Shown: piece by piece, positions 1 through 64,000 of the stretch
Layout of the letters: every line of letters begins with the position of its first letter
How positions within the stretch are numbered: the first letter of the stretch is position 1
NCBI RefSeq assembly: GCF_900103785.1
Contig: NZ_FNHE01000006.1
Location: 124,001-188,000, forward strand
Length of the DNA: 64,000 nt
Direction: 5' to 3'
From: Geodermatophilus siccatus
Lineage (GTDB): Bacteria; Actinomycetota; Actinomycetes; Mycobacteriales; Geodermatophilaceae
Position numbers and translations under genes: made by a program
The notes under the pieces: model-generated
What the model saw: the letters and a program-made list of their open reading frames with translations, nothing else
Told to the model about the DNA's origin: nothing
The model's database searches: none

Positions 1-1210
1 CGCCCTTGGCCTTCTTCGCGTAGCGGCGGGCCTCGGCCGGGACGTAGGCGTCGCCGTACAGCTCGCGGGCCTGGGTGCGGGCGGCGTTGATCGCCTCGTT
101 GGAGAGGTTGGTCGAGTCGGTCCGCATGTAGGTGATGTGGCCGTTCTCGTACAGCCGCTGCGCCACCCGCATGACCTGCGCGGAGGACCAGCCGAGCTTG
201 CGGCCGGCCTCCATCTGCAGCGTCGAGGTGGTGAACGGCGCGTACGGACGCCGCCGGTAGGGCTTCTCGTCGACCCGGCTGACGGTGACCTGCCGGCCCT
301 CCAGCCGGGCGGCCAGACCCCGGGCGCCGGCCTCGTCGAGGTGCACGACCTCGCCGGTGACCCGACCGGTGGCGGGGTCGAAGTCGCGGCCGGTCGCGAC
401 CCGGCTGTCGTCGACGCTGACCAGGCGGGCGCGCAGGGTCGTCGGCTCCCCCTCGTCGGCGCCGCTGCGCCGGCCGGTGACCGCGAAGGTGCCCTCGAGC
501 GACCAGTAGTCGGCCGAGCGGAAGGCCATCCGCTCGCGCTCGCGCTCGACGACGATCCGGGTGGCCACCGACTGCACGCGGCCGGCCGAGAGCTTGGGGA
601 GGACCTTCTTCCACAGCACGGGGCTGACCTCGTAGCCGTAGAGCCGGTCGAGGATGCGGCGGGTCTCCTGCGCGTCGACCAGCGCGGTGTCCAGCTCGCG
701 CGGGTTGGCCACGGCACGGGCGATCGCCTCGGGGGTGATCTCGTGGAAGACCATGCGGCGCACCGGCACGCGTGGCTTGAGCGTGTCGACCAGGTGCCAG
801 GCGATGGCCTCGCCCTCGCGGTCCTCATCGGTGGCGAGGTAGACCTCGCTGGCGTCCTTCACCAGCTGCTTGAGGCGGCTGACCTGCTGCTTGCGGTCGG
901 GGCTGACCACGTAGAGCGGCTCGAAGGCGTTGTCGACGTCGACACCCAGCCGCGCCCAGGACGCACCCTTGTGCTCGGCCGGCACGTCCGCGGCGTTGCG
1001 CGGCAGGTCGCGGATGTGCCCGACGCTGGCCTCGACGACGTAACCGTTGCCCAGGTACCCGGCGATCTTCCCGGCCTTGGTCGGGGACTCCACGATGACC
1101 AGCGGCCGCCCACCGCCGGCGGCGGTCCGGCGGCGGGCAGGGGTGCTCGTGCCCCCGGAGGTCGCCGCGGCGGCCCGGGTGCCGGTGTTCGTGGTCTTCG
1201 TGGGTGCCAC
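1..1210 (-). CDS. topA: DNA topoisomerase I (5' part; runs off the window edge)
   Basis: Type IA topoisomerase that relaxes negative supercoils by a transient 5'-phosphotyrosine break. The first ~400 residues are present: a Thr/Ala-rich leader of about 35 residues, the TOPRIM domain opening with RPLVIVESPTKAGKI, the acidic TOPRIM motif LATDEDREGEA, and the active-site region HITYMRTDS whose Tyr is the nucleophile (near bases 115-140). The start is GTG at 1210, preceded by GACAGGAG at good spacing. An 8-bp stem (GGCGCCGG/CCGGCGCC, 1239-1258) sits in the leader. The C-terminal zinc/basic tail lies outside the window. Identification is firm. Confidence 0.97.
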   Translation of the reverse strand, partial: MAPTKTTNTGTRAAAATSGGTSTPARRRTAAGGGRPLVIVESPTKAGKIAGYLGNGYVVEASVGHIRDLPRNAADVPAEHKGASWARLGVDVDNAFEPLYVVSPDRKQQVSRLKQLVKDASEVYLATDEDREGEAIAWHLVDTLKPRVPVRRMVFHEITPEAIARAVANPRELDTALVDAQETRRILDRLYGYEVSPVLWKKVLPKLSAGRVQSVATRIVVERERERMAFRSADYWSLEGTFAVTGRRSGADEGEPTTLRARLVSVDDSRVATGRDFDPATGRVTGEVVHLDEAGARGLAARLEGRQVTVSRVDEKPYRRRPYAPFTTSTLQMEAGRKLGWSSAQVMRVAQRLYENGHITYMRTDSTNLSNEAINAARTQARELYGDAYVPAEARRYAKKAKG

Positions 1211-1403
1211 GGTGCTCCTGTCGGTGGTGCTCGGTGCAGGCGCCGGTGGTCCGGCGCCGGGCGACGCGGTCGCTGTCCGCGCGCCCTCGGCGACGCCACG
1301 GTAGGCCACGGGGCCGACGGGGAGCCCTGTGGCGACCCAACGTGGGCGTGCCGTCACCCGATCCAATGGCCGGCGGTCGCGCCGTGTTCCCGGGCCCAGC
1401 GCG

Positions 1404-2915
1404 TCATGCCGACTCCCGGACTCCGGCCACCACCTCGCCGACAGCAGCCAGCGTCGGGAAGTGCTCGCTGTAGTGCTCCCAGTGCATCATCACCGGACCG
1501 GTGGGGAGCTCGATGGCCCCGAAGTCGTCATCCCACGTCGAGTACTCCCCGTGCGCGTCCCACCAGGTGATCGGGTCTGCGGGAGACGACGCCTCGTACA
1601 CCTCGGCGACCTCGAGGCCCTCGGCGTCGTTGTCCACACCCGGGCTCCCGTTGAGGACGACCGCGTCCGCGGCCATCCTCCCGGGGGCGTCGGCGGCGGC
1701 GTCCACCACCCTGGTCCCGTAGCTGTGCGCACTGACCACGACCCGGGCCGGATCAGCGGCCCGAGCGGCGGAGAAGCCGTCCAGCGCGCTGTCCAGGGCG
1801 CGGCCGCCCGCACGACTGATCGACGTGCCGAGCGCACCGATGCCCATGGGAGGCCGGTAGCCGAACCAGGCCACCGCGGCCACCGCCAGCCCCGGCGCGG
1901 CAGCGCGGGCCGCATCGGCCACCGCGTCGGCGTTGCCTACCAGCTCGTCGAGGTCGCCGTCAGGCGTGTTGGTCATCCCCGGGACCAGGAGTGCGATCGA
2001 ATCGGCGGTGTCCAGGTCGCCCAGCCCCAGGGCGACCAGTTCGCCCGCCGGGGCGAACTGCACCAACTGGACCTGCTCCCCGTCCGACTCCCTGCGGGAG
2101 ATCTCCGCCGCCACGGCCCCGGCGGTCGCATGGCCGGGCACGGACGGGTCCGCCAGCACCTCGCCGAGCACCAGCCGGTTGGCGTGATCGCGCGCCCATG
2201 CGGGCAGGCCCTCCAGTCCACCGATCAGAGCAGGGCGGCCGTCGATGGCCGCGACCCGCTCCGCCGTGGAGAGGCCCGCCCACCAGGCAGCCACCGCAGC
2301 CGCATCCCCACCGGTCGGCGGGCACGGGACGGATGGTCCCGACGGGTCCCCGGCGACCAGCCACGACAGGTCGCCGAAGGACACCGGCGCGAGTGCCCCG
2401 CCGATGCCCAGCCCGGCGAGTGAGCCCGCGGCCTCGCCGGCGGCCAGGGCGGCCCGCTGTCCGGCGGTCACGGCCTCGATCGCCAGTTCCTCGGCACGCA
2501 GGGCGGCGGATGCGTCCTCGACGGCGAGCCCGGTGACGGGATCGGACGGAAGCGGCCCGGCCAGCCGCCCGGCGCCGTCGAGCACGACGGGAACCGACGC
2601 GGCGGCGGCCAGCGCCCGCTCGGCGAGCTCCCGTGCGGTCTCCGCCTCGCCCAGGAGGCGCTGCGCGTGCTCGAGGGACTCGCCGAGGGCCGCGGTGACC
2701 GCGGTGGCGACCGCCGAGACCTCCACGAGCGCGGCGGCCGCGGACTGCGCCGCCGGCCCGTACCAGCAGGAGGCGTCCTCCAGCGAGCGGCCGACGGCCT
2801 CCACCCGGGCCCGCCAGGGCGGCAGGCCGCCGGCGACCGAGTCGAGGGTCCAGACCGCCCCGCGCAGCAGCGGGACCTCCCACCCGGCGACCTCGGGAAG
2901 GGTGGGGGCGCTCAC
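1404..2915 (-). CDS. DUF1023-type alpha/beta hydrolase with N-terminal WXG100-like region
   Basis: A 503-residue protein. The first ~250 residues are Ala-rich and helical with a WYG (WXG-like) turn near residue 51. The C-terminal half is an alpha/beta hydrolase with a nucleophile elbow AHSYGT (Ser near 398), a later Asp-containing SPADPITWWD segment and a C-terminal His in HWEHYSEHF, a plausible Ser-Asp-His triad. Actinobacterial DUF1023 proteins often travel with small ESX-like partners, and here the start GTG overlaps the stop of the upstream small gene by 4 bases (GTGA), which argues for coupled translation. The substrate is unknown; secretion through a type VII system is inference only. 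Confidence 0.8.
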   Translation of the reverse strand: MSAPTLPEVAGWEVPLLRGAVWTLDSVAGGLPPWRARVEAVGRSLEDASCWYGPAAQSAAAALVEVSAVATAVTAALGESLEHAQRLLGEAETARELAERALAAAASVPVVLDGAGRLAGPLPSDPVTGLAVEDASAALRAEELAIEAVTAGQRAALAAGEAAGSLAGLGIGGALAPVSFGDLSWLVAGDPSGPSVPCPPTGGDAAAVAAWWAGLSTAERVAAIDGRPALIGGLEGLPAWARDHANRLVLGEVLADPSVPGHATAGAVAAEISRRESDGEQVQLVQFAPAGELVALGLGDLDTADSIALLVPGMTNTPDGDLDELVGNADAVADAARAAAPGLAVAAVAWFGYRPPMGIGALGTSISRAGGRALDSALDGFSAARAADPARVVVSAHSYGTRVVDAAADAPGRMAADAVVLNGSPGVDNDAEGLEVAEVYEASSPADPITWWDAHGEYSTWDDDFGAIELPTGPVMMHWEHYSEHFPTLAAVGEVVAGVRESA

Positions 2916-3229
2916 CGGGCTGCCGGGGTGGAGCGCCGGGCGAGCACCCGGTCGGCCAGCGCCGCGTCGGCCGCCCGGTAGGAGTCGACGGCCGCGGACA
3001 GGGTCGCGGCGAGCGCCCCGGTCTGCTGGCCCAGGAGCTCCAGGGCGGTGCCCCAGCCCGAGCCCGCGGCGCCGGCGCTCTCCCCGGCTCCCCCGCTGAC
3101 CGCCGTCCCCAGGGAGACCGTGGTGGACCGGCACAGCCGCGCCTCCCCGGCGAGCTCGGCGGCGAGGCCGGCCAGCTCGGCGGCCAGCGCGTCGATGGCG
3201 TCGAACTCCGCGGCGATCGTTGCGGACAC
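2912..3229 (-). CDS. Small WXG100/ESX-like helical protein
   Basis: A 105-residue Ala-rich protein predicted to be a helical hairpin: long helix, a Gly/Ser turn around SGWGTALE, second long helix. This is the size and architecture of WXG100-like type VII substrates, although the central motif is WGT rather than a strict WXG. It starts with ATG at 3229 and its TGA overlaps the GTG of the downstream DUF1023 hydrolase, so the two form a pair. No ESX ATPase or membrane core gene lies in the window. The family call is by architecture and context, not by a diagnostic motif. Confidence 0.55.
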   Translation of the reverse strand: MSATIAAEFDAIDALAAELAGLAAELAGEARLCRSTTVSLGTAVSGGAGESAGAAGSGWGTALELLGQQTGALAATLSAAVDSYRAADAALADRVLARRSTPAAR

Positions 3230-3348
3230 GTCAGGACCTCCCGGCGTCTGTCCGGGCCCCCGGCGGGTCCGGTGCGGCGGGACGCTAGGTCGGCCGGGTG
3301 CCGTCCTCGGGCTGTCCGTCCACAGCGCGGGTGACCGTCCACAGACCG

Positions 3349-3380
3349 GGCACGGGCGCGCCGGTCGGCGCGCCCGTGCC
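3349..3380 (-). terminator. Strong GC hairpin downstream of hppA
   Basis: A perfect 14-bp stem (GGCACGGGCGCGCC paired with GGCGCGCCCGTGCC) closes a four-base GGTC loop, 20 bases beyond the hppA stop codon. There is no U-tract, as is common for actinobacterial terminators. It lies between hppA and the WXG-like gene upstream region, so it probably ends hppA transcripts. Confidence 0.7.
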
Positions 3381-3400
3381 GCAGGGTCCGGTGCGTGCGC

Positions 3401-5656
3401 TCAGGGAGCGGTGGTGGTCAGCGAGGTGGGGGCGTCGGCGGGGGCACCCCCCACGACGACCGAGCGACGCTTGGACACGACCACGGCGCCGACGATGATC
3501 AGCGCCGCGACCACCGCGATCGCGATGCGGGCGGCGGTGTTCTGCCCCTCGCCGACCGACATGCCGACCACGGCGGGCGCGATGAGCAGCGCCACCAGGT
3601 TCATGACCTTGATCAGCGGGTTGATCGCCGGGCCCGCGGTGTCCTTGAACGGGTCGCCGACGGTGTCGCCGATGACCGTGGCCGCGTGCGCCTCGCTGCC
3701 CTTCCCGCCGTACGCGCCGTCCTCGACCATCTTCTTGGCGTTGTCCCACGCGCCTCCGGAGTTGGCGAGGAAGACGGCCATGAGCGTGCCGGCCGCGATC
3801 GCACCGACCAGGTAGGCAGCGAGCGGTCCGAAGCCGAGCCCGAAGCCGACGGCCACGGGGGCGAGGACGGCGAGCAGACCCGGGGTGGCCAGCTCGCGCA
3901 GCGAGTCCTTGGTGCAGATGTCGACGACACGGCTGTAGTCCGGGCGCTCGGTGCGGTCCATGATCCCGGGGTGGGTGCGGAACTGCTCCCGCACCTCGAA
4001 CACCACCCGCCCGGCCGCACGGGAGACCGCGCTGATCGCCAGGCCGGAGAAGAAGAACACCACGGAGGCGCCGAGCACCGCGCCCACGACGTTGCTCGGG
4101 TCGACGAGGCTGAACGCCTGCCCCAGGTCCACGCCCTCGAGGGCGACGCGCACCTGCTCGTTGTAGGAGCCGAACAGCGCCGTCGCGGCGAGGACGGCAG
4201 TGGCGATCGCGATGCCCTTGGTGATGGCCTTGGTGGTGTTGCCGACCGCGTCGAGGTCGGTGAGCACGCGGGCGCCCTCGTCGTCGATGTCGCCGGACAT
4301 CTCGGCGATCCCCTGCGCGTTGTCGCTGACCGGGCCGAAGGTGTCCATCGAGACGATCACGCCGGCCGTCGTCAGCAGGCCGCAGCCGGCGAGCGCGACC
4401 GCGTACAGCGCGGCACCGCCGCCGACCAGGAAGGCGCCGTAGACCGCGCCGCCGATCAGCAGCGCCGCGTACACCGCGGACTCCAGGCCCAGCGAGATGC
4501 CGGAGAGGATGACCGTCGCCGGGCCGGTCAGCGAGCTGCGCCCGACCTCCTGCACCGGCTTGCGGCTGGTCTCGGTGAAGTAGCCGGTGAGCTGCTGGAT
4601 CGCCGCCGCCAGCACGATGCCGACGAGCACCGAGACGAACCCGAGCACCTGCGGGCTGACGACGCTGTCGGGGATGTCGGCCACGTCGGGCAGCACGGTG
4701 AACGAGGCCGCCGCGACGAGGACCAGGGAGACGACCGCGGAGGTGAAGAAGCCCCTGTTGATCGGCGCCAGGCCGCTCGCGTCGTTCTTGCCGGGGTTGC
4801 TGGCCAGGATGCCGACGACCGAGGCGATCACCCCGATGGCGGCGACGGTGAGCGGGAAGACCATGCCGACCGCGCCGAAGAAGACCTGGCCGAGGATGAG
4901 GGCGGCGACCAGGGTGACGGCGTAGGACTCGAACAGGTCGGCGGCCATGCCCGCGCAGTCCCCGACGTTGTCCCCCACGTTGTCGGCGATGGTCGCCGCG
5001 TTGCGCGGGTCGTCCTCGGGGATGCCGGCCTCGACCTTGCCCACGAGGTCCGCGCCGACGTCCGCGGCCTTGGTGAAGATGCCGCCGCCGACGCGCATGA
5101 ACATCGCCAGCAGGGCCCCGCCGAAGCCGAAGCCCTCGAGCACCACGGGGGCGGTCTCGTCGAACAGCAGCAGCGCGAGGGCCGCTCCGAACAGACCCAG
5201 GCCGACGGTGATCATCCCGCAGACGCCGCCGGTGCGGTACGCGATGCGGAAGGCCGGCCGGTAGCCGCCCGTGCGGGCGGCAGCGGCCACGCGCACGTTG
5301 CCGCGGGTGGCCAGGGTCATCCCGATGAAGCCGACCGTCGCCGAGAAGAGCGCGCCGACCAGGAAGAACAGCGCCCGGCCGACGCGGGTCCCCCAGCCGC
5401 CGTCGTGCACGGGGAGGACCAGCAGGAGCAGGAAGACGATGACCGCGAAGACGCCGAGGGTCTTGAACTGTCTGCGCAGGTACGCCGCCGCACCCTCCTG
5501 CACCGCCTGCGCGATCTCGCGCATCGTCGGAGTGCCCTGGTCGGCGGCCATGACGGCGCGGACCAGGTAGGCCGCGAAGGCGAGAGCGGCGAGCGAGACG
5601 GCGAGGACGATCGCCACCAGCACGACGTCCCCGCCGGAGAGTGCACTGTCCGGCAT
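3401..5656 (-). CDS. hppA: Membrane-bound proton-translocating pyrophosphatase, K+-independent type
   Basis: A 751-residue, roughly 16-helix membrane pump that couples pyrophosphate hydrolysis to proton export. Diagnostic segments include the substrate loop DVGADLVGKVEAGIPEDDPR, the Mg-binding DNVGDNVGDCAGMAADLFES stretch, and near the C-terminus GDTVGDPFKDTAGPAINP. The motif GNTTKA carries Lys where K+-dependent enzymes carry Ala, so the enzyme should be K+-independent (family rule applied to the visible residue). ATG at 5656 is preceded by GGGAGGAAACAC, an excellent ribosome site; longer readings upstream are unnecessary. It is transcribed alone, with a strong hairpin behind it. Confidence 0.96.
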   Translation of the reverse strand: MPDSALSGGDVVLVAIVLAVSLAALAFAAYLVRAVMAADQGTPTMREIAQAVQEGAAAYLRRQFKTLGVFAVIVFLLLLVLPVHDGGWGTRVGRALFFLVGALFSATVGFIGMTLATRGNVRVAAAARTGGYRPAFRIAYRTGGVCGMITVGLGLFGAALALLLFDETAPVVLEGFGFGGALLAMFMRVGGGIFTKAADVGADLVGKVEAGIPEDDPRNAATIADNVGDNVGDCAGMAADLFESYAVTLVAALILGQVFFGAVGMVFPLTVAAIGVIASVVGILASNPGKNDASGLAPINRGFFTSAVVSLVLVAAASFTVLPDVADIPDSVVSPQVLGFVSVLVGIVLAAAIQQLTGYFTETSRKPVQEVGRSSLTGPATVILSGISLGLESAVYAALLIGGAVYGAFLVGGGAALYAVALAGCGLLTTAGVIVSMDTFGPVSDNAQGIAEMSGDIDDEGARVLTDLDAVGNTTKAITKGIAIATAVLAATALFGSYNEQVRVALEGVDLGQAFSLVDPSNVVGAVLGASVVFFFSGLAISAVSRAAGRVVFEVREQFRTHPGIMDRTERPDYSRVVDICTKDSLRELATPGLLAVLAPVAVGFGLGFGPLAAYLVGAIAAGTLMAVFLANSGGAWDNAKKMVEDGAYGGKGSEAHAATVIGDTVGDPFKDTAGPAINPLIKVMNLVALLIAPAVVGMSVGEGQNTAARIAIAVVAALIIVGAVVVSKRRSVVVGGAPADAPTSLTTTAP

Positions 5657-5832
5657 GTGTTTCCTCCCAGCGGTCGGCTGCCCCCGGGGCGCACTCGCTC
5701 CGGTCGGCGGAGGTACGTGTCCAGCACGCACGGGCCTGCACGGCTGGTGCCGCCGGAGTGTAAGGGAGATCACACCCCGTACCGGTAGTCCCGCAGCCGG
5801 TCCAGTTCGGGCGCCGGGAGCCAGCGCGACGT

Positions 5833-5844
5833 CACCTGCAGGTG
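5833..5844. promoter_or_regulatory. Perfect 12-bp palindrome ahead of the DUF1998 helicase
   Basis: CACCTGCAGGTG is a perfect palindrome ending 13 bases before the helicase GTG. It directly abuts a -10-like GACAGT (5846-5851) that would put transcription at or next to the start codon. It is placed like an operator; it does not match the actinobacterial LexA box that I know. Function is inferred from position only. Confidence 0.35.
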
Positions 5845-5857
5845 TGACAGTTGGGGG

Positions 5858-8371
5858 GTGACCGCGCTACACCCGGTCCGGTCGGCTCCCCCTCCCGGCA
5901 CGGACCCTCTTCCCCAGGGTGGGTCGCCCTCCCCCGCCGGCGCGCCGCTGCCGGGTGCCGACCTGCTGGACGCCGTCCTCTCCGGGACACCCGAGGAGGA
6001 GCAGCCGGTCACCCACGTGCACCGGATGCCGGTGCGGGACAGCCGCACCCTGCCGTGGCCGGCGTGGGTGAGTCCGGAGCTGCGCGCGCGGCTCGAGGCC
6101 CAGGGCGTGTCGGCACCGTGGCGGCACCAGGTGGAGGCCGCGCAGCTGGCCCGCGACGGCTCGCACGTGGTCGTGGCCACGGGGACGGCGTCGGGCAAGT
6201 CGCTGGCCTACCAGGTGCCGGCGCTGACCCGGCTCGCCGAGGACCCCCGCGCCTGCGTCCTCTACCTCGCGCCGACCAAGGCCCTCGCCCGCGACCAGCT
6301 GGCGTCGGTGGCCGGGCTGGCCGACCCGTCGGTGCGCCCCGCGGCCTACGACGGCGACACCCCGATGGAGGAGCGGGAGTGGGTCCGGCGGCACTCGCGC
6401 TGGATCGTCACCAACCCCGACATGCTCCACCGCGGCGTGCTGCCCGCCCACCAGAAGTGGTCGAGCACCCTGCGCCGGCTGGCCTACGTCGTCGTCGACG
6501 AGTGCCACGCCTACCGCGGCGTCTTCGGCTCGCACGTCGGTCACGTGCTGCGCCGGCTGCGGCGGATCTGCCGCCGCTACGGCGCCGAGCCGGTGTTCCT
6601 GCTGGCCTCCGCGACGGTGGCCGAGCCGGCCGCCGCGGCCACCCGCCTGGTCGGCGCCCCGGTCGTCGCCGTGACCGAGGACGGCTCGCCGCGGCCCGGG
6701 GCGACCTTCGCGCTGTGGGAGCCGCCGCTGACCGAGCGCACCGGCGAGCACGGCGCCCCGCTGCGCCGCTCGGCGGCCGCAGACGCCGCCACCCTGCTCG
6801 CCGACCTGGTCGAGCGCGGCGCCCGCACCCTGGCGTTCGTCCGGTCGCGGCGCAGCGCGGAGTCGGTCGCCGAGCAGGCGCGGCACGTGCTGCGCGACCG
6901 CGGTCGCGCCGACCTCGCCCGCCGGGTCGACTCCTACCGCGGCGGCTACCTGCCCGAGGAACGGCGGGAGCTGGAGCGGGCCCTGTCGGCCGGCGACCTG
7001 CTCGGCGTGGCCACCACCAACGCCCTCGAGCTGGGCATCGACATCGCCGGCCTGGACGCGGTCGTGCTCGCCGGCTACCCCGGGACGCTGGCCTCGCTGT
7101 GGCAGCAGGCCGGCCGCGCGGGACGGGCGCAGCGGGAGTCGCTGGTGGTGTTCGTGGCCCGCGACGACCCGCTGGACCACTACCTCGCCCACCACCCGCG
7201 CGCGGTGTTCGGCCGGCCGGTGGAGGCCACGGTCACCGACCCCACCAACCCCTACGTGCTGGGGCCGCAGCTGTGCTGCGCGGCCGCCGAGCTGCCGCTG
7301 GTCCCCGAGGACCTGGCCGACTTCGGGGGCGCGGCGGCCGAGGCGCGGGTCGAGGAGCTCGTCGCCGAGGGCGCGCTGCGCCGTCGTCCCACCGGCTGGT
7401 ACTGGGCCGGACGAGGCCGGCCGGACGTCGACATCCGCGGCAGCGGCCTGGCGCCGGTGACGATCATCGAGGGCGACACCGGCCGGCTGCTGGGCACCGT
7501 GGACGGCGACGCCGCGCACGCCACCGTGCACACCGGCGCGGTCTACGTGCACCGCGGCGAGACCTACGTCGTCGACGAGTTCGACGTGGACGAGGCCGTC
7601 GCGGTCGTCCACCCGGAGAGCCCCGAGTGGACGACGGTGGCGCGCGACGTCACCGACCTCGCGGTCGTGGCCCCCGACCGGTCGCGGTCGCTGGGCACGG
7701 TCACCGCGCACACCGGCGTCGTCGACGTGACCAACCAGGTGGTGGCCTACCAGCGCCGCCGGCTGGGGACCGGTGAGGTGCTCGCCGAGTTCCCCCTGGA
7801 CCTGCCGGCCCGGCAGCTGCGCACCCGCGCCGTGTGGCTGACCCTCGACGAGCGGGCCGTCGGCCGGGCCGAGGTGGACGACGCCGAGCTCCCCGGCTCG
7901 CTGCACGCCGCCGAGCACGCCGCCATCGGCATCCTGCCGCTGCTGGCCACCTGCGACCGGTGGGACCTCGGCGGGGTCTCGACCGCCCTGCACCCGGACA
8001 CCGGCGCGGCCACGATCGTCGTCTACGACGGGCACCCCGGCGGCGCGGGCTTCGCCGAGCGCGGGTTCGCCGAGCTGCGGCGCTGGCTGCAGGCGACCCG
8101 GGCGACGGTGGCCAGCTGCGAGTGCGAGAGCGGCTGCCCCTCCTGCGTGCAGTCGCCCAAGTGCGGCAACGGCAACGAACCGCTGGACAAGGCGGGGGCC
8201 GTGCGGGTGCTCGACGTCGTCCTCGACGAGCTGGCCACCGCCGAGGCGGCCGGCGAGGACCCCGCCGACCAGGACCCCGCCGACCAGGACCCCGCCGACG
8301 AGGACCCCGCGGACCGGACCGACACCGCGCAGGAGCAACCCGGACCGGTCGAGGACGACCTCGTCTTCTGA
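5858..8371 (+). CDS. DEAD/DEAH-box helicase with C-terminal DUF1998 zinc domain (MrfA/YprA-like)
   Basis: An 837-residue superfamily 2 helicase. The first RecA domain has Walker A ATGTASGKS, a DECH box (VVVDECHAYRG) and SAT; the second has TTNALELGIDIAGLD and QQAGRAGR. The C-terminal DUF1998 module carries the four-cysteine cluster CECESGCPSCVQSPKCGN. Bacillus MrfA, of the same architecture, is a 3'-5' helicase in mitomycin-C adduct repair; the M. tuberculosis counterpart is Rv3649, in the same genomic neighbourhood as here. The start GTG has no clear Shine-Dalgarno and may be leaderless. The extreme C-terminus is a DPAD-type pentapeptide repeat. Confidence 0.9.
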   Translation: MTALHPVRSAPPPGTDPLPQGGSPSPAGAPLPGADLLDAVLSGTPEEEQPVTHVHRMPVRDSRTLPWPAWVSPELRARLEAQGVSAPWRHQVEAAQLARDGSHVVVATGTASGKSLAYQVPALTRLAEDPRACVLYLAPTKALARDQLASVAGLADPSVRPAAYDGDTPMEEREWVRRHSRWIVTNPDMLHRGVLPAHQKWSSTLRRLAYVVVDECHAYRGVFGSHVGHVLRRLRRICRRYGAEPVFLLASATVAEPAAAATRLVGAPVVAVTEDGSPRPGATFALWEPPLTERTGEHGAPLRRSAAADAATLLADLVERGARTLAFVRSRRSAESVAEQARHVLRDRGRADLARRVDSYRGGYLPEERRELERALSAGDLLGVATTNALELGIDIAGLDAVVLAGYPGTLASLWQQAGRAGRAQRESLVVFVARDDPLDHYLAHHPRAVFGRPVEATVTDPTNPYVLGPQLCCAAAELPLVPEDLADFGGAAAEARVEELVAEGALRRRPTGWYWAGRGRPDVDIRGSGLAPVTIIEGDTGRLLGTVDGDAAHATVHTGAVYVHRGETYVVDEFDVDEAVAVVHPESPEWTTVARDVTDLAVVAPDRSRSLGTVTAHTGVVDVTNQVVAYQRRRLGTGEVLAEFPLDLPARQLRTRAVWLTLDERAVGRAEVDDAELPGSLHAAEHAAIGILPLLATCDRWDLGGVSTALHPDTGAATIVVYDGHPGGAGFAERGFAELRRWLQATRATVASCECESGCPSCVQSPKCGNGNEPLDKAGAVRVLDVVLDELATAEAAGEDPADQDPADQDPADEDPADRTDTAQEQPGPVEDDLVF
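8258..8317 (+). repeat. Four tandem 15-bp units encoding DPAD(Q/E/R)
   Basis: Four adjacent copies of GACCCCGCCGACCAG-like units encode DPADQ DPADQ DPADE DPADR just before the end of the helicase. The low-complexity acidic tail is expandable by slippage and follows the zinc cluster. Confidence 0.9.
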
Positions 8372-8459
8372 CCCGGCCGACCAGGGTGCACCGGCGCGGC
8401 TGACAGACTGGGCCGCCGACCGCTCGACCGACGGTCGACGGGTGCGTGCGGGAGGTGGC

Positions 8460-9170
8460 GTGGCCGAGGAGTCCGAGGAACGGCGTGTCGCCGTGGTGAC
8501 CGGCGCCGCCAGCGGCCTCGGGGCGGCCGTCGCCGGCGCCCTGAGCGCCGGCGGCTGGCAGGTCGCCGGCCTCGACCTGCGGCCCAGCCGGGAGACCGCG
8601 CTCGGCGTCGAGGTGGACGTGACCGACGCGGACGCGGTGGGATCGGCCGTCGACCGGGTCGAGCGGGAGCTGGGCCCCGTGGCCACCCTGGTCACCGCGG
8701 CCGGCGTCTACGAGATGCTCCCCGTCGAGGACGTCGACGGCGCGCGCTGGCACCGGATGATGGCGGTCAACCTCTCCGGGACCGCGACCACCTGCGCCGC
8801 CGTCGTCCCGCGGATGGTGGCCCGGGGCCGGGGCTCGGTCGTGACGATCTCCTCGGACCTGGGGGTCGGCGGGAGCCAGGGCGACGTCCACTACGCGGCG
8901 AGCAAGGGCGCGATCGTCGGCTTCACCCGGGCGCTGGCCACCGAGCTGGAGGGCACCGGCGTCGCCGTCAACACCGTCGCGCCCGGCGCGGCGGACACCC
9001 CCATGCTCGAGACGGACTCCCCGTGGCGGTCCGGCGACTTCCTGGCCACCCTGCCGGTGCGGCGGCTGGTCCGCCCGGAGGAGATCGCCGCGGCCGCGCT
9101 GTTCCTGCTCGGGACGGGGACGGCGGTCTCCGGGCAGGTGCTCTCCCCCAACGCGGGAGCGACGATCTGA
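8460..9170 (+). CDS. SDR-family oxidoreductase (FabG-like)
   Basis: A 236-residue classical short-chain dehydrogenase: nucleotide motif TGAASGLG near residue 14, DVTD acidic turn, catalytic Ser in TISSDLG and the YxxxK pair in HYAASKGA, followed by NTVAPGAADTPM and a C-terminal substrate loop. GTG at 8460 is chosen because GGAGGTG lies just ahead of it; a GTG at 8442 has no such site. The TGA overlaps the ATG of the next SDR-like gene. Substrate cannot be assigned; a ketone or beta-ketoacyl substrate is typical for the family. Confidence 0.88.
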   Translation: MAEESEERRVAVVTGAASGLGAAVAGALSAGGWQVAGLDLRPSRETALGVEVDVTDADAVGSAVDRVERELGPVATLVTAAGVYEMLPVEDVDGARWHRMMAVNLSGTATTCAAVVPRMVARGRGSVVTISSDLGVGGSQGDVHYAASKGAIVGFTRALATELEGTGVAVNTVAPGAADTPMLETDSPWRSGDFLATLPVRRLVRPEEIAAAALFLLGTGTAVSGQVLSPNAGATI

Positions 9171-9757
9171 TGGCCGACCGCAACGCCCTCGTCCGCTGTG
9201 ACGACGCCGGGGTCGCCGGGGCCGTCGCCGGTCGGCTCACCGCGGACGGCGTGCGCGTCACCGTCGTCCCCGCCACGGCCGCACCGGACGGCGCGGTCGC
9301 GGAGGCCGTCGGGGGCTCCGGCGTGCTGGACCTCCTGGTGTGCGCCGTCGGGCAGCCGGACCCGGCGCCGTTCGTCGGCGCCGACCCGGCGCGGTGGTAC
9401 GCCGACGTGACGGCCCACCTCACCCCCGCCTTCGCGCTCGCCCGCGCCGCCGCACCGGCCCTGCGCCGGTCAGGGGCCGGGCGGCTGGTGTTCCTGGGCA
9501 GCGGCTGGACGGCGGCCGACCGTCCGCACTCGACGGCCGCCGCCGCGGTGCAGGGGGCACTCGTGGCGCTCACCAAGACCCTCGCCCGCGACCTCGGGCC
9601 GGACGCCGTCACGGTCAACGAGCTGGTCGCCGACCCCGCGTCCCCGCCGTCCCCCGAGGTGGTCGCCGCCGCGGTGTCCTACCTGTGCAGCGATCCGGCC
9701 GGCGCCGTCGTCGGGCAGCTGCTCACCCTGGGCCGGGGCGGGTCGCTGCGGCCCTGA
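9170..9757 (+). CDS. Degenerate SDR-like protein lacking catalytic residues
   Basis: A 195-residue protein aligned end to end with the SDR fold (AALRRSGAGRLVFLGSG, ALTKTLARDLGPDAVTVNE, YLCSDPAGAVVGQ). The glycine-rich cofactor motif is replaced by RCDDAGVAGAVAG, and the YxxxK motif by AAAVQ, so both catalytic Tyr and Lys are gone. Coding quality is good and the ATG overlaps the upstream SDR stop (TGATG), so it is likely expressed with its active partner, perhaps as the inactive half of a heteromeric reductase such as known FabG4/HsdR-like pairs. That role is inference. Confidence 0.75.
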   Translation: MADRNALVRCDDAGVAGAVAGRLTADGVRVTVVPATAAPDGAVAEAVGGSGVLDLLVCAVGQPDPAPFVGADPARWYADVTAHLTPAFALARAAAPALRRSGAGRLVFLGSGWTAADRPHSTAAAAVQGALVALTKTLARDLGPDAVTVNELVADPASPPSPEVVAAAVSYLCSDPAGAVVGQLLTLGRGGSLRP

Positions 9758-9760
9758 GCC

Positions 9761-10447
9761 TCAGCGACCGAGGCCGAACGCCACCGCGCGCACGGGAGCG
9801 CCGTCGGCACCGGCCAGCCGCAGCGGCAGGACGCTGACCACCGGGTCGACCTGCGGGACGGCACCCAGGTTGCGCAGGTTCTCCACGATCACGCCGCCCG
9901 CGCCGAGCACCTCGAGGTGGGCGGCGAACCCGTCCGCGGGCGTGCCGCCGACGATGGTCTCGTCGAGGCTCAGCGCGTCGAGCCCGACCGTGCGGACCCC
10001 CGCGGCCACCACCCGCGCAGCGGCGTCCCCGGTCAGGTACGGGTGGTCGAAGTAGGCGTCGGTCCCCCAGTGCTCGTCCCAGCCGGTCCGGAGCAGCAGG
10101 ATCCGGCCCGGGGTGAGCAGGTGCGCGCACGGCTGCAGGTCCGCCCACTCGATCCGCCCGTGGGGCGGCTTGCCGCGGACGTCGGCGACGACGGCCGGCC
10201 CGAGGAAGTACTCGAGCGGGAGCTCGTCGATGCGCGCGCCGTCGTCGAGGAAGTGGTACGGGGCGTCGACGTGGGTGCCGGTCTGGGAGCCCATCCGCAC
10301 GTGCAGGACGTTGTAGCCGTCGGCCGCGACCGTGGCAGCCGGCGTGAACCGGGCGACCGGGTCGCCGGGGTACACCGGGGTGTCGTCGTCCAGCGGGTGC
10401 GAGAGGTCGACCACCTCGCGGACGGGCTGCGCTGCGGAGCCGGTCAC
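9761..10447 (-). CDS. Cyclase-family (PF04199) metal-dependent hydrolase
   Basis: A 228-residue protein of the kynurenine formamidase/isatin hydrolase superfamily. The metal and catalytic motif TGTHVDAPYHF is present, as is DLSHPLDDDTPVYPGDP at the N-terminus and a distal LDALSLDETIVGG segment that supplies further ligands. GTG at 10447 has GAGGAGG nine bases upstream. It is divergent from an NCS1 nucleobase/hydantoin-type permease 284 bases away, so it may act on an imported amide or N-heterocycle; tryptophan-pathway genes are absent, so I do not call it kynB. Confidence 0.82.
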   Translation of the reverse strand: MTGSAAQPVREVVDLSHPLDDDTPVYPGDPVARFTPAATVAADGYNVLHVRMGSQTGTHVDAPYHFLDDGARIDELPLEYFLGPAVVADVRGKPPHGRIEWADLQPCAHLLTPGRILLLRTGWDEHWGTDAYFDHPYLTGDAAARVVAAGVRTVGLDALSLDETIVGGTPADGFAAHLEVLGAGGVIVENLRNLGAVPQVDPVVSVLPLRLAGADGAPVRAVAFGLGR

Positions 10448-10655
10448 CTGGCCTCCTCGTCGGTCGTGGTGCTGGGGTGAGGGCCCACAGGACCTCGCAG
10501 GTCCCGGTCGCCGTGTCCGGTGTGCGCCCGGCCCCGGTCCACCGGCGCGGCCACGGGGATCACGGGGTCGCGTCGGTCGTCGGGACGCGACCGCCACGCG
10601 CCCCCACGACGTCCTCGGTCCATCTCAGCACGCGGGGTGACATCAGAAAACATTG

Positions 10656-10685
10656 GTTGCCTATCACGCAACTCGTGTCTAGCCT
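10656..10685 (+). promoter_or_regulatory. Promoter with inverted repeat over the -35, for the NCS1 permease operon
   Basis: TTGCCT (10657-10662) and TAGCCT (10680-10685) are spaced by 17 bases in the most AT-rich part of this intergenic region. GTTGC and GCAAC (10656-10672) form an inverted repeat covering the -35, placed as an operator. The remaining 284-base intergenic stretch holds no gene I can support. Confidence 0.45.
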
Positions 10686-10731
10686 CTGCGCACCGCGGTG
10701 GTGTCTCCACCGCTTCACCAGGAGGGTGCAC

Positions 10732-12315
10732 ATGAGCGGAGCGGAGGTCGCCGGGCCGGCGGCCGAGCAGCGGCGGCCGCGGGCCACCGAGGTCGAGCAG
10801 CACGGCATCGACACGATCCCCGACGCCGAGCGCACGTCGCGGCCGTTCGACCTGTTCCGCATCCAGTTCGGCGGGGCGAACACCTTCGCCACCGTCATCC
10901 TGGGCACCTTCCCGGTGCTGCTGGGCCTCGACCTCGCGGAGGCCGTGGCCGCCACCGTCGTGGGCGTGGTCGTAGGCGCGCTGATCCTCATGCCGATGGG
11001 CCTGTTCGGTCCGCGGACCGGTACCAACAACGCCGTGTCCTCCGGCGCCCACTTCGGCGTCCGCGGTCGCGTGCTCGGCTCGTTCCTGTCGTTGCTGACC
11101 GCGCTGTCGTTCTACTCGATCTCGGTGTGGGTCAGCGGGGACGCCCTCGTCGGCGGGGCCACCCGGCTCTTCGGCACGGGGGACTCCGACCTGCTCCGCG
11201 GGATCGTCTACGCGGTGCTCGGCGCCCTGGTGATCGTCGTCGTCATCTACGGCTACCAGCTGATGCTGCTGGTCAACAAGGTCGTGGTGCTGGCCAACAC
11301 GACGCTGATGCTGCTCGGCCTGGTGGCCTACGCGACGCTCTTCGACCCCTCCTACGACCCGGGCCCCGACGCCTACGCGCTGGGCGGCTTCTGGCCGACG
11401 TTCGTGCTCTCCGCCCTGATCGTCATGGGCAACCCGGTCAGCTTCGGCGCCTTCCTCGGCGACTGGTCCCGCTACATCCCCGCCGACACCCGCCCGTCGC
11501 GGCTGCTCGCCGCCACGTTCCTGGGTCAGCTGGCCACCCTCGTGCCGTTCCTGTTCGGCGTGGGGACGGCGACGCTGGTCGCGGGCGAGGCCGACTACGT
11601 CTTCGCGCTGATCCAGGTCTCGCCGCTCTGGTACGCCGTCCTGCTCATGGTGGTGGCCTTCCTCGGCGGGATGTCGACCGGCGTCACCTCGCTGTACGGC
11701 ACCGGACTGGACTTCTCCTCGGTCTTCCCCCGCCTCAACCGGGTGCAAGCGTCGCTGTTCATCGGCACGCTGTCGTTCGTCTTCATCCTGGTCGGGCGGC
11801 TGGTCTTCGACCTGCTGTCCAGCGTCAACGCCTTCATCGGCGCCATCGTCATCTGCACCACGCCGTGGATGGTGATCATGATGATCGGCTACTGGGTGCG
11901 CCGTGGGTACTACGCGCCCGAGGACGTCCAGGTCTTCAACCAGGGCCGGCTGGGTGGCCGCTACTGGTTCGCCGGCGGCGTGAACTGGCGCGGGATGGTG
12001 GCCTGGATCCCGGCCGCCGTCGTCGGCCTGCTGTTCGCCAACTACCCGCCGCTGATCGAGGGCCCGCTGCGCAACGCGGCCGGTGGGGTGGACGTCAGCC
12101 TGCCGGTGTCCCTCGGGCTCGCCGCGGTGGTCTACCTGGCGCTGCTGTTCGCCTTCCCCGAGCCCCGGTACGCCTTCGGCCCGGCGGGCCCGCGGCTGGT
12201 GCCCGCCAAGGAGGCCGAGGCGCCACCGGTGACCGACGACCCGCGTGCGTCCGTGCACCGCGCCGGCCGTCGCTCCCCCGCCCCGGCCGCCGCGGCGGAG
12301 CCGGCCGACCGGTGA
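10732..12315 (+). CDS. NCS1-family cytosine/purine/hydantoin permease
   Basis: A 527-residue transporter with about 12 membrane helices. Family signals are the N-terminal GIDTIPDAERTSRPFDLF cytosolic segment, FGGANTFATVILGTFPVLLG in helix 1, and GPRTGTNNAVSSGAHFG in the loop to helix 3. ATG at 10732 has CAGGAGG eight bases ahead. The cytoplasmic tail is Pro/Ala-rich. It overlaps the next gene by 4 bases and diverges from a cyclase-family hydrolase, suggesting uptake and degradation of a small N-heterocycle. The exact ligand cannot be read from sequence. Confidence 0.88.
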   Translation: MSGAEVAGPAAEQRRPRATEVEQHGIDTIPDAERTSRPFDLFRIQFGGANTFATVILGTFPVLLGLDLAEAVAATVVGVVVGALILMPMGLFGPRTGTNNAVSSGAHFGVRGRVLGSFLSLLTALSFYSISVWVSGDALVGGATRLFGTGDSDLLRGIVYAVLGALVIVVVIYGYQLMLLVNKVVVLANTTLMLLGLVAYATLFDPSYDPGPDAYALGGFWPTFVLSALIVMGNPVSFGAFLGDWSRYIPADTRPSRLLAATFLGQLATLVPFLFGVGTATLVAGEADYVFALIQVSPLWYAVLLMVVAFLGGMSTGVTSLYGTGLDFSSVFPRLNRVQASLFIGTLSFVFILVGRLVFDLLSSVNAFIGAIVICTTPWMVIMMIGYWVRRGYYAPEDVQVFNQGRLGGRYWFAGGVNWRGMVAWIPAAVVGLLFANYPPLIEGPLRNAAGGVDVSLPVSLGLAAVVYLALLFAFPEPRYAFGPAGPRLVPAKEAEAPPVTDDPRASVHRAGRRSPAPAAAAEPADR

Positions 12316-12716
12316 GCGGGCCCGCCGACGAGGTGCGCCAGGCGGCCGCCGCCCTCGTGGCCGCCTTCGGGAGCAGCGACCTGGACCGGTACCTCGCCTG
12401 CTTCCGCGAGGACGCCACCTTCCTGTTCCACACCACCGACCGGGTGCTGGCCTCCCGGGAGGAGTACCGGCGGGAGTGGACCTCGTGGGTCCGGGAGGAC
12501 GACTTCCGGGTGCTCGGCTGCGAGACCTCCGGCACGGTCGTCCAGGTACTCGGGGACACCGCTGTCCTGACCCACGCCGTGCACACCACGGTGTCGACCC
12601 GGGCCGGGCGGGCGGAACTCCGCGAGCGGGAGACGATCGTCTTCCACCGCGAGCCCACCGGGCAGTGGCTGGCCGTGCACGAGCATCTGTCGCCGGCTCC
12701 CCCGGTGGCCGGGTAG
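12312..12716 (+). CDS. SnoaL/DUF4440-like NTF2-fold protein
   Basis: A 134-residue alpha+beta barrel protein of the NTF2 superfamily: helical start VRQAAAALVAAFGSSDLDRYLACF, then EDATFLFHTT, and C-terminal strands around ETIVFHREPTGQWLAVHEHLS. GTG overlaps the permease TGA (GTGA), so it is translationally coupled to transport. Proteins of this fold include ketosteroid-isomerase-like enzymes and ligand-binding domains; the reaction here is unknown. Confidence 0.75.
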   Translation: MSGPADEVRQAAAALVAAFGSSDLDRYLACFREDATFLFHTTDRVLASREEYRREWTSWVREDDFRVLGCETSGTVVQVLGDTAVLTHAVHTTVSTRAGRAELRERETIVFHREPTGQWLAVHEHLSPAPPVAG

Positions 12717-12723
12717 CCGCAGC

Positions 12724-13092
12724 TCAGGGCGCAACCGGGCCGGCCCGCGCGCGGGCGCCGGCCCGGCTGACGCCCAGCGGGCCGAGCCGGACCGGCACCG
12801 CCACGGCGACCTCGACCACCGCCCCGTCGCCGACCGTGCAGGCGGTCAGCCGGGCGCCGTTGGCTCCGGCCACCCCGCCGGCCACGGCACACGCTCCGTG
12901 GTCGCCGCGGACGGCGCGCTCGGCAGCGGCGAGGGCCGCGAGGTCGGCGGCGGTGGTGGCCCGGTGACGGCCCACCACCGCCGCCCCGACGAGCACCGCC
13001 GCCACCCCGACGGCGGCGAGGACGCCGGCGAGAGCGATCACCCACACCGTGGCCGAGCCCCGCTCCCCCGACACCCGGGACCGGGGGCTCAC
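12724..13092 (-). CDS. TadE-like pilus-locus protein (Rv3654c-type)
   Basis: A 122-residue single-span protein: short basic N-terminus, GSATVWVIALAGVLAAVGVAAVLVGA membrane segment (pseudopilin-like with GSA preceding it), then a periplasmic Ala/Val-rich domain with two Cys (GACAVAG, LTACTVG) that could form a disulfide. It is the last gene of the tad operon and overlaps tadE by 4 bases. Position and layout match the helicase/secretion-neighbourhood TadE-like family of actinobacteria. Confidence 0.78.
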   Translation of the reverse strand: MSPRSRVSGERGSATVWVIALAGVLAAVGVAAVLVGAAVVGRHRATTAADLAALAAAERAVRGDHGACAVAGGVAGANGARLTACTVGDGAVVEVAVAVPVRLGPLGVSRAGARARAGPVAP

Positions 13093-13472
13093 CCCGCCTC
13101 CTCCGCGGTGCCCGGCTCGCGCCGGCTCACCGCGGAGGCCGAGACCGGGACCCGCAGGGGGACCGGACCCAGCGGCGCCACCTCCGCCCTCACCGTCACG
13201 GTGACGGCGGCCCCGCCGACGGCCACCGTGGTCGTCGCCCCGTCGGGGGCGGCCTGCCCGGCGAGCGCGGTCACCAGCGCGGTGTCCTCGCCCCGGGCGG
13301 CCGCCCGCGCCCCCTCGCGGGCCGCGTCGACGCAGCGCAGCTGGGCCCCGACGACGGTCACCGCGGCGACGGCGCCGGCGAGCACGAGCAGCAGCACCGG
13401 CAGCACCACCGCCGTCTCCGCCGTCACCATGCCCGCCTCACCGCGGACGGGGCCGCGGCGCCGCCGGACCAT
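13089..13472 (-). CDS. TadE-family minor pseudopilin
   Basis: A 127-residue protein with the TadE signature: basic leader MVRRRRGPVRGEAG, then MVTAETAVVLPVLLLVLAGA with Glu at position +5 of the hydrophobic segment, typical for prepilin peptidase processing. The remaining ~90 residues are an extracytoplasmic domain. ATG at 13472 overlaps the stop of the DUF4244 gene. It belongs to the tad (Flp pilus) export operon. Confidence 0.82.
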   Translation of the reverse strand: MVRRRRGPVRGEAGMVTAETAVVLPVLLLVLAGAVAAVTVVGAQLRCVDAAREGARAAARGEDTALVTALAGQAAPDGATTTVAVGGAAVTVTVRAEVAPLGPVPLRVPVSASAVSRREPGTAEEAG

Positions 13473-13738
13473 CAGGACAGGGTGGCCAGCGCGTCGGCCA
13501 CGAGGGCGCTGAGCCCCTCGACGACCGAGCCGCCGGTGACGACGCGGTACAGCACGGCGGCGAAGGCGCAGGCCGCGACGGTGCCGACGGCGTACTCGGC
13601 GGTGCTCATCCCGGCCTCGGCAGCGGCCTGGACCCGGGCCCAGCGCGCTCGCAGGCCGCGGGGCGCCGCCTCGTGCACCGGGGTCCCGCCCGCGTCGGGC
13701 AGTTCCTCGTCGGGTCGGGTCTCGCAGGGTGTGGTCAC
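13472..13738 (-). CDS. DUF4244 Flp-pilin-like protein
   Basis: An 88-residue protein with a long hydrophilic leader and one membrane helix in AEAGMSTAEYAVGTVAACAF, the Glu/Tyr pair after the GM processing site being typical of Flp-type major pilins and of DUF4244. GTG at 13738 follows GAGGAGG. It lies between tadC and tadE, 130 bases after tadC, and is the best candidate for the major pilin of this locus. Confidence 0.82.
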   Translation of the reverse strand: MTTPCETRPDEELPDAGGTPVHEAAPRGLRARWARVQAAAEAGMSTAEYAVGTVAACAFAAVLYRVVTGGSVVEGLSALVADALATLS

Positions 13739-13868
13739 GGTGCCTCCTCGGGATCGCAGCCCGCCTCCCGGGCCGTCGCCGTCGACCCTCGTGACGTCCG
13801 CGGGCGGGGCCCAGGTCCGCGACGGATCTGTGGACGCCGCCGCACGCTGTGGACGCCGGCCGCGGGCA

Positions 13869-14588
13869 TCAGCCGAAGACGTCGGCGGCGATGCCGAGCA
13901 CCAGCGGCACCACGCCCAGGCAGAGGAAGGCCGGCAGGAAGCAGGCGCCGAGCGGCGCCAGCACCCACACCCCGGCCCGGCGGACCGCGGCGTCGGCACG
14001 GCTGCGCTCACCGGCGCGGGCGTCGGCGGCCAGCGACCGCAGCGCCGGGACGACGGTCGACCCCGACTCGCCGGCGCGCACCAGCGCCCGGCCGAGGACG
14101 GCCAGCCCTGGAGGCACGTCGGCCCACGCCCGTCGCGGCGCGGCGCCCAGCCGGTACAGGCCGGCGACCGTGGCCAGCTCGGGGCCGAGCGGGTCGGGCA
14201 GGGCGGTGGCCACGGCGGCCAGGGCGCCGCCCACGGGCAGCCCCGCCTCCAGGCAGACCGCGAGCAGGTCGCAGGCCACCGGCAGGTCCGCTCCCGGAGC
14301 CGGGCCGGCCCGTGGGCCCTCCTGCCCGCCACGGCGCAGCAGCCGCTCCCCGCCGACCGCGACCAGCGCGGCCACCCCGGCTCCCGTCGCGCCGCCGACC
14401 AGCAGCCCGGCGGCCAGGCCGGCGGCACCGGCCAGCAGCCACCGCCTCCGCAGGTCGGCAGGGCCGGGCGCGGCTGCGGTCGTCCCGTCCCGGTCGGCCA
14501 GCCACCAGGCGCGCACGGCCACGGGCGAGCGGGCCGGCCAGCACAGCAGAGCGGCCGCCCCCAGCAGCGCCACCGCGGCGGTGCTCAC
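13869..14588 (-). CDS. tadC: Type II secretion F-domain protein TadC
   Basis: A 239-residue integral membrane protein with a T2SS-F domain: DLPVACDLLAVCLEAGLPVGGALAAVA helical bundle, GESGSTVVPALRSLA, and C-terminal membrane helices ending CLGVVPLVLGIAADVFG. GTG at 14588 overlaps the tadB stop by 4 bases. With TadB it forms the inner-membrane platform that the TadA ATPase drives. Confidence 0.85.
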   Translation of the reverse strand: MSTAAVALLGAAALLCWPARSPVAVRAWWLADRDGTTAAAPGPADLRRRWLLAGAAGLAAGLLVGGATGAGVAALVAVGGERLLRRGGQEGPRAGPAPGADLPVACDLLAVCLEAGLPVGGALAAVATALPDPLGPELATVAGLYRLGAAPRRAWADVPPGLAVLGRALVRAGESGSTVVPALRSLAADARAGERSRADAAVRRAGVWVLAPLGACFLPAFLCLGVVPLVLGIAADVFG

Positions 14589-15373
14589 CGCGCGGCCCGC
14601 GACACCAGCCGCGCCGACCAGGCGAGCCCGGCGACCTCCAGCCCCACGCCGGCCACCAGCAGCAGCTGGCCGGTGAGCGTCGTGGTCAGCACCCGCCAGG
14701 GGTCGGCGCCCACGCCCCCACCCATGACCAGCCCCAGCACCGGGAGCCCGGCCAGCAGCGCCGCGCTGGCCCGCGACCCGGCGGTGGCCGAGCGCAGCTC
14801 CAGCCGTTGCCGCGACCGGGCACGCAGGTCGTCCTCGACCGCGCCGACGACCGCGGCCAGCGAGCAGCCGGTGCGTGCGCTCAGCCGTGCGGCCGCCGCC
14901 ACCCGGTCCAGTGCCCGCTCGAGTTCACCGCCGCACTCCCCGTCGCCGTCCTCGGGGAAGCGGACCGCCCGGGCGAGCGCCCGGCCGCTGTCCTCGTCCG
15001 CGCAGGCGGCGACGGCGGCGCGGGTGGCCTCGTTCAGGGAGCGGCCACCGCGCAGCTCCGCACCCAGGGCGGTCAGCGCCTCGACCAGCGCGGCCAGCCG
15101 CGCCTCCTCCCGCACGCCCGCCCGGCGACGCAGCTCGGCCCGGGCCGCGAGCGCCGCGCAGCCGCCGGCCAGGGCCGCCACCAGCAGGGTGCTGAGCAGC
15201 GCCGCGACCGCGCCGGCGGCGACCGCGGCGACGGCCAGCAGCGGGACCCCGGCGGTCGGGCGCGGGGCGGCGCCCGAGCGGCGGGTCAGCGACCGCCGGC
15301 GCTCCCGGCGCAGCGCCGCGTGGCCCGGCCACAGCGCCAGGGCGGCGCCCAGCAGCAGCAGTCCGCCGGTCAC
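14585..15373 (-). CDS. tadB: Type II secretion F-domain protein TadB
   Basis: A 262-residue membrane protein: N-terminal helices, then the T2SS-F helical domain (LVEALTALGAELRGGRSLNEATRAAV; ARTGCSLAAVVGAVEDDLRARSRQR) and two C-terminal helices. The GTG at 15373 overlapping the tadA TGA (GTGA) is preferred, because all neighbouring junctions use that arrangement; GTG at 15379 would add two residues. Partner of TadC in the pilus platform. Confidence 0.84.
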   Translation of the reverse strand: MTGGLLLLGAALALWPGHAALRRERRRSLTRRSGAAPRPTAGVPLLAVAAVAAGAVAALLSTLLVAALAGGCAALAARAELRRRAGVREEARLAALVEALTALGAELRGGRSLNEATRAAVAACADEDSGRALARAVRFPEDGDGECGGELERALDRVAAAARLSARTGCSLAAVVGAVEDDLRARSRQRLELRSATAGSRASAALLAGLPVLGLVMGGGVGADPWRVLTTTLTGQLLLVAGVGLEVAGLAWSARLVSRAAR

Positions 15374-16509
15374 CCGCACCCCGCCGACAGCAGCTCCGAC
15401 AGTCGTGGCGCCCCCGGGCAGGGGCCGCCGTCGGCGCGCCAGGCGGACTCCACGACGACGAGGTCCCCGGCGCGGCGGACGACGCCGACCTCCTCGACCC
15501 GTCGTCCGCCCGGCGTCCGGCGCAGGTGCACCACCGCGGACAGGGCCGCGGCGGCCTGGCTGTGCACGGCCAGCCGGTCCAGGCCCGCCGCCACCCCCAG
15601 TGCCTCCAGCCGCGCGGGGACCTCGGCCGGCCGGTTGGCGTGGAGGGTGCCGCAGCCGCCGTCGTGCCCGGTGTTGAGCGCGGTGAGCAGGTCGGTGACC
15701 TCCGCGCCGCGGACCTCGCCCACCACCAGCCGGTCGGGCCGCATCCGCAGCGCCTGGCGGACCAGGTCGCGCAGCGTCACCTCCCCGACGCCCTCGACGT
15801 TGGCCGGCCGGGTTGCCAGCCGGACGACGTGCGGGTGCGCCGGCACCAGCTCCGGGGCGTCCTCGCAGAGCACCAGCCGCTCGCCGCCCGGGACGAGGCC
15901 GAGCAGCGCCGACAGCAGCGTCGTCTTGCCCGAGCCGGTCCCGCCGGTGACCAGGAAGGCCAGCCGCCCGGCGACCAGCGCCCGCAGCAGCTCCCCGGAC
16001 GCCCCGGGGAGGGCGCCGCGCGCGGCCAGGTCGGCGAAGGACAGCGAGGCCCGGCGCAGCACCCGCAGCGACAGGCAGGTGCCGCTGCCCGACACGGGTG
16101 GTAGCACCGCGTGCAGCCGGGTGCCGTCGGGCAGGCCGGCGTCCACCCAGGGCGCGGCGTCGTCGAGCCGCCGCCCGGCCGCGGCGGCGAGGCGGACGGC
16201 GAGGCGGCGCACCGCGTCCTCGTCCGGGAAGCGCACCACCGTGCGCTCCAGGCCGCTGCCGCGGTCGACCCAGACCTCGTCCGGGCCGTTGACCAGCACG
16301 TCGCTCACACCGGGCTCGCGCAGCAGCGGTTCCAGCGGACCCGCCCCGGCCAGCTCGTCGACCGCGTCCCGGACCGCCTGCAGCACGTCGTCGTCGCCGA
16401 GCAGGCCGCCGGACTCCTCCCGCACCAGCGCGGCGACGGCGGCCCGCGTCGGGACCCCCGGTTCGAGGACCAGCCGCGCACGGACACGGTCGACCAGCGC
16501 CCCGCTCAC
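15370..16509 (-). CDS. tadA: Pilus assembly/secretion ATPase TadA (CpaF family)
   Basis: A 379-residue secretion ATPase. An N-terminal helical region is followed by VSDVLVNGPDEVWVDRG, the Walker [12 protein letters not shown], an Asp box around ERLVLCEDAPEL, Walker B LVVGEVRGAEVTDLL, and the His box GHDGGCGTLHANRP. It hydrolyses ATP to extrude or retract Flp-type pili through TadBC. GTG at 16509 overlaps the stop of the upstream ssd-like gene. Confidence 0.93.
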   Translation of the reverse strand: MSGALVDRVRARLVLEPGVPTRAAVAALVREESGGLLGDDDVLQAVRDAVDELAGAGPLEPLLREPGVSDVLVNGPDEVWVDRGSGLERTVVRFPDEDAVRRLAVRLAAAAGRRLDDAAPWVDAGLPDGTRLHAVLPPVSGSGTCLSLRVLRRASLSFADLAARGALPGASGELLRALVAGRLAFLVTGGTGSGKTTLLSALLGLVPGGERLVLCEDAPELVPAHPHVVRLATRPANVEGVGEVTLRDLVRQALRMRPDRLVVGEVRGAEVTDLLTALNTGHDGGCGTLHANRPAEVPARLEALGVAAGLDRLAVHSQAAAALSAVVHLRRTPGGRRVEEVGVVRRAGDLVVVESAWRADGGPCPGAPRLSELLSAGCG

Positions 16510-17603
16510 GCCGCGGCCCCGTCCACCGCGGCCAGCTCGGCCAGCAGCCGGCGGGACAGCGCCCCCAGGGGCGAGCGCGCCCCCACCTGCGGCGGTCGAC
16601 CCTGCTCCCCGCGGGGCAGCGCGCTGCGGTCGGTGCCCAGCTCGCCCAGCACCGGGCGGCCGACCACGTCGGCGACCTCGTCGGCGGACAGCCCGCCGGC
16701 CACCGGCCGGACCACCAGCTGCGCCGCGGACCACGCCGCCGGCCGGCCGTCCCCGCCCGGCTCGACGAGCAGCCGGGCCGCCGACGCCGCCCGGAGGCGG
16801 GCCGGCACGACGAGCACCGCGAGGTCGGCCTCGACCAGCACGGCAGCGGCGACCTCGGGTCCCGCGGTGCGGGGCAGGTCGACGACCACCGGCCAGCCGC
16901 CCGTCCGCGCCGCCTCGACGACCGCGGTCAGCGCCTCGGCCGCGACCTCGCCGGGCGCCGAGCGGGAGGCGGCGAGCACCGACACGCCCTCGACCTCCGG
17001 CAGCGCCGCCATGAGCGCGTCGCCGGCCACCCGGCCGCGCAGCCCCGCGAGGTCCGGCCAGCGCAGGCCCTCGTCGCGCTCGGCACCGAGCAGCAGGTCC
17101 AGGCCGCCGCCCCAGCCGTCGGTGTCGACCAGCAGGACGCCGTCGCCGCCCGGCGCGGCGGTGAGTGCCAGCGCCGCCGCCACCGTGCTCACCCCCGCCC
17201 CGCCGCAGCTCCCGCCCACCACGACGAGCCGGCCGCGGTCGACCGGACGGCGCAGCGCCGAGGCCACCCGGGAGACCAGCCAGCCCTCGTCGGCCGGCAG
17301 CACCGCCACCCGCTCGGCGCCCTGCTCGACCGCGGCCGCCCAGACCGGCGCCGGGGGCTCCTGCGCCGCGACGACGACCACGCCCGGACGGCGGGGCAGC
17401 CCGCGCACCGGCGCGGACGCCAGGACGTCGGCGCCGAGCAGCACCAGGGGCGCCTCCCGGTGGGCGCGGCGCAGCGCCGGGCCGCCCGTGGCGACCTCCG
17501 GCTCGGCGCCGGCCGCGGCGAGCAGCCGCAGCAGGTCGTCGAGCAGGTCCTCGTCGGCACTGGCGACGAGCGGGCGGGGCGGCGGGGACCGGAACGCGGA
17601 CAC
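16506..17603 (-). CDS. CpaE/Ssd-like MinD-family ATPase
   Basis: A 365-residue protein resembling M. tuberculosis Ssd (Rv3660c), first gene of the tad operon. Residues ~1-115 form a receiver-like domain; then comes a P-loop NTPase with deviant Walker A GGSCGGAGVSTVA (the canonical GK-T is lost, as in Ssd) and VLLVDTDGWGGGLDLLLG. CpaE/TadZ proteins position the pilus machine at the pole; Ssd also affects septum placement. GTG at 17603 starts the operon, divergent from the HAD phosphatase. Confidence 0.85.
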   Translation of the reverse strand: MSAFRSPPPRPLVASADEDLLDDLLRLLAAAGAEPEVATGGPALRRAHREAPLVLLGADVLASAPVRGLPRRPGVVVVAAQEPPAPVWAAAVEQGAERVAVLPADEGWLVSRVASALRRPVDRGRLVVVGGSCGGAGVSTVAAALALTAAPGGDGVLLVDTDGWGGGLDLLLGAERDEGLRWPDLAGLRGRVAGDALMAALPEVEGVSVLAASRSAPGEVAAEALTAVVEAARTGGWPVVVDLPRTAGPEVAAAVLVEADLAVLVVPARLRAASAARLLVEPGGDGRPAAWSAAQLVVRPVAGGLSADEVADVVGRPVLGELGTDRSALPRGEQGRPPQVGARSPLGALSRRLLAELAAVDGAAA

Positions 17604-17716
17604 GCCGACCAGCCCAGCGCCGGGACGGGCGTGCCGCGAGGGGCGGCCGGGATCTGTGGATGACCCGTCCGGGTGTGGACGGCGCAGTGGGCCGCGTCAC
17701 AGCGGTGTCGCCCACT

Positions 17717-17722
17717 TACAGT
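17717..17722 (+). promoter_or_regulatory. -10 box for an apparently leaderless HAD gene
   Basis: TACAGT lies eight bases before GTG 17731, and no Shine-Dalgarno intervenes, so transcription should begin at or within two bases of the start codon. Two TGTGGA words (17655 and 17674 region) lie upstream; I see no defined operator in the 127-base divergent gap. Confidence 0.5.
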
Positions 17723-17730
17723 CGTGAACC

Positions 17731-18567
17731 GTGACCCGCGCAGCGGCGTTCTTCGACCTGGACAAGACGGTCATCGCCAAGTCCAGCACCCTGGCCTTCG
17801 GCCGCCCGTTCTTCCAGGGCGGGCTGATCAACCGGCGCGCCGTCCTCAAGGGCGCCTACGCACAGCTGGTCTTCTCCCTCTCCGGCGCCGACGCGCAGCA
17901 GATGGAGCGCATGCGGGCGCAGATCACCGAGATGTGCACCGGGTGGGACGTCACCACCGTGCACGAGATCGTGCGCGAGACGCTGCACGACATCGTCGAG
18001 CCGATGGTCTACGCCGAGGCCGCCGACCTCATCGAGGAGCACCGGGCGGCCGGCCGGGAAATCGTCGTCGTCTCCAGCAGCGGCGCGGAGATGGTCGAGC
18101 CGATCGGCGAGATGCTCGGCGTCGACCGCGTGGTGGCCACCCGCATGGTGACCGTCGACGGCCGCTACACCGGCGAGATCGACTTCTACGCCTACGGGGA
18201 GAACAAGGCCGTCGCCCTCCGGCAGGTGGCCGCCGAGAGCGGCTACGACCTGGCCGACTGCTACGCCTACAGCGACTCGGTCACCGACCTGCCGATGCTC
18301 TCGGCGGTCGGGCACCCGACCGCGGTCAACCCCGACCGGGCGCTGCGGAAGGCGGCGGCCGAGCGCGGCTGGCCGGTGCTGGAGTTCACCTGGCCGGTGA
18401 CCATGCGCTCGCGCTTCCCGGTCCCGTCGGCCCCGGTGGTGACCGGTGCGGCGATGAGCGTGGGTGCCGCCGTGGCGGGCCTGGCCTGGTACGCCCGCAG
18501 GCGGGCCCTCCGGGTGGTCGCCGAGACGCCGCCGGCGCCCGGCCGCTGGTGGCGCCGCGGCGCCTGA
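17731..18567 (+). CDS. HAD-IB family phosphatase (SerB-like), Rv3661-type
   Basis: A 278-residue HAD hydrolase: motif I FFDLDKTVIAKSS with the nucleophile Asp, motif II VVSSSGAEMV, motif III Lys in ENKAVAL, motif IV YAYSDSVTDLPMLSAVG. A helical cap lies between motifs I and II, and a single C-terminal membrane helix plus basic tail (AMSVGAAVAGLAWYARRRAL) suggests membrane anchoring. M. tuberculosis has a homologue at the same place after ssd. The substrate is probably a phosphate monoester; lysolipid or phosphoserine-type activity is not decidable here. Confidence 0.88.
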   Translation: MTRAAAFFDLDKTVIAKSSTLAFGRPFFQGGLINRRAVLKGAYAQLVFSLSGADAQQMERMRAQITEMCTGWDVTTVHEIVRETLHDIVEPMVYAEAADLIEEHRAAGREIVVVSSSGAEMVEPIGEMLGVDRVVATRMVTVDGRYTGEIDFYAYGENKAVALRQVAAESGYDLADCYAYSDSVTDLPMLSAVGHPTAVNPDRALRKAAAERGWPVLEFTWPVTMRSRFPVPSAPVVTGAAMSVGAAVAGLAWYARRRALRVVAETPPAPGRWWRRGA

Positions 18568-18680
18568 AGGAGGACCCGCCCGGCCGCGGCCCCGTCCCGG
18601 GGCTCGCCCGAGCCCGGACGGCCCCCGTGCAGGGTCCCGCCGCGGGCCTGCGAGTGGCGGGGGGCGAGGGGGTCCTCCTC
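18567..18680. repeat. Dispersed GC-rich 3'-end element, copy A
   Basis: It carries the family core GTGCAGGGTCCCG...GGGCCTGCGAG...GGGGGCGAGGGGGTCCT (core 18627-18674) preceded by a GAGGACCCG half that pairs with it. It fills the convergent gap between the HAD phosphatase and the aldo/keto reductase, so it could terminate both transcripts. Confidence 0.8.
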
Positions 18681-18698
18681 GTGCATGGGGGCCACCGC

Positions 18699-19667
18699 TC
18701 AGAGCGGCAGGCGCTCGCGCACCCGCTCCACGAGCGTGCGCACCACGGACACCGGCCGGAACGCCCGCGCCGCAGCGGTCAGCGCGGCCTGCTCGTCCGG
18801 ACGCAGGTCGATGTCGGCCGCCGCTGCGTTGGCCTCGACCTGGGCGACGCTGGAGGCCCCGGGGATCACGACCACCCGCGGCAGGGAGACCAGCCACGCC
18901 AGCGCGATCTGCGCGGGCGCGACGTCGTGGGCTGCAGCGACCTCGCGGAGGACGTCGAGCAGCGGCTCGGCGCGGCGCAGGTTCTCGGTGCCGAAGAGGG
19001 GATTGGCGGCGCGGACGCCACCGGGCCGGTTGTCGACGCCGTAGCGCCCGCCGAGCAGCCCCTGGGCCAGCGGGCTGTAGGCCATGACCATCCGGCCCTC
19101 GCTCTCGGCGAAGGGGACCAGGTCGTCGAGGGCCGACGGCGCGGCCAGCGAGAAGTGCACCTGGTTGCTGACCACCGGCCGGCCGAGGGCGGCGTCGGCC
19201 GCCTGCCAGCGCTCCAGCGAGTAGTTGGAGACGCCGACGGTCCCGATGCGGCCCGCGTCGAGCAGCTCGCGCATCCCGGTCATGGTCACCGAGTCGGGCA
19301 CCACCGGGTTGGGCTGGTGCACCTGGTAGAGCGGCACGCGGTCCAGCCCGAGGCGGCGCGCGCTGCCGGCCAGCCGGCTGCGGACGACGGGCGGGAACGG
19401 GGCCACCGGGAAGAGCTTGGTGGCGACGACGACGTCCGCCCGCTCCTCGCCCAGTGCCTCCCCGAGGATCCGCTCGCTGCGGCCGAAGCCGTAGACCTCC
19501 GCGGTGTCGAACAGGGTGACGCCCAGCTCGCGGGCCCGCCGGACGATCGCCCTGGCCTCGCCGGAGGCGTAGGCGTCGCCGTAGCCCCACTCGCGGGAGC
19601 CGAACTGCCAGGTGCCCAGGCCCACGCGGCTGACCGCACCGAGCCCGTCGACGTCGAGGTGCCGCAC
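18699..19667 (-). CDS. Aldo/keto reductase family oxidoreductase
   Basis: A 322-residue (beta/alpha)8 NADPH-dependent reductase. The catalytic Asp and Tyr are in LFDTAEVYGFGRSE, the Lys in VVATKLFP, the His in YQVHQPNP; the C-terminal VIPGASSVAQVEANAAA binds the cofactor phosphate. The sequence is closer to the YghZ/Tas-like plant-type AKR branch than to sugar reductases. GTG at 19667. It is followed by copy A of the dispersed element. Substrate unknown. Confidence 0.9.
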   Translation of the reverse strand: MRHLDVDGLGAVSRVGLGTWQFGSREWGYGDAYASGEARAIVRRARELGVTLFDTAEVYGFGRSERILGEALGEERADVVVATKLFPVAPFPPVVRSRLAGSARRLGLDRVPLYQVHQPNPVVPDSVTMTGMRELLDAGRIGTVGVSNYSLERWQAADAALGRPVVSNQVHFSLAAPSALDDLVPFAESEGRMVMAYSPLAQGLLGGRYGVDNRPGGVRAANPLFGTENLRRAEPLLDVLREVAAAHDVAPAQIALAWLVSLPRVVVIPGASSVAQVEANAAAADIDLRPDEQAALTAAARAFRPVSVVRTLVERVRERLPL

Positions 19668-19688
19668 GGGCGCCAGTCTGCCCGCTCG

Positions 19689-20477
19689 TCAGCCGCGGAG
19701 CAGGGCCTCGGCGATCGCCAGCCCCTCCAGCGCCCCGTGCTCGGTGGCGCGGCAGCAGTGCACCAGCCACCCCGCCACACCGTCGGGCTGCCCGGAGGCG
19801 TAGCCGGCCAGCGCGCGGGCGTACTCCTCGCGGCCGAGCTCGGCGAAGCCGACCTCGGGCACCGAGACCGCCTTGGGGTCCAGCCCGCGGGTGATGCCGG
19901 TCAGCCGCGCCGCGGCGCGCGCGACCACGCCGTCGGCGGTGCCGAACGGGGCGATCGCGGCCAGCTCACCGTGCACGACCGCGGCCAGGACCACGGCCGG
20001 CACCGAGCTCTCCTCCGTCACCAGGGCGAAGAGCCCGCCGAGCCGCGGTCCGGCGTGCGCGCCCGGACGGCCGAGCTCGGCACGGTCGGCGAGGTCCGCC
20101 GCGGCCAGCACGTGCAGCCGGGCCAGCACCTGGCCCGGCGCCCGGGTCCAGGTCTCCTGCATCGAGCCGAGCGCGACCGAGGCGCGCAGCGCGCCCTGCA
20201 CGACGGGGTCGTCGACCTGCCCCGCCCGCAGGTCGGCCAGCGGGACGTCGACCCCCTCCAGGGCAGCGGAGGCCCGGGCGCCGCGCAGCGCCGACTCGGT
20301 GCTGACCTCGGCCGACCGGTTGCGCATCAGCCGGTGCCGCAGCAGGCGGTCGATCCCGCTGCGGGCGGCCTCGGCGGCGTCCCGCACGCCGGGCAGGTCG
20401 AGCAGCGGGGCCAGCGGGTCGGCGGCGGCGGGGCGGGCCGCCGGGCGGCCGGCGCCGGGACGCACGGGGATCGTCAC
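19689..20477 (-). CDS. Fic-like protein with inhibitory motif but no catalytic histidine
   Basis: A 262-residue protein, similar in layout to the Rv3662c family. An SxxxEG segment at residues 70-75 (SAALEG) matches the Fic inhibitory-helix motif. The region 169-187 (HGELAAIAPFGTADGVVAR) lines up with the Fic core (I-HPF-DGNGR--R), but Ala176 replaces the catalytic His and the GNGR loop is altered; PF, DG and the final Arg remain. It should not AMPylate. GTG at 20477 has TACCGT ending six bases upstream, so it is probably leaderless. The family link rests on these motifs. Confidence 0.6.
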   Translation of the reverse strand: MTIPVRPGAGRPAARPAAADPLAPLLDLPGVRDAAEAARSGIDRLLRHRLMRNRSAEVSTESALRGARASAALEGVDVPLADLRAGQVDDPVVQGALRASVALGSMQETWTRAPGQVLARLHVLAAADLADRAELGRPGAHAGPRLGGLFALVTEESSVPAVVLAAVVHGELAAIAPFGTADGVVARAAARLTGITRGLDPKAVSVPEVGFAELGREEYARALAGYASGQPDGVAGWLVHCCRATEHGALEGLAIAEALLRG

Positions 20478-20539
20478 GCACCGACGGTACGAGGCGGGCC
20501 GCGGGAACCGGCGGCGCCCTGGTTACGCTGCCTGCCACC

Positions 20540-21091
20540 ATGGCCCGGCCCTTGACCCTGCTGCTCGTCCGCCACGGGCAGAGCGAGTGGAACGCCGCGG
20601 GGCTCCTGCAGGGCCAGACCGCGCACGTGCCGCTGACCGAGCTCGGGCACGCGCAGGCGGCCGCGGCGGCACGGGAGCTGGTGGCGCTGCGTCCGGGGGC
20701 GCTCGTCTCCAGCGACCTGCGCCGCGCGGTGCAGACCGCCGAGCACTGCGCCCGCGCCACGGGCCTGCCGCTGACGACCACGCCGGCGCTGCGCGAGCAG
20801 GGCTACGGGGTGCTCGAGGGCCGGCCCTCGCGGGAGCTGTGGGACGTCGTCGACTGGATCGACCCGCACTGGGCGGCGCCGGGCGGGGAGAGCCTGGCCG
20901 AGCTGCACGCCCGCGTCGGCGCGCACCTGAAGGCCCTGTGCGCCGACCCGCCGGCCGAGGTGGTGGCGCTGGTGACCCACGGCGACACGATCCGGGCCGC
21001 GCAGGCGGTCGCCGCCGGGTTGGGGCCGGACGCGATGCCCGCGGTGACCCCGCACAACGGCACGGTGACCCCCCTGGAGCTCGTGCTGTGA
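20540..21091 (+). CDS. cobC: Histidine phosphatase, probable alpha-ribazole phosphatase
   Basis: A 183-residue phosphoglycerate-mutase-like phosphatase with catalytic LLVRHGQSEWN, SSDLRRAVQTA, Glu in LREQGYGVLEGRP and second His in LVTHGDTIRA. The next genes are cobU and cobS, so removal of the 5'-phosphate from alpha-ribazole phosphate or cobalamin phosphate in nucleotide-loop assembly is the likely role; the fold alone is not specific. ATG 20540 follows TACGCT by 11 bases with no ribosome site, suggesting a near-leaderless mRNA. Confidence 0.78.
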   Translation: MARPLTLLLVRHGQSEWNAAGLLQGQTAHVPLTELGHAQAAAAARELVALRPGALVSSDLRRAVQTAEHCARATGLPLTTTPALREQGYGVLEGRPSRELWDVVDWIDPHWAAPGGESLAELHARVGAHLKALCADPPAEVVALVTHGDTIRAAQAVAAGLGPDAMPAVTPHNGTVTPLELVL

Positions 21092-21116
21092 GGGGCACGA
21101 AGGCGCCGGGCGGGCG

Positions 21117-21638
21117 ATGAGCAGGGTCCTCGTGCTGGGCGGGTCGCGGTCGGGCAAGTCCGCGCACGCCGAGTCGCTGGTGGCCGACGCCGGCGACGTC
21201 ACCTACCTGGCGACCTCCCCTGCGGTCCCGGGGGACGCCGAGTGGGCCGAGCGGGTCGCCGCACACCAGGCCCGCCGTCCCGCGGGCTGGACGACGCTGG
21301 AGACGACCGCGCCCAGCGACCTGCTGCGCCGCGGCACCGTGCTGGTCGACAGCATCACCACCTGGGTGGCCGCGCTGATGGACCAGACCGGCGTCTGGAC
21401 CGACGAGCCCGGCGCGTCGGACCGCCTGGCCCGCCGCTGCGACGCGCTGGTCGAGGCCTGGACGATGACGCCCGCGCACGTGGTCGCGGTGTCGGACGAG
21501 GTGGGGCTGGGGGTGGTGCCCGAGACCCGGGCCGGACGGCTGTTCCGCGACACCCTCGGCTCGGTCAACCAGCGGTTGGCCGGCACCGCCGACGAGGTGT
21601 GGTTCGTGGTGGCCGGGCTGCCGCAGCGGCTGCGATGA
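21117..21638 (+). CDS. cobU: Adenosylcobinamide kinase/guanylyltransferase
   Basis: A 173-residue bifunctional enzyme that phosphorylates adenosylcobinamide and then transfers GMP to give GDP-cobinamide. P-loop VLGGSRSGKSAHAE, then VTYLATSP, VAAHQARRPAGW with the GMP-acceptor His, and VVAVSDEVGLGVVPETRAGR. Length is normal. It is preceded by cobC (25 bases) and overlaps cobS by ATGA. Confidence 0.93.
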   Translation: MSRVLVLGGSRSGKSAHAESLVADAGDVTYLATSPAVPGDAEWAERVAAHQARRPAGWTTLETTAPSDLLRRGTVLVDSITTWVAALMDQTGVWTDEPGASDRLARRCDALVEAWTMTPAHVVAVSDEVGLGVVPETRAGRLFRDTLGSVNQRLAGTADEVWFVVAGLPQRLR

Positions 21639-22375
21639 GGTGGACCGGCCCCCTGGAGTCCGCGGCGCTGCTGACCGTCCTGCGGGTGCCGACGCGGGCG
21701 GCGGCGTCGACCCGTGGCGTGCTGCCGTGGGCGCCGCTGGTCGGGCTCGTGCTGGGCGCCCTCGCCGCCGGGGTCGGCGTGGCGGGCGCGCGCCTGGTCT
21801 CGCCGCTCACCGGCGCGGTGCTGGCCGTGGCGGCGCTCGCGGCGCTGACCCGCGGCCTGCACCTGGACGGCCTGGCCGACACCGCCGACGGGCTGGGCCC
21901 GCTGCGCGGTCGCGAGCGGGCGCTCGAGGTGATGCGGCAGGGGGACGTCGGCCCGTTCGGCGTGGTGACGGTGCTGCTCACCGTGCTGCTGCAGGTCGCC
22001 GCCGCGGCCACTCTGCTCGAGGCCGAGCGGGGCTGGACCGCGCTCGCGGCGGCACCGCTGGTCGCCCGGCTCGCGATGGCGCGCACCGGGCTGGCCGGCG
22101 TCGCGATGGCCGCGGGCTCCGCGCTCGGGCGGTCGGTCGCCGGCACGGTCTCGGCGCGCTGGCTGGCCGGCTGGGTGTTCCTCGCCGGGGCGCTGCTGAC
22201 CGTCGCCGACCGGGCCCTGGTGGTCAGTGCCGCGGCCGGTCTGCTCGCGGCCGAGCTGCTCCTGCGCCGGGCGCGCGCGCGGCTGGGCGGCGTCACCGGC
22301 GACGTGATGGGGGCGATGGGCGAGACGGCGGCCGCGGTCACCCTGCTGGTGGCCGCGGCCGCCCTCCCCTGGTGA
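21635..22375 (+). CDS. cobS: Adenosylcobinamide-GDP ribazoletransferase
   Basis: A 246-residue membrane enzyme with about seven helices that joins GDP-cobinamide and alpha-ribazole to make (phospho)cobalamin. The hallmark TRGLHLDGLADTADGLG and the following GRERALEVMRQGDVGPFG are intact. ATG 21635 sits inside the cobU stop (ATGA). It ends at the dispersed 3' element (copy B). Confidence 0.93.
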   Translation: MRWTGPLESAALLTVLRVPTRAAASTRGVLPWAPLVGLVLGALAAGVGVAGARLVSPLTGAVLAVAALAALTRGLHLDGLADTADGLGPLRGRERALEVMRQGDVGPFGVVTVLLTVLLQVAAAATLLEAERGWTALAAAPLVARLAMARTGLAGVAMAAGSALGRSVAGTVSARWLAGWVFLAGALLTVADRALVVSAAAGLLAAELLLRRARARLGGVTGDVMGAMGETAAAVTLLVAAAALPW

Positions 22376-22447
22376 CGTCCTGGAACGGCCCCCTCGCAGG
22401 GCCCCGCGCCGAGCGGAGCGAGGCGTGAGGGGCGAGGGGGTCCTTCC
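22376..22447. repeat. Dispersed GC-rich 3'-end element, copy B
   Basis: CTCGCAGGGCCCCG...GGGGCGAGGGGGTCCTTCC fills the whole gap between the convergent cobS and small Arg/Gly protein genes. Its GGCCCCCTCGC pairs with GCGAGGGGGTCC. Confidence 0.82.
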
Positions 22448-22699
22448 TCAGCGGCGGCGCAGGAGGCCGCCGAGCAGTCCGCCCAGGCCGGAGGACGCGG
22501 GGGTCGCCCGGCCCCGGCCGGCGCGGCCGGTGGTCGCCCGGCCGTAGCCGCGGCCGGCCGTACCCAGGCCGCCCATCCCGCGGCCCGTGCGGCGGCCGCC
22601 CGTCACACCCGCCGTCCCGCGTGCGGTGGTACGGCCGCCGCGGGCCGCGTTGCGCGCAGTGTTCTCTGCCGTGCCCATCAGTCGTCCGAGGATGCTCAT
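22448..22699 (-). CDS. Small Arg/Gly-rich basic protein
   Basis: An 83-residue protein beginning MSILGRLMGTAENTARNAAR and continuing as a very basic Gly/Arg/Thr low-complexity tail (GGRRTGRGMGGLGTAGRG), ending LGGLLGGLLRRR. No family recognised. Such composition suits nucleic-acid or acidic-surface binding, but that is only composition. It lies between the convergent cobS and the same-strand cobN, 41 bases beyond the cobN stop. Confidence 0.55.
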   Translation of the reverse strand: MSILGRLMGTAENTARNAARGGRTTARGTAGVTGGRRTGRGMGGLGTAGRGYGRATTGRAGRGRATPASSGLGGLLGGLLRRR

Positions 22700-22740
22700 G
22701 GCAGTGACGTACCCCAGGTCGCGGCGGCGATGCATGCACC

Positions 22741-25700
22741 TCAGGACCGGGACGACGCCGGGGTCTCCCCGCCCTCCAGGTCGCCCTCGGTGTCGAGGTA
22801 GGCCTGCTGCAGCTCGGCGAGCAGCTGCGGGTCCGGCTCGGCCCACATCCGCCGGTCGACGGCCTCCAGCAGCCGCTCGGCGATGCCGTGCAGCGCCCAC
22901 GGGTTGGACTGCTCGAGGAAGGCGCGGTTCTCCGGGTCGAGCACGTAGGTCTGCGCCAGCTTCTCGTACATCCAGTCGGCGACCACGCCGGTGGTGGCGT
23001 CGTAGCCGAACAGGTAGTCGACCGTCGCGGCCAGCTCGAAGGCGCCCTTGTAGCCGTGCCGGCGCATCGCCGCCAGCCACTTCGGGTTGACCACGCGGGC
23101 GCGGAACACCCGGGCGGTCTCCTCGGTCAGCGACCGGGTGCGCACCGACTCCGGCCGGGTCGAGTCGCCGATGTAGGCCGCCGGCGCGCGCCCGGTCAGC
23201 GCGCGGACCGTCGCCACCATCCCGCCGTGGTACTGGAAGTAGTCGTCGGAGTCGGCGATGTCGTGCTCGCGGGTGTCCACGTTCTTCGCCGCGACCGCGA
23301 TCCGCCGGTAGGCCGCCTCCATGTCCGGGCGGGCCTGCACGCCGTCCAGCCCGCGGCCGTAGGCGTAGCCGCCCCAGACGGCGTAGACCTCGGCCAGGTC
23401 GGCGTCCCCCCGCCAGTCGCGGGAGTCGATCAGCGGCAGCAGCCCGGCCCCGTAGGCGCCGGGCTTGGAGCCGAACACGCGGGTGGTGGCCCGCCGGCGG
23501 TCGCCGTGGCCGGCGACGTCGGCGTCCACGTGGGCGCGGACGAGGTTCTGCTCGGCGGGCTCGTCCAGCCCCGCCACCAGGGTCACCGCGTCGTCCAGCA
23601 TCGTCACCACGTGCGGGAAGGCGTCCCGGAAGAACCCGGAGATCCGCACGGTCACGTCGATCCGCGGGCGCCCCAGCTCGTCGAGCGGGATCGGCTCCAG
23701 GCCGGTCACCCGCCGCGAGGCGTCGTCCCACACCGGGCGGACGCCGAGCAGCGCGAGCACCTCGCCGACGTCGTCCCCCGAGGTGCGCATCGCCGAGGTG
23801 CCCCACACCGACAGCCCCACCGAGGCGGGGTACTCCCCGGTGTCGGCGAGGTAGCGCTCGACGAGGGAGTCGGCCATCGCCTGCCCGGTCTCCCAGGCCA
23901 GCCGCGACGGGATCGCGCGGGGGTCGACCGAGTAGAAGTTGCGGCCGGTCGGCAGCACGTTGACCAGCCCGCGCAGCGGCGAGCCCGACGGCCCGGCCGG
24001 CACGTAGCCGCCCTCCAGGGCGTGCAGCGTCGCGTCCATCTCGTCGGTGGTGCGCTCCAGCCGGGGCACCACCTCGTCGACGGCGAAGCGCAGCACCGCC
24101 TCGACGCGCTCGTCGGGGCGCCCCAGGACCTCGGCGACCACCGACGGCACGGCGTCGGGCACCCAGCCGCGGGCCTCCATGGCCGTCACCAGGGCGGCAG
24201 CGGAGGCCTCCACCGCGTCGGTCTCGGTGCGCGAGGCCCCCTCGGCCAGGCCGAGCGCCTCGCGCAACCCGGGCAGCGCCACCGTGCCACCCCAGATCTG
24301 CCGCGCGCGCAGCACCGCCAGCACCAGGTCGACGCGGTCCCGACCGGACGGCGGGGTGCCGAGCACGTGCAGCCCGTCGCGGATCTGCGAGTCCTTGATC
24401 TCGCAGAGCCAACCGTCGACGTGCAGGATCATCTCGTCGAAGTGGTCGTCCTCGGGCCGCTCGTCGAGCCCCAGGTCGTGGTCGAGCTTGGCCGCCTGGA
24501 GCAGCGTCCAGATCTGCGCCCGGACGGCGGGCAGCTTCGCCGGGTCCATCGCCGCGACGTTGGCGTGCTCGTCGAGCAGCTGCTCGAGCCGGGCGATGTC
24601 GCCGTAGGAGTCGGCGCGGGCCATCGGCGGCACCATGTGGTCGACCAGCGTGGCGTGCGCTCGGCGCTTGGCCTGGCTGCCCTCCCCCGGGTCGTTGACC
24701 AGGAACGGGTACACCAGCGGCAGGTCGCCGATCGCGGCGTCGGGCCCGCACGAGGCCGACAGCCCGACCGTCTTGCCCGGCAGCCACTCCAGGTTGCCGT
24801 GCTTGCCGACGTGCACCAGCGCGTGCGCGCCGAACACCGACCGCAGCCACCAGTAGGCGGCCAGGTAGTGGTGGGACGGCGGCAGGTCCGGGTCGTGGTA
24901 GATCGCGATCGGGTTCTCCCCGAAGCCGCGCGGCGGCTGGACCATCACCACGACGTTGCCCGCCCGCAGCGCGGCGAAGACGATGGCGGGGCCGTCGGGT
25001 CCGGAGCCGTCCACGAACAGCGACCCGGGCGCCGCACCCCAGTGCGCCACCATCGCCTCGCGCAGGTCGGCCGGGAGCGTGTCGAAGAAGGCGCGGTACT
25101 CCGCCGCCGGGATGCGCACCGGGTTGCCGGACAGCTGCTGCTCGGTGAGCCAGTCGGCGTCCTGGCCACCCGCGGCGATGAGCGCGTGCACCAGCGCGTC
25201 GCCGTCCAGGTCGGCCACGCCGGGCAGCGCGTCGGGACCGTCGAACGGCCCGACGTCGTACCCGGCGCCGTGCATCGCGGCCAGCAGCCGGACGACCGAC
25301 GCCGGGGTGTCCAGGCCGACCGCGTTGCCGATGCGGGCGTGCTTGGTCGGGTAGGCGCTGAGCATCACGACGACGCGGCGCTCCGCGGGCGGGGTGTGCC
25401 GCAGCCGGGCGTGCGCGACGGCGGTGCCGGCCACGCGGGCGGCCCGCTCGGGGTCGGCGACGTAGCTGGTCAGCCCGTCGGCGTCGGTCTCCTTGAAGGA
25501 GAACGGCACGCTGATCAGCCGGCCGTCGAACTCCGGGATCGCGACCTGGTTGCCGACGTCGAGCGGGGAGAGCCCGTCGTCGTCGGCCACCCACTCCTCG
25601 CGGGAACGGGTCAGGCACAGCCCCTGGACGACCGGCACGTCGAGCGCGGCCAGCTGTCCGACGTCCCACGCGCCGTCGTCCCCGCCGGCCTGCGCGGTGG

Positions 25701-26364
25701 CCGGCCGGGAGCCGCCCGCGGCGAGCACGGTGACCACCAGGGCGTCGGCGGTGCGCAGGACGTCGAGCAGCCCGCCTGCGACGCTGCGCAGCGAGGAGGT
25801 GAAGACCGGCAGCGCGGTGCCCCCGGCGTCCTCGATCGCGGCGCACAGCGCCTCGACGAACGCGGTGTTCCCGGCCAGGTGGTGCGCCCGGTAGTAGAGG
25901 ACGGCGACGGTGGGACCGCTGCCCGTGGACGGCCGCTCCAGCACGCCCCAGTCCGGCGCGACGACCGGCGGCTCGAAGCCCTCGCCGGTGAGCAGCACGG
26001 TGTCGGACAGGAAGCGGTGCAGCTGCACCAGGTTGTCCGGGCCGCCCTGCGCCAGGTAGCCGTGCGCCTCGGTCGCCACCCCCATCGGGACGGTGGACAG
26101 CTCCATCAGCTCGGCGTCGGGCAGCGCCTCCCCGCCGAGGACGACGACCGGCGCGGGCCCGACCAGCAGCGGCGCGAGCAGCTCCTCGTACTGCCGCCGC
26201 ACGCCGAGGATGCGGACGACGACGAGGTCCGCGCCGTCGGCGAGCGCGGCGATGCCCGCGTCGTCCAGGCGGGCGGGGTTGCCCAACCGCCAGTCGGCGC
26301 CGCTGGCGCGGGCGGAGAGCAGGTCGGTGTCGCTGGTCGACAGCAGCGTGAACACCGGCGGCAC
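22741..26364 (-). CDS. cobN: Cobaltochelatase subunit CobN
   Basis: A 1207-residue large subunit of the ATP-dependent aerobic cobaltochelatase, which inserts cobalt into hydrogenobyrinic acid a,c-diamide. Family landmarks include VVVMLSAYPTKHARIGNAVGLD, HVGKHGNLEWLPGK, LPTGRNFYSVDPRAIPS and NPKWLAAMRRHGYKGAFE near the end. It needs ATPase subunits; the ChlI/ChlD-like fusion at 55549 is the obvious partner, 29 kb away and under riboswitch control, whereas no riboswitch precedes cobN. It is 53 bases downstream of the TIGR04222-like gene on the same strand. Confidence 0.96.
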   Translation of the reverse strand: MPPVFTLLSTSDTDLLSARASGADWRLGNPARLDDAGIAALADGADLVVVRILGVRRQYEELLAPLLVGPAPVVVLGGEALPDAELMELSTVPMGVATEAHGYLAQGGPDNLVQLHRFLSDTVLLTGEGFEPPVVAPDWGVLERPSTGSGPTVAVLYYRAHHLAGNTAFVEALCAAIEDAGGTALPVFTSSLRSVAGGLLDVLRTADALVVTVLAAGGSRPATAQAGGDDGAWDVGQLAALDVPVVQGLCLTRSREEWVADDDGLSPLDVGNQVAIPEFDGRLISVPFSFKETDADGLTSYVADPERAARVAGTAVAHARLRHTPPAERRVVVMLSAYPTKHARIGNAVGLDTPASVVRLLAAMHGAGYDVGPFDGPDALPGVADLDGDALVHALIAAGGQDADWLTEQQLSGNPVRIPAAEYRAFFDTLPADLREAMVAHWGAAPGSLFVDGSGPDGPAIVFAALRAGNVVVMVQPPRGFGENPIAIYHDPDLPPSHHYLAAYWWLRSVFGAHALVHVGKHGNLEWLPGKTVGLSASCGPDAAIGDLPLVYPFLVNDPGEGSQAKRRAHATLVDHMVPPMARADSYGDIARLEQLLDEHANVAAMDPAKLPAVRAQIWTLLQAAKLDHDLGLDERPEDDHFDEMILHVDGWLCEIKDSQIRDGLHVLGTPPSGRDRVDLVLAVLRARQIWGGTVALPGLREALGLAEGASRTETDAVEASAAALVTAMEARGWVPDAVPSVVAEVLGRPDERVEAVLRFAVDEVVPRLERTTDEMDATLHALEGGYVPAGPSGSPLRGLVNVLPTGRNFYSVDPRAIPSRLAWETGQAMADSLVERYLADTGEYPASVGLSVWGTSAMRTSGDDVGEVLALLGVRPVWDDASRRVTGLEPIPLDELGRPRIDVTVRISGFFRDAFPHVVTMLDDAVTLVAGLDEPAEQNLVRAHVDADVAGHGDRRRATTRVFGSKPGAYGAGLLPLIDSRDWRGDADLAEVYAVWGGYAYGRGLDGVQARPDMEAAYRRIAVAAKNVDTREHDIADSDDYFQYHGGMVATVRALTGRAPAAYIGDSTRPESVRTRSLTEETARVFRARVVNPKWLAAMRRHGYKGAFELAATVDYLFGYDATTGVVADWMYEKLAQTYVLDPENRAFLEQSNPWALHGIAERLLEAVDRRMWAEPDPQLLAELQQAYLDTEGDLEGGETPASSRS

Positions 26365-26417
26365 GCTACCGGGAACGACCGGCGCCTCGCGGCGAGGACC
26401 CGGCCGGCTGAGCCGGG

Positions 26418-27083
26418 TCAGCAGCCCCCGCCGTCACCGCCGCCACCGCAGTCGCCGCCGAAGCCACCGCCCCAGCCCGCGCCGACCCAGCCCGCCCCGG
26501 CGCCGTGGGCGTACACCCCGGAGTGGCTGCGGCGGACCTCGCGGACGCTGGGGCCCGGGGTCGTCGGCACGCAGGGCCGGGGCGGGGCGAAGTCGGCGGC
26601 CCGCCGCTCGGCGTCCGCCCAGGCGCCCGGGCCGCCCAGCGCCACGGCGAGCGCCTCGGCGCGGCCGACGACCGCTGGGGCGGACCGCAGCCGGCGCAGC
26701 TCCCGCCGGCCCGCGCGGGTCAGCCCGAGCGCCGTCCAGGCCCGCTCGGCCGTGGCGTGCACGCCACCGCGCCGGGACACCAGCCCGGCCTGCTGCAGCC
26801 CGTCGGCGAGTGCGGCCAGCCGGGCGTCGGTGCGCACCCGCCAGGCGATCCCGTCGATCGACCGGCGGGCACGCGGACCGGCGGCGTCCAGCACCGCGGC
26901 CTCGACGGGGTGCCTGCGGTGGGGGTCGACCACGTGCAGCTCGCCGGTGGCGCGGGTGACCCGCAGGCGCCCGTCCTCGACGAGGGCCACCACCGCGGCC
27001 TCGACGGCCCGGCGCGGTCCGCCGGCCAGGTAGGCGACCTCGTACAGGTCGGAGCCGAGGAGGGGGACGTGCGTTCCGGTCAT
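26418..27083 (-). CDS. TIGR04222-like protein with Gly/Cys-rich C-terminus
   Basis: A 221-residue protein. The N-terminal portion (SDLYEVAYLAGGPRRAVEAA) and winged-helix-like repeats match what I recall of the TIGR04222 family, usually membrane proteins; the membrane segment is not obvious here. The tail GGGFGGDCGGGGDGGGC is pure Gly/Cys/Asp. ATG 27083 is chosen over longer readings because coding character begins there. It is divergent from the XRE regulator and lies immediately ahead of cobN. Function unknown. Confidence 0.6.
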   Translation of the reverse strand: MTGTHVPLLGSDLYEVAYLAGGPRRAVEAAVVALVEDGRLRVTRATGELHVVDPHRRHPVEAAVLDAAGPRARRSIDGIAWRVRTDARLAALADGLQQAGLVSRRGGVHATAERAWTALGLTRAGRRELRRLRSAPAVVGRAEALAVALGGPGAWADAERRAADFAPPRPCVPTTPGPSVREVRRSHSGVYAHGAGAGWVGAGWGGGFGGDCGGGGDGGGC

Positions 27084-27165
27084 GTCCGTCGTCCTTCGCG
27101 TCGAGGATCGAGAGGGGCTGCGGCCGCACGCCGACGGTCGCACGTCCCACCCGCCGTCCGCGAGC

Positions 27166-27197
27166 GTGCTTGCACGATTGCACGGGGTGGCTATCGT
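27166..27197 (+). promoter_or_regulatory. Promoter and candidate operator of the XRE regulator
   Basis: TTGCAC (27170-27175) and TATCGT (27192-27197) are 16 bases apart, with GTG 27204 only six bases further, so the mRNA is probably leaderless. TTGCACGA/TTGCACGG is an 8-bp-period direct repeat and GTGC-TT-GCAC an inverted one; both cover the -35, as expected for autoregulation. Confidence 0.5.
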
Positions 27198-27203
27198 CCG
27201 GCC

Positions 27204-28076
27204 GTGGTGGACCGGGACACCCCGTCGGTGCGGGAGCGGCGGCTGGCGCGCGAGCTGCGCCAGCTGCGCACGGACGCACAGCTGCACGCCAAGGACGTCG
27301 CCGCGCGCCTCGGGTGGTCGCCGTCGAAGGTGTCGCGGATCGAGACGGCGCGGATCGGCATCGCCGCCCACGACCTGGACCGGCTGCTCGAGCTGTACCG
27401 GGTCCCCGACGCGCAGGCCGACCTGCTGCGCCGGCTGGCACCCTCGGCCCGGCCGCGCGGCTGGTGGGACGCCTACGCCGACACGCTGTCCCCGGGGTAC
27501 GCCAACCTCATCCGGCTGGAGGCGGGGTCCCGGGCGCTGCGCTGCTTCGGCGCGCTGGTGCCGCACGCGCTGCTGCAGACCCCGGACTACGTGCGCCAGG
27601 TCGTGCTCTCCACCTGGGAGCGGCCCGCACCGCCCGAGGTCGAGCGCCGGGTGCAGGTCTGCCGGCGGCGGCAGGAGGTCCTCGACGCGGCCGACCCGAT
27701 GCAGCTGTGGGCGGTGCTCGACGAGTCGGTGCTCCACCGCACCGCGGGCGCGCCCGGGACGCTCGACGGCGCGGCGGTGCTGCGCGGTCAGCTGGAGTGG
27801 CTCGCCGAGGTGGCCGGCCGGCCGAACGTCACCCTGCAGGTGCTGCCGTTCGACGCCGGGCTGCCGCCGGTGACCGCGGGCTCGTTCTCCGCCCTCGAGT
27901 CGCGCGCCACCGGGACGCCGGACGTCGTCTACCTGGAGAACAAGACGCGGATCGCCTTCGTCGACGGGGAGGCGGAGGTGCACCGCTACGGGCGCGCGTT
28001 CGAGCTGCTCACCGAGATGGCCTTGGATCCCGACGCGTCGGTCCGGCTGATCCGGCGCCTGGCCGCCGGCCGGTAG
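27204..28076 (+). CDS. XRE-family regulator with DUF5753 domain
   Basis: A 290-residue regulator. The helix-turn-helix is residues ~10-65 (ARELRQLRTDAQLHAKDVAA; GWSPSKVSRIETARIGI); the C-terminal DUF5753 domain spans ~90-280 with YANLIRLEAGSRALRCFGAL, VPHALLQTPDYVRQ and RPNVTLQVLPFDAG. Streptomyces members usually pair with a small DUF397 protein; none is adjacent here. Two adjacent GTG codons (27204, 27207) are possible starts. The divergent TIGR04222-like gene and cobN may be its targets. Confidence 0.88.
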   Translation: MVDRDTPSVRERRLARELRQLRTDAQLHAKDVAARLGWSPSKVSRIETARIGIAAHDLDRLLELYRVPDAQADLLRRLAPSARPRGWWDAYADTLSPGYANLIRLEAGSRALRCFGALVPHALLQTPDYVRQVVLSTWERPAPPEVERRVQVCRRRQEVLDAADPMQLWAVLDESVLHRTAGAPGTLDGAAVLRGQLEWLAEVAGRPNVTLQVLPFDAGLPPVTAGSFSALESRATGTPDVVYLENKTRIAFVDGEAEVHRYGRAFELLTEMALDPDASVRLIRRLAAGR

Positions 28077-28124
28077 CCGGACCAGGCGGGTCCGCGGAGG
28101 GTGGGCCCGGGACGGGGTCCTCGC

Positions 28125-28445
28125 TCACGCGGCGCCGAGGGCGTCGGCCACCCGGTGGTGCGCCACCGCCTCGCCCGGCCGGCTCTGCCGCTCCAGCGTG
28201 CGGGCCAGCGCCCGGCGCGCCCAGCCGTTGGCCGGGGCCATCTCCACCAGCCGGGTCAGCGCGTCCTCCGCCCTCGTCAGCTGGGCGGAGCCGAAGTAGG
28301 CGCGGGCCAGGAGCTCGAGGGCGGCCTCGTTGGCCGGCTCGGCCTCGACGAGCGGCTCGAGCAGGCGCGCCGCCTCGATCGGCTGCCCCATCGCGAGGAA
28401 GAGGTCCGCGCGGAGGAACTCCGAGTGCAGGTCGCGCTGGGTCAT
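28125..28445 (-). CDS. Tetratricopeptide-repeat protein
   Basis: A 106-residue protein made of about three TPR-like helical pairs: FLRADLFLAMGQPIEAARLL, LELLARAYFGSAQLTRAEDAL, GWARRALARTLERQSRPGEA. ATG 28445 (MTQRDLHSEF) is preferred; a TTG at 28520 would prepend residues without TPR character. It likely mediates protein contacts; partner unknown. It is convergent with the XRE gene; the 48-base gap has a weak GACGGGGTCCTC trace of the dispersed element. Confidence 0.75.
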   Translation of the reverse strand: MTQRDLHSEFLRADLFLAMGQPIEAARLLEPLVEAEPANEAALELLARAYFGSAQLTRAEDALTRLVEMAPANGWARRALARTLERQSRPGEAVAHHRVADALGAA

Positions 28446-28572
28446 GCCAGGACAACCCACCGCCCCCGCCGCGGCTTCCCGCGGAAAGACCACGAACCCA
28501 CGTCGTTGTAGTGCATCCAACGAGGGTCAGCGGGGGAACAATGAGCACCGTCACACTCACCCGGGAGTCCCC

Positions 28573-29268
28573 ATGGCACTGCGACCGCACCTCTCGCACC
28601 GCACGGCCGACACCAGCGAGGAGCGCCCAGGCCCCGGCGCCCGCGTGTACGCCGTCCAACGCACCGGCGCCGTCCTGGTGGCGCTCGTGCTCCTGGTCTT
28701 CGGTCTCCTCGGCTTCGCCGGCGGCCTGGACTACTTCTCCACCGAGGGCGAGCGCATCCTCGGCCTGTCCTCCAACGGCCTGCTGTCGACCATCTCGGTG
28801 GTCATGGCGGTCGTCCTGCTGATCGCCGCTGCGCGCAGCCCGCGGATCACCTCGACGATCATGATCGTCGCCGGCTCGCTGTTCCTGCTCTCCGCCCTGG
28901 TCAACCTGGCGGTGCTGCGGACCTCCTTCAACATCCTGGCGTTCGAGTTCGAGAACGTCGTGTTCTCCGTCGTCGTCGGCCTGCTCCTGCTCACGCTCGG
29001 CGCCTACGGCCGGATCAGCGGCCACCTGCCGGAGGACAGCCCGTACGCCCACCCGCACGCGCTGGCGGAGGAGGAGGACGACGACCTGCCGTCGACACCG
29101 GAAGAGGTCGCCGCGGAGCAGGCGATGCGCGAGGCCGAGCGCGCCGTCGCCCTGCACGCCGGCACCGACGACCAGCGGCGCCGGGTGGCGGCCATGGCGC
29201 AGGTGCACAGCCGGGGCGACCGCCGCCGGGTGTGGATGTCCTTCGACCAGGCACGCCGGCTCGGCTGA
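28573..29268 (+). CDS. DUF4383 four-helix membrane protein
   Basis: A 231-residue protein. Four hydrophobic helices span residues ~25-160 (AVLVALVLLVFGLLGFAGGL; ISVVMAVVLLIAAA; TIMIVAGSLFLLSALVNLAV; VVFSVVVGLLLLTLGAY), followed by an acidic EEEDDDLPSTPEEV linker and a charged helical cytoplasmic tail ending MSFDQARRLG. The ATG has GGGAG just upstream. DUF4383 is common in actinobacteria, with no assigned role. It is divergent from the TPR gene. Confidence 0.8.
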   Translation: MALRPHLSHRTADTSEERPGPGARVYAVQRTGAVLVALVLLVFGLLGFAGGLDYFSTEGERILGLSSNGLLSTISVVMAVVLLIAAARSPRITSTIMIVAGSLFLLSALVNLAVLRTSFNILAFEFENVVFSVVVGLLLLTLGAYGRISGHLPEDSPYAHPHALAEEEDDDLPSTPEEVAAEQAMREAERAVALHAGTDDQRRRVAAMAQVHSRGDRRRVWMSFDQARRLG

Positions 29269-29280
29269 CCGCGCCACACC

Positions 29281-29340
29281 GGCCTCGCTGCAGGGTCCCG
29301 GCCCGGGCGGAGCGAGGGGCGGGGGGCAGCGAGGTCCTTT
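29281..29340. repeat. Dispersed GC-rich 3'-end element, copy D
   Basis: CTGCAGGGTCCCGG...GCGGAGCGAGG...GGGGGCAGCGAGGTCCTTT lies between the co-directional DUF4383 and cobG genes, 12 bases past the first stop and 20 before the second start. It ends in a short T run. Confidence 0.78.
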
Positions 29341-29359
29341 CAGTACCCTCGCCTCCGCC

Positions 29360-30586
29360 ATGACCGCCCGCACCCCCGCCGCCGCCCGCCTCCGGGCCGA
29401 CGCGTGCCCCGGCGCGCTGCAGACCCACGCCGCCGCCGACGGTGCGCTGGCCCGGGTGCGGGTCCCCGGCGGCCTGCTGACCGGCGGCCAGCTGCGGGCG
29501 CTCGCGGCCGCCGCGCGCGACCTCGGCGACGGGGCGCTGGAGCTCACCAGCCGGGGCAACGTGCAGCTGCGCGGCCTGGCCGGCGGCGCGGAGGCCGAGC
29601 TCGGCGACCGGCTCGCCGCCGTCGGCCTGCTGCCCAGCGCGTCGCACGAGCGGGTGCGCAACGTGCTGGCCAGCGCACTGACCGGCTGGGCCGGCGGGCA
29701 CGTCGACGTCCGGCCGTGGGTGCGTGCGCTGGACGCCGGGATCTGCGCCGACCCCGCGCTCGCCGCGCTGCCGGGCCGGTACCTCGCCACGCTCGACGAC
29801 GGCCGCGGCGACGTGGCCGGCCTCGGTGGGGACGTCGGCCTGCTCGCCCTCTCCCCCGCCGAGGTCGCCCTGACCCTGGCCGGCACCGACTCCGGGTGGC
29901 GCGCCCACCCGGACGACGCGGTCGCGCTCGCCCTCGCCGCCACCCGTGCGTTCCTCGACGAGCGCGCCGCCCAGGGCGGCACCTGCTGGCGGCTCGCGGA
30001 GTTGGCCGGCGGCCCCGAGCGAGTGGCCGGCAGGATCACACCGTCGTCCTCCGGACGACACCGCGGCCACGTGCCGTCCCCCCGCTGCGCGGAGCCCCTG
30101 CCGTCCCTCCTCGGGGGAGCCTCCGGCTCCCCACTCGTCGGGACCCCCGTGGGCACCACCCGGCAGGACGACGGACGGACCGCCCTCGCCGCCGTCGTCC
30201 CGCTCGGCCGGCTCTCCGCGGAGCAGGCCGACCTGCTGGCCCGCCTCGCCGACGAGGTGCAGCTGACGCCGTGGCGCAGCGTCGTCGTCCCCGGCCTGGC
30301 CGAGCACGCCGTCGACGACGCGGCCGCCGCCCTGCACCGGACCGGCATGGTGCTCGACGCGGACAGCGCCTGGACCAGGGTGACCGCCTGCGCGGGCCGG
30401 CCGGGGTGCGCGAAGTCGCTGGCCGACGTCCGCGCCGACGCCGCCCGGGCCGTGGCGGACGGCACACTGCCGGCGGGCGGTGCCCGCCAGCACTGGGCCG
30501 GGTGCGAGCGCCGCTGCGGCCGTCCCCGCGGCGAGGTCGTCGACGTGGTGGCGACCGGGACCGGATACCGAGTCGGGTGGAGCTGA
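29360..30586 (+). CDS. cobG: Precorrin-3B synthase, carrying a repeat-derived insert
   Basis: A 408-residue ferredoxin-nitrite/sulfite-reductase-like monooxygenase that uses O2 to make precorrin-3B. The NiRSiR half-domain [14 protein letters not shown] and the Fe-S cysteines [10 protein letters not shown]...[11 protein letters not shown] are intact. It is about 45 residues longer than expected; the excess maps to residues ~228-272 ([15 protein letters not shown] onward), encoded by a terminal-inverted-repeat element, at the junction of the two homologous halves. It overlaps cobH (TGATG). Presence of cobG marks the aerobic pathway. Confidence 0.92.
30041..30174. mobile_element. MITE-like element inserted in frame in cobG
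   Basis: It is bounded by 10-bp perfect inverted repeats CCGTCGTCCT (30041-30050) and AGGACGACGG (30165-30174). It holds an internal hairpin GGGGAGCC-TCC-GGCTCCCC. Its first ~50 bases recur with few changes at 39242-39292. The reading frame stays open through it, giving a Ser/Pro/Gly-rich insert. No transposase is encoded; a clear target duplication was not seen. Confidence 0.7.
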
Positions 30587-31206
30587 TGTACGAGTACGAG
30601 AAGGACGGCGCGGAGATCTACCGGCGCTCGTTCGCCACGATCCGCGCCGAGGCCGACCTGGCCGGCCTGCCCGAGGACGTCGCCCGCGTCGCGGTGCGGA
30701 TGGTGCACGCCTGCGGTCAGGTGGACCTGGTCGAGGACCTCGCCTTCTCCCCCGACGTCGTCGTCCGGGCCCGCGAGGCACTGGACGCCGGCGCCCCGGT
30801 GCTGTGCGACGCGGAGATGGTCGCCTCGGGCGTCACCCGGCGGCGGCTGCCGAAGGACAACGAGGTCGTCTGCACGCTCAACGACCCGCGCACCCCGGGC
30901 CTGGCCGCCGACCTCGGCACCACCCGCACCGCCGCAGCGCTCGAGCTGTGGCGCGACCGGCTGGACGGCGCGGTGGTCGCCATCGGCAACGCGCCGACCG
31001 CGCTGTTCCACCTGCTGGAGATGGTCGCCGCCGGGGCGCCGCGCCCGGCCGCCGTCCTCGGCATCCCGGTCGGCTTCATCGGGGCGGTGGAGTCCAAGGA
31101 CGCCCTGGCCGCCTCCGACCTCGAGCACCTGGTGGTCCGCGGCCGGCGCGGCGGCAGCGCCATCACGGCGGCGGCGGTCAACGCGATCGCGAGCGACGTC
31201 GAGTGA
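30586..31206 (+). CDS. cobH: Precorrin-8X methylmutase
   Basis: A 206-residue enzyme moving the C11 methyl to C12 to give hydrogenobyrinate. Landmarks: [35 protein letters not shown] with the catalytic His, [12 protein letters not shown], and [17 protein letters not shown] 30586 overlaps the cobG stop; its TGA overlaps cobIJ. Part of cobG-cobH-cobIJ. Confidence 0.95.
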
Positions 31207-32723
31207 CCGGGCCCCGCACCGGCCGTCTGTACGGGGTCGGCCTCGGTCCCGGCGACCCCGAGCTGGTGACCGTCAAGGCCGCCCGGCTCATCGCCGCCGC
31301 CGACGTCGTCGCCTTCCACGCCGCCCGGCACGGCCGCTCGGTCGCCCGCGCGGTGGCCGCGCCCTACCTGCGGGAGGGTCAGGTCGAGGAGCTGCTGGTC
31401 TACCCGGTGACCACCGAGACGACCGACCACCCCGGCGGCTACCAGGGCGCGATCGACGAGTTCTACGAGGCGGCCGCGGCCCGGCTCGCCGCGCACCTGG
31501 ACGCCGGCCGCGACGTCGTCGTCCTCGCCGAGGGCGACCCGTTCTTCTACGGCTCCTACATGCACATGCACAAGCGGCTGGCCTCCCGGTACCCGACCGA
31601 GGTGGTGCCCGGTGTGACCAGCGTCAGCGGCGCCGCCGCGGCGGTCGGCCGGCCGCTGGTCGAGCGCGACGAGGTGCTCACCGTGCTGCCCGGCACGCTG
31701 CCCGCCGAGGAGCTCGCCGAGTGGCTGGCCACCACGGACGCCGCTGCCGTGATGAAGCTGGGCCGCACGTTCGGCAACGTGCGCGAGGCGTTCGACGCCG
31801 CGGGGGTGCTCGACCGGGCCCTCTACGTCGAGCGGGCCAGCACCGACCGGCAGCGCACGATGCCGCTGGCCGACGTCGACCCGGCGACCGTCCCCTACTT
31901 CTCCCTCGCCCTGCTGCCCAGCCCGCTGACCGACCCGACCGCCGGACCCGAGAGGTCCGGGGACGCCCCGCCCCGCACCGGCGGGGTCGTCGTCGTCGGC
32001 CTCGGCCCGGGCGACCGCTGCTGGACCACCCCGGAGGCCGCCGAGGCGCTGGCCGCCGCCGACGACCTGGTCGGCTACGGCCCCTACCTGGACCGGGTGC
32101 CGGCCAACCCGCGGCAGACCCGCCACCCCAGCGACAACCGGGTCGAGGCCGAGCGCGCCGCGCACGCCCTCGACCTGGCGCGGTCGGGACGGCGGGTCGC
32201 GGTCGTCTCCAGCGGCGACCCCGGCGTCTTCGCCATGGCCGCCGCGGTGCTCGAGGTCGCCGAGCGGCCCGAGTACCGCGACGTCCCGGTGCGGGTGCTG
32301 CCCGGCCTGACCGCCGCGCAGGCCGTCGCGGCCCGGGTCGGTGCGCCGCTGGGTCACGACTTCTGCGTGGTCAGCCTCTCCGACGTCCGCAAGCCGTGGG
32401 ACGTCGTCGTCGAGCGGCTGCGGCACGCGTCGGCCGCCGACCTGGTGCTCGCGCTCTACAACCCGCGGTCCAGGGCCCGGCCGCACCAGCTCGCGGAGGC
32501 CCAGCAGGTGCTGCTGGAGGGCCGCAAGCCCGACACGGTGGTCGTCGTCGGCCGGGACGTCGGGGGCCCCGAGGAGAGCATCCGGGTCACCACCCTCGGC
32601 GAGCTCGACCCGCAGACCGTCGACATGCGCTGCTGCGTGATCGTCGGCTCGTCGCAGACCCGGGTCAGCGCCACCGGCGCGGTCTACAGCCCCCGCACGC
32701 ACCCGGACGCGCGCCCTTCCTGA
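31203..32723 (+). CDS. cobIJ: Fused precorrin-2 C20- / precorrin-3B C17-methyltransferase
   Basis: A 506-residue fusion of two SAM-dependent corrin methyltransferases. CobI half (~1-245): [59 protein letters not shown] ~15-residue linker is followed by the CobJ half (~260-500): [62 protein letters not shown]. The same fusion occurs in mycobacteria. GTG 31203 overlaps the cobH stop. With CobG between the two reactions, the trio covers the ring-contraction stage. Confidence 0.95.
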
Positions 32724-32781
32724 GCGAGGACCCCCTCCTCCCCACCCCTCGCAGGCTCAGGACGGGGCCCGGGACGGGGCC
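32724..32781. repeat. Dispersed GC-rich 3'-end element, copy E
   Basis: Starts right after the cobIJ stop: GCGAGGACCCCCTCC...CCTCGCAGGCTCAGGACGGGGCCCG, the family core in reverse orientation. Probably terminates the cobGHIJ unit. The rest of the 183-base gap to the mftD-like gene holds only its GGGAGG ribosome site. Confidence 0.75.
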
Positions 32782-32906
32782 GCACCCCCCCAACCGGCCG
32801 GAGTCGTGACACTCAGTGCCACGCCTGGCACGATGACCCGCGACGTGGCGCACGTCACCGTGGGCGGGACGGCGCTGATGACCGGGCGATCGCGGGAGGG
32901 GCTCCC

Positions 32907-34076
32907 ATGGCGAGCACCAAGGACTGGTTCGAGACCGTCGAGGAGGCCCAGCACCGCGCGAGGAAGCGGCTGCCGCGGTCGGTCTACCTGGCGCTGGTGG
33001 CCGGGACCGAGAAGGGGCTGACGGCGAACGACAACGTCGCCGCCTTCGACGAGATCGCCTGGCGCCCGCACGTCGCCGACCTGCCCGCCAAGCGGGACAC
33101 GGCGACCACGGTGATGGGCCAGGAGGTCAGCATGCCGGTGCTGGTCTCCCCCACCGGCGTGCAGGCGGTGCACCCCGACGGCGAGGTGGCGGTGGCCCGC
33201 GCGGCCGCGGCCCAGGACGTCGCGATGGGCCTGTCCTCCTTCGCCAGCAAGTCGGTCGAGGAGGTCGGCGCGGCCCAGCAGAAGCTGTTCTTCCAGATGT
33301 ACTGGGTCGGCTCGCGCGAGACGATCCTCGCCCGCGCGGAGCGGGCGCGGGCCGCGGGCGCCAAGGGCCTGATCATGACGCTGGACTGGTCGTTCGCCTC
33401 CCGCCGCGACTGGGGCAGCCCGCCCATCCCCGAGAAGATCGACGTGAGGAACGCGCTGAAGTTCGCCCCCGAGGTCGTGCGCAAGCCGCGCTGGCTGGCG
33501 ACCTACCTGCGGTCGGGCTCCATCCCCGAGCTCACCGTCCCGAACCTGGCGCTCGGCGGGGAGGAGCCGCCGAACTTCTTCGGCGCCTACGGCCAGTGGA
33601 TGGGCACCCCGCTGCCCACCTGGGAGGACGTCGCCTGGCTGCGCGAGCAGTGGGGCGGACCGTTCATGCTCAAGGGGATCACCCGCCCCGACGACGCCCG
33701 CCGCGCGGTCGACGCCGGCGTCAGCGCCATCTCCGTCTCCACGCACGGCGGCAACAACCTCGACGGCACGCCCGGGGCGATCCGCTCGCTGCCCGGGGTG
33801 GTTGACGCGGTCGGCGACCAGGTCGAGGTGCTCATGGACGGCGGGGTGCGCCGCGGCGCCGACGTCGTCAAGGCGATGGCCCTGGGCGCCAGGGCGGTGA
33901 TGATCGGCCGCGCCTACCTGTGGGGCATGGCCGCGAACGGCGAGCGCGGCGTCCAGAACGTCCTCGCGATCATCCGGCAGGGCATCGACGAGGCGCTGCT
34001 GGGGCTGGGCAAGGCCTCGGTGCACGACCTGACCCGCGAGGACGTCGTCCTGCCGCCGGACTTCACCCGCGACTGA
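32907..34076 (+). CDS. MftD-like FMN-dependent alpha-hydroxyacid-oxidase family enzyme (orphan)
   Basis: A 389-residue TIM-barrel flavoenzyme. Its opening (KDWFETVEEAQHRARKRLPRS, then VYLALVAGTEKGLTANDN) and core STHGGNNLDGTP, VEVLMDGGVRRGADVVKA and ALGARAVMIGRAYLWG closely resemble M. tuberculosis Rv0694 (MftD), which oxidatively deaminates premycofactocin precursor. The active-site HGG and flavin-phosphate RRG motifs are intact. No mftA, mftB, mftC, mftE or mftF is nearby. ATG 32907 has GGGAGG. It could supply mycofactocin maturation in trans or be a lactate-type oxidase paralogue. Confidence 0.8.
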   Translation: MASTKDWFETVEEAQHRARKRLPRSVYLALVAGTEKGLTANDNVAAFDEIAWRPHVADLPAKRDTATTVMGQEVSMPVLVSPTGVQAVHPDGEVAVARAAAAQDVAMGLSSFASKSVEEVGAAQQKLFFQMYWVGSRETILARAERARAAGAKGLIMTLDWSFASRRDWGSPPIPEKIDVRNALKFAPEVVRKPRWLATYLRSGSIPELTVPNLALGGEEPPNFFGAYGQWMGTPLPTWEDVAWLREQWGGPFMLKGITRPDDARRAVDAGVSAISVSTHGGNNLDGTPGAIRSLPGVVDAVGDQVEVLMDGGVRRGADVVKAMALGARAVMIGRAYLWGMAANGERGVQNVLAIIRQGIDEALLGLGKASVHDLTREDVVLPPDFTRD

Positions 34077-34101
34077 GCGGCCCGCGCGCCCACCGACGGG
34101 A

Positions 34102-35433
34102 ATGCGGACGCGACGGGCGGGCTTGCGCTGTTGCGTGCCCGCCCGCCGCGCGTCCCGCGCCGTCTCGTTCTGGACGGCGGCCGCGCTGCTCGTCCTGGTC
34201 CTCGCCGCGTCCGGCGTCCCGTCGCCGCTCTACCGCGTCTACCAGGAGCGCTTCGGCTTCTCCGCCGGCGTGCTGACGACGGTCTTCGGCATCTACGCCC
34301 TCGCGCTGCTCGCCACGCTGCTGGTGGTCGGCGCGCTCTCGGACCACCTGGGACGGCGGCCGGTCATCGTCGCCGGGATGCTGCTGCAGGTCGTCGCCAT
34401 GGCGCTGTTCTGGGCCGCCGACTCGGTGGGCTGGCTGCTGGCCGCGCGGGTGGTGCAGGGCCTGTCGGTCGGCAGCCTGACCGGCGCCCTGGGCGCGACC
34501 CTGCTGGACCACCAGCGCAGCGACCGCCCCCTCGGCGCCCTGGTCAACAGCGCCTCCCCGGGGTTCGCCCTCGCCCTCGGCGCGGTCAGCGCCGGGCTGG
34601 CGGTCGACCTCGTCCCCGCGCCGACCGACTGGGTCTTCGGCACGCTGACCGTGCTGTTCGCCGTCGCCGCAGGGGTGGTCCTGGTGCTGCCGGAGTCCTC
34701 GCCGCGGACCCCGGGCGCCCTGGCCTCGCTGTGGCCACGGGTGCACGTGCCCGCCGCCCAGCGGGCGGCGTTCCTCGTCGCGGCGCCGTGCCTAGTGGCG
34801 ATGTGGGCGCTGGGCGGCCTCTACCTCTCGCTGGGACCGTCCGTGGCCGCCGGCGTCTTCGGCCTCGAGGACCACCTCGTCGGCAGCCTGGTCATCGTGG
34901 CCATGCAGGGCATGGGCGCCGTCGGCAGCACCACCATGCGCAACGCGGCACCGCACACCGCGATGACCACCGGCTGCCTGGTGTTCGCCGCGGGCGTCAG
35001 CGGCACCATCGTCTCGCTGGCCACCGGCAGCGCCGCGCTGTTCTTCGCCGCCGCCGCGGTGTCCGGGTTCGGCTTCGGTGCGGCCTTCCTCGGTGCCATG
35101 GCCACCGTGACCGCCGGCGTCGCGCCCGGCGAGCGCGGCGGGCTGCTCTCCAGCGTCTTCGTCGTCGGCTACCTGGCCTTCAGCATCCCGGCCGTCGCCG
35201 CCGGGCTGGCCTCGGGCGCGGTGGGGCTGCGGCCGACCGCCGCGGTGTACGGGGTGGCCGTGATCGTCCTGGCCCTGGCCGCGGTGGCCGGGCTGCTGCG
35301 GCAGCGGCGCGCGGCCGAGCGCCGTCCCGAGCCCCGGGAGGACCCCCTTGCGGGGTCCTCCCACTCGGAGGAGGACCCCGTCCTCCCCGGGACGGGGCCG
35401 GGGACCCTGCAAGGGGGCCGCGCTCGGCTGTAG
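34102..35433 (+). CDS. MFS drug/solute efflux transporter with repeat-encoded tail
   Basis: A 443-residue, 12-helix major facilitator transporter. Helix 2-3 loop signature GALSDHLGRRPVIVAGM, helix 4 AARVVQGLSVGSLTGALGAT and helix 5 ALVNSASPGFALALGA match the DHA-type drug exporters. The last ~30 residues (from PEPREDPLAGSSHSEEDP) are encoded by copy F of the dispersed element; coding similarity should end near RRAAERR. Start ATG 34102 or GTG 34135. It follows the mftD-like gene by 25 bases. Confidence 0.85.
   Translation: MRTRRAGLRCCVPARRASRAVSFWTAAALLVLVLAASGVPSPLYRVYQERFGFSAGVLTTVFGIYALALLATLLVVGALSDHLGRRPVIVAGMLLQVVAMALFWAADSVGWLLAARVVQGLSVGSLTGALGATLLDHQRSDRPLGALVNSASPGFALALGAVSAGLAVDLVPAPTDWVFGTLTVLFAVAAGVVLVLPESSPRTPGALASLWPRVHVPAAQRAAFLVAAPCLVAMWALGGLYLSLGPSVAAGVFGLEDHLVGSLVIVAMQGMGAVGSTTMRNAAPHTAMTTGCLVFAAGVSGTIVSLATGSAALFFAAAAVSGFGFGAAFLGAMATVTAGVAPGERGGLLSSVFVVGYLAFSIPAVAAGLASGAVGLRPTAAVYGVAVIVLALAAVAGLLRQRRAAERRPEPREDPLAGSSHSEEDPVLPGTGPGTLQGGRARL
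35334..35432. repeat. Dispersed GC-rich 3'-end element, copy F, inside the MFS 3' end
   Basis: GGGAGGACCCCCTTGCGGGGTCCTCCC forms a strong hairpin, followed by GAGGACCCCGTCCTCCCCGGGACGGGGCCGGGGACCCTGCAAGGGGG. It overlaps the end of the transporter reading frame and separates it from the convergent FBP-domain gene. Confidence 0.8.
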
Positions 35434-35471
35434 GGCCGAGGTCGTCCAGCCCCTGGGGGGACCGGCGGCGG

Positions 35472-35963
35472 TCAGCGCAGGACGGCGTCCAGGAACCCGT
35501 GCACCCGCTGCTCGAGCTCGGCGGTGCGCTCGGCGGCGACCTCCTCCGGGTCGCGCTCCCGCAGCCACGGCGGGATCTCGCTGCGCGCGCGGAGGGCACA
35601 CGCCAGGTCCGCGCAGACGTAGGTGCCCACCGTGTTGCCGTTGCGGCCGGCCTCGCCCGCCCGCCGCGCGGTGAACAGCGAGACGTCGCTGCCCGACTGC
35701 GCCGTCTGGCACAGCAGGCACATCGCCGGCGTCGCCGAGGACATCCGGGTGTCAGCGGCGCGGACGGCGACGCCGACCGGCCCGCCGTCCCGCTCGACCA
35801 CCAGGTAGCCGCGCAGCGGTGCCCTCGGGTCTCGCCAGCCGAGGACGACGAGCTCCGCCCACGGCGTCTCCGCGAAGGTGCGCGGCAGCGTCATGGCCTC
35901 GGCCTCGCCGCGGGAGCAGTTCACGAAGGACCGCCGCACCTGCTTCTCCGTCAGCGCGCGCAC
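35472..35963 (-). CDS. FBP-domain (EF-G-binding-type treble-clef) zinc protein
   Basis: A 163-residue protein matching the FBP C-terminal treble-clef family: RALTEKQVRRSFVNCSRGEA at the start, PWAELVVLGWRDPRAPLRGY, then the zinc ligands CLLC and CADLAC separated by ~40 residues, ending in a helical DPEEVAAERTAELEQRVHGFLDAVLR. Related proteins bind EF-G and protect it from fusidic acid. GTG 35963 follows GAGGAGG by nine bases; a longer reading into the HAD remnant upstream is rejected. Confidence 0.8.
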   Translation of the reverse strand: MRALTEKQVRRSFVNCSRGEAEAMTLPRTFAETPWAELVVLGWRDPRAPLRGYLVVERDGGPVGVAVRAADTRMSSATPAMCLLCQTAQSGSDVSLFTARRAGEAGRNGNTVGTYVCADLACALRARSEIPPWLRERDPEEVAAERTAELEQRVHGFLDAVLR

Positions 35964-36028
35964 CGTGCTGTTCCTCCTCGTCGTCGTCGGACCGCCGGCG
36001 GAGATCCTGCACGGCACCGTACGGAACG

Positions 36029-36236
36029 TCAGCCGATTTCCCGGAGAGCCGCCCGCACCTCCGCGGGGGTGGCGCCGGCGTCGACCGGGTCGGCGAGCAG
36101 CTCGGGGACGCCCCGCGGCCCGCACCGAGGACCGGATGCCGGGCGTGGAGTCCACGAGCGTGCCGTCGAGGTCGAACAGGACCAGGCGGGGGGCGAGCCC
36201 CTGGCGCGGACCGTGGTCAGCTGCTTCGATCTTCAA
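36029..36236 (-). pseudogene. HAD phosphatase remnant with the centre deleted
   Basis: The 5' end encodes PRLVLFDLDGTLVDSTPGI, a perfect HAD motif I with nucleophile DxDGT. About 20 codons later the frame is lost, and a second frame encodes GVPELLADPVDAGATPAEVR and ends REIG-stop (TGA at 36029-36031), typical of a HAD C-terminus. Around 170 codons, including motifs II-IV, are missing, so this is not a functional enzyme. It sits directly upstream of the FBP gene. Confidence 0.75.
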
Positions 36237-36274
36237 GCACCCACCCCCGCCGTCGTCCGACCCCGGAGGCCCGC

Positions 36275-36661
36275 ATGACCCGGTCCCGCGACACCACCGT
36301 GGCAGCCCCCGTCTCGACGCTCCGGCCGGTGCAGGCAGCCGCGGTGCTGTCGGTGCTGGTGCTGTTCTGGCAGTTCCTCTCCGCCGGCCGGATGCTCGTC
36401 GGCGAGGACGCCCTCGGGGGCCACGGCGCCGGGGCCGTCGCCCTGCACGTGACCACCGGGCTGCTGCTGGCCGCCACGGTGCTGCACGGGCGGCGCACGC
36501 GGGTGTGGTGGCCCGCCGCGCTGGCGGCGGCGGTCTTCGTGCTCACCTTCGTCCAGGCGTGGCTCGGCAGCCACGACGGGGTCGCGGTGCACGTCCCGCT
36601 GGCCCTGGTGGTCACGGGGGGCGCGGTGTGGCTGACCGCGTGGTCGTTCCGCGCACCCTGA
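36275..36661 (+). CDS. Four-helix membrane protein of unknown function
   Basis: A 128-residue protein with four hydrophobic helices: AAAVLSVLVLFWQFLSAG, ALHVTTGLLLAATVLHG, WWPAALAAAVFVLTFVQAWLG and VPLALVVTGGAVWLTAWSF. His residues on helices 2 and 4 are spaced as in small haem-binding four-helix proteins (inference). ATG 36275 has CGGAGG. Its last 50 bases overlap the 3' end of the convergent cobK gene. Family not recognised with confidence. Confidence 0.7.
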   Translation: MTRSRDTTVAAPVSTLRPVQAAAVLSVLVLFWQFLSAGRMLVGEDALGGHGAGAVALHVTTGLLLAATVLHGRRTRVWWPAALAAAVFVLTFVQAWLGSHDGVAVHVPLALVVTGGAVWLTAWSFRAP

Positions 36662-37376
36662 GCACCCAGGCCGCGGCCTCCTCGACGGTCGCGGCCACCG
36701 GCACCCCTTCGGGCAGCGGCGGGCGGCGGACCAGCACCACGGGGACGCCGAGCTCCCGGGCCGCGGTGAGCTTGGCCGCGGTCATCGGCCCGCCGCTGTC
36801 CTTGGTGACGAGGACGTCGACGCCGTGCGCGGTCATCAGCGCCCGCTCGTCCTCGACGGTGAACGGGCCGCGGGCGAGGACCACCGTGGCCCGGGCCGGC
36901 AGCGGCGGCTCCGGCGGGTCCACCGAGCGGACGACGCAGTGCGCGCTCAGCCCGGCGAAGGCGGCGAGGCCCTGACGGCCGGTGGTCAGCAGCACCACGC
37001 GGGCGCCGGCCACCGCCGTCGCCGCGTCGGCCAGGGAGTCCACGAAAGCCCAGTCGTCACCGGGCTGCGCCGTCCAGCCGGGGCGCTGCAGCCGCAGCAG
37101 CGGGGTGCCGGTCGCCGCGGCCGCGGCCGCCGCGTGCGCGGTCATGGTGGCGGCGAACGGGTGGGTGGCGTCGACCAGCGCGGCCACGCCGTCGAGCGCC
37201 GCCGCCAGGCCCGCCGTCCCGCCGAAGCCGCCGACCCGCACCTCGCCGGGCGGCAGCACCGGGTCGGCGACGCGGCCGGCCAGCGAGCTGAGCACGTCGA
37301 CGCCCTCGGCCACGAGCCGCTCCGCGAGCCGCCGGGCCTCCGACGTCCCGCCCAGGACCAGCACCCGGCCGCTCAC
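36612..37376 (-). CDS. cobK: Precorrin-6A reductase
   Basis: A 254-residue NADPH-dependent reductase of precorrin-6A to dihydroprecorrin-6. N-terminal RVLVLGGTSEARRLAERL, central ALVDATHPFAATMTAHA, LLLTTGRQGLAAFAG, and VLVTKDSGGPMTAAKLTAARELGVPVVLVRRPP near the C-terminus. GTG 37376 is divergent from cbiD. The 3' end overlaps the convergent membrane-protein gene by 50 bases. Confidence 0.94.
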   Translation of the reverse strand: MSGRVLVLGGTSEARRLAERLVAEGVDVLSSLAGRVADPVLPPGEVRVGGFGGTAGLAAALDGVAALVDATHPFAATMTAHAAAAAAATGTPLLRLQRPGWTAQPGDDWAFVDSLADAATAVAGARVVLLTTGRQGLAAFAGLSAHCVVRSVDPPEPPLPARATVVLARGPFTVEDERALMTAHGVDVLVTKDSGGPMTAAKLTAARELGVPVVLVRRPPLPEGVPVAATVEEAAAWVLRVRGTTTRSATPRPP

Positions 37377-37402
37377 GCAGCCGCCCCGTGCATGCTGGTC
37401 AG

Positions 37403-38494
37403 GTGACCGAGGCGGGGCGCGAGGGCAGCACGGGGCTGCGCTACGGCTGGACGACGGGCGCCTGCGCCACCGCGGCCACCGCCGCCGCCTACACCGCGCT
37501 GCTGACCGGTGAGTTCCCCGACCCGGTGCAGATCGACCTGCCCCATGACAAGCACCCGTCGTTCGCGCTGGCCACCGAACGGCTCGAGGACGGCGCCGCG
37601 ACCGTGGGCGTGGTCAAGGACGCCGGCGACGACCCCGACGTCACCCACGGCGCGCTGGTCTCGGCACGGGTGAGCCAGGGCGAGCCGGGCAGCGGGGTCC
37701 TCTTCCGGGCCGGCGAGGGCGTCGGGACGGTCACCAAGCCCGGGCTCCCGCTCCCGGTGGGCGAGCCGGCGATCAACCCGATGCCCCGGCAGTTCATCCG
37801 CGCGCACGTGGCCGCGGTCGCCGCGCGGCACGGCGGCACCGGCGACGTCCTCGTCGAGGTCTCGGTGGAGAACGGGGCGGAGCTGGCCCGCAGGACGTGG
37901 AACCCGCGGCTGGGCATCCTCGGCGGGCTGTCGATCCTGGGGACGACGGGCGTCGTCGTCCCCTACTCGTGCTCGTCGTGGATCGACTCGATCCGCCGCG
38001 GCATCGACGTCGCGCGGGCCGCGGGCCACCAGCACGTCGCCGGGTGCACCGGCTCGACCAGCGAGCGGGTGGTCACCGAGCTGTACGGGCTGCCGGAGGA
38101 CGCGCTGCTCGACATGGGCGACTTCGCCGGCGCGGTGCTGAAGTACCTGCGCCGCCACCCGGTGCCCCGGCTGACGGTCGCCGGCGGGATCGGCAAGCTG
38201 GCCAAGCTCGCCGACGGCCACCTCGACCTGCACTCGGGCCGCTCGCAGGTGTCGACGGAGTCGCTGGCCGCGATGGTCCGCGACGCCGGCGGGGCGCCCG
38301 AGCTGGTCGAGGGCGTGCGCGGCGCGAACACCGCGCTCGACGCGCTGCAGCAGTGCCGGGCGGCCGGACTGCCGCTGGGCGACCTGGTGGCCGCCGGCGC
38401 CCGCAGGACGGCGCTCGGCGTGCTCCGCGGGGCGCCGGTCGAGGTCGACGTGGTGGTGATCGACCGGGCCGGCACCGTGGTCGGCCGGGCCTAA
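37403..38494 (+). CDS. cbiD: Cobalt-precorrin-5B (C1)-methyltransferase CbiD
   Basis: A 363-residue methyltransferase with LRYGWTTGACATAATAAAYTAL, AGDDPDVTHGALV, FRAGEGVGTVTKPGLPLPVGEPAINP, RTWNPRLGILGGLSILGTTG and HVAGCTGSTSERVV, all hallmark CbiD segments. Although named for the anaerobic route, it coexists here with CobG and CobN and no cobF is present, so it should catalyse C1 methylation with deacylation in a mixed pathway. Start GTG 37403 gives the usual N-terminus; GTG 37388 is an alternative. It ends overlapping cobM tail to tail by 4 bases. Confidence 0.93.
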   Translation: MTEAGREGSTGLRYGWTTGACATAATAAAYTALLTGEFPDPVQIDLPHDKHPSFALATERLEDGAATVGVVKDAGDDPDVTHGALVSARVSQGEPGSGVLFRAGEGVGTVTKPGLPLPVGEPAINPMPRQFIRAHVAAVAARHGGTGDVLVEVSVENGAELARRTWNPRLGILGGLSILGTTGVVVPYSCSSWIDSIRRGIDVARAAGHQHVAGCTGSTSERVVTELYGLPEDALLDMGDFAGAVLKYLRRHPVPRLTVAGGIGKLAKLADGHLDLHSGRSQVSTESLAAMVRDAGGAPELVEGVRGANTALDALQQCRAAGLPLGDLVAAGARRTALGVLRGAPVEVDVVVIDRAGTVVGRA

Positions 38495-39234
38495 CCCCGG
38501 CATCGGGCCGTGGAGTACAGGTGGCTGTCGGGGAACTCCGCCGCCGCGAGCACCGGGCCCACGACCACCACCGCCGTCCGCCGCACGCCCGCCGCCTCGA
38601 CCTGCCCGGCGATGTCGGCCAGCGTGCCGCGCAGCACCAGCTCGTCGTCCCGGCTGGCGCGGGCGACCACGGCGACCGGGCCGTCGTCCCCGTAGTGCTC
38701 GGCCAGCTCGGGGGCGAGCTCGGCGATGCGCTGGACGGCGAGGTGCAGCACCAGCGTCGCGCCGGTGGCCGCGTAGGCGGCGAGCTCCTCGCCGGGCGGC
38801 ATCGGGGTGGAGCGGGCGCTGGTCCGGGTGAGGACGACGGTCTGCCCCACCCCCGGCACGGTCAGCTCCCGCTTGAGCGACGCGGCCGCAGCGGCGAACG
38901 CCGGGACGCCGGGCACGACCTCGTAGGGCACCCCGGCGGCGTCGAGCCGGCGCATCTGCTCGGCCACGGCGCTGTAGATCGACGGGTCGCCGGAGTGCAG
39001 CCGGGCCACGTCCAGGCCGGCCTCGTGCGCGGCCACCAGCTCGGCGGTGATCCGGTCGAGGTCGAGGTCGGCGGTGTCGACCAGCCGGGCGCCGGCCGGG
39101 GCGGTGTCGAGCAGCTCGCGCGGCACCAGCGCACCGGCGTAGAGGCAGACCGGCGCCGACGCGATGAGCCGCGCCGCCCGCAGCGTGACCAGGTCCGCCG
39201 CCCCGGGCCCGGCGCCGATGAAGTACACGGTCAC
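38491..39234 (-). CDS. cobM: Precorrin-4 C11-methyltransferase
   Basis: A 247-residue SAM-dependent methyltransferase: VYFIGAGPGAADLVTLRAARL, CLYAGALVPRELL, RLHSGDPSIYSAVAEQMRRL, VVPGVPAFAAAAASLKRELT. GTG 39234 gives the normal short start; in-frame sequence upstream belongs to repeat DNA. It follows cobL on the same strand with 172 bases of repeats between them. Confidence 0.94.
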   Translation of the reverse strand: MTVYFIGAGPGAADLVTLRAARLIASAPVCLYAGALVPRELLDTAPAGARLVDTADLDLDRITAELVAAHEAGLDVARLHSGDPSIYSAVAEQMRRLDAAGVPYEVVPGVPAFAAAAASLKRELTVPGVGQTVVLTRTSARSTPMPPGEELAAYAATGATLVLHLAVQRIAELAPELAEHYGDDGPVAVVARASRDDELVLRGTLADIAGQVEAAGVRRTAVVVVGPVLAAAEFPDSHLYSTARCRG

Positions 39235-39241
39235 GACGACA

Positions 39242-39292
39242 CCGCCGTCCTCCCGGACGACACCGCGGCCAGGTGCCGTCCCCCCGTTGCGC
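39242..39292. repeat. Partial copy of the cobG-inserted element
   Basis: CCGCCGTCCTCCCGGACGAC then ACCGCGGCCAGGTGCCGTC and CCCCCGTTGCGC match the left ~50 bases of the cobG insert (30041-30090) with about five differences. The right terminal repeat is not found; copy G of the dispersed 3' element follows. Confidence 0.75.
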
Positions 39293-39317
39293 TGAGCGCG
39301 TCCGGCCCCTCGTCGGT

Positions 39318-39376
39318 GGGAGGACCCCCCGCCCCCCACCGCTCGCGAGCTCGCAGCGGGCCCCTGCAGGGGGCCT
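39318..39376. repeat. Dispersed GC-rich 3'-end element, copy G
   Basis: GGGAGGACCCCCCGCCCCCC...GCTCGCGAGCTCGCAGCGGGCCCCTGCAGGGGG is the family core in reverse, 30 bases past the cobL stop. Confidence 0.8.
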
Positions 39377-39406
39377 GGGCGCCGCTCCTCGCGGCCACGA
39401 ACACCG

Positions 39407-40612
39407 TCACCTCACCACGCTCCAGATCGTCACGGGCATGGCGGGCCTCCAGCCGGTGTAGCCGCCGACCGGTGCCGCGTGCGCGACCGACAGCCGGGTC
39501 AGCTCGCCGCCGACCCGCGACCGCCACGCGGCCAGCACCGCCTCGCCCTCGACGGTCACCGCGTTGGCCACCAGCCGGCCGCCCGGGCGCAGCGCGGCCC
39601 AGCAGGTCTCCAGCAGCCCCTCGCCGGTGAGCCCGCCGCCGACGAACACCGCGTCCGGCCCGGGCAGCCCGTCGAGCGCGGCCGGCGCGCGGCCCTCGAC
39701 CACCTGCAGCCCGGGGACGCCGAGCCGCACGGCGTTCTCTCCGACCCGCCGGGCGCGAGCGGCGTCGGACTCCACCGCGACCGCCCGGCACGAGGGGTGC
39801 ACCCGCATCCACTCGATGCCGATGGAGCCCGCGCCGGCGCCGACGTCCCACAGCAGCCGGCCGGGCAGCGGCGCGAGCCGGGCGAGGGTGACCGCGCGGA
39901 CGTCGCGCTTGGTCAGCTGGCCGTCGTGCGCGTACGCGTCGTCGGGGAGGCCCGGCACGGGGGGCAGCGGCACGGTGCCGGGGTCGGCGACCACCTCGAC
40001 GGCGGTGACGACGAGCGGGTCGGTCTCCGGGTACGGCCACTGCGCGGCGGTGCCGGCGGACCGCCGCTCGGTCGGCCCGCCCAGCTGCGCCAGCGCGACC
40101 ACCCGGCTGGCGCCGTAGCCGTGCGCGGTCAGGAGCCGGGCGACCGCCGCGGGGGTGCCGCCGTCCGAGCCGAGGACCAGCAGCCGCCGGCCGGGGGTGG
40201 CGTGCGGCACGACCAGCTCGACCGGCCGGCCGACCACGGTCACGACCTGCGTCTCCTCGACCGCCCAGCCCAGCCGGGCGCAGGCCAGCGTGACCGACGA
40301 CGGGTGCGGGAGCACCTCGACCGCGCCCGCGCCGTGCAGCCGGACCAGCGAGGTGCCGACGCCGGAGAGCATCGGGTCGCCGCTGGCCAGCACCACGACC
40401 CGCCGGCCCGGGTGCTCGTCGAGCAGCCCGGCCAGGGCCGGGGCCATCGGCGAGGGCCAGGGCACCCGCTCGGCGGGGACGCCGTCCGGCACGAGGGCCA
40501 GCTGGCGGGCGCTGCCGCGCAGCACGTCGGCGTCCTCGACCGCCCGGCGGGCCCGCGGCGAGAGGCCGTCCCAGCCGTCGGCACCGATGCCGACGACGAC
40601 CACCTCCGTCAC
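39407..40612 (-). CDS. cobL: Precorrin-6Y C5,15-methyltransferase (decarboxylating)
   Basis: A 401-residue two-domain enzyme. Residues ~1-205 are the CbiE-type C5-methyltransferase (VVVVGIGADGWDGLSPRARR, VVVLASGDPMLSGVGTSLVR, HPSSVTLACARLGWA); ~230-400 form the CbiT-type C15-methyltransferase/decarboxylase with LTKRDVRAVTLARL and SAM motif LWDVGAGAGSIGIEWMR. GTG 40612 is set by GGGGGAGAG directly upstream; the longer reading runs into 35-bp tandem repeats. Confidence 0.94.
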   Translation of the reverse strand: MTEVVVVGIGADGWDGLSPRARRAVEDADVLRGSARQLALVPDGVPAERVPWPSPMAPALAGLLDEHPGRRVVVLASGDPMLSGVGTSLVRLHGAGAVEVLPHPSSVTLACARLGWAVEETQVVTVVGRPVELVVPHATPGRRLLVLGSDGGTPAAVARLLTAHGYGASRVVALAQLGGPTERRSAGTAAQWPYPETDPLVVTAVEVVADPGTVPLPPVPGLPDDAYAHDGQLTKRDVRAVTLARLAPLPGRLLWDVGAGAGSIGIEWMRVHPSCRAVAVESDAARARRVGENAVRLGVPGLQVVEGRAPAALDGLPGPDAVFVGGGLTGEGLLETCWAALRPGGRLVANAVTVEGEAVLAAWRSRVGGELTRLSVAHAAPVGGYTGWRPAMPVTIWSVVR

Positions 40613-40634
40613 GCTCTCCCCCCGGCGCGACTCC

Positions 40635-40699
40635 GCGCTCGCTGCGCTCCTCGCTCGCTGTCGGCTCGGGCGCTCGCTGCGATGCTCGCTCGCTGTCGT
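40635..40699. repeat. Two tandem ~35-bp GCTCGCTG-rich units between def and cobL
   Basis: GCGCTCGCTGCG(CTC/ATG)CTCGCTCGC then TGTCG occurs at 40635 and again at 40670 with two or three changes. It lies in the short def-cobL intergenic region just past the def stop. Confidence 0.75.
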
Positions 40700-41256
40700 C
40701 ACGCCGGCAGTCCCCCCGCCGGGCCCGCGGCCTCCGCCAGCAGCCGCTCCCGCAGGTCCGCCGGCAGCCGGTCGACGTAGACGGTCCCGTCGAGGTGGTC
40801 GACCTCGTGCTGCAGGCAGCGGGCGGCCATCCCGGTCGCCTCGATCGACACCGGCACGCCGTCGGCGTCGACGCCGTCCACCCGGGCACGGAAGGCCCGC
40901 GACAGCTCGGCGTAGGGGCCGGGCACCGACAGGCAGCCCTCCTCGGTGACCTCCTCGGCCGGCTCACCCTCCTGCGGCTCCAGGACCGTCAGCTCCGGGT
41001 TCACCACGTAACCGACGACGTCCTCGCCACCGGCGTCCGGGCAGTCGATGACGAAGACGCGCGCGTCGACGCCGATCTGGTTGGCCGCCAGGCCCACGCC
41101 GTCGGCGGCTTCCATCGAGGCGAACATGTCGAGGACCAGCCGGCGGAGGTCCTTGCCGAACTCGGTCACCGGCGCGCACGGCCGGTGCAGGACCGGGTTG
41201 CTGCCGTAGGTGACGATCGGCCGGGCGACGCCGCTGTAACGGCCGGGCAGGCGCAT
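40699..41256 (-). CDS. def: Peptide deformylase
   Basis: A 185-residue metalloenzyme that removes the formyl group from nascent N-terminal methionine. All three motifs are present: GVGLAANQIG, EGCLSVPG and QHEVDHLDG; the Cys and two His bind the metal. The N-terminal segment RPIVTYGSNPVLHRPC is typical of actinobacterial type enzymes. ATG 41256 lies 46 bases from the divergent cobD. Confidence 0.96.
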   Translation of the reverse strand: MRLPGRYSGVARPIVTYGSNPVLHRPCAPVTEFGKDLRRLVLDMFASMEAADGVGLAANQIGVDARVFVIDCPDAGGEDVVGYVVNPELTVLEPQEGEPAEEVTEEGCLSVPGPYAELSRAFRARVDGVDADGVPVSIEATGMAARCLQHEVDHLDGTVYVDRLPADLRERLLAEAAGPAGGLPA

Positions 41257-41302
41257 GACCGTGGATCCTAGGGACGGCGCCGGTCGGCCCGATGGGCCCA
41301 GG

Positions 41303-42256
41303 ATGGACCCCGTGTTCCCGCGCGACCTGCCCACCGCCGCGGGGCTGGCCCTCGGCGCCGCCGCCGACCTGCTGCTGGCCGATCCGCGCCAGTGGCACCC
41401 GGTGGCCGGGTTCGGCCGGGTGGCCGCGGCCCTGGAGCGCCCGCTCTGGCGGGACTCCCGCGCGGCCGGGGCGGCGTACGCCGGCCTGCTGACCGGCGCG
41501 GCGACCGGTCTGGGCGTCCTCCTCGACCGGGCCACCCGCGGCCGGCCCGCCGTCCGCACGCTGGTCACCGCGGCCGCCACCTGGGCGGTGCTGGGCGGCA
41601 CCTCCCTGGGCCGGGCCGGGACGGCGATGGCGCGCACGCTCGATGCCGGGGACCTGCCCGCCGCCCGCGCCCTGCTGCCCACCCTGGCCGGCCGGGACCC
41701 CGCCGCGCTCGACGCCCCGGAGCTGGCCCGCGCCACGGTCGAGTCGGTCGCCGAGAACACCTCCGACGCCGCCGTCGCCCCGCTGGTGTGGGGCGCGCTC
41801 GCCGGGCTGCCCGGCCTGCTGGGGTACCGCGCGGTCAACACCCTCGACGCGATGGTGGGGCACCGCTCGCCGCGGTACGCCCGCTTCGGCTGGGCGGCCG
41901 CGCGCACCGACGACGTCGCCAACTGGCCCCCCGCGCGGCTGACCGCCGCGCTCACCGTGGCGACCGCGCCGCTGGCCGGCGGCTCGCCCCGCGGCGCGTG
42001 GACGGTGTGGCGCCGCGACGGCGCGGCCCACCCCTCGCCGAACGCCGGCCGGTGCGAGGCGGCGCTGGCCGGTGCCCTGGGCCTGCGGCTGGGCGGCCGC
42101 AACGTCTACGGCAGCCGGGTGGAGGACCGTCCCGCGCTCGGCGACGGCCGGACGCCCGCGGCCTCCGACGTCCCGCGCGCCGTGCGGCTCTCCCGCGCGG
42201 TGTGGACCGCGGCTGCCGCGCTCGCCGCCGCGGCCCGGACGCTGCCCCGCCGCTGA
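41303..42256 (+). CDS. cobD: Adenosylcobinamide-phosphate synthase
   Basis: A 317-residue membrane enzyme of the CobD/CbiB family that attaches aminopropanol (phosphate) to adenosylcobyric acid. DLLLADPRQWHPVAGFGRV, ATVESVAENTSDAAVAPLVW, YRAVNTLDAMVGHRSPRYA and DVANWPPARL are hallmark segments; about five membrane helices. ATG 41303 gives the standard N-terminus. No threonine-phosphate decarboxylase gene was found in the window. Confidence 0.94.
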   Translation: MDPVFPRDLPTAAGLALGAAADLLLADPRQWHPVAGFGRVAAALERPLWRDSRAAGAAYAGLLTGAATGLGVLLDRATRGRPAVRTLVTAAATWAVLGGTSLGRAGTAMARTLDAGDLPAARALLPTLAGRDPAALDAPELARATVESVAENTSDAAVAPLVWGALAGLPGLLGYRAVNTLDAMVGHRSPRYARFGWAAARTDDVANWPPARLTAALTVATAPLAGGSPRGAWTVWRRDGAAHPSPNAGRCEAALAGALGLRLGGRNVYGSRVEDRPALGDGRTPAASDVPRAVRLSRAVWTAAAALAAAARTLPRR

Positions 42257-42491
42257 CGGAGCGACAGGAGGCGACCGCGCTGTGCAACCTCCACGGCACG
42301 GCGCACGGGGACACGCGGGGTCGCGCAGCGGACCGGTACCGACGGACGGGCGTGTCGCTCCCGGAGGTCGTACCGTCCGGTGACACGGAGCGGCCGGTGA
42401 CCCCACGGCACCGGCGCAACGCGGAGGTCGAACCCACGGCCGGCGGCGCTCCGGCCGGGCCTGGGCCCGGTGGCACTCCAGTGGAGTCGAC
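42257..42491. other. Leader region of the ANTAR regulator
   Basis: These 235 bases between cobD and the ANTAR gene contain no coding region I can support. TACCGT at 42372-42377 is a possible -10 giving a leader of about 110 bases. No tandem hexaloop hairpins of the kind bound by ANTAR proteins were recognised. Confidence 0.3.
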
Positions 42492-43229
42492 ATGACAGCG
42501 ACCCCTTCCCCCCTCCTGGCCCTCGGCACCGCGTCCCCCACCCGTCCGGCCGCGCAGCCGGCACGCACCCTCTCCGCCCCACGGCGGCTGGCCGGCCGGT
42601 ACCGCTACGACCGGCGCGCCGGCACGTGGACCTGGTCCCCGGAGATGGCCGCGCTGCTCAACCTCGCCCGCAACGCCGCGCGCCCGTGCACCGAGCTGCT
42701 GGTCCACTCGCTGCACCCCGGTGACCGCCCCCGGGCCCTCGACGCCATCGCCGCCGCCTGCACCACCGGTACGCCCTTCGTCCTGCGGGTGCGGCTGGGC
42801 AGCCGGGGCGGGGTGGAGCGCCCCGCCCTCCTCGTCGGCGAACCGGTCGTCGACCCGGCCGGGGCGGTGGACGCGCTCGAGGGCGTGCTGGTCGAGGTCC
42901 CCCCGGAGCCGCGCCCACCGGCGTCCCGGTCGGGCGCGGCCGGGACCGAGGACGACCGGGTGCAGGCCCTGGAGACCGAGGTCACCCAGCTGCGCACCGC
43001 CATGAGCAGCCGGGCGGCGATCGAGCAGGCCAAGGGCATCCTCATGCTGCTCACCAGCTGCGGCGAGCAGGTGGCCTTCGACCTGCTCGCCCACATCTCC
43101 AGCAACTCCCACCGCAAGGTGCGCGACGTCGCGGTGGCCATCGTCGAGTCCGCCGCCGGGCACGCCGGGCTGCCCGAGGACATCCAGGTCCTCATCCGGG
43201 ACGTCTGCCCGCCCCGGCCGCACCACTAG
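42492..43229 (+). CDS. PAS-like/ANTAR domain RNA-binding regulator
   Basis: A 245-residue protein. Residues ~35-135 look PAS-like (YDRRAGTWTWSPEMAALLNL; LHPGDRPRALDAIAAA; VLVEVPP). Residues ~150-235 are an ANTAR domain: coiled-coil lead (VQALETEVTQLRTAMSSRAA), then IEQAKGILML and FDLLAHISSNSHRKVRDVA. ANTAR domains bind paired RNA hairpins to antiterminate. There is no phospho-acceptor receiver, so the PAS-like part is the likely input. It ends at a perfect hairpin terminator. Confidence 0.88.
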   Translation: MTATPSPLLALGTASPTRPAAQPARTLSAPRRLAGRYRYDRRAGTWTWSPEMAALLNLARNAARPCTELLVHSLHPGDRPRALDAIAAACTTGTPFVLRVRLGSRGGVERPALLVGEPVVDPAGAVDALEGVLVEVPPEPRPPASRSGAAGTEDDRVQALETEVTQLRTAMSSRAAIEQAKGILMLLTSCGEQVAFDLLAHISSNSHRKVRDVAVAIVESAAGHAGLPEDIQVLIRDVCPPRPHH

Positions 43230-43234
43230 GGCGC

Positions 43235-43276
43235 CCCGTGCGCCCCCGGGAGACCACCCTCCCGGGGGCGCACGGG
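43235..43276 (+). terminator. Perfect 18-bp stem terminator after the ANTAR gene
   Basis: CCCGTGCGCCCCCGGGAG pairs perfectly with CTCCCGGGGGCGCACGGG around a six-base ACCACC loop, starting five bases after the stop codon. No U-tract follows. Besides termination, it could be an RNA target for the ANTAR protein itself. Confidence 0.8.
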
Positions 43277-43334
43277 ATGATGCCGCTGACGCCGGTGCTC
43301 GCCGGCGGTCCCCGAGCCGAGAGGGGAACGCGGC

Positions 43335-43994
43335 GTGCTCTACCTGGTCGTCCGGTTCCTGCTGCGCCCGTTGTTCCACGTCGTGCTGCGCATGCACGTG
43401 ACGGGGCGGGAGAACGTGCCGGCCACCGGCCCGGTGATCCTGGCCAGCAACCACCTGTCGTTCATCGACAGCATGGTGATCCCCCTGTCGGCGCCGCGCC
43501 GCGTGCACTACCTGGCCAAGGCGGAGTACTTCACCGGCACGGGCGTCGGCGGGTGGCTGACCCGCACGCTGTTCACCGCGCTCGGCGCCATGCCGGTGCA
43601 GCGGCAGGAGTCGCGGGCTGCGCAGGAGGCGCTGGACACCGCGCTGGGCGTGCTGCGCCGTGGTGAGGGCTTCGGCATCTACCCGGAGGGCACCCGCTCG
43701 CGCGACGGCCGGCTGGCCCGCGGCAAGACCGGCGTCGCCTGGCTGGCGCTGACCGCCGACTGCCCCGTCGTCCCCGTGGCCGTGCGCGGCACGGACCGGG
43801 TGCAGCCGGTCGACTCCCGCTGGCCGCGGCCGCACAAGGTGTCGGTCACCTTCGGCGAACCGCTGACGTTCCCCGAGCAGCGCGGGATGGCCCGCAACGG
43901 CCGGGCCCGCCGCGTGGTGACCGACCGGATCATGGAGGCCATCGCCGAGCTCTCCGGCCAGGAGAAGGCCGACTGGGGGCGGCCGCGGGCATGA
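43335..43994 (+). CDS. 1-acyl-sn-glycerol-3-phosphate acyltransferase (PlsC family)
   Basis: A 219-residue acyltransferase that makes phosphatidic acid at the inner membrane. Motif I NHLSFID (HxxxxD), motif II around GAMPVQRQE, motif [13 protein letters not shown] and motif [12 protein letters not shown] are all present. An N-terminal hydrophobic segment anchors it. GTG 43335 has AGAGGGG upstream. Its stop overlaps cobQ (ATGA), an unusual but clear translational coupling of a lipid gene to cobalamin synthesis. Confidence 0.9.
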
Positions 43995-45541
43995 GCGGCA
44001 CCGTTGCGCGGCGCCCGGCCTCCGGCGGCGCCCTGCTCGTCGCCGGGACGACGTCGGACGCCGGCAAGTCGCTGGTGACCGCCGGCATCTGCCGCTGGCT
44101 GGTGCGCCAGGGGGTGTCGGTCGCCCCGTTCAAGGCGCAGAACATGAGCAACAACTCGATGGTCACCCCCGACGGCGCGGAGATCGGCCGGGCCCAGGTG
44201 ATGCAGGCCGCCGCGGCCCGCGTCGAGCCCGAGGCGGCGATGAACCCGGTGCTGCTCAAGCCCGGGGGCGAGGACTCCAGCCAGGTCGTCGTCCTCGGCC
44301 GGGCCGTGGCCGACGTGACCGCGCTGTCCTACCGGCCGATGAAGGCCGCGCTGCTGGAGCAGGTGCTGGCCAGCCTCGAGGGCCTGCGCGCGCGGTTCGA
44401 CGTCGTCGTCTGCGAGGGCGCCGGCTCCCCCACCGAGATCAACCTGCGCGCCGACGACATCGCCAACATGGGGCTGGCCACCGCCGCCGGGCTGCCCGTG
44501 GTCGTCGTCGGCGACATCGACCGGGGCGGGGTCTTCCCGGCGCTCTACGGCACGGTCGCGCTCATGCCGCCGGCCGACCAGCGGCTGGTCGCCGGTTTCC
44601 TGGTGAACAAGTTCCGCGGCGACGTCCGCCTGCTCGCGCCCGGGCTGGACCGGCTCACCGCGCTCACCGGCCGCCCGACCCTCGGCGTGCTGCCCTGGCT
44701 GGCCGGCGCGGCGGTGGACGTGGAGGACTCCCTCGGCGTCCCGACCGGCGTCTCCTCCGCCGGCCCGCCGCACGGCGAGGAGGTGCTGCGGGTCGCCGTC
44801 GCCCGGCTGCCGCGGCTGTCCAACTTCACCGACCTCGACGCGCTGGCCGCCGAGCCGGGGGTGCTGGTCCGCTACGCGACCACCCCCGAGGAGCTGGCCG
44901 ACGCCGACCTCGTCGTGCTGCCCGGCACCCGCGCCACCGTCGCCGACCTGGGCTGGCTGCGCGCCACCGGCCTGGCCGACGCCGTCGTCCGGCACGCCGC
45001 CTCTGGCCGGGCGGTGCTCGGCGTCTGCGGCGGGCACCAGATGCTGGCCCGGACGATCACCGACGACGTCGAGTCCCGGGCCGGCACGGTGCCCGGGCTC
45101 GGGCTGCTGCCGGCCGACGTCCGCTTCGCGCCGGAGAAGACCCTCGGCCGGCCGGTGGGGACGGCGCTGGGGCAGCCGGTGCGCGGTTACGAGATCCACC
45201 ACGGGGTGGTGACCGTGGACTGGCTCTCCTCCGACCTGCCTGCCGAGCCCTTCCTCGACGGCGCCCGGGCCGGGTCGGTCTTCGGCACCACCTGGCACGG
45301 GGCCCTGGAGGGCGACGGCTTCCGGCGCGCGTTCCTCGCCGAGGTCGCCCGGGTGGCCGGACGGCGGTTCGTGGCCGCGCCGGACACCGAGTTCGCGGCC
45401 GTCCGCGAGCGGCGGCTGGACGCCCTGGGCGACCTGGTCGCCGAGCACGCCGACACCGACGCGCTCTGGCGGCTGCTCGAGGACGGCGTCCCCGACGGCC
45501 TGCCGGTGCTCCCGCCCGGGGACGCGCTCCGCCCCCGCTGA
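43991..45541 (+). CDS. cobQ: Cobyric acid synthase (glutamine-hydrolysing)
   Basis: A 516-residue amidotransferase that amidates b, d, e and g side chains of adenosylcobyrinate a,c-diamide. The N-terminal dethiobiotin-synthetase-like domain has [20 protein letters not shown] and [13 protein letters not shown]; the C-terminal glutaminase has nucleophile Cys in [12 protein letters not shown] and His in GYEIHHG. Length is normal. It is the terminal gene of a plsC-cobQ unit. Confidence 0.95.
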
Positions 45542-45625
45542 GCCCGGCCGACGAGGGTGCGGGAGGCGGTTGACCCGTCTCCCCCGCCGGATGGAGACTC
45601 CCCTCCTCGCGGAGGGAGCCCGGCG

Positions 45626-45769
45626 ATGTCGTGGGACCTCGGGGGGTGCTACGCCGAGACCTGCTCGTGCGAGCTCATGTGCCCGTGCGACCTCTCCTCC
45701 GGCCACGGTGCGACCTACGACTGGGGCAGGACCGGTGTCTCGACCGCCGAGTTCCCCTGGGCCGCCTGA
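45626..45769 (+). pseudogene. DUF1326 remnant (47 codons)
   Basis: Reads MSWDLGGCYAETCSCELMCP then CDLSSGHGATYDWGRTGVS. The YAETCSCELMCPC segment is the DUF1326 N-terminal cysteine motif, but full proteins are near 200 residues; here the middle is missing and a short FPWAA end follows. A normal ribosome site GCGGAGGGAG precedes it, so it may still be translated. DUF1326 genes usually precede DUF2182 genes, which is the case here. Confidence 0.6.
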
Positions 45770-45833
45770 CGCGTCGCGCGCCCGGGCGCGGGGACGCACG
45801 CGTGCCGGGGACCTCCGGCCCGCTCTCGCCGCA

Positions 45834-46601
45834 GTGCGGGTCCGGCTGGGACTGGTCCTCCTCCTGTTCGCCCTCGCCGCCGTCGGCTGGTGGTGGAGCG
45901 CCGACCGGATGCGCGGCATGGACGAGGGACCGTGGACCGGCCTCGGCGCGCTGGGCTGGTTCCTCGGCGTCTGGGTCGTGATGATGGCCGCGATGATGTT
46001 CCCGTCGGTCGCACCGACGGTCGCCCTGTACTCCCGCATGACCAGGAAGCGCGCTCCGCTGCTGCCCCTGCTGTTCGCGGCGGGCTACCTGCTCGTGTGG
46101 ACCGGCGCGGGCGTGGTCGCGTACCTGATCGGGTCCGCCGTGGCCCGGGTCTCCGGGGACGTGCTCGCGTGGGACCGGGCAGGCCGGTGGGTCGCGGGCG
46201 TGACGCTCCTGGTCGCGGCCGTCTACGAGCTGACCCCGCTCAAGGACGTCTGCCTCGGCAGGTGCCGCAGCCCGCTGGGCTTCCTGCTCGGTTCCTGGCG
46301 GGACGGCCCGTCGGGCGCGGTGTCGATGGGCGTGAGGCACGGTGCCTGGTGCGTCGGCTGCTGCTGGGCGCTGATGGCGTCGCTGTTCGCGCTGGGCGTC
46401 ATGAGCGTCGCCTGGATGGCCTTGGTCGCCGGTCTGATCGCCGTCGAGAAGACCGTCCCGTGGCGCCGGGTGGCCACCTACGGGACGGCGGCACTGCTGC
46501 TCACCCTCGGCGTGCTCCTGCTCGCCGCGCCCGGCGCCGTCCCGGGCCTCACCGTCCCGGACAGCGGTCCGATGGACGGGATGGAGCCGATGGGCTCCTG
46601 A
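45834..46601 (+). CDS. DUF2182 membrane protein
   Basis: A 255-residue protein with six or seven helices. Diagnostic features: GVWVVMMAAMMFPSVAPTVA in an early helix, the loop YELTPLKDVCLGRCRSPLGF, and MGVRHGAWCVGCCWALMASL. The conserved Met, His and Cys residues suggest metal (copper-like) handling, but the function is not established. The C-terminus is Met/Asp-rich (SGPMDGMEPMGS). GTG 45834 is the only in-frame start close to the first helix. Confidence 0.85.
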   Translation: MRVRLGLVLLLFALAAVGWWWSADRMRGMDEGPWTGLGALGWFLGVWVVMMAAMMFPSVAPTVALYSRMTRKRAPLLPLLFAAGYLLVWTGAGVVAYLIGSAVARVSGDVLAWDRAGRWVAGVTLLVAAVYELTPLKDVCLGRCRSPLGFLLGSWRDGPSGAVSMGVRHGAWCVGCCWALMASLFALGVMSVAWMALVAGLIAVEKTVPWRRVATYGTAALLLTLGVLLLAAPGAVPGLTVPDSGPMDGMEPMGS

Positions 46602-46625
46602 CCGGTCCCCCCTCCTCGGCCGTGC

Positions 46626-47015
46626 TCAGCCCTCGGCGAGCCGGGCCCGCACGTCGTCCGGCCAGGGCGTCGAGCGCCCGTCGGCGATGGCCACGTAGGT
46701 GTTGCGGACGACGCAGCAGACCCGCTCCCCGACGCGGACGGTGAACCGGACCGTCACGCTGGTGCGGCCGACCGCCTCCGTCTCGGCGTCCACCGTGACG
46801 GTGTCGCCCCACCGGGCCGATGACGTCCACTCCAGGGAGCTGGCCTTGACCAGCGGGTCGATGCCGCGGGCGACCAGGTCCTCCCAGGGCAGGCCGCGCG
46901 CCGTCCACCAGTGGTTGGAGGCCTCGTCGGCCCAGGTCAGGTAGTGGGCGTTGAAGACGACGCCCTGCTGGTCGCACTCGACGTACCGGACCGGGGAACT
47001 CCACTGTGCGGGCAC
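46626..47015 (-). CDS. Hotdog-fold acyl-CoA thioesterase (4HBT-like)
   Basis: A 129-residue single hotdog domain. VRYVECDQQGVVFNAHYLTW carries the Asp of the 4-hydroxybenzoyl-CoA thioesterase subfamily, followed by a long helix ADEASNHWW and strands RWGDTVTVDAETEAVG and SVTVRFTVRVG. GTG 47015 has TAGCGT eight bases upstream and no ribosome site, so it is likely leaderless. Substrate chain length is not readable. Confidence 0.86.
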   Translation of the reverse strand: MPAQWSSPVRYVECDQQGVVFNAHYLTWADEASNHWWTARGLPWEDLVARGIDPLVKASSLEWTSSARWGDTVTVDAETEAVGRTSVTVRFTVRVGERVCCVVRNTYVAIADGRSTPWPDDVRARLAEG

Positions 47016-47023
47016 GGAGGGGC

Positions 47024-47042
47024 ACGCTAGCCGGGCTACCGT
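47024..47042. promoter_or_regulatory. Interlocked divergent leaderless promoters
   Basis: TAGCGT on the minus strand (47024-47029) serves the thioesterase, and TACCGT on the plus strand (47037-47042) serves the PPOX gene. The start codons lie 8 and 6 bases beyond. Each -35 position would fall over the other gene's start, so the two promoters should compete for polymerase. Confidence 0.45.
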
Positions 47043-47048
47043 GCACCC

Positions 47049-47648
47049 GTGGACACCGCTCCCGACGTCCTGGCGGGGTATCGACCGCCCTCCCAGCTGG
47101 TGCAGGACAAGGTCGTCGACCACCTGGACCGGCACTGCCGGGCCTTCATCGCCCTCTCGCCGTTCGCCACGCTGGCCACGGCTGCTCCCGACGGCTGGCC
47201 GGACGTCTCCCCGCGGGGCGGTGACCCGGGGTTCGCGAGGGTCCTCGACGAGCGGACCCTCGCCCTCCCGGACCGGCAGGGCAACAACCGGGTGGACAGC
47301 CTCCGCAACACCGTGGGCAACCCGCGCGCCGCCCTGCTGTTCTTCGTGCCCGGCTTCGAGGAGACCCTCAAGGTCTTCGGGACGACGACCCTCGTCGGAC
47401 AGGCCGACCTCGGCGTGGACCTGACCGAGTTCGGCCGCCCGCCTCGGTCGGTGCTCGTGCTGACCGTCGAGCGGGCGTACTTCCAGTGCGGCAAGGCGGT
47501 CATGCGCTCGGGGCTGTGGGACGCCGACCGGCAGGTCGAGCGCTCGACCTTCCCGTCGCTGGGCGAGGTGCTGCGCGACCACTGCGGGCTGAGCACGCCG
47601 CTGCCCGGACAGGAGGAGATGCGCGCCGAGCTGGCGCAGGAGCTCTGA
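47049..47648 (+). CDS. Pyridoxamine-5'-phosphate-oxidase-like flavin protein (TIGR04025-type)
   Basis: A 199-residue split-barrel flavoprotein: PFATLATAAPDGWPDVSPRG, LALPDRQGNNRVDSLRNTVG and ALLFFVPGFEETLKVFG form the FMN site, with ECAYFQCGKA-like VERAYFQCGKAVMRSGLWD near the end. The arrangement matches the MSMEG_1061/DR_2398 class of probable FMN-dependent enzymes. GTG 47049 is leaderless-type. Reaction unknown; F420 binding is not excluded. Confidence 0.85.
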   Translation: MDTAPDVLAGYRPPSQLVQDKVVDHLDRHCRAFIALSPFATLATAAPDGWPDVSPRGGDPGFARVLDERTLALPDRQGNNRVDSLRNTVGNPRAALLFFVPGFEETLKVFGTTTLVGQADLGVDLTEFGRPPRSVLVLTVERAYFQCGKAVMRSGLWDADRQVERSTFPSLGEVLRDHCGLSTPLPGQEEMRAELAQEL

Positions 47649-47679
47649 CCGTGTCGGTGGCCCGCCCTATCGTCCGCGC

Positions 47680-48105
47680 ATGGCCACCGACGTCCAGATC
47701 GTGATCGACTGCGCCGACCCGCACGGGTTGGCCGACTGGTGGGCCGAGGTCCTCGGGTGGCGGGTCGAACCGCAGGACGAGGCGTTCATCCGCCGCGTGG
47801 TCGCGTCGGGGGCGGCGACCGAGGCGGACACCACCACGCACCGCGGCGCGCTGGTCTGGCGCTCGGGTGCGGCGCTGAACTCGCCCGACCCCGGCCGGCC
47901 GCGGGTGCTCTTCCAGCAGGTCCCCGAGGCCAAGACGGTCAAGAACCGCGTGCACCTGGACGTGCACGTGGGCGCGGATCGGCGGGAGGACGAGGTCGCC
48001 CGCCTGCTGGCGCTCGGGGCGACCGAGCTGTACCGGGCCTCGCAGGGCCCGTTCGAGTGGGCCACCCTGGCCGACCCCGAGGGCAACGAGTTCTGCGTCG
48101 CGTAG
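47680..48105 (+). CDS. VOC/glyoxalase-like domain protein
   Basis: A 141-residue protein of two beta-alpha-beta-beta-beta units: VQIVIDCADPHGLADWWAEVLGWRV at the start and KNRVHLDVHVG ... WATLADPEGNEFCVA at the end, the typical actinobacterial glyoxalase-like form. Some metal positions (His 96 area, Glu 137) are kept. ATG 47680, 31 bases after the PPOX gene. Could be an antibiotic-binding or detoxifying protein; unassigned. Confidence 0.85.
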   Translation: MATDVQIVIDCADPHGLADWWAEVLGWRVEPQDEAFIRRVVASGAATEADTTTHRGALVWRSGAALNSPDPGRPRVLFQQVPEAKTVKNRVHLDVHVGADRREDEVARLLALGATELYRASQGPFEWATLADPEGNEFCVA

Positions 48106-48140
48106 CGCACGGGGCCTGCCCGCGACGGGGCCGGCGAGCG

Positions 48141-49421
48141 TCACCCCGGGGGGAAGATCCGCACGGTGCCGAACTGGCCGTCGTAGCCGGGCTCGACGTC
48201 CACCTCGCCGGCGCGCACCCGGCCGATCCCCTCGGCCACGCGCGCCCCGGCGGAGGCCTCGACGTCGGCGAGGGGTGCCTCGGTGAGCACCGACAGCTCG
48301 TCGCCGAGGGCCTCGAGCAGCCGGGCGCGCGCCGCGGTCACCCGCTTGGCGGCCGGCCGGACGCCCAGAGCCGCGGCCAGCACCTCGTCCAGCGGCACCA
48401 GCGACCGGAACCCCGGCGCCCCGTCCGGCCGCGCACCGACCGGGCGGTCGGCGAGCTCCTCGACGCGCGACAGGACCCCGACCGTGACCGGCTTGCCGCA
48501 CACGGGACAGCGCCCACCGGCGGCTGCCCGCTGCGCCGGTGTCATCCGGACGCCGTGCTCGCGGTGGCCGTCGAGGTGGTACTTGCCCTCGGCCGGGTGG
48601 AACTCGACGGTGTCGGCCAGCCGGGTCACCGCGGCCGCGCGTTCCCCGGCGCGGTCGGGGGCGCCGGTGCGGAAGGCCTCGCGGATGCCGGGGTAGGACA
48701 GCTCCCCCTCCAGGCGAGTGGCCTCGCGGGCGATCGTGCGTGGCCCGTGGGCGTCGGAGCTGGACAGCAGCGCCACGGCATCCAGGGAGCTCACCCGCCA
48801 GCACATGGCCGGATCGGCGGACAGGCCCGTCTCGGCCGCGAGGACCTGCGGGGTCAGGTCCCCGAAGCACTCGGCGAGGGAGTCGAAGCCGGACCTCGAC
48901 CCCAGCGCGCCGAACCACGGCGTCCACACGTGGGCGGGCACGACGAGGGCGGTCGGCTCCACCGCGAGGACCAGCTCGGCGACGGCCTCCGCGCTCAGCT
49001 GCAGCGTCGGGCGCCCGTCGACGCCGAGGTCGGCACCTCGCTGCGCCAGCGCGCCGTTGACAGCGGCCGCGGCCTGCAGGCTCGGCAGCACCACGAGGAC
49101 GTGGATCCGTCGCGCCCGACCTGCCTGGCGGTAGACGCAGGAGACCTCGACGCTCAGGAGGAACCGGGTGGCGGCGTCCCGGGCGGCCTCGTGGCGGACG
49201 TACAGGCCCTCCTCCGCGGCCGGCACGAGCTGGGTGCTCAGCTCCTCGAACCACGCCGGGTGGGTGAAGTCGCCGGTGCCCATGACGTGCACGCCCTTCT
49301 CCCGCGCGGTCGCGTCGAGCACCGGCAGCGTGAGGTTCCGGGACGTCGCGTAGGCGAAGCGGGAGTGCACGTGCAGGTCGGCGTAGTAGACCGGCGGGGA
49401 CGACGGGGCCACGCGGTCCAC
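48141..49421 (-). CDS. Endonuclease Q-like PHP-domain protein
   Basis: A 426-residue protein. PHP motif I YYADLHVHSRFAYATS, GTGDFTHPAW, the metal Glu in LLSVEVSCVYR, LVVPAHVWTPWFG and LLSSSDAHG make a trinuclear-type PHP site; a zinc knuckle CPVCGKPVTVGVLSRVEELA follows near residue 320. This order and length match EndoQ, which nicks 5' of deaminated bases in archaea and some Bacillus. GTG 49421 or 49412 are possible starts. A DNA-damage role would fit the helicase at 5858, but linkage is absent. Confidence 0.82.
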   Translation of the reverse strand: MDRVAPSSPPVYYADLHVHSRFAYATSRNLTLPVLDATAREKGVHVMGTGDFTHPAWFEELSTQLVPAAEEGLYVRHEAARDAATRFLLSVEVSCVYRQAGRARRIHVLVVLPSLQAAAAVNGALAQRGADLGVDGRPTLQLSAEAVAELVLAVEPTALVVPAHVWTPWFGALGSRSGFDSLAECFGDLTPQVLAAETGLSADPAMCWRVSSLDAVALLSSSDAHGPRTIAREATRLEGELSYPGIREAFRTGAPDRAGERAAAVTRLADTVEFHPAEGKYHLDGHREHGVRMTPAQRAAAGGRCPVCGKPVTVGVLSRVEELADRPVGARPDGAPGFRSLVPLDEVLAAALGVRPAAKRVTAARARLLEALGDELSVLTEAPLADVEASAGARVAEGIGRVRAGEVDVEPGYDGQFGTVRIFPPG

Positions 49422-49448
49422 CTACCCCGTTCCGCCGCGGGCCCTCCC

Positions 49449-49646
49449 TCAGCCGACGCGCAGGTCGCGGGCGAGCCTCCGGTAGGCGACGGCGCGTTCG
49501 GCGAGCGCCCGCCGGCGCCCGTGCCGGCTGCGGCGGTCGGTGCCCAGGTAGCGGGCGTCCTCCACGAGCTGGAAGGCGGCGAGCACGCTCGCCTTCACCT
49601 CGCGCCCCCGTGGCTGGGCAGGGGGAATCGGCTCGGCCGAGGTCAT
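49449..49646 (-). CDS. Small basic helical protein, unknown
   Basis: A 65-residue protein: hydrophilic start MTSAEPIPPAQPRGREVKAS, then a helix VLAAFQLVEDARYLG and a very basic helical end (RRSRHGRRRALAERAVAYRR). ATG 49646 is preceded by GAGAGGGGG. It is divergent from the MazF-like gene but not acidic as MazE antitoxins are. No family recognised. Confidence 0.5.
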   Translation of the reverse strand: MTSAEPIPPAQPRGREVKASVLAAFQLVEDARYLGTDRRSRHGRRRALAERAVAYRRLARDLRVG

Positions 49647-49744
49647 GGCGACCCCCTCTCCCGGGGACGCCTCTGCACAGCCCCCGTGCGCACATGGTGC
49701 CCTGACCTCGGCAGTTCCAACCGTGCTCGTGTCCGATCGACACC

Positions 49745-49804
49745 TGTGTGTCACACGGGACACCCCGCACGCACCACCCGTCCCACCCGTGTCACCCGTA
49801 CCGT
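49745..49804 (+). promoter_or_regulatory. MazF/PemK-like promoter with triple CACCCGT repeat
   Basis: TACCGT (49799-49804) precedes ATG 49812 by seven bases, without ribosome site. Three CACCCGT words at exact 9-bp spacing (49775, 49784, 49793) lead into the -10, and a GTGTG-T-CACAC palindrome lies further up (49745-49755). These look like regulator-binding sites. Confidence 0.4.
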
Positions 49805-49811
49805 GCCCGGC

Positions 49812-50342
49812 ATGGCCGGACCCTCTCTGCCCCGGGTGCTCAGGTCGCTGCTGCGCGCAGTGCTGCGGCCCGCCCCTCCCGCCCCTCCCTCGCCGGCCGG
49901 CCCTCGACGGGAGGCGCCGGCCGGGCGGAGCGTGCGCGACCTCCCCGGCGGGCTCGACGGCGTCGAGCTCGTCCACCGCCCGGAGGACGACGGCGAGCCG
50001 GACCCCGGCGAGGTCGTCTGGGCGTGGGTGCCCTACGACGAGGGCGACGGCCGCGGCAAGGACCGTCCGGTGCTCGTCGTCGGCCGCCGCGGCGCGGACC
50101 TGGTCGGGCTCGTGCTCTCCAGCCAGGACCACGACCGGGACGCCGCCGACGAGGCCCGGTACGGCCGCACGTGGATGGACGTCGGCCGCGGCGGCTGGGA
50201 CCCGCGCGGGCGGCCCAGCGAGGTGCGCCTGGACCGCCTGCTGCTCCTGCCGCCCGGCTCGGCCCGCCGGGAGGGCGCGGCGATCGGGCGCGCGGTCTTC
50301 GACGACGTGGTCGCAGCCCTGCGCCGCGTGCAGGGCGGGTGA
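49812..50342 (+). CDS. MazF/PemK-family toxin-like protein without adjacent antitoxin
   Basis: A 176-residue protein. An N-terminal ~60-residue Pro/Arg-rich extension precedes a PemK/MazF SH3-like barrel: PGEVVWAWVPYDEGDGRGKDRPVLVVGR, LVGLVLSSQDHD, EVRLDRLLLLPPG. The conserved Arg after GKD (toxin active-site loop) is present. No small antitoxin gene precedes or follows it; the next gene is convergent, four bases away. Actinobacteria have many such solitary proteins, so ribonuclease activity is only probable. Confidence 0.78.
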   Translation: MAGPSLPRVLRSLLRAVLRPAPPAPPSPAGPRREAPAGRSVRDLPGGLDGVELVHRPEDDGEPDPGEVVWAWVPYDEGDGRGKDRPVLVVGRRGADLVGLVLSSQDHDRDAADEARYGRTWMDVGRGGWDPRGRPSEVRLDRLLLLPPGSARREGAAIGRAVFDDVVAALRRVQGG

Positions 50343-50346
50343 CCCG

Positions 50347-51156
50347 TCAGGTGGCGCCGGCCGGCGCGAAGCCGGCCAGCAGCTCCTCCAGCGCACGCTG
50401 GTCGGGTCCGGTGAACGGGTCCGCGTCCGGCGTCTGCCGCAGCACGTCGAGAAGGGCGTCGGTGCAGCCGATCGCCGGTGGCAGGTGCGTGCTGAACACC
50501 GCCGGCGGCGCCATGGCCCGCAGCGGTTCGATCGTCCGCTCGAACGCCGTGCGGTCGACGACGTGCACCCACGGGCTGTCGACGGTCGCCCAGAGCAGCT
50601 GACCGGCCCCCAGGTCGCCGGCGGGCACGGCCCGCACGTCGTCGGCCACGGCGAGCTCCGCTGTCGGCAGCGGGGCCCCGAAGCAGTCGGAGGTGAAGAC
50701 CGCGCCGGTCGCCGTCTCCTGGAACCCCGTCGTGCAGGGGCTGTCGAACAGCGGTGGCCGGAAGGCCCGCAGCTCGCGGTCGCCCACGTCGAGCGACTGG
50801 CCCGGGTTGAGCAGGTGCACCCGGTCCAGCGGCAGCGGCCGCTCGGTCGAGAGGATGCCCATGCCGAGGAAGGTGGTCACCACCTTCGCCCCGGGAGCGG
50901 CCACCAGCAGGTCGAACAGGCCGCCGGTGTGGTCCCGGTCGGGGTGGGTCAGCCAGATCCAGCGGACGTCGGCCGGGTCGACGACGGCGGCGAGGTCCTC
51001 GACGAAGCGCCGGTCGGCCAAGCTCAGGCCCGTGTCCACGACCACGGGCTCGGCGGCGTGCAGCACGAAGGCGTTCACCGGCAGGTGCCCGATCCCGGGC
51101 ACCTCGTGCGGATCAGCCAGGACGGTGACGCCGGGAACGGGACGGGAGACGTGCAC
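50347..51156 (-). CDS. MBL-fold metallo-hydrolase (flavodiiron/ODP-like ligand set)
   Basis: A 269-residue metallo-beta-lactamase-fold protein. VVVDTGLSLADRRF, then LTHPDRDHTGG, where an Asp replaces the second His of HxHxDH, as in oxygen-binding diiron (ODP/flavodiiron) domains; VFTSDCFGAPLP supplies the bridging Asp and FSTHLPPA the last His. There is no flavodoxin domain. It lies 29 bases after the mycothiol-dependent enzyme gene, likely co-transcribed. Could be a redox sensor or an O2/NO reductase fragment; not assigned. Confidence 0.8.
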   Translation of the reverse strand: MHVSRPVPGVTVLADPHEVPGIGHLPVNAFVLHAAEPVVVDTGLSLADRRFVEDLAAVVDPADVRWIWLTHPDRDHTGGLFDLLVAAPGAKVVTTFLGMGILSTERPLPLDRVHLLNPGQSLDVGDRELRAFRPPLFDSPCTTGFQETATGAVFTSDCFGAPLPTAELAVADDVRAVPAGDLGAGQLLWATVDSPWVHVVDRTAFERTIEPLRAMAPPAVFSTHLPPAIGCTDALLDVLRQTPDADPFTGPDQRALEELLAGFAPAGAT

Positions 51157-51185
51157 GGGGCTCTCCTCCTCGGGGTGTCGGGGAC

Positions 51186-51953
51186 TCAGAACGGGACCTG
51201 CTGGGCCAGCAGCCCCTCACCGGTGCCGCGGCCCGAGAGGATGCGGCAGAACTCCACCGCGTCCAGCTCCACCTCGGGGCCGCCCCTGCCCGTCGTCCAC
51301 GTGCCGCCGGCCGGACCGGTCAGCCGCAGCCGGTGGGGCGACCCGTGCCGCTCCGCCCACTCGGCCACCACGTCGGCGACCAGGACGCCGTCGTGGTCCG
51401 CGGTGAGCAGCAGGTCGCGGCCGGTGGCGCGGGCGATGTCGATCCGGTGCATCCAGGTGTCGCGGGTCAGGACCACGTCGAAGAGGTAGGCGAAGGCCCA
51501 GCGCTCGGTCCGGTCGCCGACGACCTGCTCCTCGGGCAGCGTCACCCGTCCGATCGCGCGGGACAGGCGCCGCCGGCCGCGGACCGCCCGCGGGACGACG
51601 GAGGCGAACCGGTCCACGAGCTCCTCCGGGGACAACCGCGCCTCCCGGTGCACCTGGTGGGCGGTCAGGACGTCGATGCCGCCGCCGGCCCGCGTGGTGG
51701 CCACGTTCTGCGCGACGAACTGACGCACCGTGGCGACCATCTCGGCCATGCCCAGCACGTGGCCGGCCATGGCGCGGACGTCCCAGGCGGTGCAGTCGGT
51801 CGGCCGGCGCCACTCCTCGGGCCCGAGGGCCCGCAGCTGCACGGCGAAGCGGTCGTACTCGGTGGCGGCCAGCCGGAGTGCGGTGTCCCGGTCGATCCGG
51901 GGCCGGCGGGCGGCGGTGCGGGCGGCGCTGCGGTCGGTGGTCGGTGCGGTCAT
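51186..51953 (-). CDS. Mycothiol-dependent maleylpyruvate-isomerase-family protein (TIGR03083)
   Basis: A 255-residue DinB-like four-helix enzyme. LRALGPEEWRRPTDCTAWDVRAMAGHVLGM carries the first metal His; FAYLFDVVLTRDTWMHRIDIARA carries the later Asp and His ligands. A C-terminal SCP-2-like domain follows. Members use mycothiol in isomerase or transferase reactions, consistent with an actinobacterial host. ATG 51953 follows AGAGG. It is 28 bases after the TetR gene. Confidence 0.86.
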   Translation of the reverse strand: MTAPTTDRSAARTAARRPRIDRDTALRLAATEYDRFAVQLRALGPEEWRRPTDCTAWDVRAMAGHVLGMAEMVATVRQFVAQNVATTRAGGGIDVLTAHQVHREARLSPEELVDRFASVVPRAVRGRRRLSRAIGRVTLPEEQVVGDRTERWAFAYLFDVVLTRDTWMHRIDIARATGRDLLLTADHDGVLVADVVAEWAERHGSPHRLRLTGPAGGTWTTGRGGPEVELDAVEFCRILSGRGTGEGLLAQQVPF

Positions 51954-51981
51954 GACGGTGCCTCTCGGCGGGTGGGTGGGA

Positions 51982-52647
51982 TCAGCCGGGCGGGACCGCC
52001 CGGAGGTCGGGGACGGCCCGGCCGCCGTGGTGGGCGAGCCACATCGCCACCACGTCGGGCAGGGTCGAGGTGAAGGTGCCGGTCTCGAACGGCTCACCGG
52101 GCGCGTTCGCCAGCTGCTGCGTGATCACGCCGTTCACCACCACCGTGAGGGTCCGGAACGCGCGGTCGAGGTCGACGTCGGGCGGGAGGAGGCCGCGGTC
52201 GCGCAGCTGCCCCAGGAACTGGCGGCTGTACTGGGCCATCTCGACGGCCGGCGCGTAGCCCCGCGCCGTCGGGACGAAGCCCGGCACGGGGCGCCAGAAC
52301 ATCAGCGGGGTGTAGGCCGGGTGCTCGACGGCCCACCGCACGAAGGCCACCTCGTGGGCGAGCAGGTCCGCGGCCGCGCTCGGGCGCGGACCCCCGGCGT
52401 GGGCCGAGCGCACGGCGGCGAGCAGCTCGCGCCACCCCCGCTCGAACAGCGCGTCGTACAGGGCGTTCTTGCCGTCGAAGTAGACGTAGAGCGACGGGGG
52501 CCGGATGCCCATGCGCCGGGCCACCTCGCCGAGCGTCAGCCCGGCGACACCCTGCTCGGCCATGACCTCGACGGCGACGGCGAGCACCTGCTCGATCGTC
52601 TCCTGGCGGCGTCGCTGCCGGCGGTCCGGTGCCGTGGTCCGCGTCAC
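51982..52647 (-). CDS. TetR-family transcriptional regulator
   Basis: A 221-residue repressor. N-terminal HTH: IEQVLAVAVEVMAEQGVAGL, then TLGEVARRMGIRPPSLYVYFDGKNALYDALFERG. The C-terminal ligand domain resembles the WHG/TetR_C_13-like class (PAYTPLMFWRPVPGF). GTG 52647 lies 13 bases inside a perfect palindromic operator. It probably controls itself and the downstream mycothiol-dependent enzyme and MBL genes. Confidence 0.92.
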   Translation of the reverse strand: MTRTTAPDRRQRRRQETIEQVLAVAVEVMAEQGVAGLTLGEVARRMGIRPPSLYVYFDGKNALYDALFERGWRELLAAVRSAHAGGPRPSAAADLLAHEVAFVRWAVEHPAYTPLMFWRPVPGFVPTARGYAPAVEMAQYSRQFLGQLRDRGLLPPDVDLDRAFRTLTVVVNGVITQQLANAPGEPFETGTFTSTLPDVVAMWLAHHGGRAVPDLRAVPPG

Positions 52648-52659
52648 ACCCGCAATGGT

Positions 52660-52678
52660 TTCCTAACACCATTAGGAA
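52660..52678 (-). promoter_or_regulatory. TetR operator palindrome
   Basis: TTCCTAA-CACCA-TTAGGAA is a perfect 7+7 inverted repeat with a five-base centre, in the most AT-rich stretch nearby. On the minus strand it fills the spacer behind TTGACT (52678-52683), so a bound repressor would block the promoter of the TetR operon. Confidence 0.75.
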
Positions 52679-52679
52679 G

Positions 52680-53027
52680 TCAATACGGCCGTAGGCGGCG
52701 CGGCCTCCGAGCCGACCGCCCAGGTCCCGGCGGGGTGCGGGCCGCACCGTGCAGCCGGCGCTCGGCGACGGCGATGGGCACCTGACCGATCAGCGCGGGC
52801 AGCACCCACCACACCGGGTCCCCCGGGAGGCCACCAGCAGCCCGGTCACCAGCGCGATGTACGAGCCTCCGGGCAGGTGCGGCTGCACGGTCCGCCGGCG
52901 GGCCAGCCCTGCCGGCCGGCCCCCGCACCCGCGCCCCCGCCAGGCGGGCGACGAGCCACACCGGTGCGAGCAGCACCCCCGCCGTCCCGGCGGTCACGTG
53001 GAGCAGGAGCAGCGGGTCCCCGGCCAC
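52680..53027 (-). pseudogene. Frameshifted small membrane-protein gene
   Basis: The frame opens MAGDPLLLLHVTAGTAGVLL and closes DPVWWVLPALIGQVPIAVAE, both membrane-like. The centre in that frame is Arg/Ala/Pro junk, whereas another frame reads TVQPHLPGGSYIALVTGLLV there. Two compensating indels (or one damaged segment of about 90 bases) would explain this. The gene overlaps the TetR promoter region at its 3' end. Family unknown. Confidence 0.5.
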
Positions 53028-53045
53028 GTCCCGACGGTGTCAGCA

Positions 53046-53103
53046 GGCCCCCTGCAGGGCCCCGCCGCGAGCCTGCGAGCGTCGGGGGGCAGGGGGTCCT
53101 TCG
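53046..53103. repeat. Dispersed GC-rich 3'-end element, copy H
   Basis: GGCCCCCTGCAGGGCCCCG...GAGCCTGCGAG...GGGGGGCAGGGGGTCCTTC ends immediately at the stop of the minus-strand gene at 53104. Confidence 0.82.
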
Positions 53104-53391
53104 TCAATCGGCGACGGACTCGTCGCGGACCTGGTCGCGGACCGCCTGCCGCGGGCGCAGGTGGTAGACCCCGGCCTGCGGGCCCAGCGGGGTCAGGTCG
53201 TAGCGGTGCACGACCTTGGGGCCGCCGTGCAGGTGCACGTGCGTGATGGTGGGCAGGGGCTCCCCGTGCCGCGCCTCGCGGATCTCCACCCGCCCGTCGA
53301 GCGGGCCACCGACGAACAGCAGCACCGCGTCCTGCGTGCCGGCGTCCGCGCCGGTCTGGTCCTCGGACAGCTCCCTCACCTCCTCCGACAC
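53104..53391 (-). CDS. Conserved-looking small protein, unknown
   Basis: A 95-residue soluble protein: acidic start EEVRELSEDQTGADAGTQDA, then VLLFVGGPLDGRVEIREARH, ITHVHLHGGPKVVHRYDLTP and a charged end. The GGPLDG segment and His-rich strand resemble small beta proteins found near phage or regulatory genes, but I cannot name a family. GTG 53391 is preferred; GTG 53379 is possible. It is 53 bases downstream of the AbrB-type permease on the same strand. Confidence 0.6.
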   Translation of the reverse strand: MSEEVRELSEDQTGADAGTQDAVLLFVGGPLDGRVEIREARHGEPLPTITHVHLHGGPKVVHRYDLTPLGPQAGVYHLRPRQAVRDQVRDESVAD

Positions 53392-53444
53392 CCGGTCGAG
53401 GGTAGGCGCGCTCGGCGCCCGCGGCACCGGACCGGCGGTCTCGG

Positions 53445-54509
53445 TCACTCCCCGGTGTGCCGCAGCCAGCGCGCCAGCAGCGGCGCCGAGAGCAGCATCA
53501 CGAACAGCCGCAGCACCTGGACGGCCAGCACGAAGGTGGCGTCGGCGCCGCCGTCCTGGGCGGTGGCCAGCACGGCGTAGAGCCCGCCGGGGGTGGTGGC
53601 GAGGTAGGCGTCCAGCGCGCTGGCCCCGGTGGTGGCGGCGAGCACCGCGCCCAGCCCGGCGCAGGCGGCCACCAGGCCGAGGATCACCGCGAGCGCGAGC
53701 GGCAGGGCCCGGCCGACGGTGCGCAGGCCGTCCCGGTCGAAGTTGAGCCCGACCACGAGCCCGATGACCAGGAAGGCGGCGGTCTCCAGCGGTGCCGGGA
53801 CGTCCGCGCCGCCCGAGAGCCCGCCGAGGTCGAGCCCGGCGGCGACCAGCATCGGCCCCAGCAGCGTCGGGACGGGGATCCGCAGCAGCCGGGCCAGCGG
53901 CGCACCGGCTGCCAGGCAGACCGCGGCGAACAGCAGCCCCGCCGGCCACCCGGGCCCGGCGTCGGCCACCGTCGGCCCCCCGGAGCCGGGCTCCGCGCCG
54001 AACAGGGCGGCCGCCGCGACCGGCATGAGGACGACGATGAGCAGCACCCGCAGGTACTGCAGGACGGCGACCATCCGGTCGTCGGCGCCCAGCTCGCGGG
54101 CCATCGCCGTGATGCCCGACGCGCCCCCGGCGACCATGGCGAACGCCCCGGTCACCGGGCTGACGCCGGGCTGCAGGCGCATGAGCAGCCCCGCCAGCAC
54201 GCTGAGCAGCAGGGTGCCGACGGTGACCAGCAGGACCGGCAGCCAGTCGCGGGTGATCGCCCCGAGGGTGTCCAGGTCGACGAGCGCACCGATCGAGACG
54301 CCGATCAGTCCCTGGGCCGCCGTGGTGGCGGGCCGCGGGACGGCGAGCCCGCGGCGTCCGGCCAGGCCGCGGACGAGCCCGGCCACCAGGCCGCCGAACA
54401 GCGACGGCGAGGGCAGGTCGAGGACGTCGAGGGCCAGCGTGACGGCGAGGGCGGCGGCGACCACGAGCGCCAGGTCGACCGCCCGCGCCCTCCACCCCCG
54501 CTCCGCCAC
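53445..54509 (-). CDS. AbrB-family (ammonia-monooxygenase-like) membrane protein
   Basis: A 354-residue membrane protein built of two homologous halves (about ten helices): LPSPSLFGGLVAGLVRG ... FAMVAGGASGITAMARELGADDRMVAVLQYLRVLLIV in the first half, and IPVPTLLGPMLVAAGLDLGG ... TTPGGLYAVLATAQDGGADATFVLAVQVLRLFVML in the second. Members of this family (often mis-named AbrB regulators) are probably transporters; some confer resistance or act with TRAP-type genes. GTG 54509. Confidence 0.85.
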   Translation of the reverse strand: MAERGWRARAVDLALVVAAALAVTLALDVLDLPSPSLFGGLVAGLVRGLAGRRGLAVPRPATTAAQGLIGVSIGALVDLDTLGAITRDWLPVLLVTVGTLLLSVLAGLLMRLQPGVSPVTGAFAMVAGGASGITAMARELGADDRMVAVLQYLRVLLIVVLMPVAAAALFGAEPGSGGPTVADAGPGWPAGLLFAAVCLAAGAPLARLLRIPVPTLLGPMLVAAGLDLGGLSGGADVPAPLETAAFLVIGLVVGLNFDRDGLRTVGRALPLALAVILGLVAACAGLGAVLAATTGASALDAYLATTPGGLYAVLATAQDGGADATFVLAVQVLRLFVMLLSAPLLARWLRHTGE

Positions 54510-54562
54510 GGCGCCAGTCTCCCGGCACGGCCGACCCGTCCCGGGCCGGCTCCCGCCCTCCT

Positions 54563-54856
54563 TCAGCCGCCGGTGATGCGGCGCAGCTCGGCGACGTGCG
54601 CGTCGAACGCGGCCCGGCCCTCCTTCGTCAACGCCAGGCTGGTGCGCAGCCGGGAGGCGCGGGTGGCCTTGTGCACCCGCACGTAGCCGGCCTCCTCGAG
54701 CTGCTTGACGTGCTTGGACAGCACCGAGTCGCTGACCCCGACGGTGTCGCGGACCGCGGCGAAGTCCATCGTGTCGACGGCGGCGAGCAGGCCGCAGACC
54801 TGCAGCCGGGGCGGCGGGTGGATGACCGCGTCGAACCGCGGCGCGACCGCCGTCAC
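54563..54856 (-). CDS. Winged-helix regulator (HTH_34/MarR-like)
   Basis: A 97-residue single wHTH domain: HPPPRLQVCGLLAAVDTMDF, recognition helix in VGVSDSVLSKHVKQLEEAGY, wing VRVHKATRASRLRTSLALT. GTG 54856 overlaps the upstream membrane-protein stop (GTGA), giving a membrane protein-regulator pair. The GGAAAG palindrome over the start of the operon is its likely operator. Confidence 0.87.
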   Translation of the reverse strand: MTAVAPRFDAVIHPPPRLQVCGLLAAVDTMDFAAVRDTVGVSDSVLSKHVKQLEEAGYVRVHKATRASRLRTSLALTKEGRAAFDAHVAELRRITGG

Positions 54857-55311
54857 AACCCCTCGCGCAGCTCGGCGACGTAGATGCGGGTCCACCTGCG
54901 GCTGACCAGAGCCACCGCGACCCCCAGCACGGCACCCGCGACGACCATCGCGCCGCGCCAGCGCTCCTCGGCGGCGAAGCCGGTCCCCAGCACCGCGAGG
55001 ACGACGACGACCCAGACGACGATCGCCCGTCGCGTCGGACCCTGCCGGAACCCGTGCACCCAGAACCCGGTGAGCCGGCGGTACAGCGCCACCATCCCGC
55101 GCAGGCACAGGAGGAAGACGGCGACCGCGGCGAGGGTGACCCAGGTGCTGTGCAGGGAGTAGGAGCTGACGAACCCGAAGAGCAGCAGGCCGAGCAGCGC
55201 GTCGTACCACCACGGCTGCATGGCGCGATCGGCCAGCGCGGCGCGCTGCGACCGCAGGACGGCCAGCTCGGCGCCCGCGCGGGAGGGGTCGTACACCTCA
55301 TCACTTTCCAC
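54853..55311 (-). CDS. Four-helix membrane protein paired with a wHTH regulator
   Basis: A 152-residue protein: hydrophilic N-terminus, helices in WWYDALLGLLLFGFVSSYSL, TLAAVAVFLLCLRGMVALYRR, AIVVWVVVVLAVLGTGF and AMVVAGAVLGVAVALVSRRW, and a basic end. GTG 55311 lies about seven bases after CACTCT, itself 17 bases after TTGACG, so the mRNA is probably leaderless. Such membrane/wHTH pairs are frequent in actinobacteria; role unknown. Confidence 0.75.
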   Translation of the reverse strand: MESDEVYDPSRAGAELAVLRSQRAALADRAMQPWWYDALLGLLLFGFVSSYSLHSTWVTLAAVAVFLLCLRGMVALYRRLTGFWVHGFRQGPTRRAIVVWVVVVLAVLGTGFAAEERWRGAMVVAGAVLGVAVALVSRRWTRIYVAELREGL

Positions 55312-55320
55312 GACGGAAAG
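55304..55320 (-). promoter_or_regulatory. CTTTCC-GGAAAG operator over the start codon
   Basis: CTTTCC-ACGAC-GGAAAG is a perfect 6+6 inverted repeat covering the GTG at 55311. A further CTTTCC half-site lies at 55332-55337, between the TTGACG and CACTCT promoter elements on the minus strand. Arrangement suits autorepression by the wHTH gene. Confidence 0.6.
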
Positions 55321-55379
55321 AGTGCCGGCCGCTTTCCACCCCGTCAAGAGAGCAGGCCGGGGTGTCATCCGGCGGGGCG

Positions 55380-55535
55380 GTCGTGGTCTGATGACGCGGC
55401 CACAGCGACGGCAGTGGAGGAAGCCCGGTGGAACTCCGGCGCGGTCCCGCCACTGTGACCCGGCAGCCGCCGGGGAGTCAGGAACTCCCGTCGTCGCCTC
55501 CTGCCACCTCCGGGCGTGGACACCCGGGGAGAGGA
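55380..55535 (+). ncRNA. Cobalamin riboswitch
   Basis: The conserved core GGAAGCCCGGTGGAACTCCG, then GCGCGGTCCCGCCACTGTGA (55418-55458), followed by GGGGAGTCAGGAACTCCCGTC (B12-box-type, 55472-55492), is the AdoCbl/MeCbl riboswitch signature. A downstream ACCTCCGGGCGTGGACACCCGGGGAG segment can pair, placing the ribosome-binding GGGGAGAGGA under switch control. It should repress chelatase, CobO/CobB and the cobalt importer when cobalamin is plentiful. Confidence 0.9.
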
Positions 55536-55548
55536 CACGTGCACCCGC

Positions 55549-57567
55549 ATGACGTATCCCTTCGGCGCCGTCGTCGGCATGGACGACATGCGGCTCGCCC
55601 TGCTGCTCAACGCCGTCTCCCCCGCCGTCGGCGGCGTGCTCGTGCGCGGTGAGAAGGGGACGGCGAAGTCGACGACGGTGCGCGCGCTGGCCGCCGTCCT
55701 GCCGCCCGTGGACGTCGTCGCCGGCTGCCGGTTCGCCTGCGACCCCGCCGCTCCGGACCCGGCCTGCCCCGACGGCCCGCACGACCCCGGTGCCCGGGGC
55801 TCCACGCGCCCGGCGCGGCTGGTCGAGCTGCCGGTGGGCGCCTCCGAGGACCGCGTCGTCGGCTCGCTGGACCTCGAGCGGGCGCTCACCGAGGGCGTCA
55901 AGGCCTTCGAGCCGGGGCTGCTGGCCGCCGCGCACCGCGGCGTCCTCTACGTCGACGAGGTCAACCTGCTGCACGACCACCTGGTCGACCTGCTGCTGGA
56001 CGCCGCCGCGCTGGGCACCGCCTACGTCGAGCGCGAGGGCGTCTCGGTGCGACACGCGGCGCGGTTCCTGCTGGTCGGGACGATGAACCCCGAGGAGGGC
56101 GAGCTGCGCCCCCAGCTGCTCGACCGGTTCGGGCTCACCGTCGAGGTCGCCGCGCCCCGCGACCCGGCCGAGCGCGCCGAGGTCGTGCGCCGCCGGTTCG
56201 CCCACGACGCCGACCCGGCCGGGTTCGCGGCGACCTGGGCCGACGAGGAGGCCGGGCTGGCGCGCCGCATCGCCGACGCCCGCGCCCGGCTGCCGCACGT
56301 CGTCCTCTCCGACGACGCGCTGCGCCAGGTGACCGCCGTCTGCGCCGCCTTCGACGTCGACGGGCTGCGCGCGGACCTGGTCACCGCCCGCGCCGCGATC
56401 GCGCACGCCGCCTGGTGCGGCCGCGACGAGGTCACCGAGGACGACGTCCGCGTCGCCGCCCGGCTGGCCCTGCCGCACCGCCGGCGGCGCAACCCGTTCG
56501 ACGCGCCCGGCCTGGACGACGAGACCCTCGAGCAGGCGCTGGAGGAGTCCCGCCCCGACGAGGACCCGCCCGAGGGCCCCGGCGACGGCGGCGCCCCGCC
56601 TCCCCCGCCGCCCGGCCCCTCGGGGGACGGCGGCGCGCAGGAGGCCGCGGGCGCCGACCACCCCGGGTCGTCCCCTCCCTCGACGGCGCCCCGCGGCGAG
56701 GGCGGCGGCTCCACCGGGGCGGCCCCGGCCCCCGACCGCGCCGCGGTCGCACCCGCCGACCCGTTCCGCACCCGCCGCCTCGAGGTGCCCGGCGTCGGCG
56801 CGTCCGCGTCCGGGCGGCGCTCGCGGGCGCGTGGCGACCGGGGCCGCGTCGTCGGCGCGAACCGCCCGAGCGGCACGGTCACCCGGCTGCACCTGACCGC
56901 GACCGTGCTCGCCGCCGCGCCGCACCAGGTCGCCCGCGGCCGCACCGGCCCGGGCCTGCGGATCGCCCGCGAGGACCTCCGCCAGGCCGTGCTCGAGGGC
57001 CGCGAGGGCAACCTCGTGCTCTTCGTCGTCGACGCCAGCGGCTCGATGGGCGCTCGCTCGCGGATGGCCGCGGTGAAGGGCGCCGTCCTCTCCCTGCTGC
57101 TCGACGCCTACCAGCGGCGGGACAAGGTCGGCCTGGTCACCTTCCGCGGCGCCGAGGCCGAGCTGGCGCTGCCGCCGACCTGGTCGGTGGAGGCCGCCGC
57201 GGCCCGGCTCACCGCGCTGCCCACCGGCGGGCGCACCCCGCTGGCGGCCGGACTGCTGCGGGCGCACGAGACGCTGCGGGTGGAGCGGGTCCGCGACCCG
57301 CAGCGCCGTCCGCTGCTGGTGGTCGTCACCGACGGGCGGGCCACCGGCGCGCGCGGGTCCACCGCGGTCGCCGACGCGCACGCCGCGGCCGGGGTGCTGG
57401 CGGCGGAGGGGACGGCGGCCGTCGTCGTCGACTGCGAGTCCGGTCCGGTGCGCCTCGGCCTGGCCGGCGCGCTGGGGACGGCGCTCGGCGCGCAGACCCT
57501 CCGCCTGGAGGAGCTGGCCGCCGAGTCGCTGGTGCAGACCGTGCGCAGCGTGCGGGAGGCGGCCTAG
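55549..57567 (+). CDS. ChlI-ChlD fused ATPase subunit, putative cobaltochelatase (TIGR02442-type)
   Basis: A 672-residue protein. Residues ~1-330 are the AAA+ ChlI-like ATPase (Walker [53 protein letters not shown]). A Pro/Gly/Asp-rich linker spans ~345-420; ~480-670 is a von Willebrand A domain with MIDAS DASGSMG. It replaces CobS/CobT as motor of CobN. ATG 55549 is chosen as the first codon after the riboswitch with family-like sequence. First gene of the long operon. Confidence 0.92.
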
Positions 57568-57644
57568 TGGGCGAGGGTGCGAGCTCACCGATGGGCACAG
57601 TGCCCCGAGGCACTCGGCCGACGAGCGCCAGCGAGGAGGACTAG
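57567..57644 (+). CDS. 25-codon mini-ORF bridging chelatase and cobO
   Basis: GTG overlaps the chelatase TAG (TAGTG), and its own TAG overlaps the cobO GTG (TAGTG). It encodes MGEGASSPMGTVPRG then TRPTSASEED. The end contains the GAGGAGG ribosome site of cobO. It resembles the mini-ORF at 62307 (shared MGT-P--T...SA-EE). Possibly a translation-coupling device rather than a functional peptide. Confidence 0.4.
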   Translation: MGEGASSPMGTVPRGTRPTSASEED

Positions 57645-58258
57645 TGCCCCAGGGACAGGTGTCCGTCGTCCCGCAGGACGGCCTGACGACGCGGCAGCGC
57701 CGCAACCGGCCGCTGCTCGCCGTCCACACCGGTGAGATGAAGGGCAAGTCCACCGCCGCGTTCGGCATGGCGATGCGCGCGTGGAACCAGGGCTGGTCGA
57801 TCGCGGTCTACCAGTTCGTCAAGAGCGCCAAGTGGCGGGTCGGCGAGGAGAACGCCCTGACGGCGCTGGGCCGGCTGCACGAGCAGACCGGCGAGGGCGG
57901 GCCGGTGGTCTGGCACAAGATGGGCTCGGGCTGGAGCTGGTCGCGCCGGCAGGGCACCGAGGTCGACCACGCCGCCGACGCCGCCGAGGGCTGGGCGCAG
58001 ATCAAGCGCGACCTCGCGGCCGAGGCGCACCGGTTCTACGTCCTCGACGAGTTCACCTACCCGCTGAAGTGGGGCTGGGTGGACGTCGACGACGTCGTCG
58101 AGACGCTGACGCACCGGCCGGGCACCCAGCACGTCGTCGTCACCGGCCGGGACGCACCGCCGGCCCTGGTCGAGGCCGCCGACCTGGTCGTGGAGATGAC
58201 CAAGGTCAAGCACCCGATGGACGCCGGCCAGAAGGGCCAGCGGGGGATCGAGTGGTGA
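57644..58258 (+). CDS. cobO: Cob(I)yrinic acid a,c-diamide adenosyltransferase
   Basis: A 204-residue ATP:corrinoid adenosyltransferase of the CobA/BtuR type. P-loop HTGEMKGKSTAAFG, then VYQFVKSAKWRVGEEN, FYVLDEFTYPLKWGW and the C-terminal RGIEW. It attaches the upper 5'-deoxyadenosyl ligand after cobalt insertion. GTG 57644 follows GAGGAGG; its stop overlaps cobB. Confidence 0.95.
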   Translation: MPQGQVSVVPQDGLTTRQRRNRPLLAVHTGEMKGKSTAAFGMAMRAWNQGWSIAVYQFVKSAKWRVGEENALTALGRLHEQTGEGGPVVWHKMGSGWSWSRRQGTEVDHAADAAEGWAQIKRDLAAEAHRFYVLDEFTYPLKWGWVDVDDVVETLTHRPGTQHVVVTGRDAPPALVEAADLVVEMTKVKHPMDAGQKGQRGIEW

Positions 58259-59667
58259 GCGGCGGGGTGGGACGGGTGACCAGCTCGGTCCCGCGCGTGG
58301 TCGTCGCCGCCCCGTCGAGCAACGCGGGCAAGACGTCGGTCGCCACCGGGCTGGTCGCCGCCCTGACCGCCCGCGGGCTGGCCGTCTCGCCGCACAAGGT
58401 CGGCCCCGACTACATCGACCCCGGCTACACCGGCCTGGCCGCCGGGCGCCCGGGGCGCAACCTCGACCCGGTGCTGGTCGGCGAGGAGCGCGTCGTCCCG
58501 CTGTTCCTGCACGGGGCCCGCGGCGCGGACGTCGCCGTCGTCGAGGGGGTCATGGGCCTGTTCGACGGCGCCACGCGGCCGGGCCTGGAACCGGGGTTCG
58601 CCTCCACCGCGCACGTGGCCCGGCTGCTGCGCGCCCCGGTGGTGCTGGTCGTCGACGCGAGCGCGCAGGCGCAGAGCGTCGCCGCGCTCGTGCACGGCTT
58701 CGCCACCTACGACCCCACCGTGCGGCTCGGCGGCGTGGTGCTCAACCGGGTCGGCAGCGACCGGCACGAGGAGATCCTCCGCGACGCGCTCGGCGGGTCC
58801 GGGGTGCCCGTGCTCGGCGCGGTCCGGCGGCTCGCCGAGCTGGGCACGCCGTCGCGCCACCTCGGGCTGGTGCCCGCCGCCGAGCGGTCCGCCGAGGCGC
58901 TGGCGACCGTCGGCCGGCTCGGCGAGGTGGTGGCCGGCGCGGTCGACCTGGACGCCGTCCTGCGGCTGGCCCGCAGCGCCCCGGCCCTGGACGCCGTCCC
59001 GTGGGACCCCGCCGCCGAGGTCTCCCGGGTGGAGGGCCGGCCGCGGATCGCCGTGGCCGGCGGTGCGGCCTTCACCTTCGGCTACGCGGAGAACGCCGAG
59101 CTGCTCGAGGCTGCCGGCGCCGAGGTGGTGACCGTCGACCCGCTGCGCGACGAGTCGCTGCCCGGGGGCACCGCCGGCCTGGTGGTCGGCGGCGGGTTCC
59201 CCGAGGTGCACGCCGCGGACCTCTCGGCGAACGAGACGCTGCGGGCGGGCATCGCCGAGCTCGCCGCCCGGGGTGGTCCGGTCGCCGCCGAGTGCGCCGG
59301 TCTGCTGTACCTGGCCCGCAGCCTGGACGGCGTCCCGATGTGCGGGGTCCTGCCCACCGACGCGGTCATGTCGCCGCGGCTGACCCTCGGCTACCGGGAG
59401 GCCGTCGCGCTCAGCGACTCGGTGCTCGCGCCGGCCGGCACGCGGGTGCGCGGCCACGAGTTCCACCGCACCGTCGCCACCCCGGCCGCCGGTCCCGATC
59501 CGGCCTGGCGGTGGACGGGCAGCGATCCGGAGGGCTTCGTCTCGGGGGGCGTGCACGCCTCCTACCTGCACCTGAACTGGGCCGGGTCGCCGGCCCTGGC
59601 CGAGCGGTTCGTGTCCGCCTGCGCGGCGGCGACCCTCGCGGGAGGGGTACGGCATGCACATCGCTGA
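58255..59667 (+). CDS. cobB: Cobyrinic/hydrogenobyrinic acid a,c-diamide synthase
   Basis: A 470-residue glutamine-dependent amidase of the a and c side chains. N-terminal ATPase: [43 protein letters not shown]-terminal glutaminase: [19 protein letters not shown], nucleophile Cys in [14 protein letters not shown] and a GHEFHRT His motif. GTG 58255 overlaps cobO by 4 bases; the 3' end overlaps cbiM by 14. Confidence 0.95.
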
Positions 59668-60334
59668 GGGGTTCCTGCCGGCGACGCACGCGATCGGCTG
59701 GACGCTGGCCGCAGCACCCTTCGTCGTCCACGGGGCGCGCCAGGTGGTCACCGAGGTGCGCGAGCGCCCGGAGAACACGCTGCTGCTCGGCGCGGCCGGC
59801 GCGTTCACCTTCGTGCTCAGCGCGGTGAAGCTGCCGTCGTTCACCGGCAGCTCCAGCCACCCGACGGGCACCGGCGCCGGCGCGGTGCTGTTCCGGCCGC
59901 CGGTGATGGCGCTGCTCGGCACGATCGTGCTGCTGTTCCAGGCGCTGCTGCTGGCGCACGGCGGGCTGACCACGCTGGGCGCCAACGCCTTCGCCATGGC
60001 GGTGGTCGGGCCGTGGTCCGGGTACGGCGCCTACCGGCTCACCCGGCGCCTGGGTGGCGGCCTGCTGCCGGGGGTGTTCGCCGCGATGGCCGTCGCCGAC
60101 CTGGCCACCTACGTCACGACGGCCGGGCAGCTCGCCCTCGCGCTGCCCGACGCCGAGACGGGGGTCGCCGGCGCGTTCGTCAAGTTCATCTCCGTCTTCG
60201 CGCTCACCCAGGTGCCGCTGGCGGTCGCCGAGGGGCTGCTCGGCGTGCTGCTGTTCCGGGTGCTCACCGTCAACGCCCGCCCCGAGCTCGAGCGCCTCGG
60301 CCTGCTGGCACCTGCGCCGGAGCCGACCCGGTGA
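59654..60334 (+). CDS. cbiM: Cobalt ECF transporter S-component CbiM
   Basis: A 226-residue integral membrane protein. The mature N-terminus MHIAEGFLP supplies the cobalt-binding Met1-His2 site, so this ATG is obligatory even though it lies inside cob[26 protein letters not shown] is the family signature; about six helices. It forms the substrate-binding core with CbiN. Confidence 0.95.
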
Positions 60335-60651
60335 CCCGCTCCCGGCTGGTCACCGCGCTGCTGGTCCTCGGCGTCGTCGCGCTCGTCGCGCTGCCGCTCG
60401 TGCTGGACGGCGGGACGGCGGAGTTCTCCGGAACCGACGCCGCGGCCGCCGAGCTCGCCGAGCAGCAGGGCGCACGGCCGTGGTTCGAGTCGGTGTTCTC
60501 GCCGTCGTCGGCCGAGGTGGAGTCCGGGCTGTTCGCGCTGCAGGCGGCGCTCGGCGGCGGGGTGCTCGGCTACGTGCTGGGCCGGCTGCGCGGCCGCCGG
60601 CCGGCCGAGCGCCCGGAGTCCGAACGGTCCCGGGAGGACGGCGGCTCGTGA
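60331..60651 (+). CDS. cbiN: Cobalt transporter accessory protein CbiN
   Basis: A 106-residue protein with two membrane helices ([19 protein letters not shown] and [20 protein letters not shown]) flanking an extracytoplasmic loop [20 protein letters not shown], the usual CbiN form. GTG 60331 overlaps cbiM by 4 bases. Confidence 0.9.
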
Positions 60652-60743
60652 GCACGCACCTCCACCGTGATCATCGGCGGGTGGTCACCGGTCGTCGGCG
60701 CGTCGGCAGCCACCCGCCGGTGATCACGGAGGCTGCGACGTGA
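60648..60743 (+). CDS. 31-codon mini-ORF bridging cbiN and cbiQ
   Basis: GTG overlaps the cbiN TGA and its TGA overlaps the cbiQ GTG. It encodes [20 protein letters not shown] then [11 protein letters not shown], most of it produced by the long inverted repeat in this gap. It ends with EAAT-stop, like EEAT-stop of the 62307 mini-ORF. May serve only to couple translation. Confidence 0.35.
60665..60729 (+). promoter_or_regulatory. Long hairpin between cbiN and cbiQ
   Basis: CCGTGATCATCGGCGGGTGG (60665-60684) pairs with CCACCCGCCGGTGATCACGG (60710-60729) at 19 of 20 positions, with a 25-base loop. It sits inside the operon just before the cbiQ start, so it may attenuate or stabilise cbiQO message relative to cbiMN. 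Confidence 0.7.
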
Positions 60744-61474
60744 CCGGGCTCGCCGTCGACGACGCCGCCTGGGCCAGCGCCTGGCGCCGCCGCTCCCCCG
60801 CCGACAAGCTGCTGCTCTGCGGCGGCCTGGTCGTGTGCGCGCTGGCGCTGCCGGCCTGGCCGGGCAGCGTGCTGGTCGGTCTCACCGCCCTCGCCCTCGC
60901 CCTCGGCCCGGCCCGGGTGCCCGCCCGCACCTTCGGCCGGGCGGTGCGCTGGCCGCTGGCGTTCATCGCCGTCGGCGCGCTGACCTCGGTGGTCACCGTC
61001 GGCACCGACGGCCTGGGCTGGGCGCCGGACGCCGCCGCCCGCGCCGGCTCGCTGGCCGGGCACGCGCTCGCCGGCAGCGCCGCGGTGCTGCTGCTGGCCA
61101 CCACCACGCCGATGTCGGACCTGCTGCCGGCGCTGCGCGGCCTGCGGGTGCCCGCGGCGGTGGTCGAGGTCGCCGCGGTCACCTACCGGCTGCTGTTCGT
61201 GCTGCTGGCCAGCCTGCACACCATCCGCGAGGCGCAGACGGCGCGGATGGGCTACTCGAGCACCGGTCGCGGCTACCGCTCGTCGGGCGCGCTGGCCGCG
61301 GCGGTGCTCACCCGCTCCTGGGACCGCGCCCGCCGGATGCAGGAGGGGCTGGCCGGCCGGGGCATGGAGACCGGCCTGCGGGTGCTGCCCGAGGTGCTGC
61401 CGTCGTCCCGCGCGTTCGTGGCCGGCACCGTCGCCGGGCTGTCGGCGCTGGTCACGGTGGGCCTGCTCGCATGA
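60740..61474 (+). CDS. cbiQ: Cobalt ECF transporter transmembrane protein CbiQ
   Basis: A 244-residue T-component with about five helices. C-terminal coupling motifs [12 protein letters not shown] and [18 protein letters not shown] carry the two Ala-Arg-Gly-type signatures that contact the ATPase. GTG 60740. It lies 88 bases after cbiN, separated by the hairpin. Confidence 0.92.
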
Positions 61475-62310
61475 GCCACCGGACCCTGACCGCCGAGGGG
61501 CTGGTCGCCGGCTACGAGCGCGGCCGCCGGGTGCTCGACGGCGCCTCGCTCACCGTGCCGGCCGGGCGCCGGCTGGCGCTGCTCGGGGCCAACGGCTCGG
61601 GCAAAACGACGCTGCTGCGCTGCCTGTCGGGGGCGCTGGAGCCGGCGGCGGGCACGGTCGCCGTCGACGGGGAGCGGCTGCAGCACACCCGCCGGGGCCT
61701 GCGCGCGCACCGGCAGGAGGTCCAGCTGGTGCTGCAGGACCCCGACGACCAGCTGTTCAGCGCCTCGGTCGCGCAGGACGTCTCCTTCGGCCCGCTCAAC
61801 CTGGGCCTGCCCGAGAACGCCGTCCGCGGGCGCGTCGCCGAGGCCCTCGACCTGCTCGGCGTGGCGCACCTGGCCGGCCGGCCCACGCACCAGCTCTCCT
61901 ACGGCGAGCGCAAACGGGTCGCCATCGCCGGGGCGGTGGCGATGCGCCCGTGCGTGCTGCTGCTCGACGAGCCCACCGCCGGGCTGGATCCGTCGGCGGT
62001 GGCCGAGGCGCTGGCCGCGCTGGAGCGGCTGCGGGCGTCGGGGTCGACCGTCGTCATGAGCACCCACGACGTCGACCTGGCGCTGCGCTGGGCCGACGAC
62101 GTCGCCGTCGTGGTCGACCGGACGGTGGTGCAGGGCGCCCCGGCCGACCTCCTGGCCGACGACGCACTGCTCGCCCGCGCCCGCCTCGACCGGCCGTGGG
62201 CGCTGACCGTCGGCGCCCGGCTGCGCGCGCTGGGCCTCCTGCCCGACGGCGCCCTCCCCCGCGACGCGGAGTCGCTGCTGGCCGCGCTGCCCGAGGGGGT
62301 GACCCCGTGA
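61471..62310 (+). CDS. cbiO: Cobalt ECF transporter ATPase CbiO
   Basis: A 279-residue ABC ATPase: Walker [18 protein letters not shown]-loop [22 protein letters not shown], signature [13 protein letters not shown], Walker [14 protein letters not shown], and switch His in [15 protein letters not shown]. The QDPDDQLF region is typical of ECF ATPases. ATG 61471 overlaps the cbiQ stop. Confidence 0.95.
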
Positions 62311-62387
62311 CCGAGCTCGCGCGGTCTCGCATGGGCACGGCACCGCCGACCACGGAGCTGCCGAGCGCCGGCGAGGAGGCGACGTGA
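62307..62387 (+). CDS. 26-codon mini-ORF bridging cbiO and cobE
   Basis: GTG overlaps the cbiO TGA and its TGA overlaps the cobE-like GTG. It encodes [20 protein letters not shown] then AGEEAT. The 3' part contains GAGGAGG, the ribosome site of the next gene. It aligns with the 57567 mini-ORF over its whole length. Confidence 0.4.
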
Positions 62388-62725
62388 TCGTCGGCGTCGG
62401 CGCACGACCGGGGGTGGGCGCCGCGGAGGTGCTGGCCGCCGTCGACGCCGTCCTGCCCGCAGGCGCGGACGGCGTGCGGCTGGCCACCCTCGACGCCCGC
62501 GCCGCCGAGCCCGGCCTGGTCGAGGCGGCGGCCGCCCGCGGCTGGCCGCTGACCGGGCACCCCGCCGCCGCGCTGGCCGCCGTCCCGGTGCCGTCGCCGT
62601 CGGCGCGGGTGGCTGCCGCCGTGGGGACGCCGTCGGTCGCCGAGGCCGCGGCGCTGCTGGGCGGCGGGACGCTGCTGGTGGGCCGCACGGTGGTCGGCCG
62701 GGTCACGGTGGCGGTGGCGCGGTGA
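62384..62725 (+). CDS. CobE/CbiG C-terminal domain protein
   Basis: A 113-residue protein of the CobE/GbiG_C fold: VGVGARPGVGAAEVLAAVDA at the start, ATLDARAAEPGLVEAAAARG, and VAEAAALLGGGTLLVGRTV at the end. CobE is a corrin-pathway protein of uncertain catalytic role, while CbiG hydrolyses the ring lactone in the anaerobic route; only the C-terminal domain is present. GTG 62384, GTGA junctions on both sides. Confidence 0.85.
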   Translation: MIVGVGARPGVGAAEVLAAVDAVLPAGADGVRLATLDARAAEPGLVEAAAARGWPLTGHPAAALAAVPVPSPSARVAAAVGTPSVAEAAALLGGGTLLVGRTVVGRVTVAVAR

Positions 62726-63060
62726 GCGCCGGAGGCGGGTCCGCGCCGGGTGGGGGGCCGGAGGCCCTCCGGACGGCGCGGACGGGTGAGCTCAGCGCCA
62801 CGGCGGGACGGCACCCGGATGCGGTGGGAGCCCGGAGGACGACCGAGTCGTCGCACCACCACGGGGAGGCCGACCTCGCGCGGGGCCTGGTCGACCTCGC
62901 GGTCACCGCCGCGGACGGCCGCCCGGCCGGGGAGGTGCTGCCCACCGCGGTCCGTCATCCCGCGACCTCGGTGCTCCTCGCCGCCGACCTCGCTGCCATC
63001 CTGGACCCCGGGACACCGGCGTTCCAGCACCTGCCCCGCCTCCCCGAGGAGATCCGCTGA
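62722..63060 (+). CDS. Small cobalamin-operon protein with CobC-like N-terminal motif
   Basis: A 112-residue protein. The first ~42 residues are disordered Gly/Ala/Arg. SSHHHGEADLARGLVDLAV resembles the N-terminal HHGDAE...LVDLAVN segment of actinobacterial threonine-phosphate decarboxylases (CobC), but the PLP domain is absent and the rest, RHPATSVLLAADLAAILDPG, is unfamiliar. It may be a truncated CobC or an unrecognised small protein. GTG 62722 overlaps the cobE-like stop; its stop overlaps the cobT start. Confidence 0.5.
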   Translation: MSAGGGSAPGGGPEALRTARTGELSATAGRHPDAVGARRTTESSHHHGEADLARGLVDLAVTAADGRPAGEVLPTAVRHPATSVLLAADLAAILDPGTPAFQHLPRLPEEIR

Positions 63061-64000
63061 GCCGCCCCACCACCCCTGCCCCCTTCGCCGGCACCCTGCT
63101 GGGCGAGACGATCGCCGCGGTCGCGCCGAGGGACGCCGCCGCCGAGCGCGCCGCCCGCGACCGCCTGGACCGGATGACCAAGCCGCCGGGCTCGCTGGGC
63201 GTGCTCGAGGACGTCGCCGCGCAGCTGGCCGGCACCGCGGGCGCCTGCCCGCCGCCGCTGCCCACGCCGGCCGCGGTCGCGGTCTTCGCCGGCGACCACG
63301 GGGTCCACGCGCAGGGTGTCACCCCGTGGCCGCAGGAGGTCACCGCGCAGATGGTGGCCAACTTCGCCCGCGGCGGCGCGGTCGTCAACGCGTTCGCCGC
63401 CCAGCTCGGGGCCGACGTCGTCGTGGTGGACGTCGGGGTCGCGACGCCGTACGCGGTCGAGGTCAGCCCCGCGCTGCTGTCCCGCAAGGTCAGGTCCGGC
63501 ACCGCCGACCTCGCCGTCGGCCCGGCCATGACGCTCGACGAGGCGCGGCGGGCGGTCGAGGTCGGCATCGAGGTGGCCACCGAGCTGGCCGCGGACCACG
63601 CCTGCCTGGTCACCGGCGACATGGGCATCACCAACACCACGGCGTCGGCGGCGCTGGTCTGCGCGTTCACCGGCGCGACGCCGGCCGCGGCGACCGGGCG
63701 CGGCACCGGGGTCGACGACCCGACGCTGGCCCGCAAGGTCGGGGTGGTCGGCCGTGCGGTGGCCCGCGTGCCCGAGCGGCCGTCGACGTCGGAGGCCGCG
63801 CTGGCCGCGCTGGCGGAGGTCGGCGGCCTGGAGCACGCCGCGCTCGCCGGGTTCGTGCTCGGTGCCGCCGCGGCGCGGGTGCCGGTGCTGCTGGACGGCG
63901 TGATCGCGGGGTCCGCGGCGCTGGTCGCGGCCGCGCTGTGCCCGGCGGCGCTGGAGCACGCGCTGGCCGGCCACACCTCGGCCGAGCCGGGGCACGCCCT
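63057..64000 (+). CDS. cobT: Nicotinate-nucleotide-dimethylbenzimidazole phosphoribosyltransferase (3' end missing)
   Basis: The enzyme makes alpha-ribazole phosphate for the lower ligand. LDRMTKPPGSLGVLEDVAAQ, FAGDHGVHAQGVTPWPQEVT, LVTGDMGITNTTASAALV and the C-terminal LDGVIAGSAALVAA are present; the final ~25 residues with the catalytic Glu region run off the window. No ATG, GTG or TTG lies between the previous stop and ATG 63174, which would delete ~39 conserved residues, so CTG 63057 (CTGA overlap) is the probable start. Confidence 0.92.
   Translation, partial: MSRPTTPAPFAGTLLGETIAAVAPRDAAAERAARDRLDRMTKPPGSLGVLEDVAAQLAGTAGACPPPLPTPAAVAVFAGDHGVHAQGVTPWPQEVTAQMVANFARGGAVVNAFAAQLGADVVVVDVGVATPYAVEVSPALLSRKVRSGTADLAVGPAMTLDEARRAVEVGIEVATELAADHACLVTGDMGITNTTASAALVCAFTGATPAAATGRGTGVDDPTLARKVGVVGRAVARVPERPSTSEAALAALAEVGGLEHAALAGFVLGAAAARVPVLLDGVIAGSAALVAAALCPAALEHALAGHTSAEPGHA

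Follow-up and report, generated by a model that had tools for sequence, protein, structure and literature searches.

A dispersed, structured Geodermatophilaceae repeat that sits mostly at TGA stop codons lies in frame within the CobG linker of Geodermatophilus siccatus

The cobG gene of Geodermatophilus siccatus runs through a segment rich in short inverted pairs, which a sequence-only reading took for a MITE-type element domesticated as a protein linker. Is this segment a mobile element, and does its peptide now serve the enzyme? We addressed the question in a window of 64,000 nucleotides (the whole stretch of DNA analyzed, to which all coordinates refer) and by comparison with related genomes, and found a structured repeat family that is biased toward stop codons, differs in presence between species at the same sites, and is retained in frame in several proteins. 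The cobG frame is open through the segment, as had been claimed, and the 408-residue product scored 237.7 bits against NCBIfam TIGR02435, above the equivalog cut-off of 234.8. Solved nitrite reductases align to CobG residues 30-141 and, in the second half, within 263-395, so that the segment does lie between the two NiR/SiR halves. The statement that all Fe-S cysteines are kept holds for the residues themselves, with Cys344, Cys350, Cys382, and Cys386 invariant among 39 aligned CobGs; that these four hold the Fe-S cluster is our assumption. The features of the locus, and of a second copy in the window, are as follows.

29360..30586, plus strand: cobG (precorrin-3B synthase), 408 aa, with the element in frame
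30043..30059, plus strand: hairpin 1, GTCGTCC-TCC-GGACGAC, which covaries between copies
30060..30079, plus strand: conserved core ACCGCGGCCACGTGCCGTCC; the consensus forms a short second helix here
30103..30144, plus strand: second hairpin region, GTCCC...GGGAC around GGGGAGCC-TCC-GGCTCCCC
30044..30145, plus strand: codons 229-262, element-encoded, 34 residues
39238..39343, plus strand: second copy in the window, 70.2 bits, antisense to both flanking minus-strand tetrapyrrole methylase genes

The repeat unit in cobG spans 30037-30145, where a covariance model of the family matched over its full length with 103.2 bits. These limits replace the 134 bp (30041-30174) proposed before, the 3′ part of which is not generally common to the copies: in a DNA search of the genome, all but one of 66 other matches ended by base 116 of the 134-base segment. 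A 10-bp inverted pair, CCGTCGTCCT/AGGACGACGG (30041-30050/30165-30174), had been taken for the ends of the element. The pair exists, but neither arm is a terminal repeat. On the left, bases 30043-30049, which make up most of the arm, pair with 30053-30059 to form hairpin 1. The right arm (30165..30174, plus strand) consists of host cobG codons for Gln-Asp-Asp-Gly, at which siblings read Q-x-DG; the 10-bp ends are therefore a chance match between host sequence and an arm of a hairpin. Pairs of CGTCGTCC/GGACGACG recur several times nearby, which puts this match at chance level. The internal hairpin GGGGAGCC/GGCTCCCC (30114-30121/30125-30132) is present as described.

To define the unit, we aligned 44 of 45 listed matches, leaving out one at a contig end. 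Its length was about 110 bp in these copies, and likewise in 37 leading units. Many copies have the left edge TGACAYYG, and hairpin 1 has seven pairs and a loop of 3-4 nt, with no U-run after it in the unit alignment. The core, CACCGCGGCCA[C/G]GTGCCGTCC, is nearly invariant; it is followed by a variable stretch with frequent GCTGAGCC and then by a second GC-rich hairpin. At a number of sites further units of ∼85-100 bp, lacking hairpin 1, stand in tandem. No inverted ends shared by the 44 copies were seen by eye.

The covariance model served to align 79 copies, in which the predicted structure was examined by covariation. Standard pairs made up 97% of pair cells, a fraction that dropped to 31-53% in slid controls, and changes on both sides of a pair were found in 109 cells, compared to a shuffled mean of 34.6 (0 of 500 shuffles as high). 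In hairpin 1, five of the seven pairs had both-side changes. Two of five covariation measures were weak, the number of pairs with both-side changes being reached in 51/500 shuffles and that of further pair types in 14/500. The alignment was fitted to the structure and so is biased toward it, but hairpin 1 stood out in an unfitted alignment too. Rfam at gathering thresholds held no family for the element, and the window contained no tRNA. The sole Rfam match in the window was a cobalamin riboswitch at 55377-55507 on the plus strand (33.6 bits; gathering score, 31.5).

A whole-genome search for further copies, set beforehand as a check, returned many. At the DNA level there were 67 matches, including the segment itself (242 bits), and 65 of the 66 others had E < 1, the best with E values down to 6.6e-29; this count is a lower bound, with 40 of 209 candidates scored. 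The covariance model gave at least 91 matches at E ≤ 0.01 in the G. siccatus genome (150 of 18,712 candidates scored, hence again a lower bound) and at least 40 in a second, single-contig Geodermatophilus genome, G014 (150 candidates scored), the shortest of which, at 67-75 nt, are doubtful. With a single copy as probe, relatives were detected in 97 of 112 Geodermatophilaceae genomes and in 9 of 12 genera; with the window copy, in 19/19 genomes of the genus, next to one weak match among 12 genomes of other families. We did not find a description of this repeat in the open-licence PMC literature, among the matches listed. As a class name, MITE-type fits in part: the unit is short, multi-copy, mobile-looking, and without a transposase gene inside, but terminal inverted repeats were not found at its ends.

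The left part of the segment does recur where the sequence-only reading placed it, beside what it named cobL/cobM (39242-39292), and the copy there extends over 39238-39343. The minus-strand methylase open reading frame at 38491-39339 is open through this copy, which makes its start codon uncertain; an N-terminal extension from the antisense element is possible.

The placement of the copies relative to genes was scored with a simple codon-usage script as gene finder, trained on the window. The counts draw on 56 of the 91 G. siccatus matches, after removal of 28 that scored under 58.8 bits, six units lying downstream in tandem, and one located at a contig end, and on 26 of the 40 in G014. A stop codon of a sense gene lay within −8 to +15 nt of the left edge in 31/56 and 16/26 copies, respectively; when 15,600 positions were drawn at random in the same loci, the share was 1.03%. 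Conversely, copies inside genes were rare (3/56 and 1/26, versus 73% of random placements), while 16/56 and 7/26, the second window copy among them, fell outside all position classes. The stops at the edge were TGA in 46 of 47 cases; in the loci and the window as a whole, TGA ended 168 of 213 genes (p = 2e-4). At the commonest offset (19/47) the gene ends on the TGA that the left edge of the element itself provides, and hairpin 1 starts ∼4 nt past it. Eight further genes, six in G. siccatus and two in G014, run by the gene model into the unit and end in its 5′ half, one of them with a tail of 14 residues.

The strong sense orientation directly behind stops, and a conserved, covarying hairpin so close to them, are also what speaks for a host 3′-UTR or terminator or mRNA-stabilising module that is copied for use behind stops, the CobG copy being a stray. 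This idea is compatible with the explanation that we favor below. It was confronted with the 3′ end of a crp-type regulator gene that is present in 26/26 genomes of the genus. At this gene end, a match to the element with E ≤ 0.01 was present at some point of the stretch in 16 of 26 loci, and the 23 loci compared had, depending on the species, the unit right at the stop, hairpin 1 alone or half of that hairpin, units on the opposite strand, or nothing. A module required at a given gene end fits poorly with its absence, truncation, or reversal in relatives. Moreover, several of these sites have, by eye, another strong hairpin adjoining the unit, so the unit may be dispensable as a terminator there. 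The lack of a U-run after hairpin 1, and copies within genes and in antisense orientation, likewise count against the module, which we regard as an unlikely competitor. The crp-type pattern of presence and absence is what a mobile repeat would leave as its trace; as the comparison is between species, losses may have contributed as well.

We further analyzed the history of the unit within CobG. A cobG match was found in 25 of 26 genomes of the genus (one split over two contigs), and four of these 25 carry the unit inside CobG. It is in sense orientation in G. siccatus, G. chilensis, and strain DF01-2, whose junctions correspond, and in antisense orientation in G. africanus, where the linker holds the antisense copy together with a partial second unit and stays free of stop codons. 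The alignment of CobG with relatives that had been proposed as a check covered 63 CobG loci of named genomes; the element was confined to three of them, all Geodermatophilus, with no match in the other 60 at E ≤ 1e-3. The earlier figure of about 45 added residues (228-272) is too high: the element contributes ∼34 (229-262), and the net gain of the linker over several siblings is 13-19. In the three sense carriers, the stretch encoding WRLAEL...PLGRL is 228, 210, and 222 nt long, versus 171 nt in 5 of 10 other genes shown. Since ∼34 element residues yielded a net gain of only 13-19, some 17 residues of the old linker have gone, and the event was not a clean insertion.

In a free CobG tree, built with the linker removed and poorly resolved, the three sense carriers were ungrouped and two insert-free species nested among carriers, which amounts to at least two changes. 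Neither the three sense carriers as a clade (p-AU 0.52) nor all four insert-bearing species as a clade (p-AU 0.61) was rejected, and constraining the tree to the latter improved it by 4.1 log units over the free tree. Most simply, a single insertion in one ancestor of G. siccatus, G. chilensis, and DF01-2 would account for the sense copies. For G. africanus we lean toward an independent insertion because its copy is longer, with the partial second unit; alternatively, a single ancestral insertion may have been inverted there later.

Linker length varies across CobGs. In Planomonospora the linker is enlarged by unrelated Thr/Pro/Ala-rich or repeated sequence, a sign of a permissive site. The linker of Geodermatophilus sp. 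DSM 45219 contains a different, AT-richer stretch with TTTATCGCGATATTGG.

The element is in frame in at least three proteins: CobG, UreF, and a metallophosphoesterase. In UreF (PF01730) the unit is in sense orientation and in the same frame as in CobG in 5 of the 14 genomes of the genus in which ureF was matched, and six empty alleles were aligned. The ureF insert of one of these species (G032) is longer than that of the other four by 13 codons inside the element and is still in frame. In the metallophosphoesterase (PF00149) the unit is antisense in 10 of 28 loci. Two of the ten have scores of no more than 15-18 bits, and in some the unit is at the margin of the gene match; the sequences of 11 of 15 selected loci were looked at.

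Could the element peptide now be under selection as a linker of CobG, and of UreF? The near-identical core SSSGRHRG[QH]VP[SF]P, read in the same frame in CobG of three species and UreF of five, suggests so at first sight. In the 12 core codons, neither the three CobG genes nor the five UreF genes differ synonymously from one another, where pS in the flanks is ∼0.2-0.4. When 36-nt windows were compared, none of 171 was as low in UreF, but 12 of 321 were in CobG, so that for cobG alone core invariance does not support selection. Because the core bases are near-invariant in non-coding copies too, we attribute the invariance to gene conversion or to a constraint acting on the nucleic acid (DNA or RNA), and do not take it as proof of selection on the protein. 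The right half of the insert, on few changes, has a pN/pS of ∼0.5-0.7, above the flanks rather than below them, and other CobGs vary in linker length. Domestication, as put forward in the sequence-only reading, is thus unproven and, in our judgment, improbable; a tolerated linker suffices, and tolerance rather than benefit would explain the CobG insert.

As to how the repeat moves, transposition would be its means of spread, and TGA presumably its target. By eye, no target-site duplication was seen in the filled and empty alignments of cobG and ureF, the cobG junctions being obscured by the lost linker. A classical REP element moved by a RAYT/IS200-type transposase would likewise be palindromic, high-copy, and extragenic, as REPs are (PMC2817692). 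A search for the Pfam domain Y1_Tnp (RAYT, IS200/IS605) at E ≤ 0.001 was negative in all 112 family genomes, with a control search positive in 5 of 14 genomes; at that sensitivity the result argues against such a mover in the genome itself and in the family, and we give the idea very little weight. That the segment is ordinary GC-rich coding sequence with chance palindromes, as the plentiful short inverted pairs of the region might suggest, is refuted by the E values of the genomic copies and by orthologues without the stretch.

Taken together, these data make it likely that the CobG segment belongs, as a single unit, to a dispersed and structured Geodermatophilaceae repeat that is non-autonomous, sits mainly at TGA stops, and is tolerated in frame in CobG. 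We propose that the repeat spreads as a non-autonomous unit, coming to lie mainly at TGA stops in sense orientation to the upstream gene, and that its left edge, TGACAYYG leading into hairpin 1, provides that gene's stop or adjoins it. Of the frames of the unit, one begins with this TGA, a second is read by genes for ∼50 nt up to an internal TGA, and the third can be open throughout. A copy landing in the open frame within a tolerant linker would then survive as extra Ser/Pro/Gly-rich residues. In CobG, this would have occurred in one ancestor of the three sense carriers, with the loss of ∼17 old linker residues. More tentatively, and at somewhat less than even chances, the repeat may be a family-wide actinobacterial mobile element moved by a non-Y1 enzyme that recognizes TGA stops; insertion at gene ends would be nearly harmless, and occasional internal hits could become protein linkers. 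If this is true, a stop-codon-targeting repeat would give rise to protein-coding palindromes outside the Rickettsiales.

How does the repeat compare with known systems? The Rickettsia palindromic elements (RPEs) were reportedly described by Ogata et al. in 2000 and 2002. According to PMC10969869, the RPE is a palindromic repeat of ∼150 bp found in frame, often, in unrelated metabolic proteins. The Geodermatophilaceae repeat is likewise in frame in unrelated proteins (CobG, UreF, and the metallophosphoesterase), but it belongs to another phylum, and the likeness is one of description. Nearly half of the first-reported RPEs lie in ORFs by that account, whereas few of the copies used here are inside genes and most are at or near stops. 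The sequence-only reading had called an event of this kind rarely documented. For actinobacteria that description may hold, but not more widely, since RPEs are found in proteins often and QMITEs sometimes (PMC10969869 and PMC5896051). In Coxiella burnetii, by the same sources, QMITE2 is mostly in 3′ UTRs, and QMITEs sometimes form a C-terminal extension or an in-frame insert. Placement at 3′ gene ends with an occasional extension or in-frame insert is shared with our repeat; QMITE2, however, is classed there as a MITE, and the defining terminal repeats were not found in the Geodermatophilaceae unit.

Compared with REP/BIME elements and their RAYTs, the repeat is similarly palindromic, abundant, and mostly extragenic, but no Y1 transposase was found in the 112 genomes, and the unit, at ∼110 bp, has more than one hairpin. 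The REPs among the table rows listed in PMC2817692 start with GTAG-, GTGG-, or TGTGG-type sequence, and the Geodermatophilaceae unit does not. The mycobacterial MIRU, according to PMC12548453, is apparently mobile and inserts at gene boundaries, which makes it, like our repeat, an actinobacterial and apparently mobile gene-boundary element. By the same account, MIRUs insert at start codons and contain an internal ORF that is coupled, whereas the Geodermatophilaceae repeat lies at the stop of the upstream gene; this comparison, too, is by description.

MIRUs insert at DTGA sites and form tandem arrays. A TGA rule of this kind also describes the edge stops of the Geodermatophilaceae repeat, with the single exception among 47. 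Compared by description rather than by sequence, the repeat thus resembles RPE, QMITE2, and MIRU in a combination of their traits. It may be regarded as an actinobacterial counterpart to the Rickettsia palindromic elements for which named species offer both filled and empty alleles, and it makes testable whether repeats become a source of linkers, by what route they reach stop codons, and which activity mobilizes them if there is no RAYT. It also carries a warning that linkers and C-termini of Geodermatophilaceae proteins may be derived from a repeat.
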